Assembly: GCA_017961015.1 (NCBI GenBank)
Contig: JAGCYC010000007.1
Span: 1 to 49,558, forward strand
Direction: 5' to 3'
Source of the DNA: Bacteroidales bacterium
Lineage (GTDB): Bacteria > Bacteroidota > Bacteroidia > Bacteroidales > UBA932
Length of the DNA stretch: 49,558 nucleotides
In this document: piece by piece, positions 1 to 49,558 of the stretch
How the letters are laid out: each line of letters begins with the position of its first letter
Position numbering within the stretch: the stretch's first letter is position 1
The notes under the pieces: model-generated
Databases searched by the model: none
What the model was told of the DNA's origin: nothing
Seen by the model: the letters and a program-made list of their open reading frames with translations, nothing else
Translations under genes and position numbers: made by a program

Positions 1-1
1 C

Positions 2-730
2 GCTGTGGCCGGTTTTTCGGAGAACAACAATCTCTCCCTGGAAAAGGCCACGGGGGAGTACTGCTTCATAGTGAACGACGACACCCTCATCGAGGCCGAT
101 GTAATAGGCGACCTGGTGAAGGATATGGAAAAGCTGGGCCCCGGCGTTGCCGCCGTCCAGCCAAAGATAGTCTTTCCCGACGGCAAGGTCCAGACCTGCG
201 GCCGAGATCCCTGGACGCCCTGGCGCTACGTAAGGCACTATCTTCACTGCGTGGATGAAGCCCGTCCCGGGCCTTTCAGTATGAAGGAGGGGCTTTTCCG
301 CAGCTACACCCTCAACGGGGCCTGTTTCCTTGCCCGCCGCGAGGCTTTCCGCCAGGCAGGCTGGTTTGACGCCCGCTATTTCTTCACTCCGGAAGACATA
401 GCCCTCGGCCACCGCTTCAATGAGCTGGGTTATGAGGTTTGGGCCGATGCCGATGTGCGCATCATCCACAAAGCCGGAGGCAGTTCCTCTGCGATGGAGC
501 CTGCCATAAAACCGGCGCGCGTCGCCGGCGCTCTGCTCTTCTACGGGCACCGCATTCCGCTTGGCTGCTTTATCTGGTGTTTTGAGGCCCTCAGGTGCCT
601 CAGGCACATTTTCCACCGTGACTCCACAGAATACAAAACCGCCCGCAACGTGATGCGGACGGTCTTTTCCGGTAAAACTCCAAAGGAGGTATTTATATCC
701 TGTGGCGGTGCACCCGGAGTCCGTAAGTAG
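2..730 (+). CDS. Glycosyltransferase family 2, 5'-truncated by window edge
   Basis: C-terminal 242 codons of a GT-A fold family 2 glycosyltransferase; the frame is open to the window edge, so the true start lies upstream. The first residues (AGFSENNNLS) match the GxxxNNN nucleotide-sugar loop, and FIVNDDTLI is the metal-binding DxD-type motif that follows. CFLARREAF and FTPEDIALGHRFNELGYEVW form the acceptor-side region with the conserved E-D pair of rhamnosyl/hexosyl transferases of this class. It probably transfers a sugar from an NDP donor at the cytoplasmic face during surface polysaccharide synthesis. The donor and acceptor cannot be read from sequence. The last 38 nt overlap the convergent fucP gene. 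A second, separate family 2 enzyme lies at 37722-38591. Confidence 0.85.
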   Translation, partial: AVAGFSENNNLSLEKATGEYCFIVNDDTLIEADVIGDLVKDMEKLGPGVAAVQPKIVFPDGKVQTCGRDPWTPWRYVRHYLHCVDEARPGPFSMKEGLFRSYTLNGACFLARREAFRQAGWFDARYFFTPEDIALGHRFNELGYEVWADADVRIIHKAGGSSSAMEPAIKPARVAGALLFYGHRIPLGCFIWCFEALRCLRHIFHRDSTEYKTARNVMRTVFSGKTPKEVFISCGGAPGVRK

Positions 731-1997
731 CTATCACCACAAAACACAGCAGCGGCAGTACGAAGCTCAGGTTTACTGCAGGGAAACCTGCAATGCTGCC
801 CCTGTCTATTATCATTGCCTGAACAGGAGGCAGGACCGAGCCGCCCAGTATGGCCATTATAAGGCCGGCTGCCCCGAACTTGGCGTCTTCTCCCAGGCCG
901 TCCAGTGCAATCCCGTAGATGGTGGGGAACATCAGGGACATACAGGCGCTCACGGCCACCAGGCAGTACAGCCCGGCCACTCCCTTGAGGAAGATTACTC
1001 CCAGTACGCAGACTATGCCTCCGAATGCGAAGCTGTACAGCAGCTTGCCCGGTGAGAAGAACTTCATAAGGTAGGTGCACACGAAGCGGGATGCGCAGAA
1101 GATAATCATAGCGGCTATGTTGTAGCGCTGTGAGAGAACCTCGGCATCTATCTCGCTCATTCCCTTTTCCATAAATATGCGCGTCCCGTACTGGATGATG
1201 AAGGTCCAGCACATAATCTGTACGCCCACATAGAAGAACTGGGTGAGCACGCCCTCGCGGTAGCGGGGGAGCCCCAGCAGGTGCCTTATGGCCTGCCCGG
1301 CGTTCTTGCTTTCCTCTTCCTTCACCCGCGGCATCTTCATCAGAAGTATAAGCAGGAACATCACCGCTATCACCAGGCCGATGACCACGTACGGGGCTAT
1401 CAGTATGCCAAGGTCGCTCTGGCGCACGGCCTCGAACTCTTCCGGAGGCAGGGCGGCCCTTTCGGCCGAACTGAGTGGATTCAGCCTTGCCTGGATGAAG
1501 TTCATCGCCACGAACATACCGCAGAGCGAGCCTATGGGGTTGAAGGACTGGGCGAAGTTAAGCCTCCGGGTTGCCGATTGCGGATCTCCCATCGCAAGGA
1601 TGTAGGGATTGGCGCTGGTTTCCAGGAAACTGAGCCCGCAGGTTAGGATGAAGTAGGCTGCCAGGAATGGCCAGTAGCTGCCGGTAGACCTTGCCGCAAT
1701 GAAGAGGAAGGCTCCTGTCGCATACAGCCCCAGGCCCATCAGGATGCCGCTTTTGTAGGAGAAGCGGCGGATGAAGATGGCCGCCGGGAGCGCCATCGCG
1801 AAGTAACCGCCGTAGAATGCCACCTGGGTAAGTGTACCCTGGGTGACGCTCATACGGAATATCTTCGAGAAGGCTTTCACCATAGGGTTGGTGATGTCGT
1901 TGGCGAAGCCCCACAGCGCAAAGCAGGCGGTAATCAGTATAAAGGGCAGCAGGTAGTTCACCCCCTGGTATTTCAGTATCGACGCTTTATTCTGCAT
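693..1997 (-). CDS. fucP: L-fucose:H+ symporter (FHS-family MFS permease)
   Basis: 434 residues with 12 hydrophobic segments. The FHS signature FALWGFANDITNPMV near residue 26 and GLSFLETSANPYI near residue 125 match FucP; the Glu in the latter corresponds to the proton-coupling acidic residue of E. coli FucP. The role is uptake of L-fucose (possibly also L-galactose) across the inner membrane. It lies 204 nt downstream of fucI on the same strand. I see no good TAnnTTTG box in the spacer, so it is probably read through from fucI. The spacer holds palindromes that could process or attenuate the message. Start ATG at 1997. FHS permeases also include glucose/galactose and GlcNAc transporters, but the neighbouring fucI favours fucose. 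Confidence 0.85.
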   Translation of the reverse strand: MQNKASILKYQGVNYLLPFILITACFALWGFANDITNPMVKAFSKIFRMSVTQGTLTQVAFYGGYFAMALPAAIFIRRFSYKSGILMGLGLYATGAFLFIAARSTGSYWPFLAAYFILTCGLSFLETSANPYILAMGDPQSATRRLNFAQSFNPIGSLCGMFVAMNFIQARLNPLSSAERAALPPEEFEAVRQSDLGILIAPYVVIGLVIAVMFLLILLMKMPRVKEEESKNAGQAIRHLLGLPRYREGVLTQFFYVGVQIMCWTFIIQYGTRIFMEKGMSEIDAEVLSQRYNIAAMIIFCASRFVCTYLMKFFSPGKLLYSFAFGGIVCVLGVIFLKGVAGLYCLVAVSACMSLMFPTIYGIALDGLGEDAKFGAAGLIMAILGGSVLPPVQAMIIDRGSIAGFPAVNLSFVLPLLCFVVIATYGLRVHRHRI

Positions 1998-2012
1998 TGT
2001 TTTCCTTCATTT

Positions 2013-2098
2013 GAGAAGATAAGTGTAACTCCTGAACCGTCGCTTCGCGACCCCTCCCATCAAGTGTCTGTGGGCTAGGGAGTTACGACTTATCTCCT
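2013..2098. repeat. Imperfect inverted repeat between fucI and fucP
   Basis: Left arm 2013-2032 (contains AAGATAAGTGTAACTCC) and right arm 2079-2098 (contains GGAGTTACGACTTATCT) are near-perfect inverted copies about 17 nt long. They flank a GC-rich stretch that includes the palindrome GTCGCTTCGCGAC. The related GCGAAGCGAC recurs at 2135-2145. It looks like a REP-type or small mobile palindromic element. In the fucP transcript it would form a long hairpin in the leader. Confidence 0.55.
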
Positions 2099-2143
2099 TC
2101 ATTCGTTGAACAATTGTTCTATGGTATTTTCGGAGCGAAGCGA

Positions 2144-2219
2144 CCCAGGGGGTCCGGGGGATTAGGCCCCCGGGTCAAAAGGAGCCCCCTGGGCCCGTTG
2201 TTCATTTTTTGAACAACGG
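2144..2219. repeat. Nested GC-rich hairpins at the 3' end of fucI
   Basis: Outer stem CCCAGGGGG (2144-2152) pairs with CCCCCTGGG (2185-2193). Inner stem CCGGGGG (2154-2160) pairs with CCCCCGG (2167-2173). A separate perfect 10-bp stem, 2195-2204 with 2210-2219 and a T5 loop, straddles the fucI stop codon. There is no U-run, so it is not a classical intrinsic terminator on either strand. It may stabilise the fucI 3' end, attenuate fucP, or be a REP-like repeat. A further perfect palindrome, GAACAATTGTTC, lies at 2108-2119. Confidence 0.55.
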
Positions 2220-3974
2220 CCCATAGGCTTGGCAGGCGCGGTAATCGGCGCCTTCGGGATCCATTCCGAAAGCACGCCAGGAGGCGGGACGGAAGATGTC
2301 GTCTTCGGGTACGTTGTGCATACACACGGGTATGCGGAGCATAGAGGCCAGGGTGATGAGGTCTGCACCCACGTGGCCGTAGACGATGGCGCCGTGGTTG
2401 GCACCCCAGCTGTTCATTACGCTGTAGACATCCTTGAAAGGAGCCCTGGAGGCATCCAGGCGGGGGGCGAACCAGGTGGTAGGCCAGCCTTTGTCGGTGC
2501 GGTCGTCAAGGATCTTGTGCTGGGCGGGATCGATTTCCACGGTCCAGCCTTCGGCAAGCTGCAGCACGGGGCCCAGGTTCTTCACTATGTTCATCCTTAT
2601 CATCGTGCAGGGCATACCGCCGCGGGAAAGGAACTTGGAGGAGAAGCCGCCGCCGCGGAAGTACTCACGGTTGGCAGGCACCCATACGGTGGCGTCCAGG
2701 CAGGCATCGGCCTCTTCCTGAGAGATTTCCCAGAAGGGCTTCATTGCGGGTTTGCCGTCCTTGAGGCAGCGTCCGCTGCCGTCCAGCGAGGCTGCACCGG
2801 AGTTGATAAGGTGGATGATTCCGTTTGCGGCCTGGCCTTCGAGGGGCTTGCCGGTGACGCGTTTGACGGCGTCGGGGCTCCAGTAGGTCCTTACATCGGC
2901 AAAGATGGCGGGACCCTGCGACACCAGGTGGCCCAGCAGCATTGCGACGCCGTTCAGGGAGTCGTTCTCGGTGGCCAGGACGAAGGGTTTGCGAACGCCG
3001 TTCCAGTCGAAGGAAGAGTTCAGGATGGCCTCGGCAAAATCACCGTTGGGATAGAAGTCTGTCCACTGCCTCTGGCCCTGGAAACCGCCCAGGATGGCGT
3101 TGTGGCCAAGGGCTTCCTCTCCGAAGCCCAGCTCCTTGAGCTTGGGATTGCCCTGGAGCAGGTCGCGGATGATGATGGCCATCTTGATGGCGAATTCCCA
3201 GTCCTTGTCCTTTTCTTCGCGGCTCTTCTTGAGGTCCTCGCGGTTGCACATATCCTCGTACTCCTTGCAATGGACCTTGGCCCAGGCAAGGGCTTTCTCG
3301 AATTCCTCGTGGTCGTAGATGCCGCGTTCCATACGGCGGATAATCTCCACCTCGTCTATGCCTTCGCAGCGCATTCCCAGGTAGTCTTCGAAGAAGTCGG
3401 GATTCACGATGGAACCGGCTATGCCCATACAGACTGCACCTATCGAGAGATAGGACTTACCCCTCATACAGGCGGCTGCGACGGCGGTGCGGGCAAAGCG
3501 GAGGAGCTTTTCGCGCACGTCGGCGGGGATGCTGCGGTTATCGGCATCCTGGACGTCGTGGCCGTATATCCCGAAGGCGGGAAGGCCTTTCTGGGCGTGG
3601 GCGGCAAGCACGGCTGCAAGATATACGGCGCCGGGCCTTTCGGTTCCGTTGAAGCCCCAGACTGCCTTTATGGTGTGGGGATCCATATCCATCGTTTCAC
3701 TGCCGTAGCACCAGCAGGGGGTGACGGTGATGGTCACGGCAACGCCTTCGCGGGCGAACTTTTCCGCGCAGGCGGCGGTTTCGGCCACGCGGCCGATGGT
3801 GGTGTCTGCGATTACGCATTCCACGGGGGAACCGTCGGGATAGCGGAGTTCCTTGCTTATGAGTTCCGCTACGCTCAGGGCCATTCCCATAGTCTGGTCC
3901 TCGAGGGATTCGCGTACACCGTTCATTCGCCCGTCAATGGTGGGCCTGATGCCGATTTTGGGGTATTTGCTCAT
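2202..3974 (-). CDS. fucI: L-fucose isomerase
   Basis: 590 residues, full length for FucI (E. coli 591). Near-identity is visible through PKIGIRP at the N-terminus, [17 protein letters not shown] and [15 protein letters not shown]. The metal and catalytic residues are all present: Glu in ATENDSLNG, Asp in [12 protein letters not shown] and His in SWGANHG. It converts L-fucose to L-fuculose in the cytoplasm with Mn2+, and members often also act on D-arabinose. No fuculokinase is seen in the window; a RhaD-type aldolase is encoded at 42326. It has its own promoter at 4015-4045. Start ATG at 3974. The opposite strand also has a long open frame, which is a shadow. Confidence 0.97.
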
Positions 3975-4014
3975 TGTTTATGATTTTGATTGGTTTATTC
4001 GTTTTTGTGTCCTG

Positions 4015-4045
4015 CTAAGATAGCGCTAAATTTCTGAAATGCAAA
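4015..4045 (-). promoter_or_regulatory. Bacteroidota promoter for fucI
   Basis: On the minus strand TTTG (4045-4042) is followed after 19 nt by TATCTTAG (4022-4015), close to the TAnnTTTG -7 consensus. It leaves a leader of about 36 nt before the fucI ATG at 3974. The fucI-fucP pair can therefore be transcribed independently of the GH89 gene. Confidence 0.6.
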
Positions 4046-4072
4046 GATTCTTGCAGGGTATATTGTGAAGAA

Positions 4073-6850
4073 TCATTGCTTACGGAGTAGTCCAATCCGG
4101 CAAAAGACCGGAAAGTGGTCCGACAGGGCCGTGGTGCTGTCGGTGAGGACGGAGCATTCGGAGAATTGGACGGGGGCGGCGCTTTTGAGGGCGAAAATGT
4201 AGTCTATACATTTTTGGGGATTGTCCGTGGAATATGTGAATTCCTCTCCAGTAAGCCGGGTCCAGTCCTTTTCGAGAAGGGCGATGGTTTTGCTGTCCGG
4301 GATGGCGTTCATGTCGCCGCACAAAATGACCGGCTTGGAGCAGCCGACGTACCTTTGGTTGAACCATCGGCTCATCAGGCGCACCTGCTCCAGCTGTGCC
4401 TGCTTTCCCACATGGTCCAGATGGGCCGATGCAAACACGCATGAGGCCGTTTCCACCACGGCGGCGCTGCGAGGCTCGGCGCCGTCGGCCTTGGGCAGGG
4501 GAATGGTTCCCCTCCACAGGATGGGTTCCCGCGAGAGGATGCCGTTTCCGTAGGCACCGCCGGCAAAATCCAGGGCACGGGCGAAGTGAAAGTCCAGGCC
4601 TCCGGCAGCGAGGGAGAGCTCCTCCAGCTGAAAAACCGGGTGCCGCCGGTTGCAGCTGTCCAGCTCGTTAAGGCTCACGAGAACCGCTCCGGAGTCTTTG
4701 ATGAGCTGCGCTATATCCCCAAGGCTGTTCCCGCCGTATTTGGAGAATACGCCCACGTTGTATGTCATTATGGAAATGGTGTCGTTTTCACGCGGTATCG
4801 AGACCTTTGTGACCAGCTCTTTTTCCAGTGCCGAGCATTCCCTGTCAAAAGCCTCCTGGTCGAATGGACGGCCTTCGTCCATGGCCTTCAGGACACTTCC
4901 GGTGAACAGTTCCCAGCGCTTTGAATAATAGCCTGAAATAAGCCCGTTCCAAACGCGGGAGGCATAGTCGTTAAGGTTCTGTGCCGTTCCCCAGGTGGTT
5001 ATAAGGTGGAAGGCATTGTGACGGTAATAATATTTTTCCTCTGGTGAAGCCGCCCAGCTTTCGGCATCCCTAAGCCACTTGTCCAGACGGAACCGGGGAA
5101 GCTCGCCGGCAAGGCAGTCCAGGTCTTCCAGAAGAGTGTGCATCTGTTTTGCCACACTTCGGGCCCGTGCCTTGTCGCCTTTGCGGTAGGCTTCGGTGAA
5201 GGAATCGCGGAGCGGGGCAAAGCGGTTGGCGAGTACCTGTATTCCAAGGGTGACGACATCGGCCCGGTTAGCGCCGGGGCAGTTCCTCAGGCGTTTGAAA
5301 AGGCGTTCGAGGGAGGCAGGGTTATACGGAGTGTGGTGAATGACACGCCAGTCGTGAAAGCCGTCAAGGCAGGGCCTTCCGCAAAGGAGCGGCCCTTCGG
5401 ATATGCTGCCCCTCAGGTAAATGCTGTCGGCCAGGTCTTTCCAGAAACCTTCAGGAGCGCCGTGCAGGAGGTCTTCCCGCGAGAGCCATTCGTCGTCGGT
5501 GATGCCGGTGTTCCAGGCGCGGGAGAGCACGTATTCGTACATCCATCGGTTTATTCCGAATCCTTCCAGGGTGCAGCCGATACCCTGGGCGCCGCCTTTT
5601 GAGAGGGCGTCGCTCATTCGGGCGGCTTCCTTCCGGAAAGGGCCCGCAAGGCGCGTGTTGCCCCCGAAATTGCCAAGGTAGCAGAAGATGTAGGGCTGCC
5701 CGTGGAAACAGTTGGTGAGTTCCCAGACGGGCGTGTGCTCGGTGTAGTAGTCAAGCAGCGTTACCCGGCCTTTGGGAATTGCAGTGAGGTAGGCACGCAC
5801 GTTTTCCTCTGTCCAGTGGCGGCGGTCGTAGTGGAACATCCACCCCATCTGGAGCCATTCGGCGGCGGGGTCGGAGGAGGCTACGCTTTCGTAGGCTCTG
5901 CGCCCGTATGAGGCAAGTTCCTCCGGTTCCCAGGACGGGGGATCCACCTCGTTGAAAAGGTCGAAGCCGTAGACATGGTCGGTACCGTATTTTTTGGTCT
6001 GGATTTCCAGAAATGCCTTTTGGATAACGGGGTACAGGCTGTCTTCCGGGGACAGGAAGTACGGAAGGTTTTCCTTGCCGAAGCCTCCCCAGTGGTCTAT
6101 TGCGGTGATTTGTGCCTGCGGGAACAGATGTTTCAGCTGAGCCGGGACATGTCCTGCAAAGGCGGGAAGCACGGGCCGCATTCCGAGCTCGCGTTCGCGG
6201 CGAAGAATCTTCTTTTGCAGGGCCTGTTGCCCGTCTATCCAGCCCTTGGGCAGGGGTCCGTCCACACCGTCGATGTTGCACATCCGGTGCCAGGGGAGGT
6301 GTGCAGGCCCTGTGAACCAGGAACGGATATCAGTGTCGTCAATGCCGAATTGTCTCCACACCTCCAGCTGTACTGCCTCCGCTCCGGTGCTGGCAAGCGG
6401 CATGTTCACCCCATTCAGGGCCATCCAGTCTATGAGTCTTTCCCACTCTTTCCAGCGCCACCAGGGCATGGTATAGCCGAAGGTGCAGTAGTTAAGGAAA
6501 AAGCGTTTGGGTACCAGAGCCGTTCCACTCACCGGCGCTGGTACAGCCGGCTGGAGCTGCGGAAGGCATACCTCGTCCTCTGCGTCCCAGGAAACGGAGC
6601 TGTGGCAGTAGTCGTTAAGGTAGCGGTTCAGGCCAACGGCCATGGCGCTGGCTGTGCTTCCTTCAACTACAAGCTTCTTTCCTTCGGTGAGGATGCGGTA
6701 GCATTCTGCAGTGTCCCGGATCTGGCGGAGCACTATATTATATTGTGGTGCGATGCGGGCGGCAAGCCCCGCTGCGGCTTTTTCGGCAGGGGTTTGGCAG
6801 GATACTGCGACAATGGCAATCAGGGCGCTCAGAAGCAGGATTTTTCGCAT
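4073..6850 (-). CDS. Secreted GH89 alpha-N-acetylglucosaminidase fused to an EEP phosphodiesterase/nuclease domain
   Basis: 925 residues from the ATG at 6850. That start is chosen because it gives a clean lipoprotein signal (MRKILLLSALIAIVAVSC); the longer frame to 6928 adds a non-signal prefix. Residues about 30-690 are a NAGLU/GH89 enzyme: NYCTFGYTMPWWRWKEWE, FDLFNEVDPPSW with one catalytic Glu, and GIGCTLEGFGIN with the other. Residues about 692-925 are a complete EEP domain: MTYNVG, LNELD, SAHLDH, GDMNAIPD, IDYIF and SDHFPV, so all metal and catalytic positions look intact. GH89 removes terminal alpha-linked GlcNAc (heparan ends, class III mucin GlcNAc-alpha-1,4-Gal). The EEP partner implies phosphodiester or phosphomonoester cleavage on the same substrate. 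The reading frame is uninterrupted, so the fusion is not a simple frameshift artefact. Confidence 0.9.
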   Translation of the reverse strand: MRKILLLSALIAIVAVSCQTPAEKAAAGLAARIAPQYNIVLRQIRDTAECYRILTEGKKLVVEGSTASAMAVGLNRYLNDYCHSSVSWDAEDEVCLPQLQPAVPAPVSGTALVPKRFFLNYCTFGYTMPWWRWKEWERLIDWMALNGVNMPLASTGAEAVQLEVWRQFGIDDTDIRSWFTGPAHLPWHRMCNIDGVDGPLPKGWIDGQQALQKKILRRERELGMRPVLPAFAGHVPAQLKHLFPQAQITAIDHWGGFGKENLPYFLSPEDSLYPVIQKAFLEIQTKKYGTDHVYGFDLFNEVDPPSWEPEELASYGRRAYESVASSDPAAEWLQMGWMFHYDRRHWTEENVRAYLTAIPKGRVTLLDYYTEHTPVWELTNCFHGQPYIFCYLGNFGGNTRLAGPFRKEAARMSDALSKGGAQGIGCTLEGFGINRWMYEYVLSRAWNTGITDDEWLSREDLLHGAPEGFWKDLADSIYLRGSISEGPLLCGRPCLDGFHDWRVIHHTPYNPASLERLFKRLRNCPGANRADVVTLGIQVLANRFAPLRDSFTEAYRKGDKARARSVAKQMHTLLEDLDCLAGELPRFRLDKWLRDAESWAASPEEKYYYRHNAFHLITTWGTAQNLNDYASRVWNGLISGYYSKRWELFTGSVLKAMDEGRPFDQEAFDRECSALEKELVTKVSIPRENDTISIMTYNVGVFSKYGGNSLGDIAQLIKDSGAVLVSLNELDSCNRRHPVFQLEELSLAAGGLDFHFARALDFAGGAYGNGILSREPILWRGTIPLPKADGAEPRSAAVVETASCVFASAHLDHVGKQAQLEQVRLMSRWFNQRYVGCSKPVILCGDMNAIPDSKTIALLEKDWTRLTGEEFTYSTDNPQKCIDYIFALKSAAPVQFSECSVLTDSTTALSDHFPVFCRIGLLRKQ

Positions 6851-6868
6851 CGGCTCAATTTTTTTCGG

Positions 6869-6876
6869 TAAAGATA
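6869..6876 (-). promoter_or_regulatory. Possible -7 box for the GH89-EEP gene
   Basis: TATCTTTA on the minus strand, 18 nt upstream of the ATG at 6850, matches seven of eight positions of TAnnTTTG including the two free ones. No clear -33 box is seen at the expected distance. It lies in the 112-nt region shared with the divergent BACON gene. Confidence 0.35.
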
Positions 6877-6897
6877 ACACAAATTGAAAATAATTGC

Positions 6898-6905
6898 TAA
6901 ATTTG
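6898..6905 (+). promoter_or_regulatory. -7 box for the BACON/DUF4623 lipoprotein gene
   Basis: TAAATTTG is an exact TAnnTTTG match, 57 nt upstream of the ATG at 6963. The -33 side is weak. The direct-repeat operator candidate at 6913-6930 begins 7 nt downstream, so a bound protein would sit on the transcription start. Confidence 0.55.
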
Positions 6906-6912
6906 TACGCAA

Positions 6913-6930
6913 TACCACAGTGTACCACAC
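6913..6930 (+). promoter_or_regulatory. Direct-repeat operator candidate, copy 1
   Basis: TACCACAG-TG-TACCACAC is two 8-mers with a 10-bp period. The same gene-sense pattern occurs at 30162-30145 (CACCACAG-AA-CACCACAG) and 31314-31297 (AAACACAG-CA-CACCACAG). All three lie between a TAnnTTTG box and the start codon of a gene of the glycan locus. The factor is unknown; the GntR protein at 8988-10013 is the obvious local candidate, though GntR dimers usually prefer palindromes. Confidence 0.55.
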
Positions 6931-6962
6931 TTGAAAATGATTAAAAACCAATACTGTTTATT

Positions 6963-8924
6963 ATGAAAAAATTCATCTACGCTTCTTTCGCTATTGCGCT
7001 TGGCCTGCTTGCGTTCAGCTGCGCAAAGTATGACGACACCGAGCTGAAAAGCAAGGTGAACGCCCTCACCGATGAAGTGAACACCGTCAAGGCCAACCAG
7101 AAGGCTTTGGATGCAGTGCTCGAGGTCTGGAAGGCCGGAGGTTATGTCCAGAGCATAGACAACTCGGTTCCCGGACAACACACCATCACCTTCTACGGCG
7201 AAAACGGCAAGTCGGTCGTAATCTATGACGGCGACTCTTTTTTTAAGAGTGTGGTAAAGGATGCCGACGGCGTCACTTTCACCCTCACGGACGAAACCAC
7301 TTTCACCATTCCTTTCGCCAAGTCATTCAAGCTTGTCATTGAAACTACCACTGCTGCGGCCCAGGACGGCGCAGTCCTTGAGTTCCCTTACACGGTGAAC
7401 GGCAAAAACGCCTCCACGGTAGTGGATGCCTTTGCATCGGGCAGCTACGGTGTGAACGTGACCGATGAAAAGGTGATTGTGAATGTCCCGGACCCTGCCA
7501 CCACCGGAAAGGTGCTCGTGTGGGCCCAGAACGGCGAAGGCCTGTTCTCCATGGTTAAACTCGACTTCACCCTGGAGGGAAAAGTTACTGTGGTAACCGC
7601 CCAGGACGACCTTCTCACCATCGCCCCCGGTGTCACAAGCTTTGACATAGCTCTTGTTTCCAACGTGGACATCAAGATAGACCAGCCCACGGAATCCTGG
7701 GTGAGCGTCACCCTCACCAGGGCCAGCTACACCTGCACCCTTTCCCTGCAGCCCAACACGACAAACGCTCCCCGTGAGGCCACGCTCATAGTTCGCCGCA
7801 TGGACGACCTCAGCCAGGTCCAGTCCATAAAGATTGTACAGCTTTGTTCCGGCGTATATGTGAGCAAGCTGTGGGAACTCGTTGCCCCCGATGCCAGCAC
7901 TTCCTGGACTACCAAATACCTGAATGCCGCCGCAGGCTGCGACCGTAACGTGGCAATTGACGGCGAGAATGTCTATATTGCCGAATTTGCTGCAAACAGC
8001 AAGAATGTCTTTGCCATAGACATTGCAAACACCACCTCCGAGGCCGCCTCTTACAAGACCCTCCCTAACGGAACCATCACTGGCACCGGCGCCAACGGTA
8101 TCAATGTTTCCTGCGCCCGCATAGTCAAGAAGAACAACGGAGATCCCGTTCTTGTAGTAGGACATCTTGGCGAAACCGCCGAAACCGGCGGACACAGGCT
8201 CTACGTCTATGACAACGGCCTGGACCAGGATCCTTCCGTAACTCAGTTCTCGACCTGGAACGCATCCCGCTTCGGCGATACCTTCACCTTCTACGGCACC
8301 TACGAGAAGTGCATCCTGTTCACCGCTCCCATGAATCCCAACGGTATAAAGACCGTTCCCTTCTCCAGCGGCCTGAGCAAGAGAACCGGCGCCTGGCTCA
8401 TGGGCTCCCTGAACACCGGCAGCCTGAATCCCTCGGTAGCTACCGGCTTTGCAACCTATTATCCTCTTCCCGACGATCCTAAAAGGGGAGTCATCGTGAA
8501 CCGCAGCTTCGGCCGCTGGCACACTGTTTCCACAACCTCCGACCCCTGGTCTGCTGAAGGCGCACTTACTCTCACCTCCGACAGGCTCGCTGCAAGATGG
8601 GACGGCGTTAACATCGGCGCCGGAACTGCCGGATACAACTTCATAACCTTCAAGGGCAAGCGGTATGTGATTTACGCCTGCCGCGAGGAAGGCTTCAAGA
8701 AGGGCTATCTGGTAGTGAAGCAGGGTGAAACCACCGACGACTGGATTACCATCGTGAACAAGACCGCAACCGTGGCCGAAATAGAGTTCTCCGGCAACGG
8801 AATGGCCACCGGCAACGGCTCGGGCTGCGACGTGGCCGTATGGCAGAAAGAAAACAGCGTTCTCATTGCCATGGACATGCAGAACGTGGGCCTTGCCTGC
8901 TACCGCCTCACTGCGGAAGAGTAA
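6963..8924 (+). CDS. Surface lipoprotein with DUF4988-like, BACON and DUF4623-like regions
   Basis: 653 residues. A lipoprotein signal ends at LLAFSC, and the short coiled-coil-like ELKSKVNALTDEVNTVKANQ follows. Residues about 45-125 resemble the N-terminal DUF4988-type region of Bacteroidota surface proteins. Residues about 205-295 (ending SIKIVQL) look like a BACON domain. Residues about 305-653 are DUF4623-like and clearly paralogous to the C-terminus of the PUL lipoprotein at 17532-19550 (shared RNV-DGEN-YIAE, FKGKRYVIYA, QNVGL). It is probably an outer-membrane glycan-binding protein rather than an enzyme. It carries the same operator-like repeat as the main PUL promoter, which ties it to that regulon although it is separate and on the opposite strand. 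Confidence 0.75.
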   Translation: MKKFIYASFAIALGLLAFSCAKYDDTELKSKVNALTDEVNTVKANQKALDAVLEVWKAGGYVQSIDNSVPGQHTITFYGENGKSVVIYDGDSFFKSVVKDADGVTFTLTDETTFTIPFAKSFKLVIETTTAAAQDGAVLEFPYTVNGKNASTVVDAFASGSYGVNVTDEKVIVNVPDPATTGKVLVWAQNGEGLFSMVKLDFTLEGKVTVVTAQDDLLTIAPGVTSFDIALVSNVDIKIDQPTESWVSVTLTRASYTCTLSLQPNTTNAPREATLIVRRMDDLSQVQSIKIVQLCSGVYVSKLWELVAPDASTSWTTKYLNAAAGCDRNVAIDGENVYIAEFAANSKNVFAIDIANTTSEAASYKTLPNGTITGTGANGINVSCARIVKKNNGDPVLVVGHLGETAETGGHRLYVYDNGLDQDPSVTQFSTWNASRFGDTFTFYGTYEKCILFTAPMNPNGIKTVPFSSGLSKRTGAWLMGSLNTGSLNPSVATGFATYYPLPDDPKRGVIVNRSFGRWHTVSTTSDPWSAEGALTLTSDRLAARWDGVNIGAGTAGYNFITFKGKRYVIYACREEGFKKGYLVVKQGETTDDWITIVNKTATVAEIEFSGNGMATGNGSGCDVAVWQKENSVLIAMDMQNVGLACYRLTAEE

Positions 8925-8948
8925 TACACACGTGTGAAAGACTTCATA

Positions 8949-8979
8949 GAGGGCGGTCCTTCGGGGCCGCTCTTTTTTT
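8949..8979 (+). terminator. Rho-independent terminator after the BACON lipoprotein gene
   Basis: A GC-rich stem with TTCG loop (GAG..CGGTCC-TTCG-GGGCCGCTC, small bulge on the 5' arm) is followed by seven T residues at 8973-8979. It separates this gene from the convergent PUL operon ending at 8988. Confidence 0.8.
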
Positions 8980-8987
8980 GAGAAAAA

Positions 8988-10013
8988 CTAGAAGGTATGC
9001 CTTTGGGTAAGGCGGAAAGGGCAGTGGACTACCTGAGGTTTTCGTTCCAGTATCATGCGTGCGGCCAGGTTTCCCATTTCGGCGAAATCGGCCGAAACGG
9101 TGGTGAGCCCGCCAAGCACCAGTTCGTTCATCTCGAACTCGTTGTACGATATTATGAACACGTCCTTGCCTATTGTCAGACCTGCAGCCTGGCATTTGCG
9201 GGCAAGGGATACAAGCCCCGCGTCCAGCTGGGAGTTAAGCACCAGGAAGGTGTCGCCGGGGCGGATGTCGTCGGGGGCCGATGTAAGGAAGGATACGGGG
9301 ATATCGTATTCCGTGGTAAAGCGTTCCACGCCTTTTCTGATGTGCTGGCCGTAAAGGGACGAGGGCAGGGTTATGACGCGGAGGTTCTTTGTGCGGCCCA
9401 GGCTCTTCAGGCCCTGTGACAGACCGGTGTAGATGTCGTTTTCGAAATCCTGGTATACGGCTCCGTACTGGCCGGGATAGTCCGGCAGCAGGCGGTCCAG
9501 CATTATGAGCTTGCGGTTGGGAATGCGGGAGAGCTGCTTGCGGGCCCTTGCCTGGGATTCGTCGTCCAGGGGGAAATGAGGGGTTACGACGTAGTAGTCG
9601 AAAATGTCCAGGTAGTTGTTAAGGTAGTATTCCAGAAGGTCCAGGCTCTGGTTGTGGTTCACTATTGTGATTTCGGCCCTGCCGCCTATGGTCTGTGCGA
9701 AGGAGTTGAACAGAATCTGTTTGTAGACGGAAAACTTGTCTATTATCACCAGCACCTGGGGGTGGCCTGCGGCCTGGATGTCGGCTGCGTAGAATCCCTT
9801 TCCGTGCCGGGGGACCACAAGCCCTTTCTTTACCAGGATGCCGTAGGTCTTTTTGACGGTTTCCCGGGAAATGTCCAGCTGGGCGGCCAGTTCGTTCATG
9901 GAGGGGATGTGCTCTCCGGCCTTCAGTTTGCCGCTGTGGATGGCATGCTCTATCTGCGAGATGAGCTGCTTGTATATGGGCTCTTTTACCTGTGAATCTA
10001 TCTTGAATACCAT
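8988..10013 (-). CDS. GntR-family regulator with LacI-like sugar-sensing domain
   Basis: 341 residues from the ATG at 10013; the longer frame starts at a TTG (10031) that lies upstream of the -7 box and is rejected. Residues about 1-70 form a GntR winged helix-turn-helix (EPIYKQLISQIEHAI, ELAAQLDISRETVKKTYGIL, GLVVPRHGKGFY). The rest is a periplasmic-binding-protein-like effector domain (VLVIIDKFS, DYYVVTPHF, LIMLDRLLP, ISYNEFEM). This is the architecture of Bacteroides FucR. It is the last gene of the PUL operon but has its own promoter overlapping the end of the GH20 gene. It probably senses a sugar or sugar phosphate from the pathway and controls the direct-repeat promoters. The FucR-like role is inference. 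Confidence 0.85.
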   Translation of the reverse strand: MVFKIDSQVKEPIYKQLISQIEHAIHSGKLKAGEHIPSMNELAAQLDISRETVKKTYGILVKKGLVVPRHGKGFYAADIQAAGHPQVLVIIDKFSVYKQILFNSFAQTIGGRAEITIVNHNQSLDLLEYYLNNYLDIFDYYVVTPHFPLDDESQARARKQLSRIPNRKLIMLDRLLPDYPGQYGAVYQDFENDIYTGLSQGLKSLGRTKNLRVITLPSSLYGQHIRKGVERFTTEYDIPVSFLTSAPDDIRPGDTFLVLNSQLDAGLVSLARKCQAAGLTIGKDVFIISYNEFEMNELVLGGLTTVSADFAEMGNLAARMILERKPQVVHCPFRLTQRHTF

Positions 10014-10018
10014 GGCTG

Positions 10019-10048
10019 CAAATATAGCCAAAAATATTTAATTATCAA
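10019..10048 (-). promoter_or_regulatory. Promoter of the GntR gene, predicted leaderless
   Basis: Minus-strand TTG (10048-10046), a 19-nt spacer and TATATTTG (10026-10019) are an excellent consensus. The box ends 5 nt before the ATG at 10013, so transcription should begin at or within a nucleotide or two of the start codon. The spacer contains the GH20 stop codon (10040-10038). Confidence 0.65.
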
Positions 10049-11507
10049 CAGGTAAGGGCACACCCTCGGGAGGAAAGCGTTGCAGGCCCGACCTGGCGAG
10101 GCCCGACTCCGTATCCATGTCGAAAGTGTTATATCCCAGGGCGCGGAAAACATCCAGAAGTGCCCTTGCCCTCCCGCGGAATTCCTTGAAATTCTTGGCC
10201 GATGCCGGTGTCCAGGCTGTCTCGGCCATGGCGAAGAGGCGTGGGTAGAGCATGTACTCCGCATGCTCCGGAGAGCTTATGAGCTCGGTCCAGAGGTTTG
10301 CCTGCACGCCCAGAAGATGCACCGGGTCCATTCCCTCGGAAAGAGGCTCGAAGCCGTAGGTGAATCGAAGTGATACAAGCTCTCCGACGGCCTTTGGCTC
10401 TTTTCGGATAAGGTCCTGGTAGTAATTGTAGTAGCAGTGCGTATTGGGGGACATTATGCAGTCGTGGCCCTGCTGCGTGGCCTTCCGCCCGCCTTCCACT
10501 CCGCGCCAGCTCTGTACTACGGCGTCTTCCGGAACGCCGGTTTCCAGGATTTCGTCCCAGCCGATAATCCTTCGGCCGTGGCTGCGCACAAAGGCTTCTA
10601 TACGCCGCATAAGGTATCCCTGCAGCTGCCTTACCTGAGTAAATCCTTCTTCCTCCATCCTGCGGGCGCAGTTTATGCACTGCGGCCATGTTTTCATGGT
10701 GGCTTCGTCGCCGCCTATATGGATGAAGGGGGAGGGGAAGATATCCATAACCTCCTCAAGGACGGCTTCCAGGAGCTTGTACGTGGCCTCGTTTCCCGGG
10801 CACAGGTCCCAGGCGCCGGTGTGCGTTTTCCCATCCGGAAGCACGCAGAGCACCTCGGGGTAAGCGTAGCCCACCTCCATCGAATGCCCCGGCATCTCTA
10901 TTTCTGGTATTACAGTGATGAAACGTGCGGCTGCATACAGGACAAGTTCCCTCAGCTGCTCCTTGGTGTAGTATCCGCCGTAGCCTTCGGGGTCGTCGGC
11001 TGTTGTGAACTTGTACTTTCCGGCCTCCCACTCATGGTAGGTATATCCTTTGCGGAAGGCGGTTTTGCCGGTGAGGTCCGGAAAGGCTTCGCTTTCGATA
11101 CGCCAGCCGGCGCTGTCGTCCAGGTGCAGGTGCAGCACGTTCAGCTTCAGAAGGGCCATGGCGTCTATTTGTTTCTTGAGAAAGTCCAGCCCCTTGAAAC
11201 TGCGGGATTCGTCTATCATGAGCCCGCGGTGGCGAAAACGCGGATAGTCAAAAATGGTTCCCTGCGGAAGATCTCCAAGAAGGCGCAGCTGCTCCAGAGT
11301 TTTCTGTGCACGGAACCTCCCCTCGGGGGTGAGGGCTTCTGTCTTCACCCTCTTTTTTGAGATTGTGAGCCGATACGCTTCCTGCTGCTGCCAGGGTTCC
11401 AGCGAAACGACAGCCTCCCTGAAGCACTCCCGGCTTTTTTGTGGAGTGTATTGCACCGGCTGCGGAACAAGGCCAATCGCAAGAAGCAGGGTCAGGAGCA
11501 GTCTCAT
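10038..11507 (-). CDS. Secreted GH20 beta-N-acetylhexosaminidase
   Basis: 489 residues from the ATG at 11507, which shares ATGA with the stop of the NAGPA gene upstream. A signal peptide (MRLLLTLLLAIGLVPQP) lacks a lipobox Cys, so it is predicted to be periplasmic. A short GH20b-like region precedes the TIM barrel, which starts near residue 100 (FRHRGLMIDESRSF). LHLHLDDSAGWRIE, PEIEMPGHS and IHIGGDEATM are GH20 signatures; the Asp-Glu pair in the last is the substrate-assisted catalytic pair. It removes terminal beta-GlcNAc or beta-GalNAc. With GH89 it covers both anomers of terminal HexNAc. Confidence 0.93.
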   Translation of the reverse strand: MRLLLTLLLAIGLVPQPVQYTPQKSRECFREAVVSLEPWQQQEAYRLTISKKRVKTEALTPEGRFRAQKTLEQLRLLGDLPQGTIFDYPRFRHRGLMIDESRSFKGLDFLKKQIDAMALLKLNVLHLHLDDSAGWRIESEAFPDLTGKTAFRKGYTYHEWEAGKYKFTTADDPEGYGGYYTKEQLRELVLYAAARFITVIPEIEMPGHSMEVGYAYPEVLCVLPDGKTHTGAWDLCPGNEATYKLLEAVLEEVMDIFPSPFIHIGGDEATMKTWPQCINCARRMEEEGFTQVRQLQGYLMRRIEAFVRSHGRRIIGWDEILETGVPEDAVVQSWRGVEGGRKATQQGHDCIMSPNTHCYYNYYQDLIRKEPKAVGELVSLRFTYGFEPLSEGMDPVHLLGVQANLWTELISSPEHAEYMLYPRLFAMAETAWTPASAKNFKEFRGRARALLDVFRALGYNTFDMDTESGLARSGLQRFPPEGVPLPVDN

Positions 11508-12892
11508 CTTGCAAAGAATCCCAGGCTGGTGATTACGGCGCGGTTGCCGCCCGTGAGGTCGTTTATGTGGCCTTTGCCCTTTACCCACATGCCCGTGGAG
11601 CCGCCTCCGTCAAGGTTTAGTGCACCTTTGCAGCCCAGCCCGCGCATGATTTTGGCCATCTGCAGGGTGGTGGCGCCGTCGGATGAACTTATACGGCCGT
11701 CGCAGATAAGAAGGATAATGCTGCCGTCGGCCTTGTAGCCCAATGCCGTGCGGTCGGGGTGCTGCACCACGCCGAAGATGTCGTCGGCCCACAGTTCGTA
11801 GTTGGTCTTCCAGTATCCTTTGGAGGTTTTTTCGGCCGATATGGGGCACTTCCAGTCTTTCAGGAGCACGGGGCCGCAGGTGACGGCGTTGAAGGGTGTC
11901 CAGGGGGACGGGGCGCAGGGGTAGGTTGTGCTCGCTTCGGGGCAGGGCGTTTCTCCAGCGGTGGAGGGGATGGGTTTGTCGTACACCCGGACCGTTCCGT
12001 GCTGCGGGGTGAAGGACCAGTAAACGCCCGGGTTTCCGTCCCGGTCGGTGCCGAACAGGCCGCGGGACACCGGATGAAGTTTGCCGTCGGCGCTCCAGTA
12101 TTCGCGGTCCAGTCGCAGCTTGTCTTCGTCTTCGGATATGCGCCAGGGAGTCTGGACACCGTCGCTTATGGCAAAGCCTATGGGGCGAAGGAATTTCGCG
12201 CTGAAGATGCCGCCGTTTACAAGTACCAGGCATTTTTCATTGGCTGCGGCCTGCTGGTCTATGGTTTTTGTGACCTGGTCGCCGGGGAAAAGGACTTTGA
12301 ACTCTATGTCGCCGGTGCAGCTGGCCTGGGCATACCAGGCTTGGAAAGGCTTGCCTTCCAGCTTGTCCTCTGTCTTGAACACTTTCACGCCGGAGGGTAA
12401 CTCTGGAGCCTCTACCTCTGTCCAGTCCAGCAAGATAACCTCCGAAGGATCAGGCTCCGGCTCGGGTTCGGGTTCGGGATCGGGATCGGGTTCCGGATCA
12501 GGGTCAGGATCGGGATCTGGATCGGGGTCCGGATCCGGGGCGGGCTCCAGTGCCGGCGTGGTTATGGGATCGGCCGATACTTTAAGGGAGAGAACGCCGG
12601 CTTTTCCGAATGCCTGGACGCCGAAGCGGTAGGTGGTTTCAGGTTCCAGCCCTTCGAAGGTGTGGCTGGTTGTTCCTGCTGCAAGCGTTGCAAGCGGCTG
12701 AACCTGGGCTCCGAATACGTAGTACCCCTCCTCGTCGGCGGCATTGTCGGTCCAGGTGAGAACGGCCTTGGTAGGGGATATGGCCTGTGCCTGCACGTGG
12801 GTGGGGGCGTTCAGCGTTACGGCCGGGGCCTGGCCCTGTCCGCTGCAGGAGAGCAGCAGGGCGGCAAGGATGAGGATACTATTTTTTCTCAT
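11504..12892 (-). CDS. Lipoprotein with Fn3 domain and phosphodiester glycosidase (NAGPA) domain
   Basis: 462 residues. Lipoprotein signal ends LAALLLSC; residues about 28-115 are a fibronectin type III fold (PTHVQAQAISPTKAVLTW); residues about 118-153 are an Asp/Glu-Pro linker; residues about 160-462 are a phosphodiester glycosidase domain (VLVNGGIF, FGVVQHPDRTALG, LLICDGR, LNLDGGGSTGMW). The founding member is the uncovering enzyme that removes GlcNAc alpha-linked through a phosphodiester to mannose-6. Bacterial members may cleave other glycosyl phosphodiesters. The start overlaps the upstream DUF6259 gene by 14 nt and the stop shares ATGA with GH20, so it is translationally coupled. It is the main evidence for a phosphodiester-linked substrate in this locus. 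Confidence 0.88.
   Translation of the reverse strand: MRKNSILILAALLLSCSGQGQAPAVTLNAPTHVQAQAISPTKAVLTWTDNAADEEGYYVFGAQVQPLATLAAGTTSHTFEGLEPETTYRFGVQAFGKAGVLSLKVSADPITTPALEPAPDPDPDPDPDPDPDPEPDPDPEPEPEPEPDPSEVILLDWTEVEAPELPSGVKVFKTEDKLEGKPFQAWYAQASCTGDIEFKVLFPGDQVTKTIDQQAAANEKCLVLVNGGIFSAKFLRPIGFAISDGVQTPWRISEDEDKLRLDREYWSADGKLHPVSRGLFGTDRDGNPGVYWSFTPQHGTVRVYDKPIPSTAGETPCPEASTTYPCAPSPWTPFNAVTCGPVLLKDWKCPISAEKTSKGYWKTNYELWADDIFGVVQHPDRTALGYKADGSIILLICDGRISSSDGATTLQMAKIMRGLGCKGALNLDGGGSTGMWVKGKGHINDLTGGNRAVITSLGFFAR
12447..12545 (-). repeat. In-frame Asp-Pro/Glu-Pro repeat linker
   Basis: About 33 codons of alternating acidic residue and proline, encoded by tandem 6-bp units related to GGATCC/GGATCG/GGCTCC on the plus strand. 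It forms an extended, acidic, non-folded spacer between the Fn3 and NAGPA domains. The array is likely length-variable between strains. Confidence 0.85.
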
Positions 12893-15800
12893 ATATAAGT
12901 ACGCTTAAATCGTTTTGTCCCAGAGTGAGCGCGGGGGAGCGGAGGACTTTCCCGTCCAGGTCGCGGCCCTCGATGAAACGGTAGCCGGGAACGTCCAGGC
13001 GGGCTTTCTGTGTTTTTGCACCCGTGTTCGTAACAACTACGGCCATGCGTGCTCCGTTGGTGTAACTGCGCGCAGTTACGGCCGGATTGTCGCAGCTGAA
13101 CCCGTCGGTGGCAGCGAACCGGCCTTCCAAAAGAAGTTCCGGATAGCTGTGCCGGAGTGCGTTTATCTTTGCAAGATGTGCCTGATAAACGGGCGTTTCG
13201 TCAATGAGACCGCGGCAGCGGAACACTTCTATGTCGTTGCGGAGGCCTTTCAGAATGGTATTGTTTACCCGGCGGGGGACATCGTTGTCGTCCCTTACGC
13301 AGCGGTCGCTCCATACAACCTCGGGGAAGGTGTAGCGGAACCATTCGGGGAAACTTTCCGGCAGGGCGGTGAATTCCACTATATGCACAAAGTCGCAGAA
13401 CTGGCTGGTGCAGTCGCTAAGCCATTCGGTCCCGAGGGCGAAATCGGGATTCTTCGCCTTTATGTGATCGCGGATTTCCCTCAGGGCATCGGCCTTGTAC
13501 CGGCCGGTGAAGATGTCCTGGACGGGGTATTCGCGGGAAAGGTCCCAGGAGGGGAATTCCTCGGCTACGCCCAGCTGGTCGTAGAAAACGGCATCGGCGC
13601 CCAGGGCCATGGCCCTGTCGGCCCAGGCGGTGAGCCGGTCGCGCCAGGCACGTTTGCTCATGTCGGCTATAACGAAGGTGCGGGAGTCGTAGTAGCCAAG
13701 GGAGGTGCCTTCTCCGGTGAACTTGTAATGCTCCGTGAATTCGCGGCCGGTGTTGTCGCGGTTGGCCACTTGGGAGCCGGCTCCGGAGCGGTAGAAACCG
13801 CTTTCCACGTCTATCAGGCGGCCGTTATAATACAGAAGCAGGCGGTTCCCGCCGCTGCGGTATTGGGCAATGGCTTTTTTCCATGCGGGGTCTCCTCCCT
13901 GCGAGTCGTCGGGGGTGTAGTCGGGATATCCGTTGTCCATGCCCTCCTTCCACCAGCCGAAGGCCAGCACTGCATTGCAGCCCACCGACTCGCCTGCAGC
14001 GGCTATCCTGCCGGGAAGGTCTTGGTAGGTGCGCAGGTACTCTCCGTACTGGTGTTTGAAGATAACCCTCTGCCAGCCGGTCATGTCCTGCACCCAGGCG
14101 GGTACGGGAGCATGTTGCCACCAGGAGCTGGCCCAGCCGCGGTAAATGCGGCTTGTCGCCGTCCAGTCACCCCGGTAGGGGACCACAACAGACGCATCGT
14201 TGGACCAGCTGTCGCCGCACATGGCATTGGGATAGCGGTAGAACCCCGCTTCCAGGTGGGAGAAATCTTCGGTGACATGTCCTATACCGCCCTCGTCGGG
14301 ATATGTCCTCAGGCCGTGCCAGGTTTGCTGGAAGGAAGTGTCGTGGCTGCCGAAATATATTCCGTGTTGAGCTCCCGTGAATGCAAAGCAGTTGGATGCG
14401 GCGTTGCGGGGGTACTGAAGGTCCAGCTGGCGGAACTTCTGTGCGGGAGTCATATACAGGGCCCGCGTGTCCACGTTGGAAATCTTCCGGACCGGATTGT
14501 CAAACACCTGGCCTCCGGTGTGGGTGGTAAGTAGCCTGTAGTCCTTGGGAAGCTGCAGGTCGCCCGCAAGGGGGTATTGCAGTTCGCGGATTATGGTGTG
14601 CGGCTCGTCGTTTTGGAGGGCGGCGGCAAAACGCACCATGGTCCCTTCCGTCCATATTTTCAGCTGCAGGCTGAAGCGGCGGCCGTCCAGGCCGTTGTAA
14701 TCGAGGAAGGTGGTGTCGGCAATCCTTTGTACGACAGGCGTTTGCGTGTCGCCGGAAATTTCTATTTCTTTGCGGTCCTCAGTGTTGTAGTACATGCGCC
14801 AGAGAGCCTTGCCGCCGGCGTAGTTGCGCCCGTCAAAGGCAAGTTTTGTGAGCCTGCCCCGCTCGTCTATCTGTACTTCCGTGACCGGCAGCTCACCGCG
14901 GTTTCCAAGTACAAAGCGGCATATGTCGTCGTAAAGGGCCTTGTCCTGAGGCACCGGCGATGTAGCCAACTGAGTGAAAGCGTTGGAGCCGGAGTACAGC
15001 GCCAAGCTCTTTTTACCGAAGAACCCGGCGTCCCTGTATTCCTTCATGTAGCGGCGGAGGCGCTGCTGCAGGGCGGGGACATCGGCTCTGGTGAAAACGG
15101 GCCTTCCTTCACCGTCCGGGCCCATCCGGCCCTGGGGCATCTGATCCGCAACGCACGAAAATTCCATTTCCAGCTCCATGCCGGACATGTCGGCCCCGTT
15201 TATTGCGGCAATGGTCTTTTGGAAGGGATGGGCACCTTCCCGGTGCATGTCCCAGTACCAGTTGGGCTGCATCCAGGCCTGGTCTATTCCAAGGTCTTTC
15301 CAGTATTTGTAGCCCGGTCCCATATGGTAGGGAATCCAGTACAGCCCCAGCCCTGCGCCGTGGCAGTAGGAGGAAAGAGCGGGCACTACCTGGTCCCAGT
15401 TCTTGTATCTGCAGTTGACGTCTATGTCGTATGGCAGGTAAATCTCTTCCGAGGTGATGTAAAAGCCGGACAGCTCCAGATACTGTGTCCCAAGGGCTTT
15501 GAACATATCCCTCGCGGTGTCCATGTACCAGCGTAGCGCTTTCAGCCGGTTGTCCACCTTCGCAAAATCCAGTCCGTCGCCCCAGTAAGTGGTAGAAGAT
15601 GCCTTGTCGGAAAAACGTTCGAACATAATTGCATCGGGAAGGCCGATGATTACCCCGCGCTTTTTCGAAGGAGGGCCGATACGTTCCGCTGCTGCCGCGC
15701 AGGCCTGTTCAAGGGCACTGACGCCGCCGCCCTGGCCCAGCCACAGGTCCAGCTGTTTTTGCCAGTCGGCTTTGGTGGCGCTTTCACCGGGGCCCAGCAC

Positions 15801-16043
15801 GAAGGTTTTCCCGTCGGCCGCGCCTTCCAGGAAGAGGAAGCCTTCGAAAAGCCAGTGCTCGCTGCCGTCAGGGGCCTTCCAGCTCACGTGGGGGGCAAAG
15901 CGGGCGGCGTCCCACAGCCGGGGCTCCCGGTGCCAATATCCCACCAGGGTTATGTCGTGGAACAGGCGCGGTTCCTTCGGCCCGGGTTTTCCGCTGCAGG
16001 CAAGGGCGAGCATAAGGCCGGTTATTAGAAAAATGCGTTTCAT
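12879..16043 (-). CDS. Lipoprotein with N-terminal DUF4855 and C-terminal DUF6259 (putative glycoside hydrolase)
   Basis: 1054 residues from the ATG at 16043, which overlaps the preceding stop as ATGA; an upstream extension in this frame is only the shadow of that gene. Signal MKRIFLITGLMLALACSG. Residues about 20-380 are DUF4855-like and align with the next protein (SSTTYWGDGLDF, GFYITSEE, MQPNWYWD, EMEFS). A beta-rich region follows, then about 600-950 looks like DUF6259, a TIM-barrel putative hydrolase region (YDQLGVAEEFPSWD, GTEWLSDC). No activity is established from sequence. Conserved Glu and Asp in those motifs are candidate catalytic residues. It is probably a surface or periplasmic glycosidase of the PUL. 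Confidence 0.75.
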   Translation of the reverse strand: MKRIFLITGLMLALACSGKPGPKEPRLFHDITLVGYWHREPRLWDAARFAPHVSWKAPDGSEHWLFEGFLFLEGAADGKTFVLGPGESATKADWQKQLDLWLGQGGGVSALEQACAAAAERIGPPSKKRGVIIGLPDAIMFERFSDKASSTTYWGDGLDFAKVDNRLKALRWYMDTARDMFKALGTQYLELSGFYITSEEIYLPYDIDVNCRYKNWDQVVPALSSYCHGAGLGLYWIPYHMGPGYKYWKDLGIDQAWMQPNWYWDMHREGAHPFQKTIAAINGADMSGMELEMEFSCVADQMPQGRMGPDGEGRPVFTRADVPALQQRLRRYMKEYRDAGFFGKKSLALYSGSNAFTQLATSPVPQDKALYDDICRFVLGNRGELPVTEVQIDERGRLTKLAFDGRNYAGGKALWRMYYNTEDRKEIEISGDTQTPVVQRIADTTFLDYNGLDGRRFSLQLKIWTEGTMVRFAAALQNDEPHTIIRELQYPLAGDLQLPKDYRLLTTHTGGQVFDNPVRKISNVDTRALYMTPAQKFRQLDLQYPRNAASNCFAFTGAQHGIYFGSHDTSFQQTWHGLRTYPDEGGIGHVTEDFSHLEAGFYRYPNAMCGDSWSNDASVVVPYRGDWTATSRIYRGWASSWWQHAPVPAWVQDMTGWQRVIFKHQYGEYLRTYQDLPGRIAAAGESVGCNAVLAFGWWKEGMDNGYPDYTPDDSQGGDPAWKKAIAQYRSGGNRLLLYYNGRLIDVESGFYRSGAGSQVANRDNTGREFTEHYKFTGEGTSLGYYDSRTFVIADMSKRAWRDRLTAWADRAMALGADAVFYDQLGVAEEFPSWDLSREYPVQDIFTGRYKADALREIRDHIKAKNPDFALGTEWLSDCTSQFCDFVHIVEFTALPESFPEWFRYTFPEVVWSDRCVRDDNDVPRRVNNTILKGLRNDIEVFRCRGLIDETPVYQAHLAKINALRHSYPELLLEGRFAATDGFSCDNPAVTARSYTNGARMAVVVTNTGAKTQKARLDVPGYRFIEGRDLDGKVLRSPALTLGQNDLSVLIYEKK

Positions 16044-17542
16044 TTGTTCTTCAGGGGTGATTCTGTGATGAAGTTGCATATATCCCGGAACATCTGCACG
16101 TCGCCCTCGTCCTTCGACGAGGCCAGCTGGTGCCAGGCGTCGGTGCCGGAATAAACGGCCAGGGGGAGTGTTCCGTACATCCCGCTGTCCTTGTACATCT
16201 GCATATATTCCCGTACGCGGCTGCGGAGAAGGGGAACGTCGGCGGCATAGAAGGTGGGGGTCCCGTTTCCGTCGGGGCCTGAGCGGCCGTCGGCCATGAC
16301 GGAAGCAACAAGTGAATACTCGAATTCCAGTTCCACTCCCATGCGGTATTCCCTTATGGCCTGCTTGGTGTCCGACAGAGGATGTGATATGCTGCCGTGG
16401 TCCCAATAGTAGTTGGGCTGCATGAATATGTTGTCGAATCCCAGGCGGCGCCATACCTTGTAGCCCGGAGCCAGGTGGTAGGGAACCCACCACAGGCCCT
16501 CGCGGCAGGAATGGGCATAGCGGGAAGCCTCGGGAACCAGGATTTCCCAGTTCTTGTGCTGCCAGTTCCAGGTGTCGGCAGACGGGTCGTAAGATTCCCC
16601 TGCATCCTCGAAGAAGGCTGGATTCAGCGGCAGCTCCTCGGACAGAATGTAGAACCCCGCCAGTTCCAGGTGGCGGTACTTCCGTTCGTTGAAAAGGGCA
16701 CGGCACCTGTCCATATACCATCGGCAGGCCAGAATCTGGTCCTGTGTTCTGGAAAAGTCCAGCCCGTCGCCCCAGTAGGTTGTGGAGGAACTCCTGTCGG
16801 AGAAATACTGGTAGCGGGTGGGGTCCGGGATGCTCATTACTATAAGCCGGGGACTGGGAGGTGTCCCGGCTTCGGCAATGGCGGCATCCAGTTGGACGAG
16901 TGCGCCTCCCTCACCAAGCCAGGCATCCAGGAGATCTTCCCAGGCATCCTTGCCGGCCGACTCTCGCCCGTTTGCCAGGCTGTAAGACTGCCTCCGGGCC
17001 GAATTGTAGCCGTCTATGCAAAGAAAGGCGTCGAAGATCCATTTCCCGTCGTACTGAACATGGGAGGAAAAACGCTCCTGAGTCCATGCCGGAGGATTGG
17101 AATTGTGCCAGCCCATGGTTATGAGGCTAAGGTCGGCAAAGGTTGGGACCCCTGTCCGGGACATTTCCCAGGGATAGAGCCCCTGAGGCCCGGCTCCGGT
17201 AGAGAATTCCAGCGTCACCACTTTTCCTTTCTCGCCCTTCGGGCCGATTCCCTGCACGTACAGTATATAGGACGTAAGCGGCTGCAGACCGGTTACTTGA
17301 AGCTGAAGGGAAACAGGCCCCGTGGAACCTGTTTTCTCCGACAGGGTCATGTCCTCGCTTACGCCGTAGTTCACACCGGAACACTGGACGGCCTGGACGG
17401 AGAATTTTGCGTCGAAGGCTGTTACCTCACCCATAGTGGCGCGGATTGCGGGAATAGCAGGCGTCGCAGGCCCCTCCTTCTTCCCGCAGCAGGCGAGAAG
17501 AAGGAAAAACGCTGCGAAAACTACCTGCCGACTATTGATCAT
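16040..17542 (-). CDS. Lipoprotein with Fn3-like and DUF4855 domains
   Basis: 500 residues from the ATG at 17542 (MINSRQVVFAAFFLLLACC, lipobox Cys); an earlier in-frame ATG at 17551 is possible. The start overlaps the DUF1735 gene by 11 nt. Residues about 30-125 form an Fn3-like domain. Residues about 140-500 are DUF4855, with SSTTYWGDGLDF, GFYILSEELPL, MQPNYYWD and ELEFEYS all shared with the downstream 1054-residue protein. The pair is a tandem duplication that has diverged, with DUF6259 added to only one copy. Function unknown; probable glycan binding or hydrolysis at the cell surface. Confidence 0.75.
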   Translation of the reverse strand: MINSRQVVFAAFFLLLACCGKKEGPATPAIPAIRATMGEVTAFDAKFSVQAVQCSGVNYGVSEDMTLSEKTGSTGPVSLQLQVTGLQPLTSYILYVQGIGPKGEKGKVVTLEFSTGAGPQGLYPWEMSRTGVPTFADLSLITMGWHNSNPPAWTQERFSSHVQYDGKWIFDAFLCIDGYNSARRQSYSLANGRESAGKDAWEDLLDAWLGEGGALVQLDAAIAEAGTPPSPRLIVMSIPDPTRYQYFSDRSSSTTYWGDGLDFSRTQDQILACRWYMDRCRALFNERKYRHLELAGFYILSEELPLNPAFFEDAGESYDPSADTWNWQHKNWEILVPEASRYAHSCREGLWWVPYHLAPGYKVWRRLGFDNIFMQPNYYWDHGSISHPLSDTKQAIREYRMGVELEFEYSLVASVMADGRSGPDGNGTPTFYAADVPLLRSRVREYMQMYKDSGMYGTLPLAVYSGTDAWHQLASSKDEGDVQMFRDICNFITESPLKNK

Positions 17543-19550
17543 TGCTTGCATGGAATAGGGAAAGGCCCACATTCTGTTTCACGACAGCGATGTAAACGTC
17601 GTTCCCGCTCTGCCAGATGTCCAGGTCCATGCCGCTGTTCTCGGATTTCCTGGGCGAAGGCGCCGCGGAGAGTTCTTCCTGCTCGGTGTCGTTCTGTATG
17701 GCGGCCTGGTACACAATCCTGGGATTGTCCAGCAGCTGTTTCCAGCTTTCGGACGTTTCGCCCTCCAGAACCACCAGGCGTCCGGCACTGGAGCCTTCCT
17801 GCTTTGCATAGGCAATATACCGTTTGCCCTTGAGGGTGAAGTAGCGGAACGCGCAGTCGGTGTACTTGCTGTCCAATTCGGTTACGGTGGGAGCGTCGTC
17901 GCCGCCGGAGTCCTTGTTAAGGTCTTTGGACGATTTTACGTACCAGGCTTTCGGGTCTTCTCCACCCCGAACTGTGGCCAGGCCTTCGCTGGCGTTTTCG
18001 GGGTAGGGGAAGAAAGCACCGGCGCCTGTCAGCTCGGGAGCCTTCACTCGGCCTACAAGGTAAAACTGTTCTCCCAGTTTGTCGCGGAGCCAGAAGGTTA
18101 CCGTGCCCTGGGTGGTATTGAAGTCCTTGAAGTACAGCACGCCGTTTTGCAGGCTGCCCCACCATGTGAAGGTGTCGCCAAGGCGACGGCCGGCCCAGGT
18201 TGTGAGCGTGATAGCCTTGGGATCGGACTCTGTCCCCTTGTCGTAGACATAGAGGGTGGGGTCGCCTTCGTCCATGCTGGAGACCACCAGGACCGGTTTG
18301 CCGTTGTTGATTTCGGAGTTCGTGTTGGGAACCACACGAGGGCAGCTAAGGTAGAATATTCCCTGGGTCTGGACAGTTCCTACAGGAAGCTTTCGGTAGG
18401 TGCCGGGGTCTTCGAGGCTTATGGCCCAAAGGTTCTTGCTTGTGTTGGCTTCGGCTATATAGATATTTTCGCCGTCAAGGGTGACGTTGCGCTCCGCTGC
18501 GGCTGTAAAGCCGGTTATGTTGCTGCTCCAGGCCGATGCCGCGGTGGAATACAGCCCCCATACGCGTTCTACGTCAAAGCCTAACTTTGTTTCCTTCCAC
18601 TCGATGCTCACATAGGTGACCATGTTTCCGTAGGTGAGGCCCTGAGGCTTGCTTTCCTTGGAATTAATCATGGCGGTTGCTTCGGCCGTGTTCAGACGTA
18701 CCGGAACCAGATAGCTGGGGAACTGCGGCAGTTCGCCGCCGCTCAGAAGCACGCTCATGTCCAGCGTGAGCCCCACCGTACAGGACTGAGCGTTATTCTC
18801 CAGTGTGACAGTTGGAGTGTCAATTGTCAGAAGCCCCTGCGGCGCGGCCGTGTAGGAAGTCTCGTGCTCTCGGTTGTATTCCTCGATAAGGCTGTTGTCG
18901 GCTATTACCGGCCAGCTTATCTTCATACCCTTGATGGGCTTGGACACCACGAGGTCCAGCTTGATGGATTTTTTGAGGGGCGGCTGGTTGCCGTATTTGT
19001 CGGGCTCCACAGTTTTTTTCTGGATTACGCGGGTGATTGTCTTCTGGTTCACGGCAAGGCTTGAACGGTAGAGGCGCACCAGCAGGAAGCTGCGTTTTTG
19101 CTGCATTTTCACCTGGTCGCTGCCGGAAGATATTATTACGGGAATCACGTAATCCTCGCTGTCGCCCATGAGCGAGACCATCAGAGTGGGGTCCCAGTTC
19201 AGGGTAAGCTCTTTGGATGCGTCTTTTTCCGAAAAACAGAAAGATGTGGCATCCATCGAGTACAGTGACTGCGGAACCGTTCTAAAACTGGTATTGTGTT
19301 CCGCATTATACTGCTCCACAAGGGCTTTGCCCTGCTGCGCGTCCTGGGAAACAAGTACGGTGGCGGCAGTCTGGCCTTTACCGCTCTTGGCTATTCCTAT
19401 CACATATCGGCCCGGATGGACAGACGCATCCACTACGTTTTCCAGGGATGTTATGCCCAGGCTGTCCGGTGCCATGTTGTTGTTCCGCATATCCGGAACG
19501 CACGCGGCCAAAAGGATAAGGACCGTAGAAAGTATGGTGAATCTTTTCAT
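17532..19550 (-). CDS. PUL surface glycan-binding lipoprotein with two DUF1735-like domains and DUF4623
   Basis: 672 residues, lipoprotein signal MKRFTILSTVLILLAAC. Two successive DUF1735 (BT_3987-type) regions are visible at about 40-160 and 190-320, each with an EQYN or EEYNxEHxTS motif. Residues about 330-672 are DUF4623-like and paralogous to the BACON protein at 6963-8924. It follows SusD by 23 nt, the usual position of a surface glycan-binding protein (SusE/F position). Expected role: hold the glycan at the outer membrane for SusC/D. The DUF4623 half suggests a beta-propeller-like sugar-binding fold, which is inference. Confidence 0.8.
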   Translation of the reverse strand: MKRFTILSTVLILLAACVPDMRNNNMAPDSLGITSLENVVDASVHPGRYVIGIAKSGKGQTAATVLVSQDAQQGKALVEQYNAEHNTSFRTVPQSLYSMDATSFCFSEKDASKELTLNWDPTLMVSLMGDSEDYVIPVIISSGSDQVKMQQKRSFLLVRLYRSSLAVNQKTITRVIQKKTVEPDKYGNQPPLKKSIKLDLVVSKPIKGMKISWPVIADNSLIEEYNREHETSYTAAPQGLLTIDTPTVTLENNAQSCTVGLTLDMSVLLSGGELPQFPSYLVPVRLNTAEATAMINSKESKPQGLTYGNMVTYVSIEWKETKLGFDVERVWGLYSTAASAWSSNITGFTAAAERNVTLDGENIYIAEANTSKNLWAISLEDPGTYRKLPVGTVQTQGIFYLSCPRVVPNTNSEINNGKPVLVVSSMDEGDPTLYVYDKGTESDPKAITLTTWAGRRLGDTFTWWGSLQNGVLYFKDFNTTQGTVTFWLRDKLGEQFYLVGRVKAPELTGAGAFFPYPENASEGLATVRGGEDPKAWYVKSSKDLNKDSGGDDAPTVTELDSKYTDCAFRYFTLKGKRYIAYAKQEGSSAGRLVVLEGETSESWKQLLDNPRIVYQAAIQNDTEQEELSAAPSPRKSENSGMDLDIWQSGNDVYIAVVKQNVGLSLFHASNDQ

Positions 19551-19573
19551 GATTGTTCTGCTTTAGAGGTGGT

Positions 19574-21598
19574 TTACCAACCGGGATTCTGTGTGAAGGA
19601 TGTCATTTCGGCCAGCTGTCGGCTGCCGAAGGGGAACAGATAGTCGCGCTCCCGGAATAACGAACGGGCGCCGATATAGTCGTCGCTCACGCGGGTGTAG
19701 GAATCTTCGTAATTGTCGGCCGTAACGTGAAGGGTCCAGTTTTCCACGTTGTATTCCTTTATGGCAGTGAGGGTGCGTATGGCGTCGTAGTGGCGCTGGC
19801 TGCCCTCGAAGGCGAATTCGCACATCTTTTCCTGACGGATAATCCAGCGAAGCCATTCCTGGCCTGTGCGGGTTACTCCGCCAATTGTGCCGCCGGCCCC
19901 GTTGAAATCTATCTCGGGGTAGGCTTCCTGAAGGCCTTTGAGGCCGCTTCGTGCGCGCACTTTGTCTATATAGGTGACGGCCTCGGCGGCATCCCTCGTG
20001 GGCTTCTCGTTGCAGGCCTCGGCATAGGTCAGATACACTTCGGCAAGGCGGAAGGCCGGGTATACGTAACGTATGCTGCTGTAGTCGGTGTCTTCCGTGA
20101 GCTGGTTGCCGGCCTTGTAAAGGCGCCGCCAGGTGTAGCCTACGCGGTTGCAGCCCTGAGTTGCCGAATAGCGGGAGCTGCATTCCGCGTTGTCGTAGCA
20201 GGTGAAGCGGAGGGCACTGCCGTCCTTCGGCCTTTCACAAGGCCACCAGAAACCGTTGGGTACAAAGTTGGAGTAGAAGCGGGCGTCGCGGCCAACAGTG
20301 CTCTTGTGTGCCTTGAAGCGGGTTGCCCAGGAAGGCTTCACATCCACAAGCTGCTGGTAGTTCTCTTCCCAGCCGTCGGTCTCGTAGCCCGACAGCTCGT
20401 CCACCAGAGGACGGGAGTAGTCCAGCATGCCGTTCGTTTCGGCATATCCCACAACCGGATAACGGCCGCTGACGGCCATCGGGTAGGCATCAACAAGTTT
20501 GAGGGAAGGGGTGATGAGCGAGAATCCGCGGCGGCAGATTTTGCCGCCCGAAGGACAGGAGAATGCCACTTCGGCCCCGACGGTGCCAAGGTAAGCCTCG
20601 CCCCACTGACGGTACCACCAGCCCCAGATAATTTCCTTGTTGGTCTCCCAGTTTTCGAACCAGATATTCTGGTACGAATCGGCCGCAGCCTGAATGTCGG
20701 TCGCGGGAGAGCCTTTCTGAGTGAGGCTGTATTTGTTTAATTCTATGACATCCCAGGCTGCTTCGGCCGCCTTGTCCCATTTGGTGGCGTCGTAGGCAGG
20801 GAAGAGGTGCTCGCCGCGGCTGTTCGTAAGGCCGGCGTACTGTGGAAGCGGGTTGCCGTTATACAGGGGAGATGCGGCATACAGCAGCAGGCGGGCCTTC
20901 AGGGCCATTGCGGCGCCTTTTGTGACCCGTCCCATATTGGAAGTCGGCGCAATCACCGCCGCGATGTCGGCCGGAAGCAGCTGTATTGCACGGTCCAGTT
21001 CCTTTTCCATGAAAGCCACGTTCTGGTCCACAGTATGACGGTCGATAGTGCTGCCGTCCACGTTCTGGTCGCTGGCCACAGGGTTGCCGTTTTCGTCCAT
21101 CCACAGGAACACCGGACCGTAGTGCCGGAAGAGGCAGAAATAATAGTATGCGCGCAGGAACCGTGCTTCCCCTTCCATGCAGGAGACGAGCTTTTCGGAA
21201 TCCTCCTTGTCGTAGTGGAGGTTGTCTATGAAGGTGGTGCACTCGTTTATGGCCTCGTAGAATTTCTTCCAGTAGTTGCCGCTGGCCACGTCCACGGAAC
21301 TGGCGCTGGAATACTCCCCGCGGCGCACCTTGTACCAGTTGGTCTCCCACTGGGATTTTCCGTGCAGGGCTTCGTCGGAGCGCAGGCTGGTTCCACCCTC
21401 GTTGCCGCGGAGGTTTTCTTCCTCCGGGATGTAGGAATACAGGTGGGCCAGATACTTGCGTACGGCAGTAGACCGGCCCATAATGTCTTCGAGCGTGGCC
21501 TGGTCCTTTGTGTTTATGTCGAAGTAGGAGTCGCAGGAAACGGCCATGCAAGCTAATGCAAGCACGGCGATAAGGGATAATCTTACAGTATGTTTCAT
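19574..21598 (-). CDS. SusD/RagB-family outer-membrane glycan-binding lipoprotein
   Basis: 674 residues. Signal MKHTVRLSLIAVLALACMAVSC has a lipobox Cys, followed by DSYFDINTKDQAT, the typical SusD mature N-terminus. TPR-like helices (AYYYFCLFRHYGPVFLW, AAMALKARLLLYAASPLYN) and the C-terminal FRLAEVYLTYAEACNE and FAFEGSQRHYDAIR are family signatures. It caps the SusC channel and delivers oligosaccharides. It lies 12 nt downstream of SusC. It is long for the family, so extra surface loops are likely. Substrate not predictable from sequence alone. Confidence 0.95.
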   Translation of the reverse strand: MKHTVRLSLIAVLALACMAVSCDSYFDINTKDQATLEDIMGRSTAVRKYLAHLYSYIPEEENLRGNEGGTSLRSDEALHGKSQWETNWYKVRRGEYSSASSVDVASGNYWKKFYEAINECTTFIDNLHYDKEDSEKLVSCMEGEARFLRAYYYFCLFRHYGPVFLWMDENGNPVASDQNVDGSTIDRHTVDQNVAFMEKELDRAIQLLPADIAAVIAPTSNMGRVTKGAAMALKARLLLYAASPLYNGNPLPQYAGLTNSRGEHLFPAYDATKWDKAAEAAWDVIELNKYSLTQKGSPATDIQAAADSYQNIWFENWETNKEIIWGWWYRQWGEAYLGTVGAEVAFSCPSGGKICRRGFSLITPSLKLVDAYPMAVSGRYPVVGYAETNGMLDYSRPLVDELSGYETDGWEENYQQLVDVKPSWATRFKAHKSTVGRDARFYSNFVPNGFWWPCERPKDGSALRFTCYDNAECSSRYSATQGCNRVGYTWRRLYKAGNQLTEDTDYSSIRYVYPAFRLAEVYLTYAEACNEKPTRDAAEAVTYIDKVRARSGLKGLQEAYPEIDFNGAGGTIGGVTRTGQEWLRWIIRQEKMCEFAFEGSQRHYDAIRTLTAIKEYNVENWTLHVTADNYEDSYTRVSDDYIGARSLFRERDYLFPFGSRQLAEMTSFTQNPGW

Positions 21599-21610
21599 AA
21601 GGCGTTTCCT

Positions 21611-24600
21611 TTAAAAGTTAAGATTTACACCCAGGCTCACGTTGCGCGTGAGCGGATAAACGTTACCGTAGGCCGATTCCAGCTCGGGATCCCACAGCTT
21701 GAAGGCCGAGAAGGTCACCAGGTTCACGCCCTGAAGGTAAATCCTGACGGTGGAGATGCCGGCCTTCCTGGTCCATTTCTTGGGCAGGGTGTAGCCCAGC
21801 TCGGCATTCTTGAGCCTCAGGAAGCTCATGTCCTTTTGCCAGAAGGTGGAGGCGCGCAAGTTGTTGTCAGGCGTTTCGGAGGAGAAACGGGGATACTCGG
21901 CGTCGGGGGTGTGGGTCACGGACCAGCTCCTTTCGGCGACATCGGCAAAAATCTGTCCCTGGACCAACACGTTTGAGGCGGCGCCGCCATAGAGGTTGTA
22001 ACCGCCGATAATGCGTGTCACATGGGCCATTCCGCTGAAGAATACGCTGGCATCGATGCCCTTCCAGCCCACAGAAAGGCCGAATCCGTAGTTTATCTCC
22101 GGGATTGAGGTATAGCCGATGGGCACCACGTCGTAGTCGTCTACCTGGCCGTCGCCGTTTATGTCGCGGTACTTTATGTCGCCGGGAGCCACCGAGCCGA
22201 AAGTCTGGACAGGCCAGCAGTCAATTTCTTCCTGGCTCATGAAAATTCCCTCGGCGATGAGGCCCCGCTGCTGGCCGTTGGCAAAGCCGGCGGTGTTCTG
22301 ATAGGGCCATACCTGCGAAGGCTTGTCGTCGTATACTCTGTTGTTGCGGTTGAAGGTATAGTTCCCGCGGGCGCTCAGACTTAGGCCGCCCGGGAAGGTA
22401 TAGTCGAACTGGGCGCTCAGGTCGAAGCCGGCATTCTGCATTTCGCCTATGTTGGTGTACTGGGTCTTGCGCATGCCCACTACGCTGGGAAGGCTCTCGC
22501 GTTTGATGAAGATGCCGCTGCGGTAGTCGTTGAAGTAGTCCATCTGGAACTTGAAATGGTCCTGCCACAGGTTTATTTCCACACCTGCGTTGCGCTTGAG
22601 CGCCTCTTCCCAGACGATTCCGGGGTTGCCAAGGTCGCCCACAGCTACGCCGCCGGGGTTGTTGGGGGCGCTCAGCCCCCATCCGAATCCGTCTATTCCG
22701 CTGGTGTCCATGGTGGTGTTGTAGCCGAAGCGGCGGTTTCCGCCAATCTGGTCGTTGCCCACCTTGCCGATCGAAGCCTTTATCTTGAAAAGGCTCACCC
22801 AGGTTTTTATGGGGTCCCAGAATTTTTCATTGGATATCATCCAACCCACTGCACCGGAAGGGAAGAAACCGAAGCGGTGGCCGGGAGAGAAGTTCTCGGA
22901 GCCGTTGTAGCCGAAGTTGAATTCGGCAAAATAGCGGTCGCGGTAGCTGTAGGTGGCGCGGCCTGCTATGCCCAGGCTCTTGTAGGGGAAGGTGTACCAG
23001 TAGCTGCCGGGGTTAATGTTGGTGCGCTCCCTCAGATACCAAAGGAACATGCCCCCCACGCGGTGGGCGCTCATGAAGCTGTGCTCGTAGTTGGCCGATG
23101 CTTCGATATTCAGGACAGTCTGCCCCGTGACACCGGACCCCGATGTGTTTATGTATCCGGTGCCTGAGTTCCCCTGAAGAACATACTCGTAGCCGGGAAG
23201 CTTTTTGTTGTAGCTCAGGTAATAAATTCGCGGGAGGATTGTGTTTGTATAGGAGGTGTTGCTCTTGGCGTCCCAGGAAACCTGCAGCTTGGCAGTGAGC
23301 CCCTCCAGAAGGAAGTCGGAGAAGTCCTGCGTAAGGGAAACTGTGGTCTGGGCATTCTGGGTGGACGTCACCGAATAGCCCATGTTGTTAATGAGGTTGT
23401 AGGGGTTCAGGCCGTTCTCCGGATTGGACAGGGTGCCGTCGGAGAATACCACAGGGAAGCCGATGGGAGAAATCTGCATGGCATAGCTGTAGATTTCGCT
23501 CACGTCGCTGCCGGGCCGGTTTTTCCTGGTGAACTGCGTGCTCAGGTCCATGCCCAGGACCGTGGACTTGGTAATGTTTATGTCCACGTTGGTGCGGAAG
23601 TTGAACCTCTGGTAGTTCATCTGGGAGTTGTAGCGGTCGTTCTGAGCCACATTGAAAATACCGTCCTCATAATAATAGGAGCCGCCGGCATAGTACCGTA
23701 CGTTCTTTGTACCGCCCGCCACGGCTATATTGGCCTTGTGGTTCATGGCCATGTCCCTGAACAGCTGGCTCATCCAGTCCACGTTGGGATACAGGTCGCT
23801 GTAACGGATGCCCAGGGGGTCGTCCACAAACTGTGAGCGTACCTCGTCGGAGGCCAGGTACATGGAGCGGCTGTAGTCGTCTATCATGCCGGGCTTCATG
23901 GCGTTCAGATAGTCGATGAACTGCTCGGCCGATGCCATGCGAGGAATCCTCGTGGGGGAGGTGATACCCGATTCCAGCTTGACGGTGACCTTGGGCTTGG
24001 ACTCCGAGCCGCGCTTGGTGGTTATGAGCACTATTCCGTTGGCGCCGCGTACGCCGTAAAGGGCGGTTGCGGTGGCGTCCTTAAGGATGGAAAATGATGC
24101 GATGTCATCCGTGTCCACGAGGTCCATGGAACGCTCCACGCCGTCTACCAGGATAAGGGGATAGGCGTTTTCGCCGAAAGTGTTCACGCCGCGTATCCAG
24201 AACTCGGCGCTGGATCCCGGTTCGCCGGAATGCTGGACGGCGACCACGCCGGCAAGTTTTCCGGCAAGGCCGGTGGACAGCTGGCCTATGGGCGCCTGGA
24301 GAACCTGCGCGTCAACGGTGGTGATAGAGCCTATCACCGAGGCCTTCTTCTGGGCGCCGTAGGCCACCATCACAACTTCCTCCAGCTGGTTGCTCTGGGG
24401 AACCAGTTTCACAAGGATGTCTTTCTGGTCGCGGACGGTTACAGGTTCGTCTTCGTAGCCCAGGAAGCTCACTATGAGCACGTCGCTGGATTTGACGGAA
24501 ATCTCGAAGCGTCCTTCGGCGTCGGTCATAACGCCGCGGGTTTCGCTCTTGACAGTGACAAAAGCACCGGCAACTGGTTCGTCGGTCTCGTCCAGAACGC

Positions 24601-24700
24601 GTCCTTTCACGTTTTGGCTCTGGGCGCGGGCTGCGGGCGACAAAGCCGCAAGCAGTGTCACGACAAAGAGCGTAGAACAGATTTTTTTAAGGCAAGACAT
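21611..24700 (-). CDS. SusC/RagA-family TonB-dependent outer-membrane transporter
   Basis: 1029 residues from the ATG at 24700 (MSCLKKICSTLFVVTLLAALSPAARAQ, signal peptidase I type); the frame extends to 24865 without a better start. Residues about 30-110 are a carboxypeptidase-regulatory-like beta-sandwich (VKGRVLDETDEPVAGAFVTV). The plug follows (LSTGLAGKLAGVVAVQ, WIRGVNTFGENAYPLILVDG), then a 22-strand barrel ending in an aromatic (SLGVNLNF). It imports oligosaccharides with SusD using TonB energy. It lies 22 nt downstream of the ROK kinase, so unlike most susC genes it is internal to an operon whose first genes are cytoplasmic. Confidence 0.97.
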   Translation of the reverse strand: MSCLKKICSTLFVVTLLAALSPAARAQSQNVKGRVLDETDEPVAGAFVTVKSETRGVMTDAEGRFEISVKSSDVLIVSFLGYEDEPVTVRDQKDILVKLVPQSNQLEEVVMVAYGAQKKASVIGSITTVDAQVLQAPIGQLSTGLAGKLAGVVAVQHSGEPGSSAEFWIRGVNTFGENAYPLILVDGVERSMDLVDTDDIASFSILKDATATALYGVRGANGIVLITTKRGSESKPKVTVKLESGITSPTRIPRMASAEQFIDYLNAMKPGMIDDYSRSMYLASDEVRSQFVDDPLGIRYSDLYPNVDWMSQLFRDMAMNHKANIAVAGGTKNVRYYAGGSYYYEDGIFNVAQNDRYNSQMNYQRFNFRTNVDINITKSTVLGMDLSTQFTRKNRPGSDVSEIYSYAMQISPIGFPVVFSDGTLSNPENGLNPYNLINNMGYSVTSTQNAQTTVSLTQDFSDFLLEGLTAKLQVSWDAKSNTSYTNTILPRIYYLSYNKKLPGYEYVLQGNSGTGYINTSGSGVTGQTVLNIEASANYEHSFMSAHRVGGMFLWYLRERTNINPGSYWYTFPYKSLGIAGRATYSYRDRYFAEFNFGYNGSENFSPGHRFGFFPSGAVGWMISNEKFWDPIKTWVSLFKIKASIGKVGNDQIGGNRRFGYNTTMDTSGIDGFGWGLSAPNNPGGVAVGDLGNPGIVWEEALKRNAGVEINLWQDHFKFQMDYFNDYRSGIFIKRESLPSVVGMRKTQYTNIGEMQNAGFDLSAQFDYTFPGGLSLSARGNYTFNRNNRVYDDKPSQVWPYQNTAGFANGQQRGLIAEGIFMSQEEIDCWPVQTFGSVAPGDIKYRDINGDGQVDDYDVVPIGYTSIPEINYGFGLSVGWKGIDASVFFSGMAHVTRIIGGYNLYGGAASNVLVQGQIFADVAERSWSVTHTPDAEYPRFSSETPDNNLRASTFWQKDMSFLRLKNAELGYTLPKKWTRKAGISTVRIYLQGVNLVTFSAFKLWDPELESAYGNVYPLTRNVSLGVNLNF

Positions 24701-24722
24701 ATAGGAAAACTTATTTGTGTAT

Positions 24723-25520
24723 TCAAAACAGTGAGGACAGGCCTTCATATACTGCTCCGGGAGGGGCCTGGACAAGCCGGATCCCTTCCATGTACCGCAT
24801 GAATGAAGGCTCCATAAGGGAAAAGGACTGTGAAACCTGCCCTCCGGTGAGAACGGTGGATACATTCATCCCGCTTATGGCCTGTGCGAGAGCCCGGCCA
24901 AGGTATTCCCCGGCCAGGGCATACGCTTTTTGGGCGGCCCGGTCGCCGTCGTATGCTTTCCGGGCAATGGTGCGGGCCGTCTGGTCGTTGTCGCCTGTGA
25001 TGCGAGCATATTCATTGCAAATGCCCCTTGCCGACACATGGTCTTCAAGGATTCCGCCGTTCCCGTCCGGAAGGTTCCAAAGGCTGCGGGCAGGGGAGCC
25101 GGAAGGCGAATACTGAACCTGCCCTTTTTGGGCAAATGAATAGCCCAGCCCTGTCCCGATGGTCACCAGGGCGGTATTTCCCTCCTCAAGTCCAAGCATT
25201 TTTATGCAGCCAAGAAGGAGGGCGTTCACGTCGTGATGGAATACCAGCCGGACGCTTTGGGGAATGTCCGCAAGTTCCCTCAGGCTTTTCCCGTAGACCG
25301 AAGCGAATTTGTGCTTCATCAGGAACACGCCTTTCTGGTAGTCAAATGGCCCGGGGATGGCCACTCCGATTCCGGATATGCCGTCCGTGGGGCCGATGGC
25401 GGCGGACAGCACTGCGGCTATGGCCGCGGCGCCCCCGTTGGAATCCACGTGGACGGAGCGGCCGTCGGAGCGTTTGATGAATGTGCCTCCTACGTCAAGC
25501 AGGATCCGATTCGTATCCAT
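24723..25520 (-). CDS. ROK-family sugar kinase, atypical (no zinc motif)
   Basis: 265 residues from the ATG at 25520; a longer in-frame start lies inside the upstream gene. RILLDVGGTFIK is the ATP phosphate-binding loop, GVAIPGPFD and HHDVNALLLG are the sugar-binding region with the catalytic Asp, and TIGTGLGYS is phosphate 2. The usual ROK zinc cluster (HxxCxCGxxGCxE) is replaced by a Cys-free stretch around HVSARGI. It probably phosphorylates a hexose or N-acetylhexosamine in the cytoplasm; RokA-type GlcNAc kinases of Bacteroides are the closest functional analogues. It overlaps the PMI-like gene by 26 nt. Confidence 0.82.
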   Translation of the reverse strand: MDTNRILLDVGGTFIKRSDGRSVHVDSNGGAAAIAAVLSAAIGPTDGISGIGVAIPGPFDYQKGVFLMKHKFASVYGKSLRELADIPQSVRLVFHHDVNALLLGCIKMLGLEEGNTALVTIGTGLGYSFAQKGQVQYSPSGSPARSLWNLPDGNGGILEDHVSARGICNEYARITGDNDQTARTIARKAYDGDRAAQKAYALAGEYLGRALAQAISGMNVSTVLTGGQVSQSFSLMEPSFMRYMEGIRLVQAPPGAVYEGLSSLF

Positions 25521-27363
25521 CTCTGAGACAGGTTTTGTGAACCCGTATGGGTTCCTTGCCCAGGTTTTCAATTACATATTTTCCCATCGAGGCCGGTACG
25601 CAGGCAATCTCCATGAAGTCAAGGTCGAAGAAGCGTTCCGGATGCTCCTCGCTGCGGATGCGTATGTGGTCGCCGTCCACAAGGGTGAGCACATGGAATT
25701 TTTCGCCGCAGGTGTCCTGGCGGCACTCTTTCTCGAATTCCAGGCGGCGGAGCGAAATGTACATCTGGGGATTCTCGCCCAGGATGTACTCTTTCCAGCC
25801 TTCGCCCTCGCGGTCCAGACGTGGCTGCTGCACAATGTATTCGGGGCTCCGGGGGTCGTGGATTACGCTGTGCCGGCGGTCGGTGCGCACATTCAGTTCT
25901 CCCAGGTGCGTGTGGATGGGCCGCTGTTTGCCGTCAAAGTCAAGCCGCAGGTAGTCGTACATTTTATAAGTATAGGAACCTATGGTGAGCGAGCCTATTT
26001 CCAGAATTACCTGGTTGCGGCCGCTGGAGTGGATGGTTCCTGCCGGAAGCATAACCTGGAGCCCGGGCACGGAGTCCTCGTAGCTCACGTATTTCATGTA
26101 GTCACACGGCTTGTGTTCCGTGTCGGCCGCCTCTATCTCGCGGAAGAAGGCGGGGATGTCGGCATCGTCGCGGAAGCCGATGAAAGTTTTGGCCTCGTGG
26201 CCGGTAATCACTACGTAGTAGCTTTCGTCCTGGCGGCCGAACTCGTTATAATTCTCTACGTTGAACTTGCCGCCGCTGTGGCACTGTATGCTCATGTTGC
26301 CTGTGCTGTGGTAGCTGTCGTCCCAGTTGAAGCGGATTGGGAAGTAGCCCTTGTATTTCTTTACGCAGGTCTCTCCCATGAGGCTCACGCCCTCCTTGTG
26401 CACGAAGGAGCAGTAGTTAATGTCCAGCAGCTGCTCTCCGGCCTGAACCAGTACGCTCACTTCCATGGGGATGAAGTCGAATACCCAGGCGGCGTTGCGC
26501 ATCTTTTCGGGAAGGTGGCGCAGATTCTTCATATATGAGCCGCCCCAAACGCCCTCCAGATAGCAGGGCTTGGCGCGGAAGGGGTATTTCACCAGCTGGG
26601 CGCAAATATCGGCAAAGGCCTTGAAAGGCATCATCTGCAGCATGTTGCGGTCGTTGTCCAGGAAGTACCAGTCCAGGAGGCCGCCATCGAAGATCTCTTT
26701 CCTAAGCTGCACGGCGTTTTCGAAGTCGCAGTAATAGCAGCGGCGGATGGTGCGGTTTATTATTCCGGTGTGCTTCTTTCCTATATTGGCATATTCTCCG
26801 GCACGGATGCGCAGCATGCTGTTCATGGGAGTTATGTCGAACCAGCACTTTATGTCGTACAGGGGGCGGAATTCTTTTATCAGGGAACCGTATCCGTAAA
26901 CCAGGACCAGAGTCCCGGGGGCCTTGAGCGCGGGGACCTCCTTTTTGAATGCCTCTACTTTTACGTCGTCCATAAGGCCCCTGTAGCCGCCGTGGTATAC
27001 CTTGCCGTAAAGCAGCGTGGGGTCTATCTTCTTGTCCCAGATAAGCAGCGGGTCTATTATGGAATCTATCTCGTCGCCGCTTTTAAAGGTGCGGGCCGCG
27101 CTGTCCACGAATTCTATCCTGAATCCGGCAACGTCGCATTCCCTTGCAAGAAGGCTCACCAGAAGGTCCCATTTGGTGGTGGTATATCCGTCCAGTGCCA
27201 CAACGGCGCCGGAAGCCTTTACAAGGGGGCCGATTTCCTGTATAAAACGCTTGGCCACCAGTGGGTTGCCTGCGGTTATGGATTCTATGGTTTCCTTCTC
27301 CAGATGGGGCCTGTTCACGGGTTTGGGGTCGTGAAAAGGGAAGGGATTGTACATGAAGCTCAT
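25495..27363 (-). CDS. Two-domain protein with C-terminal class I phosphomannose-isomerase-like cupin
   Basis: 622 residues. The C-terminal half (about 290-560) has type I PMI features: IQCHSGGKFN, AGTIHSSGRNQVILEIG (zinc-site His plus the downstream LEI) and PIHTHLGELN. The N-terminal half (about 30-270) contains AVVALDGYTTTKWDLLVSLL and KTHTGIINRT, reminiscent of a degenerate P-loop nucleoside-kinase fold; I cannot assign a reaction. Known relatives are annotated as mannose-6-phosphate isomerases in Bacteroidota. It likely interconverts an aldose (phosphate) and ketose (phosphate) in the cytoplasm. It sits 17 nt after the isomerase-like gene and overlaps the ROK kinase, so epimerisation and phosphorylation are encoded together. 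Confidence 0.7.
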   Translation of the reverse strand: MSFMYNPFPFHDPKPVNRPHLEKETIESITAGNPLVAKRFIQEIGPLVKASGAVVALDGYTTTKWDLLVSLLARECDVAGFRIEFVDSAARTFKSGDEIDSIIDPLLIWDKKIDPTLLYGKVYHGGYRGLMDDVKVEAFKKEVPALKAPGTLVLVYGYGSLIKEFRPLYDIKCWFDITPMNSMLRIRAGEYANIGKKHTGIINRTIRRCYYCDFENAVQLRKEIFDGGLLDWYFLDNDRNMLQMMPFKAFADICAQLVKYPFRAKPCYLEGVWGGSYMKNLRHLPEKMRNAAWVFDFIPMEVSVLVQAGEQLLDINYCSFVHKEGVSLMGETCVKKYKGYFPIRFNWDDSYHSTGNMSIQCHSGGKFNVENYNEFGRQDESYYVVITGHEAKTFIGFRDDADIPAFFREIEAADTEHKPCDYMKYVSYEDSVPGLQVMLPAGTIHSSGRNQVILEIGSLTIGSYTYKMYDYLRLDFDGKQRPIHTHLGELNVRTDRRHSVIHDPRSPEYIVQQPRLDREGEGWKEYILGENPQMYISLRRLEFEKECRQDTCGEKFHVLTLVDGDHIRIRSEEHPERFFDLDFMEIACVPASMGKYVIENLGKEPIRVHKTCLRDGYESDPA

Positions 27364-27380
27364 GGTAGTGCTCTTTGGAA

Positions 27381-28844
27381 TTAACGTATGTCGTAGTACT
27401 CGAATCCCATCATGCGGGCGAGGTCTTCAAGCTGGGGGCGCCAGTCGCCGTCGGCAATGGCGTAATGCTGCGTGGCGCCTATATTCAGGACTTTCTCCCA
27501 CAGCTCTTTCACGGGCACCACAGGCTTGAAAATGCTGTGGCTGTAGGTTGCCAGAAGGTGTTTTTTGCTGCTCTGGGGAGTATCCTTTTCGCTCAGGCTT
27601 TCGGCCAGGAAGGTAATTAGCTTGTAATTGCCGTCCTGCTCGTAAAGGCCGGCCACGGTCTTCATGCCGGGAGAGAAGCGGTACCAGGCAAAGGGGGCGC
27701 CGGCATACTTCCAGCTTGTCTTGGCAAAACGTACGTCGCGGGCAATAATCACGTTGTCCTGCCACTGAGGGTCGTTGTGGTCGTTGGGGCCGGCATGGCC
27801 TCCGGCAAAGGTGCCGAAGTCGTCCTCGATATGGAAGGGCTCTATGAAATTCACGTGTTTTCCGGAGATGAGCTTGAGGATGTAGGTTATGAGCCCGGCG
27901 CCGATATCGGCCTCGGGGACAAGGACGCTCACGTTGTCGTTGAACCATTCCGGGTAGAAGCCGGCACGGCAGCCTGCGGTGCGGAACGTGGCCTGGTCTA
28001 TGTCGTTGTATACGAAACAGTCGATATCGCTCTTCTGTGCCATGTTCTTAATTGCAAGGCTGGCCTTCACGCAGCCGATGAACTTGTCGTACTCCACATC
28101 GTCCATCATCCGGTAGCGGGAGGTGAGCTGTTGGGCATATGCTTTCACCTGCTCTTCGGGCAGGTTGTCTATTTCAGTGCCGTAGTCGCTGTAGGGGAGG
28201 TAGTGGATTTCGGGGCCGATCTTGGTGAAAAGTTCGTAATTGTCTATATAGGTGCTCCACATGGCTTCGTTCATGTTGGCCATGAGGCCCACGCTGGAGC
28301 GGCGCAGGATGGAGCGAGTGCGGGCGGCTTCGGCAAACACTTTTACCTGGGCGCTTATCTGCTCCCGGGTTCCCAGGACGGTTTTTACGCCCTCCCTGGG
28401 CACGCGTTTTACGCTGCCGGAAGCTTCCAGCGACCCTACCAGGGTGCCTGCGCACAGGTAGTCTATGAAGTCGTCTTCGTCCAGGGTGGTCTCGAAGCTC
28501 ATCCTGTCTTTGGCTACGTTGCAAAAGATAATGGGAAGCTGCGGGCAGTCCCTAAGGAAGCGTATCCAGGCAAAGTCTTCGCTCCAGCTAAGGAATTCGG
28601 CATAGACAAAGTCCACGTCGCTGGCGAAGAAGAGCTTGATGGCTTTTTCGGCATCTTCCCTTTCATACACGATTCCGGGGTCCACCAGGTCCAGGAACGG
28701 CATCGAGGCCTTTATTCCGGCCACTGCCTTTTCCTTGCGCTCGCCGTAGGTTCCGCGCGCGGGGCCCGAAAGGTTCTTGAACCGGGGCGAGGCTATAAGA
28801 AGAAGGCCCGCCCTGGCTTTACGTATCTTGGATTCTCTATTCAT
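27381..28844 (-). CDS. L-fucose/L-arabinose isomerase-like protein
   Basis: 487 residues, no signal peptide. The layout resembles the FucI/AraA superfamily: an N-terminal Rossmann-like region (AGLLLIASPRF, DVDFVYAEFL), a middle domain (IDCFVYNDIDQATFR, VSVLVPEADIGAGLITYIL) and a C-terminal barrel (FGTFAGGHAGPNDHNDP, LLATYSHSIFKPVVP, GATQHYAIADGDW). The His residues in the last three motifs suggest a metal site. It is not the orthodox FucI, which is encoded at 2202. Its ATG overlaps the MFS stop by 8 nt. Probable cytoplasmic aldose-ketose isomerase for the sugar imported by that transporter; the sugar itself is unknown. Confidence 0.7.
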   Translation of the reverse strand: MNRESKIRKARAGLLLIASPRFKNLSGPARGTYGERKEKAVAGIKASMPFLDLVDPGIVYEREDAEKAIKLFFASDVDFVYAEFLSWSEDFAWIRFLRDCPQLPIIFCNVAKDRMSFETTLDEDDFIDYLCAGTLVGSLEASGSVKRVPREGVKTVLGTREQISAQVKVFAEAARTRSILRRSSVGLMANMNEAMWSTYIDNYELFTKIGPEIHYLPYSDYGTEIDNLPEEQVKAYAQQLTSRYRMMDDVEYDKFIGCVKASLAIKNMAQKSDIDCFVYNDIDQATFRTAGCRAGFYPEWFNDNVSVLVPEADIGAGLITYILKLISGKHVNFIEPFHIEDDFGTFAGGHAGPNDHNDPQWQDNVIIARDVRFAKTSWKYAGAPFAWYRFSPGMKTVAGLYEQDGNYKLITFLAESLSEKDTPQSSKKHLLATYSHSIFKPVVPVKELWEKVLNIGATQHYAIADGDWRPQLEDLARMMGFEYYDIR

Positions 28845-30144
28845 GCTTTGTAATTTTAGAATGGTCTCGGTTGTAGTATTTGCAGCTCACCCACAGGCAT
28901 GCAAGGCCGCACAGCAGCCAGATGGCCCCGAGGATGGGGAATGTGGCGTTAAGGCTGCCTGTGGCTTCTTTTATGAGAGCCAGGATGTAGGGCGCGGTGG
29001 CTCCCACTGCAAAGCCTGTCATTATCATGGCGCTGGAGCAGCTGGCATGCAGGTGCTCCGGGGTTACGTCGTAAAGGGCTGCGTAGATGTTCGCGTCGAA
29101 AAATGCCCGGAAAAAGCCCCAGCCGGCAAAGCACAGATACAGGATCCATACATTGCCCACGGAGCCCATCAGGGGCAGGAAGGCGGCGCCCAGGATAAGG
29201 CCGGCTCCCTGGATTATCATGCGCTTGCGGGGGTCCCTGGCGGCCCATTTGTCGCTTAGCGTTCCGGCAAGGAGCACTCCGGCAAAAGCGGCCACATAGG
29301 TCCACAGCATGGAGTTGAGCCCTGCCTGTGCCCCGCTCTGGCCAAAGTTTTCCTGCAGGAAGGTGGGTACCCAGGTCATGTAGCCGGTAATTACGAAGAT
29401 GAATCCGCAGAAGCCTATTGTTACCATAAGCGCGGTGGGTGTGGTGAAAACGGTCTTGAAACCGTCCCAGATGCCCGGTTTGGCCGGCACCTGATGTACA
29501 GCGCTCCCGGTCAAATTATTTTTAGGGACGGTGCCCGAAAAACCAATTTGCCCGTACGCTCCAACTTCTTGCTGCGGTGCGTCCTTAAGCCTGAAGGCCA
29601 TTATAGCGGCCCAGACAACGCCCGCGCCGCCGAAGATATAGAAGGCGTACTGCCAGCCCAGGTGGTCGCCTATGTATCCGGCCAGCCAGCCGGCGAGGAT
29701 TACTCCCACATAGTAGGATGTCTGGTGTACGGACATGGCCCTGGCACGCGTGTCGGTGTGATATTGCCCAAGAAGGGAATAGTTGGCAGGGCCGAAGAAG
29801 GCTTCGCCGCCGCCGGTTGCGACCGAACGGGTGAGTATAAGGAGAAACACTCCGTTGGCAAGGCCGGTGAGCATGGTGGCAACGCTCCAGAACAGTATGC
29901 TCAGGGTAGTAACCCATTTACGGCTGAAGCGGTCTCCCAACCAGCCGCCGATAGGAACCATTACGGCATAGAAGAGGTTGAAGAAAACGGCGATAAGGCT
30001 TACGGACGAGTCCGTGAGGCCCAGGCTGTCCCTTATCAGGGGCAGTACCGAGTTGAATACCTGCCGGTCTCCCTGATTAAGAAGATATGCCACCCATAGC
30101 AGGGCCAGCACTTCCCACTTGTACCAATTCGCTCTGTTTTTCAT
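28837..30144 (-). CDS. MFS transporter, ACS-like (hexuronate/organic-anion type)
   Basis: 435 residues from the ATG at 30144 (MKNRANWYKWEV); the frame extends 21 nt further upstream but that would cover the operator repeat. It has twelve predicted membrane segments and the MFS loop 2-3 signature (GWLGDRFSRKWV). The N-terminal YLLNQGDRQVFNSVLP resembles the anion:cation symporter family that takes hexuronates, galactonate and related acids. First gene of the 12-gene PUL operon, with the operon promoter and operator directly upstream. It may import an acidic or phosphorylated sugar released in the periplasm, which is inference. Confidence 0.8.
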   Translation of the reverse strand: MKNRANWYKWEVLALLWVAYLLNQGDRQVFNSVLPLIRDSLGLTDSSVSLIAVFFNLFYAVMVPIGGWLGDRFSRKWVTTLSILFWSVATMLTGLANGVFLLILTRSVATGGGEAFFGPANYSLLGQYHTDTRARAMSVHQTSYYVGVILAGWLAGYIGDHLGWQYAFYIFGGAGVVWAAIMAFRLKDAPQQEVGAYGQIGFSGTVPKNNLTGSAVHQVPAKPGIWDGFKTVFTTPTALMVTIGFCGFIFVITGYMTWVPTFLQENFGQSGAQAGLNSMLWTYVAAFAGVLLAGTLSDKWAARDPRKRMIIQGAGLILGAAFLPLMGSVGNVWILYLCFAGWGFFRAFFDANIYAALYDVTPEHLHASCSSAMIMTGFAVGATAPYILALIKEATGSLNATFPILGAIWLLCGLACLWVSCKYYNRDHSKITKHE

Positions 30145-30162
30145 CTGTGGTGTTCTGTGGTG
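30145..30162 (-). promoter_or_regulatory. Direct-repeat operator candidate, copy 2 (main PUL promoter)
   Basis: Gene-sense CACCACAG-AA-CACCACAG is a perfect 8-bp direct repeat with 10-bp period. It fills the whole interval between the -7 box (ends 30163) and the start codon (30144), so a bound factor would block both initiation and ribosome access. Confidence 0.65.
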
Positions 30163-30192
30163 CAAAATTAGAAATAAATATTGGTTTTACAA
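30163..30192 (-). promoter_or_regulatory. Promoter of the 12-gene PUL operon
   Basis: Minus-strand TTG (30192-30190), a 19-nt spacer and TAATTTTG (30170-30163). This is the only clear promoter upstream of the MFS gene. The genes behind it are separated by at most 24 nt or overlap, so it probably drives everything to 10038. Confidence 0.7.
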
Positions 30193-30211
30193 TGCAATAG
30201 GCAGCTTAATG

Positions 30212-31294
30212 TCAAAGGCCGAAGTACTCGCGGTAGCGGTCGTACAGGTGCCCCGCCTGGGGGTAGGCGCTCTGGGGGCTCATGAAGTGGCTGAACTCGA
30301 AGGTGATGGCCTTGTCGTAGCCGCAGCGCTTAGCAGCCTCCAGTTTAAGGCGCAGCTTGTCGAACTTGATGGGGAGAAAGCGTATGGGCATGTCGCGGTC
30401 GAAGGTTTCGGCATTGGTCCAGCACTCGATGCCGTAGCGGTCGGCAAGTTTCTTGTTCACGCTGAAGAAGGCGTCAAGCTCGTCGTAGTCTATGTGGCCG
30501 TCCTGGAAGGCGCAGGCGTCTACATATTCGTGTATTCCGTCGAAGATTTCGTTCCATTCCTTTTCGTGCTGGGCCACGGATACGGCCTCCTCCTTGGTCA
30601 TCTTTCCGCTTCCCATCACCGCCTTTTTGCCGTCTATCCAGGGAGAGATGAAGGTGGGCAGCCCGTCCGACACTTCCTTGCACTGGCGGCCCATGGTCCG
30701 GAAACTCTCTATGGCTCCGCGGGTTGCACGCGATATTTCGCCGGAAATGTACCAGCCGCCGAAACTCCGGTACTTGGAGCCGTAGCGCTCCCATATCTCG
30801 TCTATCACGTACTTGTTGGCCTCCACCTCATAGCTCATGTCGCCGGTGTCCCAGTATTTTCCGGAGTCGTAAAGGCCCAACATGAAGGTCATGCCGTATT
30901 TGTCGGCAAGCCTGCAGAACATGTCGATAAGGTCTACAGAGGGCATGTAGCAGCCTTTTTTGAGAAGATAGGGGCTGGGATAGGTTATGAATTTGCGATA
31001 TCCGCAGCGGATAACGGTAACGGTGTTTATGCCTATTGCCTTCATGTAGCGGAAGTCGCGGTCCCATTCGGCCTCGCCCCAGTTCTGGTGGGGAATGTCG
31101 TGGGAAATCTCGTCCAGGAAGGTGCCCGTGATGGGAAGCGCGTTATTGGACGGGACAATGAGTGAACTGTGGATGGAAGAGTCCAGTTCTATCCCATACT
31201 TGTCCTTCCCGGGACCCTTGCATCCGACTGCGGCGAGAGGCGCTGCGGCAGCTGCAAGAACTCCTTTTTTCAAAAAAGACCGGCGGTTTTCCAT
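30212..31294 (-). CDS. DUF4434-type TIM-barrel lipoprotein (putative glycoside hydrolase)
   Basis: 360 residues from the ATG at 31294. The N-terminus MENRRSFLKKG followed by a hydrophobic Ala-rich run and AVGCKG looks like a twin-arginine-type lipoprotein signal. The mature part opens with ITGTFLDEI and EWDRDFRYMKAIGINTVTVIRCG, then GWYISGEISRATRG and AFQDGHIDYDELDAFF. These features fit the DUF4434 family of predicted TIM-barrel hydrolases. Glu in YISGEIS is a candidate catalytic residue. Monocistronic; it has its own promoter and operator repeat and is divergent from the AGE operon. Confidence 0.7.
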   Translation of the reverse strand: MENRRSFLKKGVLAAAAAPLAAVGCKGPGKDKYGIELDSSIHSSLIVPSNNALPITGTFLDEISHDIPHQNWGEAEWDRDFRYMKAIGINTVTVIRCGYRKFITYPSPYLLKKGCYMPSVDLIDMFCRLADKYGMTFMLGLYDSGKYWDTGDMSYEVEANKYVIDEIWERYGSKYRSFGGWYISGEISRATRGAIESFRTMGRQCKEVSDGLPTFISPWIDGKKAVMGSGKMTKEEAVSVAQHEKEWNEIFDGIHEYVDACAFQDGHIDYDELDAFFSVNKKLADRYGIECWTNAETFDRDMPIRFLPIKFDKLRLKLEAAKRCGYDKAITFEFSHFMSPQSAYPQAGHLYDRYREYFGL

Positions 31295-31296
31295 AG

Positions 31297-31314
31297 CTGT
31301 GGTGTGCTGTGTTT
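31297..31314 (-). promoter_or_regulatory. Direct-repeat operator candidate, copy 3
   Basis: Gene-sense AAACACAG-CA-CACCACAG ends 2 nt before the ATG at 31294. It also lies about 20 nt upstream of the plus-strand -7 box at 31336, so it could control both divergent units. Confidence 0.55.
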
Positions 31315-31326
31315 CTTTTTTCCAAG

Positions 31327-31357
31327 CAAAAGTATTATTTTTGTCCGGAAAAAACAA
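31327..31357 (-). promoter_or_regulatory. Promoter of the DUF4434 gene
   Basis: Minus-strand TTG (31357-31355), 20-nt spacer, TACTTTTG (31334-31327), an exact -7 match. The two divergent promoters interleave within 31 nt. Confidence 0.65.
31336..31343 (+). promoter_or_regulatory. -7 box of the AGE-GH127 operon
   Basis: TATTTTTG, exact TAnnTTTG, 27 nt before the ATG at 31371. No convincing -33 TTG is seen, which fits a promoter that needs an activator or is controlled through the adjacent repeat. Confidence 0.5.
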
Positions 31358-31370
31358 GTAAAATCGGACT

Positions 31371-32555
31371 ATGAACAAACAGGAATTTGCCGCAATGGCA
31401 AAACGTTATCGGCAGGAACTGTACCAGAATGTCCTGCCTTTCTGGCTGGAACGTTCCCAGGACCGCGAATTCGGAGGATATTTCACCTGCCTGGGCCGCG
31501 ACGGTTCAGTCTTCGACACGGACAAGTTCGTATGGCTCCAGGGAAGGGAAGTGTGGATGTTTGCCATGCTGTACAACAAGGTAGAAAAGAATCCCGCGTG
31601 GCTGGATTGCGCCCTTCAGGGCGGCCGCTTTCTGGAAAAGTACGGCCACGACGGCAATTACGACTTCTATTTTTCGCTCACCCGTGAAGGCAAGCCCATC
31701 ATAGCCCCTTACAACATTTTCTCCAACACCTTTGCCTGCATGGGATTTGCCCAGCTGGCCGTTGCAACCGGCGACTCTCACTGGGCGCAGCTGGCCCGGG
31801 AAACCTTCCGGCGCATACTGGAGCGGCGCTCCAACCCCAAAGGCCCGTGGCTTAAGTCCGTGCCCGGAACGCGCCCCATGAAGGATTTCGCCCTTCCCAT
31901 GATCATATGCAACATGGCCCTGGAGGTAGAGCCCATCATCGAGGACAAGGCCCTTCTGGACAAAACCATAGACGAAGCCCTTCACGAGGTGTTCGACGTC
32001 TTTTACCAGCCCGATCTGGGCGTAATGGTGGAAAACCTGGCCCCGGACGGCAGTCTTCTGGACTGCTTCGAAGGCCGCCGGGTGAACCCCGGTCACGACC
32101 TGGAGGCCCTCTGGTTCATGATGAACCTGGGCCTGCGCCTTCACAGGAAAGACATAATAGACAAGAGCATGGAAATTGCGCTCCGTGTCATAGACTACGG
32201 CTGGGACAAGGAGTACGGCGGCATTTTCTATTTCATGGACCGCAAGGGCTATCCCACCCAGGAACTGGAGTGGGACCAGAAACTTTGGTGGGTGCATCTG
32301 GAAAGCGCAATAGCCATGATAAAGGGCTATCAGCTCACCGGAAACGAAAAAGCCCTGGAATGGTTCCTCAGGCTGGACGACTATCTGTGGACCCGTTTCA
32401 AGGACCCCGACTATCCCGAGTGGTTCGGCTATCTTAACCGCCGCGGGGAGGTCCTGCTGCCCCTCAAGGGCGGCAAGTGGAAGGGCTGCTTCCATGTGCC
32501 AAGAGGCCTTTATCAGATAGGAACCATCCTCCAGGACATAGCCGACAACCGTTAA
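31371..32555 (+). CDS. N-acylglucosamine 2-epimerase (AGE) family protein
   Basis: 394 residues, full length for the AGE (alpha/alpha)6 barrel. Catalytic-type His residues are visible in VNPGHDLEALWF, KLWWVHLESAIAM and GCFHVPRGLYQI; GREVWMFAMLYN and NIFSNTFACMGF are also family signatures. In Bacteroides sialic acid loci this type interconverts ManNAc and GlcNAc. Other members act on mannose/glucose or cellobiose. No signal peptide, so it is cytoplasmic. First gene of a four-gene operon (gaps 12 nt, 5 nt, then 4-nt overlap). With GH89, GH20 and the ROK kinase nearby, HexNAc is the most economical substrate. Confidence 0.85.
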   Translation: MNKQEFAAMAKRYRQELYQNVLPFWLERSQDREFGGYFTCLGRDGSVFDTDKFVWLQGREVWMFAMLYNKVEKNPAWLDCALQGGRFLEKYGHDGNYDFYFSLTREGKPIIAPYNIFSNTFACMGFAQLAVATGDSHWAQLARETFRRILERRSNPKGPWLKSVPGTRPMKDFALPMIICNMALEVEPIIEDKALLDKTIDEALHEVFDVFYQPDLGVMVENLAPDGSLLDCFEGRRVNPGHDLEALWFMMNLGLRLHRKDIIDKSMEIALRVIDYGWDKEYGGIFYFMDRKGYPTQELEWDQKLWWVHLESAIAMIKGYQLTGNEKALEWFLRLDDYLWTRFKDPDYPEWFGYLNRRGEVLLPLKGGKWKGCFHVPRGLYQIGTILQDIADNR

Positions 32556-32567
32556 ACTGCCCCTGCC

Positions 32568-33818
32568 ATGAGTAAAGTGAGTGCAAAAGTGCTTTTCATC
32601 GCCCTTGTGGCGGCCCTTGGCGGTATCCTTTTCGGATACGACACCGCCGTAATTTCCGGAACTACCGAGGTGGTGCGCCTGCAGTTCGGCCTGGGGACGG
32701 GCGGCGAGGGCTGGTATGTGGGCTGCGCCCTTATCGGCTCCATTCTGGGTGTTCTTATTGCAGGCATGCTCTCCGATTTTCTGGGGCGCAAGAAAACCAT
32801 GCTCATATCGGCCCTGCTTTTTTCGGTATCGGCAATAGGATGCGCCTTCTGCGCCGATTTTACCCAGCTGGTGCTGTTTAGGATAGTGGGAGGCTTCGGG
32901 ATAGGAATTGTTTCAATCGTATCGCCGGTCTATATCTCCGAGGTTTCTCCTGCAGAGGTCCGTGGCACCATGGTGAGCCTTTACCAGCTTTTCATCACTA
33001 TAGGCTTCCTGCTGGCCTACCTTGCCAATTTCCTCATCCTCAAGGGTACTTCCATGCCGGATTACTGGAGGCCGATGCTCGGGGCCGAGGCTGTCCCCGA
33101 CATCCTGTTCCTGGTGCTCATTTTCTTCATACCTGAAAGTCCCCGCTGGCTTGCTGTCCGGGGGCAGCGCCAAGATAACAGCGAAGCTTGGAAGGCCTTA
33201 CGGGAAAAGGGAATCCTCAGAGCCGTTCTCATCGGCAGTGCAATAGCCATCCTTGGACAGTTCATGGGAGTGAACGCCGTCTTGTACTACGGTCCCAAGA
33301 TTTTTGCCGATGCCGGCTTCCCCGACCCTCTGTTCTCCACTGTCCTGGTGGGCGTGGTGAATATGCTCACCACTGTTATTGCGCTTGTGATAATAGACAA
33401 GGTGGGGCGCAAGAATCTGGTGTGGTGGGGCGTCGGAGGCATGATTGTGTGCCTTCTGATGATAGGCCTTTACTTCCTGCCCCGGACGCATCTTCCCAAC
33501 GCATTCATGCTCACCTTCTTCCTTCTGTACGTGTTCTGCACGGCCATATCCATAAGCGCCGTGGTGTTCGTGCTCCTGAGCGAGATGTACCCCAACCGGG
33601 TGCGCGGCCTGGCCATGTCCATCGCGGGCTTTGCCCTGTGGATAGGGACCTACCTTATTGGCCAGCTCACCCCCTGGATGCTGGAGAACCTTACTCCTGC
33701 GGGCACCTTCTTCTTGTTTGCCTTCATGTGCGTTCCGTACCTGATTATTATGTATAAGTACGTGCCCGACACAACCGGAAAGTCACTGGAAGAAATCGAG
33801 GCATACTGGAAACGCTAG
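32568..33818 (+). CDS. Sugar porter family MFS transporter
   Basis: 416 residues, 12 membrane segments. Sugar-porter signatures: GYDTAVISGT in TM1, DFLGRKKTM between TM2 and TM3, YISEVSPAEVRGTMVSLYQL, PESPRWL before the central loop, and PDTTGKSLEEIE at the C-terminus. The central loop is short for the XylE/GLUT group. Expected to take a neutral monosaccharide across the inner membrane by proton symport. It sits between the AGE and epimerase-like genes, so its substrate is probably the sugar those enzymes process. Confidence 0.88.
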   Translation: MSKVSAKVLFIALVAALGGILFGYDTAVISGTTEVVRLQFGLGTGGEGWYVGCALIGSILGVLIAGMLSDFLGRKKTMLISALLFSVSAIGCAFCADFTQLVLFRIVGGFGIGIVSIVSPVYISEVSPAEVRGTMVSLYQLFITIGFLLAYLANFLILKGTSMPDYWRPMLGAEAVPDILFLVLIFFIPESPRWLAVRGQRQDNSEAWKALREKGILRAVLIGSAIAILGQFMGVNAVLYYGPKIFADAGFPDPLFSTVLVGVVNMLTTVIALVIIDKVGRKNLVWWGVGGMIVCLLMIGLYFLPRTHLPNAFMLTFFLLYVFCTAISISAVVFVLLSEMYPNRVRGLAMSIAGFALWIGTYLIGQLTPWMLENLTPAGTFFLFAFMCVPYLIIMYKYVPDTTGKSLEEIEAYWKR

Positions 33819-33823
33819 CCCCT

Positions 33824-34642
33824 ATGAAACTGGAGCTTCACCTGCCCACCGACGGCTTCTACCAAGGAACGCGCTTCGACAGGAGCGGCATTTTCCGTTC
33901 GCTCCAGTTCAGGGGCACGGAGCTTTGCGGCCCCTGGTTCCAGCGTTACGACCCCTTTATGCACGATGCCGTGAAGGGGCCTGCGGAAGAATTCTCTCCC
34001 GTTCTGCTGGACGGCCTGTGGCTGAAACCCGGCGTGGGCCTTCTGATGCCCGACTCCCAGCCCTACGACCGTTTCAAGCTATACCCTCTGGCCGATCCGG
34101 GCCGATGGGAAACCGACGGCTCTCGCTTCAACCATTATCTCGAGGGGTGCTACGACTATGTGAAAGAAATTGCGGTTACCGGGGAAAGCAGCTTCGAGAT
34201 CCGGCATACCCTGAAAGCATTCGTGGACCTTCAGGGCAGTGTGTACAATCATAATTTCTTCACCATGGGGAAAATGGCGGTAACTCCTTCGCGCCTTATC
34301 GATTTCCCCTTCCGGCCCGAAGGCGGCTGGCGTGCCCGCTACGACAGCGTGGCCTTCACCCCCTGTGGTGTACGTTTCTCCCGCGCCCTTGTGGAAGGGG
34401 AGTCGGTGTATTGCGGCAATATCCACGAGGCGGCAGGGGAGGGAATGCCCTATACGATGCGCCTGAGTGAAGGCCCTCTTTCCGTAACTATAAAAGGAGA
34501 TGTCCCGGTACAAAAAACAGTTCTGTGGGCAAACCACCGCATAGCATGCCTGGAGCCGTACAACAGTATAGACCTTGGCGCCGGGCAGACTTTTTGCTGG
34601 AAGATTGAATACACGCTTGAAAATAATCCCGTACTGCCATGA
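33824..34642 (+). CDS. Aldose-1-epimerase-like (mutarotase fold) protein
   Basis: 272 residues without signal peptide or membrane segment. The beta-rich pattern, the placement of His in DLQGSVYNHNFFTMG and the closing SIDLGAGQTFCWKIEYTL resemble galactose-mutarotase-fold proteins, but the canonical motifs are weak. It may interconvert sugar anomers before the AGE step. It is 5 nt after the sugar porter and overlaps the GH127 gene by ATGA. Assignment is tentative. Confidence 0.5.
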   Translation: MKLELHLPTDGFYQGTRFDRSGIFRSLQFRGTELCGPWFQRYDPFMHDAVKGPAEEFSPVLLDGLWLKPGVGLLMPDSQPYDRFKLYPLADPGRWETDGSRFNHYLEGCYDYVKEIAVTGESSFEIRHTLKAFVDLQGSVYNHNFFTMGKMAVTPSRLIDFPFRPEGGWRARYDSVAFTPCGVRFSRALVEGESVYCGNIHEAAGEGMPYTMRLSEGPLSVTIKGDVPVQKTVLWANHRIACLEPYNSIDLGAGQTFCWKIEYTLENNPVLP

Positions 34643-36639
34643 AAAAAACCGCTTTCGCGCTTATGCTGATGCTGTGTGTGATTCTTTGCCACGCCCAGGG
34701 ATATAAGGAACTGCCTCTCGGAAGCATCCGGGCATGCGGCTGGCTTCATGAGCAGCTTGTGCGGCAGGCCGACGGCCTCACGGGCCATCTGGACGAGGTG
34801 TACCCTCAGGTTATGGGACCTTCCAACGCCTGGCTCGGAGGAGACGGCGACGCCTGGGAACGCGGCCCCTATTGGATAGACGGCCTGCTCCCTCTTGCCT
34901 ATATACTTGACGACGAATGCCTTATAGCCAAGGCCCGCACCTGGGTAGAGGCAATCCTTTCCTCGCAGCAGGAAGACGGTTATCTGGGCCCTGCCCGGGA
35001 CAACCCCTTCGTATACGGCCTCCAGAGGGGCAAGTCGCACGACTGGTGGCCCAAGATGGTCGCCGTAAAGATTCTTAAGCAGTATTACATGGCTACCGGC
35101 GACTCCCGTGCAATAGACTGCCTCACGAATTACTTCCGTTACCAGTACGAGAATCTTTCCAAAACGCCCCTTGGCCACTGGTCCGGCTGGGGACGCTGGC
35201 GCGGCGGCGACAATCTGGATATAGTTTATTGGCTGTATGGCATAACGGGAGAGGACTGGCTGCAGGACCTTGGAAAACAGATACATGAGCAGACCGCGGA
35301 CTGGACGGCCATGTTCCTGGAGGGAGATATCTTTTACAGGCAGGGCAGCGTTCACTGTGTAAACCTTGCGCACGGTTTCAAGGAACCTCTGGTGTGGTGG
35401 CAGATTTCGCATGAGGATAAGGACCGCGAGGCCGCGGCAAAGGGTGCGGAAACCATCGGCAGTACCGTGGGAATCCCCAACGGCCTGTGGGCCGGGGACG
35501 AGATGCTTCACTGGGGCCATCCCAACCGTGGCAGCGAACTTTGTACTGCCGTGGAAATGATGTATTCGCTGGAAACCATGCTGCGTATAAGCGGCGACAT
35601 CCGCTGGGCCGACTGGCTGGAGCGCGTGGCCTACAATGCCCTTCCCGCCCAAGTGGACGACAAGTTCACCGCCAAACAGTATTTCCAGCAGACCAACCAG
35701 ATATCCTGCACGCGTACCATCCGGCCTTTTTCCACGCAGCACGACGGGACCGATGTCCTCTTTGGCACCCTGAACGGCTATCCCTGCTGCCTTTCGAACA
35801 TGCACCAGGGCTGGCCCAAGTTCACCCAGAACCTGTGGTACGAAAGTCCCGGCAAGGGACTGGCGGCGCTGGTGTATGCACCCTGCAGCGTATCGGCCAC
35901 TGTAGGCGGCGGCGTAAAGGTGAAAATTGAGGAATCTACCGCATATCCGTTCGTGGAAAGCGTATCGTTCCGCATTTCCTTCCCCGGCCGGAAGAAGGGA
36001 AAGGCAGTTTTCCCGCTCAGGCTCCGAATCCCCGCCTGGTGCACGGATGCAAGTGTGCAGCTGAACGGCAAAACGCTTGAGGTACAGGCGAATGATGGCA
36101 TAATAACGCTGGAACGGGAGTGGCGCGGCGGCGACATGCTTGTCCTTGACCTTCCCATGCACTTGGAAGTGGAAGAGGGCTACGACAAGGCCTGGTCTTT
36201 TGTGCGCGGCCCTTTGGTCTATGCGCTAAAGATGGAGGAAAAGTGGAACTGGACAAGCTTCGAGGGGCGCGACCGCTACTACGGGGAAGGCGCCTGGGAA
36301 GTGACATCGGCAACCCCCTGGAACTACTGTATAATGCGCGACAGTTTCCGGGCCGATTCCTGCGCCGTGGCCACCCGCCCGCCGGAAGGCTACCCCTGGA
36401 ACGTGGAGGCGGCGCCCGTCAGGATCCGCGTCCCCGCCCGCGTGCTGCCCCACTGGCAGGAGTATAACGGCTGCCCCGGCGACGTGGCGTTCTGGACCGA
36501 AGCCGGCGACGACACCGGCGATGCCTGCGTGATAGAGCTGGTCCCTTACGGCTGCACCACCCTGCGGATAGCGGCTTTTCCTACCCGCATAATCCCCTGG
36601 GACCGTGCCCACAGGGACAAATATGTGCTGCAGAATTAG
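34639..36639 (+). CDS. GH127-like (DUF1680) beta-L-arabinofuranosidase-type glycosidase
   Basis: 666 residues with signal peptide (MKKTAFALMLMLCVILCHAQG). An (alpha/alpha)6 barrel begins ELPLGSIRACGWL; SSQQEDGYLGP is typical of DUF1680. The catalytic and zinc elements of GH127 appear as Glu in CTAVEMMYSLE and the Cys pair in GYPCCLSNMHQGWPKF. A C-terminal beta domain follows (LRIPAWC, VRGPLVYALK). GH127 cleaves beta-L-arabinofuranosides, but the family (and GH146) is broad; no other arabinose gene is present here, so the substrate is open. The stop overlaps that of the convergent DUF5009 gene (TTAG). Confidence 0.8.
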   Translation: MKKTAFALMLMLCVILCHAQGYKELPLGSIRACGWLHEQLVRQADGLTGHLDEVYPQVMGPSNAWLGGDGDAWERGPYWIDGLLPLAYILDDECLIAKARTWVEAILSSQQEDGYLGPARDNPFVYGLQRGKSHDWWPKMVAVKILKQYYMATGDSRAIDCLTNYFRYQYENLSKTPLGHWSGWGRWRGGDNLDIVYWLYGITGEDWLQDLGKQIHEQTADWTAMFLEGDIFYRQGSVHCVNLAHGFKEPLVWWQISHEDKDREAAAKGAETIGSTVGIPNGLWAGDEMLHWGHPNRGSELCTAVEMMYSLETMLRISGDIRWADWLERVAYNALPAQVDDKFTAKQYFQQTNQISCTRTIRPFSTQHDGTDVLFGTLNGYPCCLSNMHQGWPKFTQNLWYESPGKGLAALVYAPCSVSATVGGGVKVKIEESTAYPFVESVSFRISFPGRKKGKAVFPLRLRIPAWCTDASVQLNGKTLEVQANDGIITLEREWRGGDMLVLDLPMHLEVEEGYDKAWSFVRGPLVYALKMEEKWNWTSFEGRDRYYGEGAWEVTSATPWNYCIMRDSFRADSCAVATRPPEGYPWNVEAAPVRIRVPARVLPHWQEYNGCPGDVAFWTEAGDDTGDACVIELVPYGCTTLRIAAFPTRIIPWDRAHRDKYVLQN

Positions 36640-37673
36640 AGTCTGATAAAGATCTTTCGTCTGTATAGCGGCAGAACCACAAGGTATATTGCCAGCACCC
36701 CGCACAGCGCGTAAAGCAGCGAAGTCCAGGGCGTACTGCCCACTGCGCCCATTACGGCGGCCTTCCAGCCGCTTGCATGCATTGCCCATACAATTACGTT
36801 GCACAGCAGGAAGCAAAGGATGGCATTGGAGCCGAACACCTTCCAGAATCCGGTGTGCTTCCAGACTCCCTTTTCGTCTATAAGATAGTGGAAGGCGCTT
36901 AGCAGAAGGGTTGCAATGCCGCAGGCTACCAGCACGAAGGAAGGCGACCATACTTTCTTGTTAAGGGGCAGTATCCAAAGCAGAAGCAGCCCGCCCGAAA
37001 GCATGAGTGCCGCGGCGGTGTCCATGCGGCGGAAATCCTTGTTCACCAGCCACTTGCCAACTATAAAACCAATAAGTGTATGCGCCACTGCAGGCAGGGT
37101 GGACAGGATGCCTTCGGGGTCTATCCCGTTGTCCAGCCTGTATACGTGGCCGGGGCCCAGAATGGCGGCGTCCACGCGTGCGAGAATGTTCTCGGGGCCA
37201 TATACATAGCCCTTTCCAAGCAGCAGTAAGGCGCCGTACGCGACAAGGATTGCGCTTACTGTCCAGCCCGTCCATTTGTGCGGGACGGTGCACACAATGA
37301 GGGCCGATATGCCGTAGCACAGGGCAAGCCGCTGGAGAATGCCCATGGCCCTTATACCCTCGAGGCCCCAGGTGCCGCGGAAAACGCCCTTGGAAATCCA
37401 GTTGCACACAAGGCCTATTCCAAACAGAAGCAAAAAGCGCTTGAGAACCTTCCACGACAGATGGAAGCCGGACCTGCTCATGGACAGGAACATGGAAACT
37501 CCCATCACGAATACGAAGGTGGGGAAGATGATGTCGGTGGGGGTCATTCCGTTCCACAGGGCATGTTCCAGAGGTGCAAAAGGCTTACAGCCCGGATTGT
37601 CTACAACAAGCATGAAAGCCATGGTCATGCCGCGGAGCACGTCTACACATTCGATCCTTTTCATAGTTTTCAT
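36636..37673 (-). CDS. HGSNAT-like / DUF5009 membrane acyltransferase
   Basis: 345 residues from the ATG at 37673 (an alternative at 37664 gives 342). About ten hydrophobic helices. The N-terminus RIECVDVLRGMTMAFMLVVDNPG and LEHALWNGMTPTDIIFPTFVFVMG match the heparan-alpha-glucosaminide N-acetyltransferase group; the His in LEHALWNG is the expected acetyl-accepting residue. In lysosomes HGSNAT acetylates terminal alpha-GlcN so that NAGLU (GH89) can cut it; here a GH89 is encoded in the same region. It probably moves acetyl groups across the inner membrane onto a periplasmic sugar. The -7 box ends 4 nt before this ATG. Confidence 0.8.
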   Translation of the reverse strand: MKTMKRIECVDVLRGMTMAFMLVVDNPGCKPFAPLEHALWNGMTPTDIIFPTFVFVMGVSMFLSMSRSGFHLSWKVLKRFLLLFGIGLVCNWISKGVFRGTWGLEGIRAMGILQRLALCYGISALIVCTVPHKWTGWTVSAILVAYGALLLLGKGYVYGPENILARVDAAILGPGHVYRLDNGIDPEGILSTLPAVAHTLIGFIVGKWLVNKDFRRMDTAAALMLSGGLLLLWILPLNKKVWSPSFVLVACGIATLLLSAFHYLIDEKGVWKHTGFWKVFGSNAILCFLLCNVIVWAMHASGWKAAVMGAVGSTPWTSLLYALCGVLAIYLVVLPLYRRKIFIRL

Positions 37674-37677
37674 ATCG

Positions 37678-37685
37678 CAAAAATA
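37678..37685 (-). promoter_or_regulatory. -7 box of the DUF5009 gene, predicted leaderless
   Basis: TATTTTTG on the minus strand, followed by CGAT and then ATG at 37673. If ATG 37664 is used instead, the leader would be about 9 nt. The -33 side is weak. Confidence 0.5.
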
Positions 37686-37709
37686 ATCAAAAATTAGATA
37701 AGTTCTTGC

Positions 37710-37717
37710 TATATTTG
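37710..37717 (+). promoter_or_regulatory. -7 box of the second glycosyltransferase gene, predicted leaderless
   Basis: TATATTTG followed by CGTG and ATG at 37722. Divergent from the DUF5009 promoter within a 48-nt intergenic region. The -33 side is weak. Confidence 0.5.
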
Positions 37718-37721
37718 CGTG

Positions 37722-38591
37722 ATGAAAAAAGTATTGGTTGTAATAGTGACCTACAACGGCATGCGCTGGCTTGCGCGTTGCCTGGACTCCGTCGCCGGCA
37801 AGGCCGATGTCTTTGCAGTGGACAACGACTCCACCGACGGCAGCGCGGATTTCGTGCAGTCCCGCTGCCCGGGAGCGCATCTTGTGCGAAGCGCCGAAAA
37901 CCTTGGCTTTACCGCCGCCAACAACCTGGGCTTCGAACGTGCCCTGGAAAAAGGCTACGACTACGTATACCTGATGAACCAGGACGCCTGGCTGCAGGAA
38001 GATACGCTGGACACGCTTGTCTGTGCGGCCGAACGCAATCCCGCCTATGCCGTCCTGAGCCCCCTGCAGATGACTGGGGACCTGAGTGCAATGGACCCTT
38101 CCTTTGCAAAGCTTTACCCTTCTTCCAGGGAAGGAGAAGTGCTTGAGGTAAAAAGGGTTATGGCCGCCCATTGGCTCGTAAGGGCCGATGCCCTCCGTCA
38201 GGTGGGCCCCTTTGCCGATATCTTCCCTCTCTACGGCCAGGACGACAACTGGTGCGCAAGGGCCCGTTTCCTTGGCTGGAAGGTGGGAATAGTTCCCGGG
38301 GCCCGTGCGGTCCACGACAGGGCCCAGAGGAAGGAACCTCTTGAAAAACTAGTGTTCCGCAATTACCGGATGGGGGCGCTCCTCAGGTTTGCTCATCCCG
38401 GAATCCCGCTTTTGGCATCGGCCCTTTGGCTCCCGCTTTTTACATTGGTAAAGTGCATTCGCTGGAAGTCTCTTCTTCCCCTGAGGACTTTCCCGGCTGT
38501 GGTGAAGGACATTCCCCAGGCGCGGGCACTGCGCTCCCGCACGCGTGAGGCACGCCGCGCCCGGGTGCACGCTTGCAAGTGTGGCAAGTAA
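37722..38591 (+). CDS. Glycosyltransferase family 2 (rhamnosyltransferase-like)
   Basis: 289 residues. The ATG at 37722 is preferred over the GTG at 37719. Motifs in order: VVIVTYNGMRWLARCLDSV, AVDNDSTDGS, ENLGFTAANNLGFERA, VYLMNQDAWLQ (DxD equivalent), HWLVRADALRQVGPF and YGQDDNWCARARFLGWKVG. A C-terminal hydrophobic segment (ASALWLPLFTLVKCI) probably anchors it to the membrane. Likely adds a sugar in cell-surface polysaccharide synthesis; donor unknown. It is complete, unlike the enzyme at the left edge. It is followed 31 nt later by secA, which has its own promoter. Confidence 0.9.
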   Translation: MKKVLVVIVTYNGMRWLARCLDSVAGKADVFAVDNDSTDGSADFVQSRCPGAHLVRSAENLGFTAANNLGFERALEKGYDYVYLMNQDAWLQEDTLDTLVCAAERNPAYAVLSPLQMTGDLSAMDPSFAKLYPSSREGEVLEVKRVMAAHWLVRADALRQVGPFADIFPLYGQDDNWCARARFLGWKVGIVPGARAVHDRAQRKEPLEKLVFRNYRMGALLRFAHPGIPLLASALWLPLFTLVKCIRWKSLLPLRTFPAVVKDIPQARALRSRTREARRARVHACKCGK

Positions 38592-38603
38592 TTGTTATAT
38601 TTG
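38573..38603 (+). promoter_or_regulatory. Promoter of the secA operon
   Basis: TTG (38573-38575), 20-nt spacer, TATATTTG (38596-38603), with the -33 box inside the end of the glycosyltransferase gene. The leader is about 15 nt before ATG 38623. Confidence 0.7.
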
Positions 38604-38622
38604 TAGGTTTTAACGTTAGATT

Positions 38623-41600
38623 ATGGCATTAGCAGACATATTGAAAAAAATCTTCGGTAGCAAGAGCGACCGGGATATGAAACAGATACGCCCCATTCTG
38701 GACAAGATACTGGCGGCGTATCCGGAAATAGACGCCCTTTCGAACGACGCCCTGCGTGAGCGCAGCGCCGCCATCAGGCAGAAGATTGCCGATGTGGAAA
38801 AGCCCTTCGAGGACCGTATAGCAGAGATCAAGGCCACGCTGGAGCAGGATATCCCCATCTCCCAGAAGGAGGCTCTCGCCACCGAGAGCGACAAGCTGGT
38901 AAAGGACGAGGACGAGGCCATCGAGGCCGTCCTGAACGAGGTCCTTCCCGAGGCTTTCGCCATTATGAAGAGCACCGCCCGCCGCTTTGCGCAGAACCCC
39001 GTCATCGAGGTTACGGCATCGGCCTTTGACAAGGAGCTGGCGGCTGCCGGAAAGGAATTCGTCCAGATAGAGAGCCGTGACGGCCGCGAGGTGGCCCTGT
39101 GGCAGAACCACTGGATCGCCGGCGGAAACGAGATAACCTGGGATATGGTGCACTACGACGTGCAGCTTATCGGCGGCATAGTCCTGCATCAGGGAAAGAT
39201 TGCCGAAATGGCAACCGGTGAAGGTAAGACCCTGGTTGCAACCCTCCCGGTGTTCCTGAACGCACTTGCCGGAAAGGGCGTGCACGTGGTTACCTTGAAC
39301 GAATACCTGTCCAAGCGTGACTCGGAGTGGATGGGCCCGCTGTACCAGTTCCACGGCCTTAGCGTGGACTGCATAGACAAGCATCAGCCCAACTCCGACG
39401 AGCGCAAGCGCGCCTACAACTGCGACATCAGCTTCGGCACCAACAACGAATTCGGTTTCGACTACCTTAGGGACAATATGGCGGTGCGCCAGAGCGACCT
39501 CGTGCAGCGTAAGCATCACTTCGCCATAGTGGACGAGGTTGACTCCGTTCTCATCGACGATGCCCGTACGCCCCTCATCATTTCCGGTCCTATGGGTAAG
39601 GCCTCCGGCGACGAACAGTTTATGGAGTACCGTCCCTATGTGGAGAACCTGTACAACAAGCAGCGCGCCCTGGTGAACAGCACCCTGAACGAGGCCAAGA
39701 AGGCCATTGCCGCCGGCGACGAAGCCGAGGGCGGGAAGCTCCTGCTCCGCTGCCACAAGGGACTTCCCAAATACCAGCCGCTTATCAAGTTCCTCTCCGA
39801 GCAGGGTATGAAAGCCCTCCTCCAGAAGGCCGAGAACTACTATATGCAGGACAACGAAAGGGAGATGCCGGTAGTTACCGACGAGCTCTATTTCGTAATC
39901 TCCGAGGTGCAGAACACCGTGGATATGACCGATAAGGGCCACGAGGTACTTGCCCAGAGCGTGAACGATCCCAATTTCTTCGTCCTGCCGGATATGGGAA
40001 CTGCAATTGCCGAGATTACCCACGACGCTTCGCTCTCTCCCGCCCAAAAGGCCGAGAAGAAGGATGCCCTGATGGAGGACTTCTCCCTCAAGAGCGAGCG
40101 TGTGCACACTGTTATCCAGCTCCTCAAGGCCTACGCGATGTTCACCAAGGACATCGACTACATCATCGTGGACAACAAGGTGAAGATCGTGGACGAGCAG
40201 ACCGGCCGTATTATGGAGGGCCGCCGCTGGTCGGACGGACTGCACCAGGCCGTGGAAGCCAAGGAGAATGTGAAGGTGGAGGCCGCAACCCAGACTTTCG
40301 CCACCATCACCCTGCAGAACTACTTCAGGATGTACCACAAGCTCTCGGGTATGACGGGTACCGCCGAAACCGAGGCCGGTGAGTTCTGGAGCATCTATAA
40401 GCTTGACGTGGTGGTTATCCCCACCAACCGTCCCGTCATCCGCGACGACCAGGACGATATCGTTTACAAGACCAAGAAGGGCAAGTACAACGCTGTCATC
40501 GAGCGCGTGGTGGAACTCTCCAAGGCCGGACGTCCCGTCCTTGTGGGTACCACCGACGTTGAAACGTCCGAGCTCCTCGCCCGTATGATGAAGCTCCGCG
40601 GCCTGCATCCGAATGTGCTGAACGCCAAGGAGCATGCCCGTGAGGCCGAAATAGTTGCCCAGGCGGGCCAGAGCGGCAAGGTTACCATCGCCACCAATAT
40701 GGCCGGCCGAGGCACGGATATCAAGCTTACTCCCGAAGTTAAGGAGGCCGGCGGACTCGCCATTATCGGCACATCCCGCCACGACAGCCGCCGCGTGGAC
40801 CGTCAGCTCCGAGGCCGTGCCGGCCGTCAGGGAGACCCCGGTTCATCCACTTTCTACATTTCCCTGGAGGACGACCTTATGCGTAAGTTCGGTTCCGAGC
40901 GTATCGCGGGAATCGTGGACCGTATGGGAATAGGTGAGGACGAGGCCCTGGTATCCGGAATGCTCTCCGGCGCTATCGAAACCGCCCAGAAGAAGGTGGA
41001 GGAGAATCACTTTGGCTACCGCAAGCGCACCCTGGAATACGACGATGTGATGAACTATCAGCGCGAGGCCGTATATGCCCGCCGCCGCAATGCCCTTTCC
41101 GGCGAACGCATCGAGATCGATGTCCAGAATATGATGACGGACACCGCCAGCATCCTGACGGACCAGGCGGAGGGTATGTCTTATGCCGATTTCGAGGAAT
41201 TCGTGATAGCCAAGCTCTCGATAGACCTCGGCTTTGACGAGGAGTTCTACAATTCGGCCAAGCCCAACGAGATTGCCCGCAAGCTCACCGAGCATATGCA
41301 GGAGGTCTACACCCGCCGTATGGACACTATGATCCAGAAGGTGAATCCCATCATCAAGACCGTGTACGAGAAGCAGGGTTCGATGTACGAGAACATCGCC
41401 ATCCCCATCTCGGACGGCAAACGCCAGCTGAATCTCTCCGTCAACCTGAAGAAGGCCTACGAGACCGAATCGCGCGAGATTGCCAAGGCCCTCAGCCGCA
41501 GCATCATCCTGTACAACATAGACGAGTACTGGAAGCAGCATCTGCGCGATATGGACGACCTCCGTCAGAGCGTGCAGAACGCCGCCTACGAGCAGAAGGA

Positions 41601-41922
41601 TCCTCTGGTGGTGTACAAGCTGGAAAGCTACAACCTCTTCACCCAGATGCTGGAGCAGCTTAACGAGGCTGTCCTGGCCTTCCTCCTGAGGGCTTTCATT
41701 CCGCTCCGCGACGCTGCCGATGCCCGTGAGGCCCGTCCGGCCCAGCAGCCGCGCCGCGACCTCCAGCAGATGCGCACGAACGATCCTTCGCAGCTGAGCA
41801 CCAACGGCGAGCAGCGCGCCCGCACTCCCATCCGTGTGGACAAGAAGGTGGGCCGCAACGATCCCTGCCCCTGCGGCAGCGGCCTGAAGTACAAGAACTG
41901 TCACGGTAAAGGAATAGTATAG
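38623..41922 (+). CDS. secA: Preprotein translocase ATPase SecA
   Basis: 1099 residues, typical of Bacteroidota, whose SecA is longer than the E. coli protein. Walker A in [18 protein letters not shown]-type box in [16 protein letters not shown], helicase motifs in [12 protein letters not shown] and [15 protein letters not shown]. The C-terminus has the zinc-binding SecB/lipid-contact motif [19 protein letters not shown]. It drives export of unfolded preproteins through SecYEG, including all the signal-peptide-bearing PUL proteins here. It heads an operon with bactofilin, rhaD and a PCMD lipoprotein. Long open frames on the opposite strand are shadows. Confidence 0.99.
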
Positions 41923-41924
41923 CT

Positions 41925-42323
41925 ATGTCAAACAAAATGGAAAATACAGTAAGCGTAAACGATGTGTCCCGCATCAGCGCGGGCTCCTTATTCAAGGGCG
42001 AGATCCAGTCTCCCAACGATATCCGCATCGACGGCACCTTCGAGGGCAAGGTAATCTCCAAGGGCCGTGTGGTAGTAGGGGAGAAGGCCATTGTCATCGG
42101 TGACATCATCTGCCAGAATGTAGACCTGTGCGGCAGTATGAAGGGTAACTTCTTCGTTAAGGACACCCTCACTCTCAAGAGTGGCTGCACCGTAGACGGC
42201 GACCTCCACATCAAGCGCCTCCAGGTAGAGCTGGGCGCCCGTTTCAACGGCAACTGCCGTATGATCACCGAGGCCGAATTCGACAAAATCGCCGGTGCTC
42301 CCGCACCTGCCCCTGTCAAATAG
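41925..42323 (+). CDS. Bactofilin (polymer-forming cytoskeletal protein)
   Basis: 132 residues: a short flexible N-terminus, a central beta-helix (LFKGEIQSPNDIRIDGTFEGKV, VVVGEKAIVIGDI, LTLKSGCTVDGDLHIKRLQVE) and a Pro/Ala-rich tail. It is the standard bactofilin length. It self-assembles into membrane-associated filaments involved in cell shape, envelope growth or localisation of partner proteins. It starts 2 nt after the secA stop (TAG-CT-ATG), so it is co-translated with secA. No obvious peptidase partner lies nearby. Confidence 0.93.
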   Translation: MSNKMENTVSVNDVSRISAGSLFKGEIQSPNDIRIDGTFEGKVISKGRVVVGEKAIVIGDIICQNVDLCGSMKGNFFVKDTLTLKSGCTVDGDLHIKRLQVELGARFNGNCRMITEAEFDKIAGAPAPAPVK

Positions 42324-42325
42324 CT

Positions 42326-43138
42326 ATGGCCAGCGTACTGGACTCCCGCGAGGCTCTCTCGCAGCAGATTGCCCAGGTTGCCGAGGTAGCCTCCTACCTC
42401 TGGCAAAAAGGCTGGGCGGAGCGCAATGGCGGCAATATCACCGTCAACGTAACTCCCTGGGCCGACGATGCCCTCCGCGCCCTCCCTGCCATAGCGGGAC
42501 CTTTTCCCATCGGCACGGAGGTCCCCAATCTGAAGGATTCCTACTTCTACGTGAAGGGAACGGGCAAAAGGATGCGTGACCTTGCCCGCCGTCCTATGGA
42601 AAACGGCGCCATCATCCGCGTCCTTCCCGACGGCCTTTCCTACGAGATTGTGGCCGATAATCCCGTTATGCCCACCTCTGAGCTGCCTTCGCACCTTGCA
42701 GTGCACGACTGGCTCATCCGCACGGGCTCTCCCTGCCGCGCCTCATTGCACACTCATCCTATCGAGCTGGTTGCTCTCACCCACAACCGCAAGTGGATGG
42801 ACAGCGATGCCGCCACCCGTATGCTTTGGTCGATGATTCCGGAAACCAAGGCTTTCTGCCCCAAGGGCCTTGGTATGGTCCCGTATATGCTCCCTTCCAG
42901 CACCGCCCTTGCCAAGGCCACGCTGGACACTCTGGCAAAGGATTATGACGTTGTGATGTGGGAAAAGCACGGTGTTTTTGCCGTGGATGTGGACATTATG
43001 GCTGCTTTCGACCAGATTGACGTGCTTAATAAATCGGCCCAGATATACCTGAGTGCCAAGGCGATGGGCTTTGAGCCCGAGGGTATGACGGACGCGCAGA
43101 TGAAGGAGATGAGCGTGGCTTTCCACCTTCCCAAGTAA
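42326..43138 (+). CDS. rhaD: Rhamnulose-1-phosphate aldolase (class II)
   Basis: 270 residues, the length of RhaD (E. coli 274). KGWAERNGGNITV, VPTSELPSHLAVHDWL, SLHTHPIELVALTHNR and KGLGMVPYMLPSS align with RhaD, with the zinc His residues in HTH and near VMWEKHGVFA and the Glu in TSELP. It cleaves L-rhamnulose-1-P (in many bacteria also L-fuculose-1-P) to lactaldehyde and DHAP. No rhamnose isomerase or kinase is near, but the fucP-fucI pair is 38 kb away, so it could supply the missing fucose aldolase step. It is 2 nt behind bactofilin with the same TAG-CT-ATG junction, an unusual operon partner for secA. Confidence 0.88.
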   Translation: MASVLDSREALSQQIAQVAEVASYLWQKGWAERNGGNITVNVTPWADDALRALPAIAGPFPIGTEVPNLKDSYFYVKGTGKRMRDLARRPMENGAIIRVLPDGLSYEIVADNPVMPTSELPSHLAVHDWLIRTGSPCRASLHTHPIELVALTHNRKWMDSDAATRMLWSMIPETKAFCPKGLGMVPYMLPSSTALAKATLDTLAKDYDVVMWEKHGVFAVDVDIMAAFDQIDVLNKSAQIYLSAKAMGFEPEGMTDAQMKEMSVAFHLPK

Positions 43139-43143
43139 AACTG

Positions 43144-43896
43144 ATGAAACGGACTTTATACCTTGCTGTCCTGCTGCTTCTCCCCCTGTCGGCTACAGCG
43201 CAGCAGCTCCCCAATATGAGCTTCGACTCGTGGACGCGCTCTTCCGGCGCGTGGTATCCCTATGCTTCCGACGCTCCCCAGTCGGACCGCGTATGGGACA
43301 GCGCCAACCGTGCCCTCCGCCTCCTGGGCATCAACGGCACGGTCCCGGAATACAGTCATCTGGCTGTCCCGGGCGAGGGAAAGGCTGCCTGCAAGATTAC
43401 GAGCCGCAATGTTATCTGGGCTTTCATTGCCGGCAATATCTACACGGGGCGTTTCGGCGGGATCGTGGATTTCAAGGGCGCCCTGCTATACTATGGCGTC
43501 CCTTTCAACGGCCGTCCCAAGTCCCTTTCGGGCTATCTTCACTACATCCCGGGCAAGGTGACTTTTGCCAAGGAACCTTATCTGGAAATGAAGGGTGAAC
43601 CGGATGTGGGCGGTGTGGAGGTTGTCCTTACGGACTGGTCGGAACCGCGATTCGTGAATACCGTGAATGGCAAGTTCGGGGACAAGGATTCGGATCCTAC
43701 AATCATCGGCCGGGGGGTCCTTCAGCTTCGCTACAACACCGGCGGCTACATCCACTTCACCGTCCCCATCGAGTACCGCGACTCCCGCACTCCTTCCTAT
43801 ATCGTCCTCTTCGGCGCTTCAAGTATGCTTGGTGAGTACTTTACCGGCAGCAGCGACAGCGTCCTGTATCTGGACGAACTCCAGTTCAACTATTAG
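43144..43896 (+). CDS. PCMD-domain (putative carbohydrate metabolism) secreted protein
   Basis: 250 residues with signal peptide MKRTLYLAVLLLLPLSATAQQ. The mature start LPNMSFDSWTRSSGAWYPY and later GYLHYIPGKVTFA, GGYIHFTVPIEYRD, PSYIVLFGASSMLGEYFTGSSDSVLYLDELQFNY match the PCMD family of Bacteroidota surface proteins, which have a carbohydrate-binding-like beta-sandwich. Function is not established. Last gene of the secA operon, 5 nt after rhaD. Its stop overlaps that of the convergent small gene (TTAG). Confidence 0.8.
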   Translation: MKRTLYLAVLLLLPLSATAQQLPNMSFDSWTRSSGAWYPYASDAPQSDRVWDSANRALRLLGINGTVPEYSHLAVPGEGKAACKITSRNVIWAFIAGNIYTGRFGGIVDFKGALLYYGVPFNGRPKSLSGYLHYIPGKVTFAKEPYLEMKGEPDVGGVEVVLTDWSEPRFVNTVNGKFGDKDSDPTIIGRGVLQLRYNTGGYIHFTVPIEYRDSRTPSYIVLFGASSMLGEYFTGSSDSVLYLDELQFNY

Positions 43897-44204
43897 AACC
43901 ACTCCACTCCGCTAAGGTCCAGCTCGTTACCGGGCAGGCCCCAGGACGGCGTAAACAGGAAGCGGTAGCCTTTGAGTTCCTTCGGGATCCTGTTCAGAAA
44001 GGCCAGCCGGGGCTCGCCGTAGTCTCCCGAGCTGCCGTACAGGGTAATTGTCCGGGCCTCGTCGTCCTTCAGGTACCAGCCCCCTCCGTGCACCTTCACG
44101 TAGCCCTGCACCAGCTCCCTGTGCTGACCCACCAGGCCATATACGAAAGTCCCCACCAGGGGCTTCCCCGGCTCCGACACCAGTATGAATTTCGGATGGC
44201 TCAT
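43893..44204 (-). CDS. Small hypothetical protein
   Basis: 103 residues from the ATG at 44204. No signal, membrane segment or recognised domain; the sequence is Gly/aromatic-rich (KFILVSEPGKPLVGTFVYGL, HGGGWYLKDD, FTPSWGLPGNELDLSGVEWF) and looks like a compact cytoplasmic fold. I do not recognise it. A strong promoter 17 nt upstream and uniform codon use argue that it is real. The longer upstream frame to 44297 only reads through the palindromic repeat and is rejected. Confidence 0.7.
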   Translation of the reverse strand: MSHPKFILVSEPGKPLVGTFVYGLVGQHRELVQGYVKVHGGGWYLKDDEARTITLYGSSGDYGEPRLAFLNRIPKELKGYRFLFTPSWGLPGNELDLSGVEWF

Positions 44205-44221
44205 AATCCCGTTATTCCTTA

Positions 44222-44251
44222 CAAATATAATTATTAAGGCCGATAAAACAA
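44222..44251 (-). promoter_or_regulatory. Promoter of the small hypothetical gene
   Basis: Minus-strand TTG (44251-44249), 19-nt spacer, TATATTTG (44229-44222). Near-ideal spacing and -7 sequence. Confidence 0.7.
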
Positions 44252-44258
44252 GCCGTTC

Positions 44259-44404
44259 CTTCATCATTGCCGGCCCCTGAGCCTGTCGAAGGGCCAACAG
44301 ACAATCCCCTCGTCATGCCCGACAATACCTTCGTCATTGCCGGCCCCTGAGCCTGTCGAAGGGCCAACAGGCAACCCCTCGTCATGCCCGACCTGATCGG
44401 GCAT
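44259..44404. repeat. Tandem palindromic extragenic repeat plus hairpin
   Basis: Two copies (44259-44323 and 44329-44392) of a unit of about 65 nt, period 70, nearly identical. Each contains CCCTGAGCCTGTCGAAGGG, an interspersed palindrome known from many bacterial genomes, followed by TCGTCATGCCCGAC. The second copy runs into a perfect 8-bp hairpin ATGCCCGA-CCTGA-TCGGGCAT (44384-44404). It is noncoding; short open frames through it are artefacts. Confidence 0.85.
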
Positions 44405-44645
44405 CTCTTTGAATCTCGACATTCCCCTACACTCAAGCCTCCGCTCAGCAGCCAAAAAAGGGACCACCCGTTCGCTTGACGGCAAACTCGTCCTTTTAGC
44501 CGTGGCCTTCGGCCCCGTCTAACGTCCTCAGACAAATGCCGTCATGCCGCTTTGCGTCACCGCTCGCTGCACAGGCCCCCGCACCCTCCCTTTTTTGTCT
44601 ATTCGCTACTGCTCGAGGTAGGGGAATGGCGTCTGAATTAAAGAA
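44405..44645. other. Intergenic stretch without recognisable gene
   Basis: GC-rich sequence with some palindromic pieces (for example GGCCTTCGGCC near 44505) but no open frame with protein-like composition and no promoter or terminator I can support. It marks the edge between the uniform chromosome and the AT-richer accessory tail. Confidence 0.5.
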
Positions 44646-44648
44646 TTA

Positions 44649-44679
44649 TTTGCCGTTTGCGAAAAATGCATTACCTTAG
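44649..44679 (+). promoter_or_regulatory. Promoter of small RNA cassette, copy 1
   Basis: TTTG (44649-44652), 19-nt spacer, TACCTTAG (44672-44679). Transcription is expected to start near 44684. Confidence 0.55.
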
Positions 44680-44683
44680 CAAC

Positions 44684-44783
44684 AGGATTCGTCGAAGAGG
44701 AACTTCGTTTGAAGGGATGACAACCCTCTCAAGGAAACTTGATCCGAGCCTCACTGAAAAGTCGCTACCTGGCGACTTTTTTA
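44684..44783 (+). ncRNA. Duplicated structured RNA / mini-ORF cassette, copy 1
   Basis: About 100 nt bounded by a promoter and an intrinsic terminator. Elements in order: hairpin CGAAG-AGGAA-CTTCG; an ATG at 44717; TCAAG-GAAA-CTTGA, a 5-bp stem with a GNRA loop; and the terminator AAAAGTCGC-loop-GCGACTTTT (44757-44780) followed by T residues. A second copy lies at 47530-47626. From the ATG to the terminator the copies differ at only three positions. I do not recognise the family. The ATG opens a frame MTTLSRKLDPSLTEKSLPG that is the same in both copies, so it may be a leader peptide, a dual-function RNA, or a plain RNA. Confidence 0.65.
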
Positions 44784-44823
44784 CAGAGAAATTTGTTACC
44801 TGTAGTTTTTTGGAGAGAAGTGT

Positions 44824-45252
44824 ATGAAAGGTCTAATCCGAATCATTCTGTTGTTTCTTTTAGCCTGCTCAACAACATCGTGCTTTACATTGATGGCCAT
44901 TGAAGCATCAAATGCAGCTAAAGCAAGGGGGGATGCGTTAGGAAAAAACGAAGCCTCAATGTCGTTGCGAACTTTTCAGCGAGTAGCAGGTTATGCTGCT
45001 TTGGCTACAACTGGCAAAGGAGATGTGGTTTGTGTCATTGCGGATTTTAGAGAGTATTACGACGGACTGGTTATTAGCGGTTATTTCATTAAAAAAGGTA
45101 CTTATTCATACGTCACTACCCGGGGGGCAAATAAGACAGTCTTAGTATACGTTTATAAGCCGCACAAAACTCGCTTGGAGGCATACGCCGATGATTTCAT
45201 TAGAAATCAGGAGCCGATAGTAGTGGACACCCCTTCTAATTATACAATTTAG
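44824..45252 (+). CDS. Small lipoprotein of unknown function
   Basis: 142 residues. Lipoprotein signal MKGLIRIILLFLLACSTTSC with Cys at position 20, then a short Ala-rich helix and a beta-rich C-terminal part (VVCVIADFREYYDGLVISGYF, TVLVYVYKPHKTRLEAYADDF). No recognised domain. Base composition is clearly more AT-rich than the first 44 kb, which suggests acquisition by transfer. It sits inside the direct-repeat RNA cassettes, 40 nt after the terminator of copy 1, so it may depend on read-through or its own unseen promoter. It ends before the intrinsic terminator at 45361. Confidence 0.65.
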   Translation: MKGLIRIILLFLLACSTTSCFTLMAIEASNAAKARGDALGKNEASMSLRTFQRVAGYAALATTGKGDVVCVIADFREYYDGLVISGYFIKKGTYSYVTTRGANKTVLVYVYKPHKTRLEAYADDFIRNQEPIVVDTPSNYTI

Positions 45253-45360
45253 CGTTTTAGATACTATAAGGGCTGGTGATAGTTGGACATCTCTAACGAT
45301 ATAGTTATGGACTAGTTCGGCGTACCGCCCACCTAATAATTTGAAATATTATAATTGCGA

Positions 45361-45392
45361 ACGCCGGTAGAGAATGCTCTATCGGCGTTTTC
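45361..45392 (+). terminator. Rho-independent terminator after the small lipoprotein gene
   Basis: ACGCCGGTAGAG (45361-45372), loop AATG, CTCTATCGGCGT (45377-45388), a 12-bp stem with one G-U pair, then a short T-run. Confidence 0.75.
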
Positions 45393-45404
45393 GTAAAGAT
45401 ATTA

Positions 45405-45436
45405 TTTGTCTTAATTACTTAAAATGCATATCTTTG
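45405..45436 (+). promoter_or_regulatory. Promoter of the nuclease-helicase gene, predicted leaderless
   Basis: TTTG (45405-45408), 20-nt spacer, TATCTTTG (45429-45436), then CGTGG and ATG at 45442. It overlaps the first codons of the longer frame starting at 45424, which is therefore excluded as the usual start. Confidence 0.7.
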
Positions 45437-45441
45437 CGTGG

Positions 45442-47481
45442 ATGCTTCGTTGCTACTATAACTCCACAATACAGGTTTTCCTTGACCGAAAGGACGAGGA
45501 AATATTTGGTGCGCTGTCTAAAGAAAACGCATTCGATCTCACACTGGAGCAGAGGGACGCGTGGCTTGAAGAAATTCAGATAATGAAGCGCGTTCTGCAG
45601 AGCCAAACTGGCCATATCATTTTCGAATACACTATTCCTCGTCTTGGAAAGAGGGTGGATGTTGTACTCCTTATAGACGGCGTTGTCTTCGCCATAGAGT
45701 TCAAAGTGGGTGCAGATGAATATCTTGTCAATGATAAAGAGCAAGTATGGGACTATGCCCTTGACCTTAAGAATTTCCATGAGGAGAGTCGGAATCTGGT
45801 AATTGTTCCTATCCTTGTTGCCACGAAGGCAAAAGCTTACGCCAACAGCTTCCAATGCCAGTACGACGACAAAGTCTACAACCCTCTTTTTGCCAACTCT
45901 CAAACGCTCCATAGTATTATCAGAGACATTCAGGAGCGCGAATCAGTACAACCATCAATTGACGCTCACGAGTGGCTCTATAGCCGATATAATCCCACCC
46001 CGACTATCATTCAAGCTGCCTCTGCCCTCTATATGAATCATAGCGTGGAGGACATAACTAAGCATGAGGCAGATAAAGCTGGAATTGACAGTTGCACAGC
46101 CTTTATTCTGGATGTAATTAAACGATCAAAAGAAAACCATCAGAAGAGCATTTGCTTTGTTACAGGTGTCCCCGGAGCTGGTAAGACCTTAGTTGGTTTG
46201 AACGTGGCCATTCAGCAAGAGCAAGGTGACCTCGCGGTTTATCTTTCCGGAAACGGCCCCTTGGTGAAGGTCCTCACAGAGGCGCTAGCGCGTGATAAGG
46301 TAAAGAAAGAAAAAGAAGCGGGTAAAAAGTGCACAAAGACTGAAGCGGAACGTCAGGTAAGCCGGTTTATCCAAATCATCCACCGTTACCGTGACAATAT
46401 GCTTGCGAAACTCAAGCAGCCAATTGAAGGTCAAACCATAGAAATAGACCCGGCTAAAGTCTCAAAGGCTGCAAAAGCCAATGCGGCTGAGGTGGAAAAC
46501 GTGGCTATTTTTGACGAGGCACAACGCATGTGGGATATGCGTCACCTTAGTGCGTGGCTCGCCCGTAAAAAGGGTCTGGCAGGTTTCCCTATGTCAGAAG
46601 GTGAGTTCCTTATCTGGTCATTGGACCAGCACAAGGACTGGGCAACAATAGTATGTCTTGTTGGGGGAGGTCAGGAAATTAACTCAGGGGAAGGAGGAAT
46701 AGGATTGTGGATAGAGGCGCTGAATAAGACTTTCCCTGGCTGGCAGGTGTACATATCGGACCGCCTCACAGATAAGGAATATGCGGAGGGTAAAGTGGCA
46801 AAGCTACTTGCGAGTAACTCCAACGTCCATATGGAGCGTAATCTGCATCTGGCGGTGTCCCAGCGCTCATATAGGGCAGAGACTCTATCTTTGTTCGTAC
46901 ATCAATTCTTGGATTTGGACATTGCCGCTGCGCGCGCCACTTATGCAGATATTAAAGATCGATATCCAATTATTCTTACCAGGGATTTGAGTAAAGCGAA
47001 GGCTTGGCTGCGTTCACATGCTCGTGGCTCCGAGCGTTACGGAATTCTGGTTTCTTCCAAAGCTTTCCGCCTTAAGCCTTTGGCAATTGATATTCGTTCC
47101 CAGGCCGATATTGTCCCTTGGTTTCTTAACCCCATCACCGATATTCGCTCGTCGCTGTTCCTGGAGGACGTCGCCACAGAGTTCGATATCCAAGGCCTAG
47201 AGTTGGATTGGACTTGCCTGGTATGGGATGGAGACTTCCGATATGACCCGGCGAAGCACAGCTGGCAGCACTTTAATTTTCGTAGTGACCGCTGGCAGAA
47301 CATAAATCAGGCCGAGGGCCGCGCCTACCAGCTAAATGCTTATCGCGTCCTGCTTACACGTGCCCGTCAGGGTATGGTTATCTGCATTCCGGAAGGGGAT
47401 AAGGCAGATTCTACTCGGTTACCTGAGTTCTATGATTCCACTTACCAGTGCTTTAAGCAGTTGGGGGTAGAAGAGATATAG
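45442..47481 (+). CDS. PD-(D/E)XK nuclease fused to DUF2075 superfamily 1-type helicase
   Basis: 679 residues from the ATG at 45442. The N-terminal part has a restriction-nuclease-like core: RVDVVLLIDGVVFAIEFKVG gives the D...ExK triad near residues 70-90. The C-terminal helicase has Walker A VPGAGKTLVGLN (about 240), Walker B VAIFDEAQRMW (about 350), a coupling motif around GGGQEINSGEGG, and motif VI AYRVLLTRARQGMVICIP near the C-terminus. The middle VEDITKHEADKAG links them. Such DUF2075 proteins occur in defence-type islands and probably act on foreign or damaged nucleic acid. AT-richer than its neighbours. Flanked by the two RNA cassettes. It could also be a repair helicase. Confidence 0.82.
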   Translation: MLRCYYNSTIQVFLDRKDEEIFGALSKENAFDLTLEQRDAWLEEIQIMKRVLQSQTGHIIFEYTIPRLGKRVDVVLLIDGVVFAIEFKVGADEYLVNDKEQVWDYALDLKNFHEESRNLVIVPILVATKAKAYANSFQCQYDDKVYNPLFANSQTLHSIIRDIQERESVQPSIDAHEWLYSRYNPTPTIIQAASALYMNHSVEDITKHEADKAGIDSCTAFILDVIKRSKENHQKSICFVTGVPGAGKTLVGLNVAIQQEQGDLAVYLSGNGPLVKVLTEALARDKVKKEKEAGKKCTKTEAERQVSRFIQIIHRYRDNMLAKLKQPIEGQTIEIDPAKVSKAAKANAAEVENVAIFDEAQRMWDMRHLSAWLARKKGLAGFPMSEGEFLIWSLDQHKDWATIVCLVGGGQEINSGEGGIGLWIEALNKTFPGWQVYISDRLTDKEYAEGKVAKLLASNSNVHMERNLHLAVSQRSYRAETLSLFVHQFLDLDIAAARATYADIKDRYPIILTRDLSKAKAWLRSHARGSERYGILVSSKAFRLKPLAIDIRSQADIVPWFLNPITDIRSSLFLEDVATEFDIQGLELDWTCLVWDGDFRYDPAKHSWQHFNFRSDRWQNINQAEGRAYQLNAYRVLLTRARQGMVICIPEGDKADSTRLPEFYDSTYQCFKQLGVEEI

Positions 47482-47495
47482 GTACCTCCTATTTG

Positions 47496-47525
47496 TTTGC
47501 CTCTTGCAAAAATTCATTTCCTTTG
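47496..47525 (+). promoter_or_regulatory. Promoter of small RNA cassette, copy 2
   Basis: TTTG (47496-47499; another at 47492), 18-nt spacer, TTCCTTTG (47518-47525). The promoter sequence differs from copy 1 but occupies the same relative position. Confidence 0.5.
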
Positions 47526-47529
47526 CAGT

Positions 47530-47626
47530 GGAATCGTCGCAGGGAATTCGCGAGGAAAGGATGACAACCCTCTCAAGGAAACTTGATCCTAGCCTCACTG
47601 AAAAGTCTCTACCTGGCGGCTTTTAT
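47530..47626 (+). ncRNA. Duplicated structured RNA / mini-ORF cassette, copy 2
   Basis: Same arrangement as 44684-44783: a 5' hairpin (here TCGC...GCGA, different bases from copy 1 at the same place), ATG at 47561, the GNRA-capped stem, and a terminator-like stem AAAAGTC...GGCTTTT with one G-U pair, followed by T-rich sequence. Between the copies the 5' hairpin changes on both arms, which suggests selection for structure. Two of the three downstream differences are synonymous in the MTTLSRKLDPSLTEKSLPG frame. It lies 48 nt after the helicase stop. Confidence 0.65.
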
Positions 47627-47698
47627 TTTTTTGCCTCGGATAATTTGTATAACCCATTGACCACTGTGGATTCTCCAAATCGAGAGTAATCTCGTTAT

Positions 47699-47730
47699 GC
47701 ATCATTTTCGTAAGATCACGAAAATGATGC
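47699..47730. repeat. 13-bp perfect hairpin
   Basis: GCATCATTTTCGT (47699-47711), loop of six, ACGAAAATGATGC (47718-47730). It lies just beyond the dinD remnant. No T-run, so it is not a clear terminator; palindromes of this kind often mark operators of toxin-antitoxin or HTH genes in Bacteroidota. Here no such gene is adjacent. Confidence 0.6.
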
Positions 47731-47747
47731 AGAGCATGTTGTATGGC

Positions 47748-48205
47748 TTATTTCTTTTTCGGGAGTTTTGAACTAGTCTTCTCTATCTTCTTTTCCTCAG
47801 AGGCAACACGACGCTCTAGTTTCTTGATATCCTCTGCCGGAGGAAGCTCTTCTGGGCGGATTCCTCGCTTCCCAAGCATTTCTCGGACGCTCTGATTATT
47901 TTGCATATGCTCGCGGGTTATTGCCGGTTCGCCAAACAGATTCTTTCCTTCCGCGTTATAATTTTTCATCTCTGTGGCAAGGTTTTTCGCGGCTATAGTC
48001 AAAGTGGGGAAGAAATTGGCAAGAGGGCGACTGTCTTTTACGCCAAGGCGCTTTTTCATGTCTTCCGTTGTATGCCCTCCATAGAGAACAAGTGAGCATA
48101 AAGTCCTGGACTTCGCGTAAAGATCCGCCACCTAGCTGTACCATTTTCGTAACCCCACGAAAATGGTCATCAACAATGATTCCCTTGGTTTCACGGCAAA
48201 CGCGT
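47748..48205 (-). pseudogene. Remnant of dinD-like gene (DNA-damage-inducible protein D)
   Basis: Two pieces in different frames. Upstream frame (about 48205-48091): ETKGIIVDDHFRGVTKMV then QLGGGSLREVQDFMLT, matching the middle of DinD. Downstream frame (about 48093-47748): SLVLYGGHTTEDMKKRLG, LANFFPTLTIAAKNLATEM and NNQSVREMLGKRGIRPEELP then KKLERR, matching its C-terminus. The N-terminal domain is missing because the DUF1016 gene abuts, and the stretch between MLT and SLVLYGG that DinD normally has (RYACYLIA...) is deleted out of frame near 48090. The 127-codon open frame therefore is not a functional gene, although its end could still be translated from the GTG at 48131. Confidence 0.7.
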
Positions 48206-48207
48206 AT

Positions 48208-48227
48208 AGTGATGCGGACGCATCACT
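48208..48227. repeat. 9-bp hairpin at the end of the DUF1016 gene
   Basis: AGTGATGCG-GA-CGCATCACT, a perfect stem with a 2-nt loop that straddles the DUF1016 stop codon. It shares GCGGACGCA with the palindromic 23-mer found in the gene and its leader. It could protect the 3' end. Confidence 0.5.
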
Positions 48228-49275
48228 CCCCGCCCTTCTCCTGCTGCTGACGCTCGTAATCCAGACGAGCCTCTTCCACTTCATCCACCAGCTGTTCCGT
48301 AGAAGGAAGATAAAGCTCATACTTGCTGGCGATAATCGTCTTGTTATCCTCCGGCAGCGTCATCTTCACAGCCGTGTCATTCTTCTCCGTGCAAAGCAGA
48401 ATGCCAATGGTCGGATTTTCATCTGGAAGCTTCTCTTCACGGTCAAAATAATTCACATACATCTGCAACTGCCCCAGATCCTGATGTGTCGCCTTGTGCG
48501 TTTTCAAGTCAATGAGGACAAAACATCTCAGCAGCCGATTATAGAACACCAAATCAACCTTGTACTCATCATCCTCGATAAGGAATCTCTTCTGACGTTC
48601 TTTAAACAAAAAGCCATTGCCAAGCTCCATAATAAACTCCTGCAGATGGTCGATAAGGGCCATCTCCAGGTCGTTTTCATAGTAATGAGGCTTCTGTTCC
48701 AGACCCAGGAACTCCAGATACATCGGATCCTTGACTACCTCAGATGGCGAAGAGGGTATCCGCTCCTTGCGGGCCATGGCCAGCACTGCCTTCTTGTCAT
48801 TGCTTTTCAGCAGGCGCTCATACAGCAGAGAATTCTTCTGCCGTTCCAATTCCCTGGCTGTCCAGAAATTCTTGGCGGCCTCCAGTTCATAATACTCTCG
48901 TTTATCCGGGTCGGAAATGCTGATAAGGAGCTTATACTGTGTCCAATTGAATTGCGACCGCAGTGCGGACGCATTTGGATATGTGCGGTAAAACTGACGA
49001 GCGCGTTCCAACTGCCTCTTCGTAAACCCGCTGCCAAACTCCGGCTCAAGGCGTGAGGCGAGCCCGGCAATCAGATATGTCCCGTAATCTGCCCTGTTCC
49101 TGCCACGCTGCTCTTCCTCCAGAATGCGGTATCCCAATTTCCAGTACATCACTACACGCGCAGCATCAACACTGCGGATGGCATTATTCTTAGCCTCAAG
49201 AATGATTTGTCTGCTATCCTCGAAGAATGTGTTCTCAGAATCGGAGTATACCACTTTGTTTTCCATAACGCTCAT
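48223..49275 (-). CDS. DUF1016/YhcG-family PD-(D/E)XK nuclease
   Basis: 350 residues, the usual length. The N-terminal DUF1016 region (ARVVMYWKLGYRILEEEQRG, YGTYLIAGLASRLEPEFGSGFTKRQLERARQFYRTYP, SQFNWTQYKLLISI) binds DNA. The C-terminal nuclease core is KVDLVFYNRLLRCFVLIDLKTHKA, which gives the D...D-x-K arrangement of the family, then DLGQLQMYVNYFD and PTIGILLCTEKND. Relatives occur with restriction-modification and mobile islands. Two ATGs are possible (49275, 49266). A 23-nt segment of this gene is repeated exactly in its own leader. It is AT-richer than the main chromosome. Confidence 0.9.
   Translation of the reverse strand: MSVMENKVVYSDSENTFFEDSRQIILEAKNNAIRSVDAARVVMYWKLGYRILEEEQRGRNRADYGTYLIAGLASRLEPEFGSGFTKRQLERARQFYRTYPNASALRSQFNWTQYKLLISISDPDKREYYELEAAKNFWTARELERQKNSLLYERLLKSNDKKAVLAMARKERIPSSPSEVVKDPMYLEFLGLEQKPHYYENDLEMALIDHLQEFIMELGNGFLFKERQKRFLIEDDEYKVDLVFYNRLLRCFVLIDLKTHKATHQDLGQLQMYVNYFDREEKLPDENPTIGILLCTEKNDTAVKMTLPEDNKTIIASKYELYLPSTEQLVDEVEEARLDYERQQQEKGGE
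48951..48973. repeat. 23-nt palindromic repeat, copy inside DUF1016 CDS
   Basis: A 23-nt sequence beginning ATTGCGACCGC and ending GCGGACGCA, identical to 49294-49316. Here it encodes NASALRSQ, a conserved stretch of DUF1016, so this copy is probably the original. Confidence 0.8.
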
Positions 49276-49293
49276 ATTACTTGTTTGTTAAAG

Positions 49294-49316
49294 ATTGCGA
49301 CCGCAGTGCGGACGCA
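49294..49316. repeat. 23-nt palindromic repeat, copy in the DUF1016 leader
   Basis: Identical to 48951-48973. Extended by AT, it forms a palindrome ATTGCG-A-CCGC-AGT-GCGG-A-CGCAAT (49294-49318), a strong hairpin 18 nt before the ATG in the predicted transcript. Confidence 0.75.
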
Positions 49317-49344
49317 ATCTCGGGCCCATCTCAAAGCTCAATTA

Positions 49345-49352
49345 CAAAGTTA
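49345..49352 (-). promoter_or_regulatory. -7 box of the DUF1016 gene
   Basis: TAACTTTG on the minus strand, exact TAnnTTTG, giving a leader of about 65 nt that contains the 23-nt palindrome. No good -33 box. Confidence 0.45.
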
Positions 49353-49415
49353 AGGAAAAAAACAGAATGAACAGACACCCCTAGAACCACAGCTTCCAAT
49401 CCGCCTGTAGCAGCC

Positions 49416-49446
49416 TTGCACGAATCATAAGCATTAACTATCTTTG
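49416..49446 (+). promoter_or_regulatory. Promoter reading out of the right edge
   Basis: TTG (49416-49418), 20-nt spacer, TATCTTTG (49439-49446), a near-ideal promoter. The transcript would start near 49452. No gene is visible before the edge except a 6-codon frame at 49491 (MKPGVW); a CTTCC/GGAAG hairpin lies around 49503-49520. The gene it serves is outside the window. Confidence 0.5.
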
Positions 49447-49558
49447 CAACCAGCGAAGAGGTCGTCTGAATCGGCCGTTAATGAAACCAGGAGTATGGTA
49501 AGTCTTCCTTTTCTGGAAGCGGCTCCCTTCACAAGACATAAAAACGAAACCCGATAAC

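Follow-up and report, generated by a model that had tools for sequence, protein, structure and literature searches.

The window, meaning the whole stretch of DNA analysed here (49,558 nt of contig JAGCYC010000007.1, from a Bacteroidales bacterium), carries towards its end two same-strand cassettes, w1 and w2, where a preliminary description had put them. Each consists of a Bacteroidota-type promoter, a GAAA-capped stem and a terminator, and together they flank two genes (Table 1). For the second of these, which had been described as a nuclease-helicase, Pfam confirmed the helicase part, whereas the N-terminal nuclease part had no Pfam match; the match to PDC-S41 covers model positions 1-653 of 657. 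Beyond w2 lies a gene whose product may be DinD-like, and the nuclease gene that follows it is in a low-GC stretch. The AT-rich segment assigned to the interval between the cassettes does begin near 44.5 kb, but it does not stop at w2 and continues to the contig end at 49558, with a GC of 0.43-0.50 against about 0.57.

Table 1. Cassette elements and neighbouring genes in the window
Feature	Position	Strand	Content or evidence
w1 promoter	44649..44679	+	TTTG 44649-44652 and TACCTTAG 44672-44679
w1 RNA core (type-1 RNA)	44685..44752	+	RNA model R1, 82.0 bits (w1 is among the sequences R1 was built from)
w1 P1 helix	44697-44700/44704-44707 pairing 44745-44752	+	pair counts
w1 P2 helix	44713-44716 pairing 44724-44727	+	
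w1 P3 helix	44729-44733 pairing 44738-44742	+	
w1 terminator	44757..44782	+	AAAAGTCGC-TACCTG-GCGACTTTT
Putative lipoprotein (name from the preliminary description), 142 aa	44824..45252	+	without Pfam or PADLOC family
Schlafen-group-3/DUF2075 helicase, candidate defence protein PDC-S41	45424..47481	+	PF09848 3.4e-69; PADLOC 8.3e-267
w2 promoter	47496..47525	+	TTTG 47496-47499 and TTCCTTTG 47518-47525
w2 RNA (type-1 RNA), mosaic	47530..47596	+	RNA model R1, 80.9 bits (w2 is among the sequences R1 was built from)
w2 terminator	47601..47632	+	
C-terminal part, candidate defence family PDC-S13	47748..48131	-	PADLOC model positions 171-277 of 281
DUF1016/YhcG PDDEXK nuclease, candidate defence family PDC-S02	48223..49275	-	

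The two cassettes resemble each other far above chance (E 8e-25) and are the only copies found in the window's genome, which is 77% complete and where the next matches have E values of at least 0.2. In the Bacteroidota promoter consensus (PMC7366714), TAnnTTTG lies at -7, preceded by TTTG near -33. The w1 and w2 promoters are each one base away from TAnnTTTG, and among the relatives this motif stands at the promoter position in 60 of 75, compared with 0-3 of 73 in control windows. We regard w1 and w2 as real RNA genes of about 100 nt, presumably transcribed to judge from their sequence. They belong to a family, the type-1 RNA, that is present in 56 of the 398 genomes of the host's family, as a single copy in 41 of the 56 carriers. 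The family is apparently previously undescribed: the whole window gave no Rfam 15 match at gathering score, and the region 44600-47700, searched at E up to 10, gave two matches only, both far under the cut-off. Searches of viral contigs and of plasmids and phages returned no useful match to the RNA. A loose-pattern search collected 119 stretches in many phyla, mostly by chance, and of the three on which R1 was tried (L103, L105 and L110) only L103 matched.

Analysis of the relatives revealed most of the fold, a three-way junction formed by P1, by P2 with the loop AUGACAA or close variants, and by a variable P3. P1 is a conserved long-range helix that joins NGGG-UUCG with CGAG-CCCN, and 488 of 496 cells are paired in 62 distinct relatives, a count that leaves out 6 of 78 matches as unparsable and is lowered by the inclusion of two shifted rows (AGGA/CCTC). 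The outermost P1 pair is formed in 57 of the 62 relatives, against 46.4 +- 1.7 in shuffles. For the whole structure, on a model-fitted alignment, 96.9% of the cells are paired and 56 cells show double-sided changes, compared with 10.2 in shuffles. Single sequences folded on their own (z of -2.05 for w1 and -1.04 for w2) give poor support for structure. It is this long-range P1 that is conserved, and not the 5' hairpin proposed earlier, in which both arms were said to differ and still fold. Visual inspection suggests that GUCR, which precedes P1, might form a pseudoknot with YGAC of the P2 loop. A coding role for the conserved ATGACAACC was ruled out, as ATG/TTG frames of the core run from 6 to 79 codons and the P3 lengths break the frame.

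The difference between w1 and w2 in the 5' half, once read as covariation, is explained instead by the composition of w2, whose 5' half is closest to one type-1 subclass (37/38) and whose 3' half is closest to another (60/64). On this sequence comparison w2 is a mosaic of the two subclasses, and homologous recombination between RNA copies is plausible. Six of the eight P1 pairs are left in w2 and its P2 is weakened (AAGG/CCCT); with these losses and a promoter one base off, w2 may be dead.

The regular partner of the RNA is a protein of about 140 aa with the LPD3 domain (PF18798), found solo or with an additional N-terminal part. At E up to 5, 24 of 25 partner proteins matched the profile, with 5.7e-10 as the best value, and its curated cut-off was exceeded in 26 of the 55 genomes searched; the same profile search found no LPD3 in the window's genome. 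The LPD3 scan took in all loci collected by then, loose-pattern stretches included. A convergent RNA lies no more than 100 nt away from 73 of 79 LPD3 genes; it is the type-1 RNA in 29 cases and in 44 a type-2 RNA, which is dissimilar to type-1 in sequence and occupies the same convergent place. All 73 paired genes are convergent, with a median spacing of 35-36 nt, and no same-strand RNA was found beside LPD3. Three of the six LPD3 genes without an RNA stop 13-31 nt short of a contig end. Seen from the type-1 RNA, 37 of 77 downstream kilobases contain an LPD3, which is near full length in 32 and a fragment in 5 and always lies on the opposite strand; LPD3 occurs in none of 76 upstream kilobases, and further out in 2 of 71 and 1 of 70. 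In the window, the gene at 44824..45252 sits where a paired locus has LPD3, though it shares the strand of the RNA.

The loss of the two partners is asymmetric. An LPD3 gene without an RNA is rare (the 73 of 79 above), as the effector side of toxin-antitoxin logic predicts, and for 83 of 168 RNAs no LPD3 was detected. In two island pairs LPD3 is absent while the RNA region stays at 97-98% identity, and among the LPD3-less RNAs that were parsed, 34 of 36 keep all eight P1 pairs intact. Contig ends and short LPD3 remnants may make some of these orphan RNAs false. Outside the host's family, G497 pairs LPD3 with a type-2 RNA, G779 has a broken LPD3 with a type-1 RNA, and G573 has a C-terminal LPD3 remnant. 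Neither a type-1 nor a type-2 match adjoins the other two LPD3-like genes of G497, and the LPD3 gene of G307 has no RNA on its 3' side.

An alignment of LPD3 proteins contains 17 invariant columns, including R19, E57, T69, N96, Q97 and Y127, with no histidine among them, and no active site was recognised from these columns. Among 25 proteins searched at E up to 5 we found no known toxin family and no other consistent Pfam family. PADLOC gave two single weak matches, the PDB two chance matches and viral contigs no useful match; the same was true of one LPD3 searched against plasmids and one longer LPD3 protein searched against phages.

The type-2 RNA was compared with Rfam 15 at 12 loci, which gave two matches, both tRNA. 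Its model has five pairs only, and P1 was counted later on alignment A9, where 87.5% of the cells are paired and three of the four pairs show double changes. Two of five whole-structure measures did not exceed shuffles, since 54 of 500 shuffles were as high for pairs with double changes and 497 of 500 for further pair types, and the type-2 fold is thus only indicated. Types 1 and 2 are single units, and in one RNA of a third type two hairpins stand in tandem, with an exact repeat of 29 nt. This third-type RNA adjoins a broken LPD3.

PADLOC models were matched among 118 hand-picked neighbours of the RNA loci and by none of 23 control proteins, and three loci (L017, L018 and L020) contain restriction and other conflict genes according to Pfam, so a defence-island setting of the RNA loci is indicated. 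The earlier proposal that a family of small RNAs goes with a defence gene holds in that the family is real and defence genes lie nearby, but its regular partner is LPD3 and not the DUF2075 helicase. In 47 loci compared for recurring protein clusters, LPD3 occurred in 23, short frames in 6 (mostly across the RNA) and every other cluster in at most 4. The helicase family (cluster c9) is one of the latter; in its 4 loci it is always downstream on the RNA's strand, following a type-1 RNA in the window, L190 and L197 and a type-2 RNA in L198, and this constant placement makes a looser link between RNA and helicase possible.

Taken together, these data lead us to favour, as the probable explanation, a module of an RNA antidote and a protein effector that follows type III toxin-antitoxin logic in a convergent layout and with a different protein, and of which w1 and w2 would be orphan RNAs. 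The full module would comprise a structured RNA of about 100 nt, which has a promoter of its own, and the LPD3 gene, which faces it tail to tail from the opposite strand, both genes appearing to end at one bidirectional terminator, and it would be carried in islands of what are very probably Bacteroidales. The RNA would bind LPD3 and hold it inactive, and LPD3 would be a growth-arresting effector set free when transcription fails, for example during phage infection. RNAs without LPD3, w1 and w2 included, would be antidotes left or retained once the effector had gone. Unequal gene loss has many causes, so the orphan RNAs could serve some other function independently of LPD3. It is also unusual for antidotes of a single protein family to be RNAs of dissimilar sequence. 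A more far-reaching version, which we consider possible though somewhat improbable, is a new class of conflict module in which solo LPD3 stands almost obligately tail to tail with interchangeable antidote RNAs that differ in sequence, of at least two and probably three kinds, and spare RNAs give immunity against incoming LPD3 modules.

The same near-obligate linkage could mean that LPD3 acts together with the RNA as an anti-phage ribonucleoprotein, with the RNA as guide, scaffold or sensor and not as antidote, and both the defence genes nearby and the strong conservation of the P2 loop AUGACAA agree with this. We consider it unlikely, because necessary partners should vanish together, whereas roughly half of the RNAs stay well folded with no LPD3 detected, and because one protein family is served by RNAs of dissimilar sequence. 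Less probable again is an independent trans-acting small RNA with LPD3 as its target or frequent neighbour; the 83 copies without detected LPD3 suit such a regulator, but the fixed convergent geometry and spacing at 73 of 79 LPD3 genes, never on the same strand, argue against it, as does the use of this position by another RNA of dissimilar sequence.

It is very improbable that w1 and w2 are attachment or recombination sites created by insertion of the helicase segment at an RNA gene, as had been suggested. The segment is indeed flanked by two direct copies, w2 is a mosaic as expected from recombination between copies, and 31 of 65 tested positions (of 74) lie within 5 kb of a contig end, compared with 21.1 expected. 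However, most carriers have one copy only, the promoter, covarying helices and terminator are all retained, and besides LPD3 and the short frames no cluster occurs in more than 4 of the 47 loci, so that no common integrase was seen among the partly annotated neighbours; site-specific attachment repeats are therefore unsupported. A Y RNA of a Ro60/TROVE protein, suggested by a TROVE protein that G079 has 0.55 kb upstream of its RNA, was given almost no credence and dropped, since only one of seven genomes tested has TROVE, six of those seven have the RNA, and the window has no Rfam match.

The proposed RNA-antidote module would account for the window's two RNAs as spare parts of an LPD3-RNA pair. 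The near-obligate RNA partner gives LPD3 a testable role, and the RNA families without an Rfam match and the convergent layout add to the systems in which a defence protein is paired with an RNA.

Among known systems, the module most resembles type III toxin-antitoxins (ToxIN, CptIN, TenpIN), which also combine a small protein with a structured non-coding RNA. LPD3 is nearly always accompanied by an RNA that is able to stand alone, and the tandem hairpin repeats of the one third-type RNA are a further likeness. In the type III systems, as the cited parts of PMC8860590 and PMC12373285 describe them, the RNA is a repeat array located upstream on the same strand and co-transcribed, with a terminator between RNA and toxin, whereas here it has its own promoter, is convergent to the gene and does not form an array in types 1 and 2. 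The convergent position is an observation that speaks against the module, as the known type III RNA lies upstream of its gene. No ToxN model, as for a ToxN/CptN/TenpN protein, was matched by 25 LPD3 proteins in Pfam at E up to 5, and other families were matched by at most two proteins each. According to the cited part of PMC12373285, in AbiF-RCd22 of Clostridioides difficile a 100-130-nt RNA binds a toxic protein directly and so neutralises it, both in cis and in trans. That RNA has a promoter and a terminator and can serve as a model of the way in which orphan copies might act; it differs, in the same account, in being upstream, same-strand and co-transcribed, and in its Abi_2/AbiD/F protein, a family with no match in the 25 LPD3 proteins. 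LPD3 itself is described in the cited part of PMC5512222 as a domain of large polyvalent proteins of phages or conjugative elements, and the domains of this group were placed there, in 2017, in conflict proteins with precise functions called elusive. In the loci described here, by contrast, LPD3 is solo or preceded by an additional N-terminal part, and its partner is an RNA.

In the window, w1 and w2, two copies of the type-1 RNA, each carry a hairpin terminator and a promoter of the TTTG/TAnnTTTG type that is one base off the consensus (taken from PMC7366714), which bears out the two same-strand cassettes of the preliminary description. A genome search indicated that these are the only type-1 copies in this genome, which is 77% complete, the next-best matches having E values of at least 0.2. 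The window is an entire contig of 49,558 bases. The AT-rich segment placed between the cassettes was recovered in part: GC drops from about 0.57 to 0.43-0.50 near 44.5 kb, but it stays low up to the contig end. A repeat-like intergenic stretch (43893-44535), with similar peptides in false frames such as LRQAQGPAM and STGSGAGND, separates the last gene of the left flank from the low-GC segment.

RNA copies and surrounding genes in the window, and composite RNAs at other loci
Feature	Position	Placement or strand	Basis or family
RNA copy w1, core	44685-44752	same strand as w2	RNA model
RNA copy w2, core	47530-47596	same strand as w1	RNA model
142-aa protein		between w1 and w2	without Pfam match
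Schlafen-group-3/DUF2075 helicase	45424-47481	between w1 and w2	candidate defence family PDC-S41 (PADLOC)
Protein fragment		beyond both RNA copies, opposite strand	candidate defence family PDC-S13 (PADLOC)
DUF1016 nuclease		beyond both RNA copies, opposite strand	candidate defence family PDC-S02 (PADLOC)
Composite type-1/type-2 RNA	L211:8192-8400		
Composite type-1/type-2 RNA	L253:7593-7737		
Composite type-1/type-2 RNA	L258:7923-8128		
Composite type-1/type-2 RNA	L262:8037-8263		

Searching at the DNA level, we found type-1 relatives in seven of 149 genomes of the host family, counting that of the window; two of these were weak, one judged to be chance (G064) and the other confirmed later by the model (G080). 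The covariance model, for which eight copies including w1 and w2 were the input, placed the RNA at 74 places in 56 of the 398 genomes of the host family. The order sample (393 genomes, that of the window and some others of the host family among them) gave matches in three genomes of other families, one strong (G573) and two weak (G779 and G603), and the Bacteroidales locus L103 bears a model match too. The proposal of a small RNA family held against Rfam, where no family matched the type-1 RNA. TAnnTTTG was present upstream in 60 of 75 distinct stretches (0-3 of 73 in control windows), a TTG 18-22 nt ahead of it in 50 of the 75 (0-1 of 73), and a T run lies 3' of the RNA in 64 of 72 parsed copies. 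In the window (secA at 38623-41922), L177 and L204, which represent three genomes and two genera, secA ends about 1-3 kb upstream of a type-1 RNA, and the site may be an island hotspot.

Analysis of the 60-match alignment (54 distinct), which was fitted to the covariance model and so leans towards it, showed 96.9% of the cells in the model helices paired and 56 cells with changes on both sides, compared with 10.2 ± 2.5 in shuffles. The variable helix P3 covaries at all five pairs. We also spotted by eye a longer P1, the long-range closing helix, in which NGGG-(bulge)-UUCG is paired with CGAG-CCCN. Among 62 distinct copies (out of 78 hits, six unparsed and the remainder identical), 488 of 496 P1 cells are paired, with 20 double changes such as AGGG/CCCU, CGGG/CCCG and GGAG/CUCC. 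The outermost pair is kept in 57 of the 62, against 46.4 ± 1.7 when shuffled (0 of 5000 shuffles as high), P1 having been detected and counted on the same sequences and relatedness not being preserved by the shuffles. P2 (AGGG-AUGACAA-CCCU) and the four inner pairs of P1 are nearly invariant and for that reason say little. A conserved-peptide gene is ruled out, since the frames opened by the core ATG or TTG range from 6 to 79 codons and the P3 length differences break the frame.

The 5' half of w2 is nearest to the AGGG/CCCU copies (37 of 38 bases) and its 3' half to the GAGG/CCUC copies (60 of 64 bases); six of its eight P1 pairs are retained and P2 has AAGG. Judged by these matches, w2 is a mosaic of two type-1 subclasses. 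This accounts for the common 3' part and different 5' part already noticed in the two copies, but not as covariation between them.

Several copies have beside them a protein with the LPD3 domain (PF18798), which we used as an all-frame profile around 78 type-1 hits. Of 77 RNAs, 37 have LPD3 within the first kilobase downstream (32 near full length and 5 fragments), always on the opposite strand; the counts elsewhere are 0 of 76 upstream, 2 of 71 at 1-2 kb downstream and 1 of 70 at 1-2 kb upstream. The length of these proteins is about 140 aa; of 25 compared with Pfam, 24 matched LPD3 (E up to 5). Where LPD3 genes lack type-1 RNA, the convergent position is taken by another conserved RNA, type 2, marked by GUCCCCGCC and, further on, GGGGCA. 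Type-2 RNA matched no Rfam family, and its model, which had no match at w1 or w2, placed it at 94 places in 68 of the 398 family genomes; the LPD3 search matched 75 of the 398. Phage, plasmid and viral collections gave no relative of type-1 RNA or LPD3 with the queries used (for plasmids the RNA and one LPD3, for phages the RNA and one longer LPD3 protein). In the composite RNAs of the table, only a few bases separate a type-1 core from the type-2 match after it, and no type-1 terminator stands between them. In the type-2 group, several LPD3 proteins reach about 230 aa (L269, L270, L271, L273 and L274); by eye their N-terminal part resembles a helix-turn-helix, which suggests autoregulation. 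The type-2 RNA at L270:2640-2816 starts within a few bases of a tRNA gene end with no visible promoter between, and a tRNA is also located just upstream in L274.

Counting from the protein side, 79 LPD3 matches reached at least 100 bits, and a convergent RNA lies beside 29 (type 1) and 44 (type 2) of them, the median distance to the end of the profile match being 35-36 nt. No own-strand RNA was found near any of the 79, and one has an extra RNA on the far side. Six have no RNA: three (G086, G341 and G390) end 13-31 nt from a contig end; one is truncated, with a type-1 RNA 3' end visible by eye on the convergent side (G179); in one, a convergent promoter and a different sort of hairpin are visible by eye (G146); and one has no match 3', the type-2 model matching weakly (17 bits, E 0.008) past its 5' end (G307). 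Among weaker matches, which are fragments, 12 of 20 have a convergent RNA. A third short RNA was seen by eye beside broken LPD3 genes in G070 and G104, in the latter as two hairpins on an exact 29-nt repeat. In an order sample of 178 genomes, LPD3 occurred in one genome of another family (G497), which has three such genes. A type-2 RNA (57 bits) is convergent with the strongest of them, and neither RNA type was matched at the other two (47 and 34 bits).

From the RNA side, LPD3 (fragments counted) lies within 250 nt of 34 of 74 type-1 and 51 of 94 type-2 RNAs. The 83 of 168 RNAs without it are an upper bound, because some lie at contig ends and some have short C-terminal LPD3 remnants (by eye). 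RNA-less LPD3 is rare (Fisher p 6e-14, contig-end cases excluded), the loci being non-independent and p only a guide. All eight P1 pairs are intact in 34 of 36 parsed RNAs without LPD3. Compared with L198, L199 has the 195-nt RNA region (98% identical) but lacks LPD3, with homology resuming beyond; L267 likewise has 168 nt (97% identical) in common with L202 and lacks LPD3.

The neighbours of type-1 RNA comprised 173 proteins of at least 150 aa within 4 kb (at most four per locus, 46 loci), of which 118 were hand-picked, at most three per locus, excluding those of the window and L177 and some false-looking frames. At E 1e-8, 262 PADLOC models match among the 118, many being versions of one family; the commonest families among the matches listed are methyltransferases, PDC-S41, mad2 and PbeA, with 3-4 proteins each. 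None of 23 control proteins encoded at 0.7-43 kb in the window matched PADLOC. This contrast is indicative only, because the two sets come from different sources and the selection was unblinded. By Pfam, L017, L018 and L020 carry restriction, Mrr and HipA-type genes, whereas the RNA of L019 is surrounded by ordinary housekeeping genes. In G079 a TROVE/Ro60 protein (L020:12186-13724) adjoins the module, in a stretch that also encodes VWA, WYL and HIRAN proteins.

The suggested tie to the DUF2075/PDC-S41 helicase is consistent in place and may exist in a looser form, but is no rule: the helicase occurs in 4 of 47 loci, all chosen for the RNA, and in all four is downstream on the RNA's strand. 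It lies 0.7 kb past w1, 0.4 kb past the RNA of L197, 0.7 kb past that of L190, where LPD3 intervenes, and, in L198, about 1.2 kb past a type-2 RNA with LPD3.

The convergent layout, the near-absence of RNA-less LPD3, the persistence of RNAs that have no LPD3 and the genomic setting all fit an RNA antidote that restrains an LPD3 protein effector, and we consider this the most likely reading. The RNA would bind LPD3, which would be toxic and could be released. Among the matches listed, titles and abstract starts on LPD3 or polyvalent proteins, LPD3 with toxin-antitoxin and wider related subjects, subscription papers and preprints being outside this scope, held no description of the LPD3-RNA pairing. 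According to PMC12373285, AbiF-RCd22 is an RNA-protein pair of the antidote kind, active in cis and in trans, and ToxIN (PMC8860590) is the classical case of an RNA antidote with a protein effector. We class the LPD3-RNA module with neither, because, unlike in both systems, its RNA is convergent and its protein is different.
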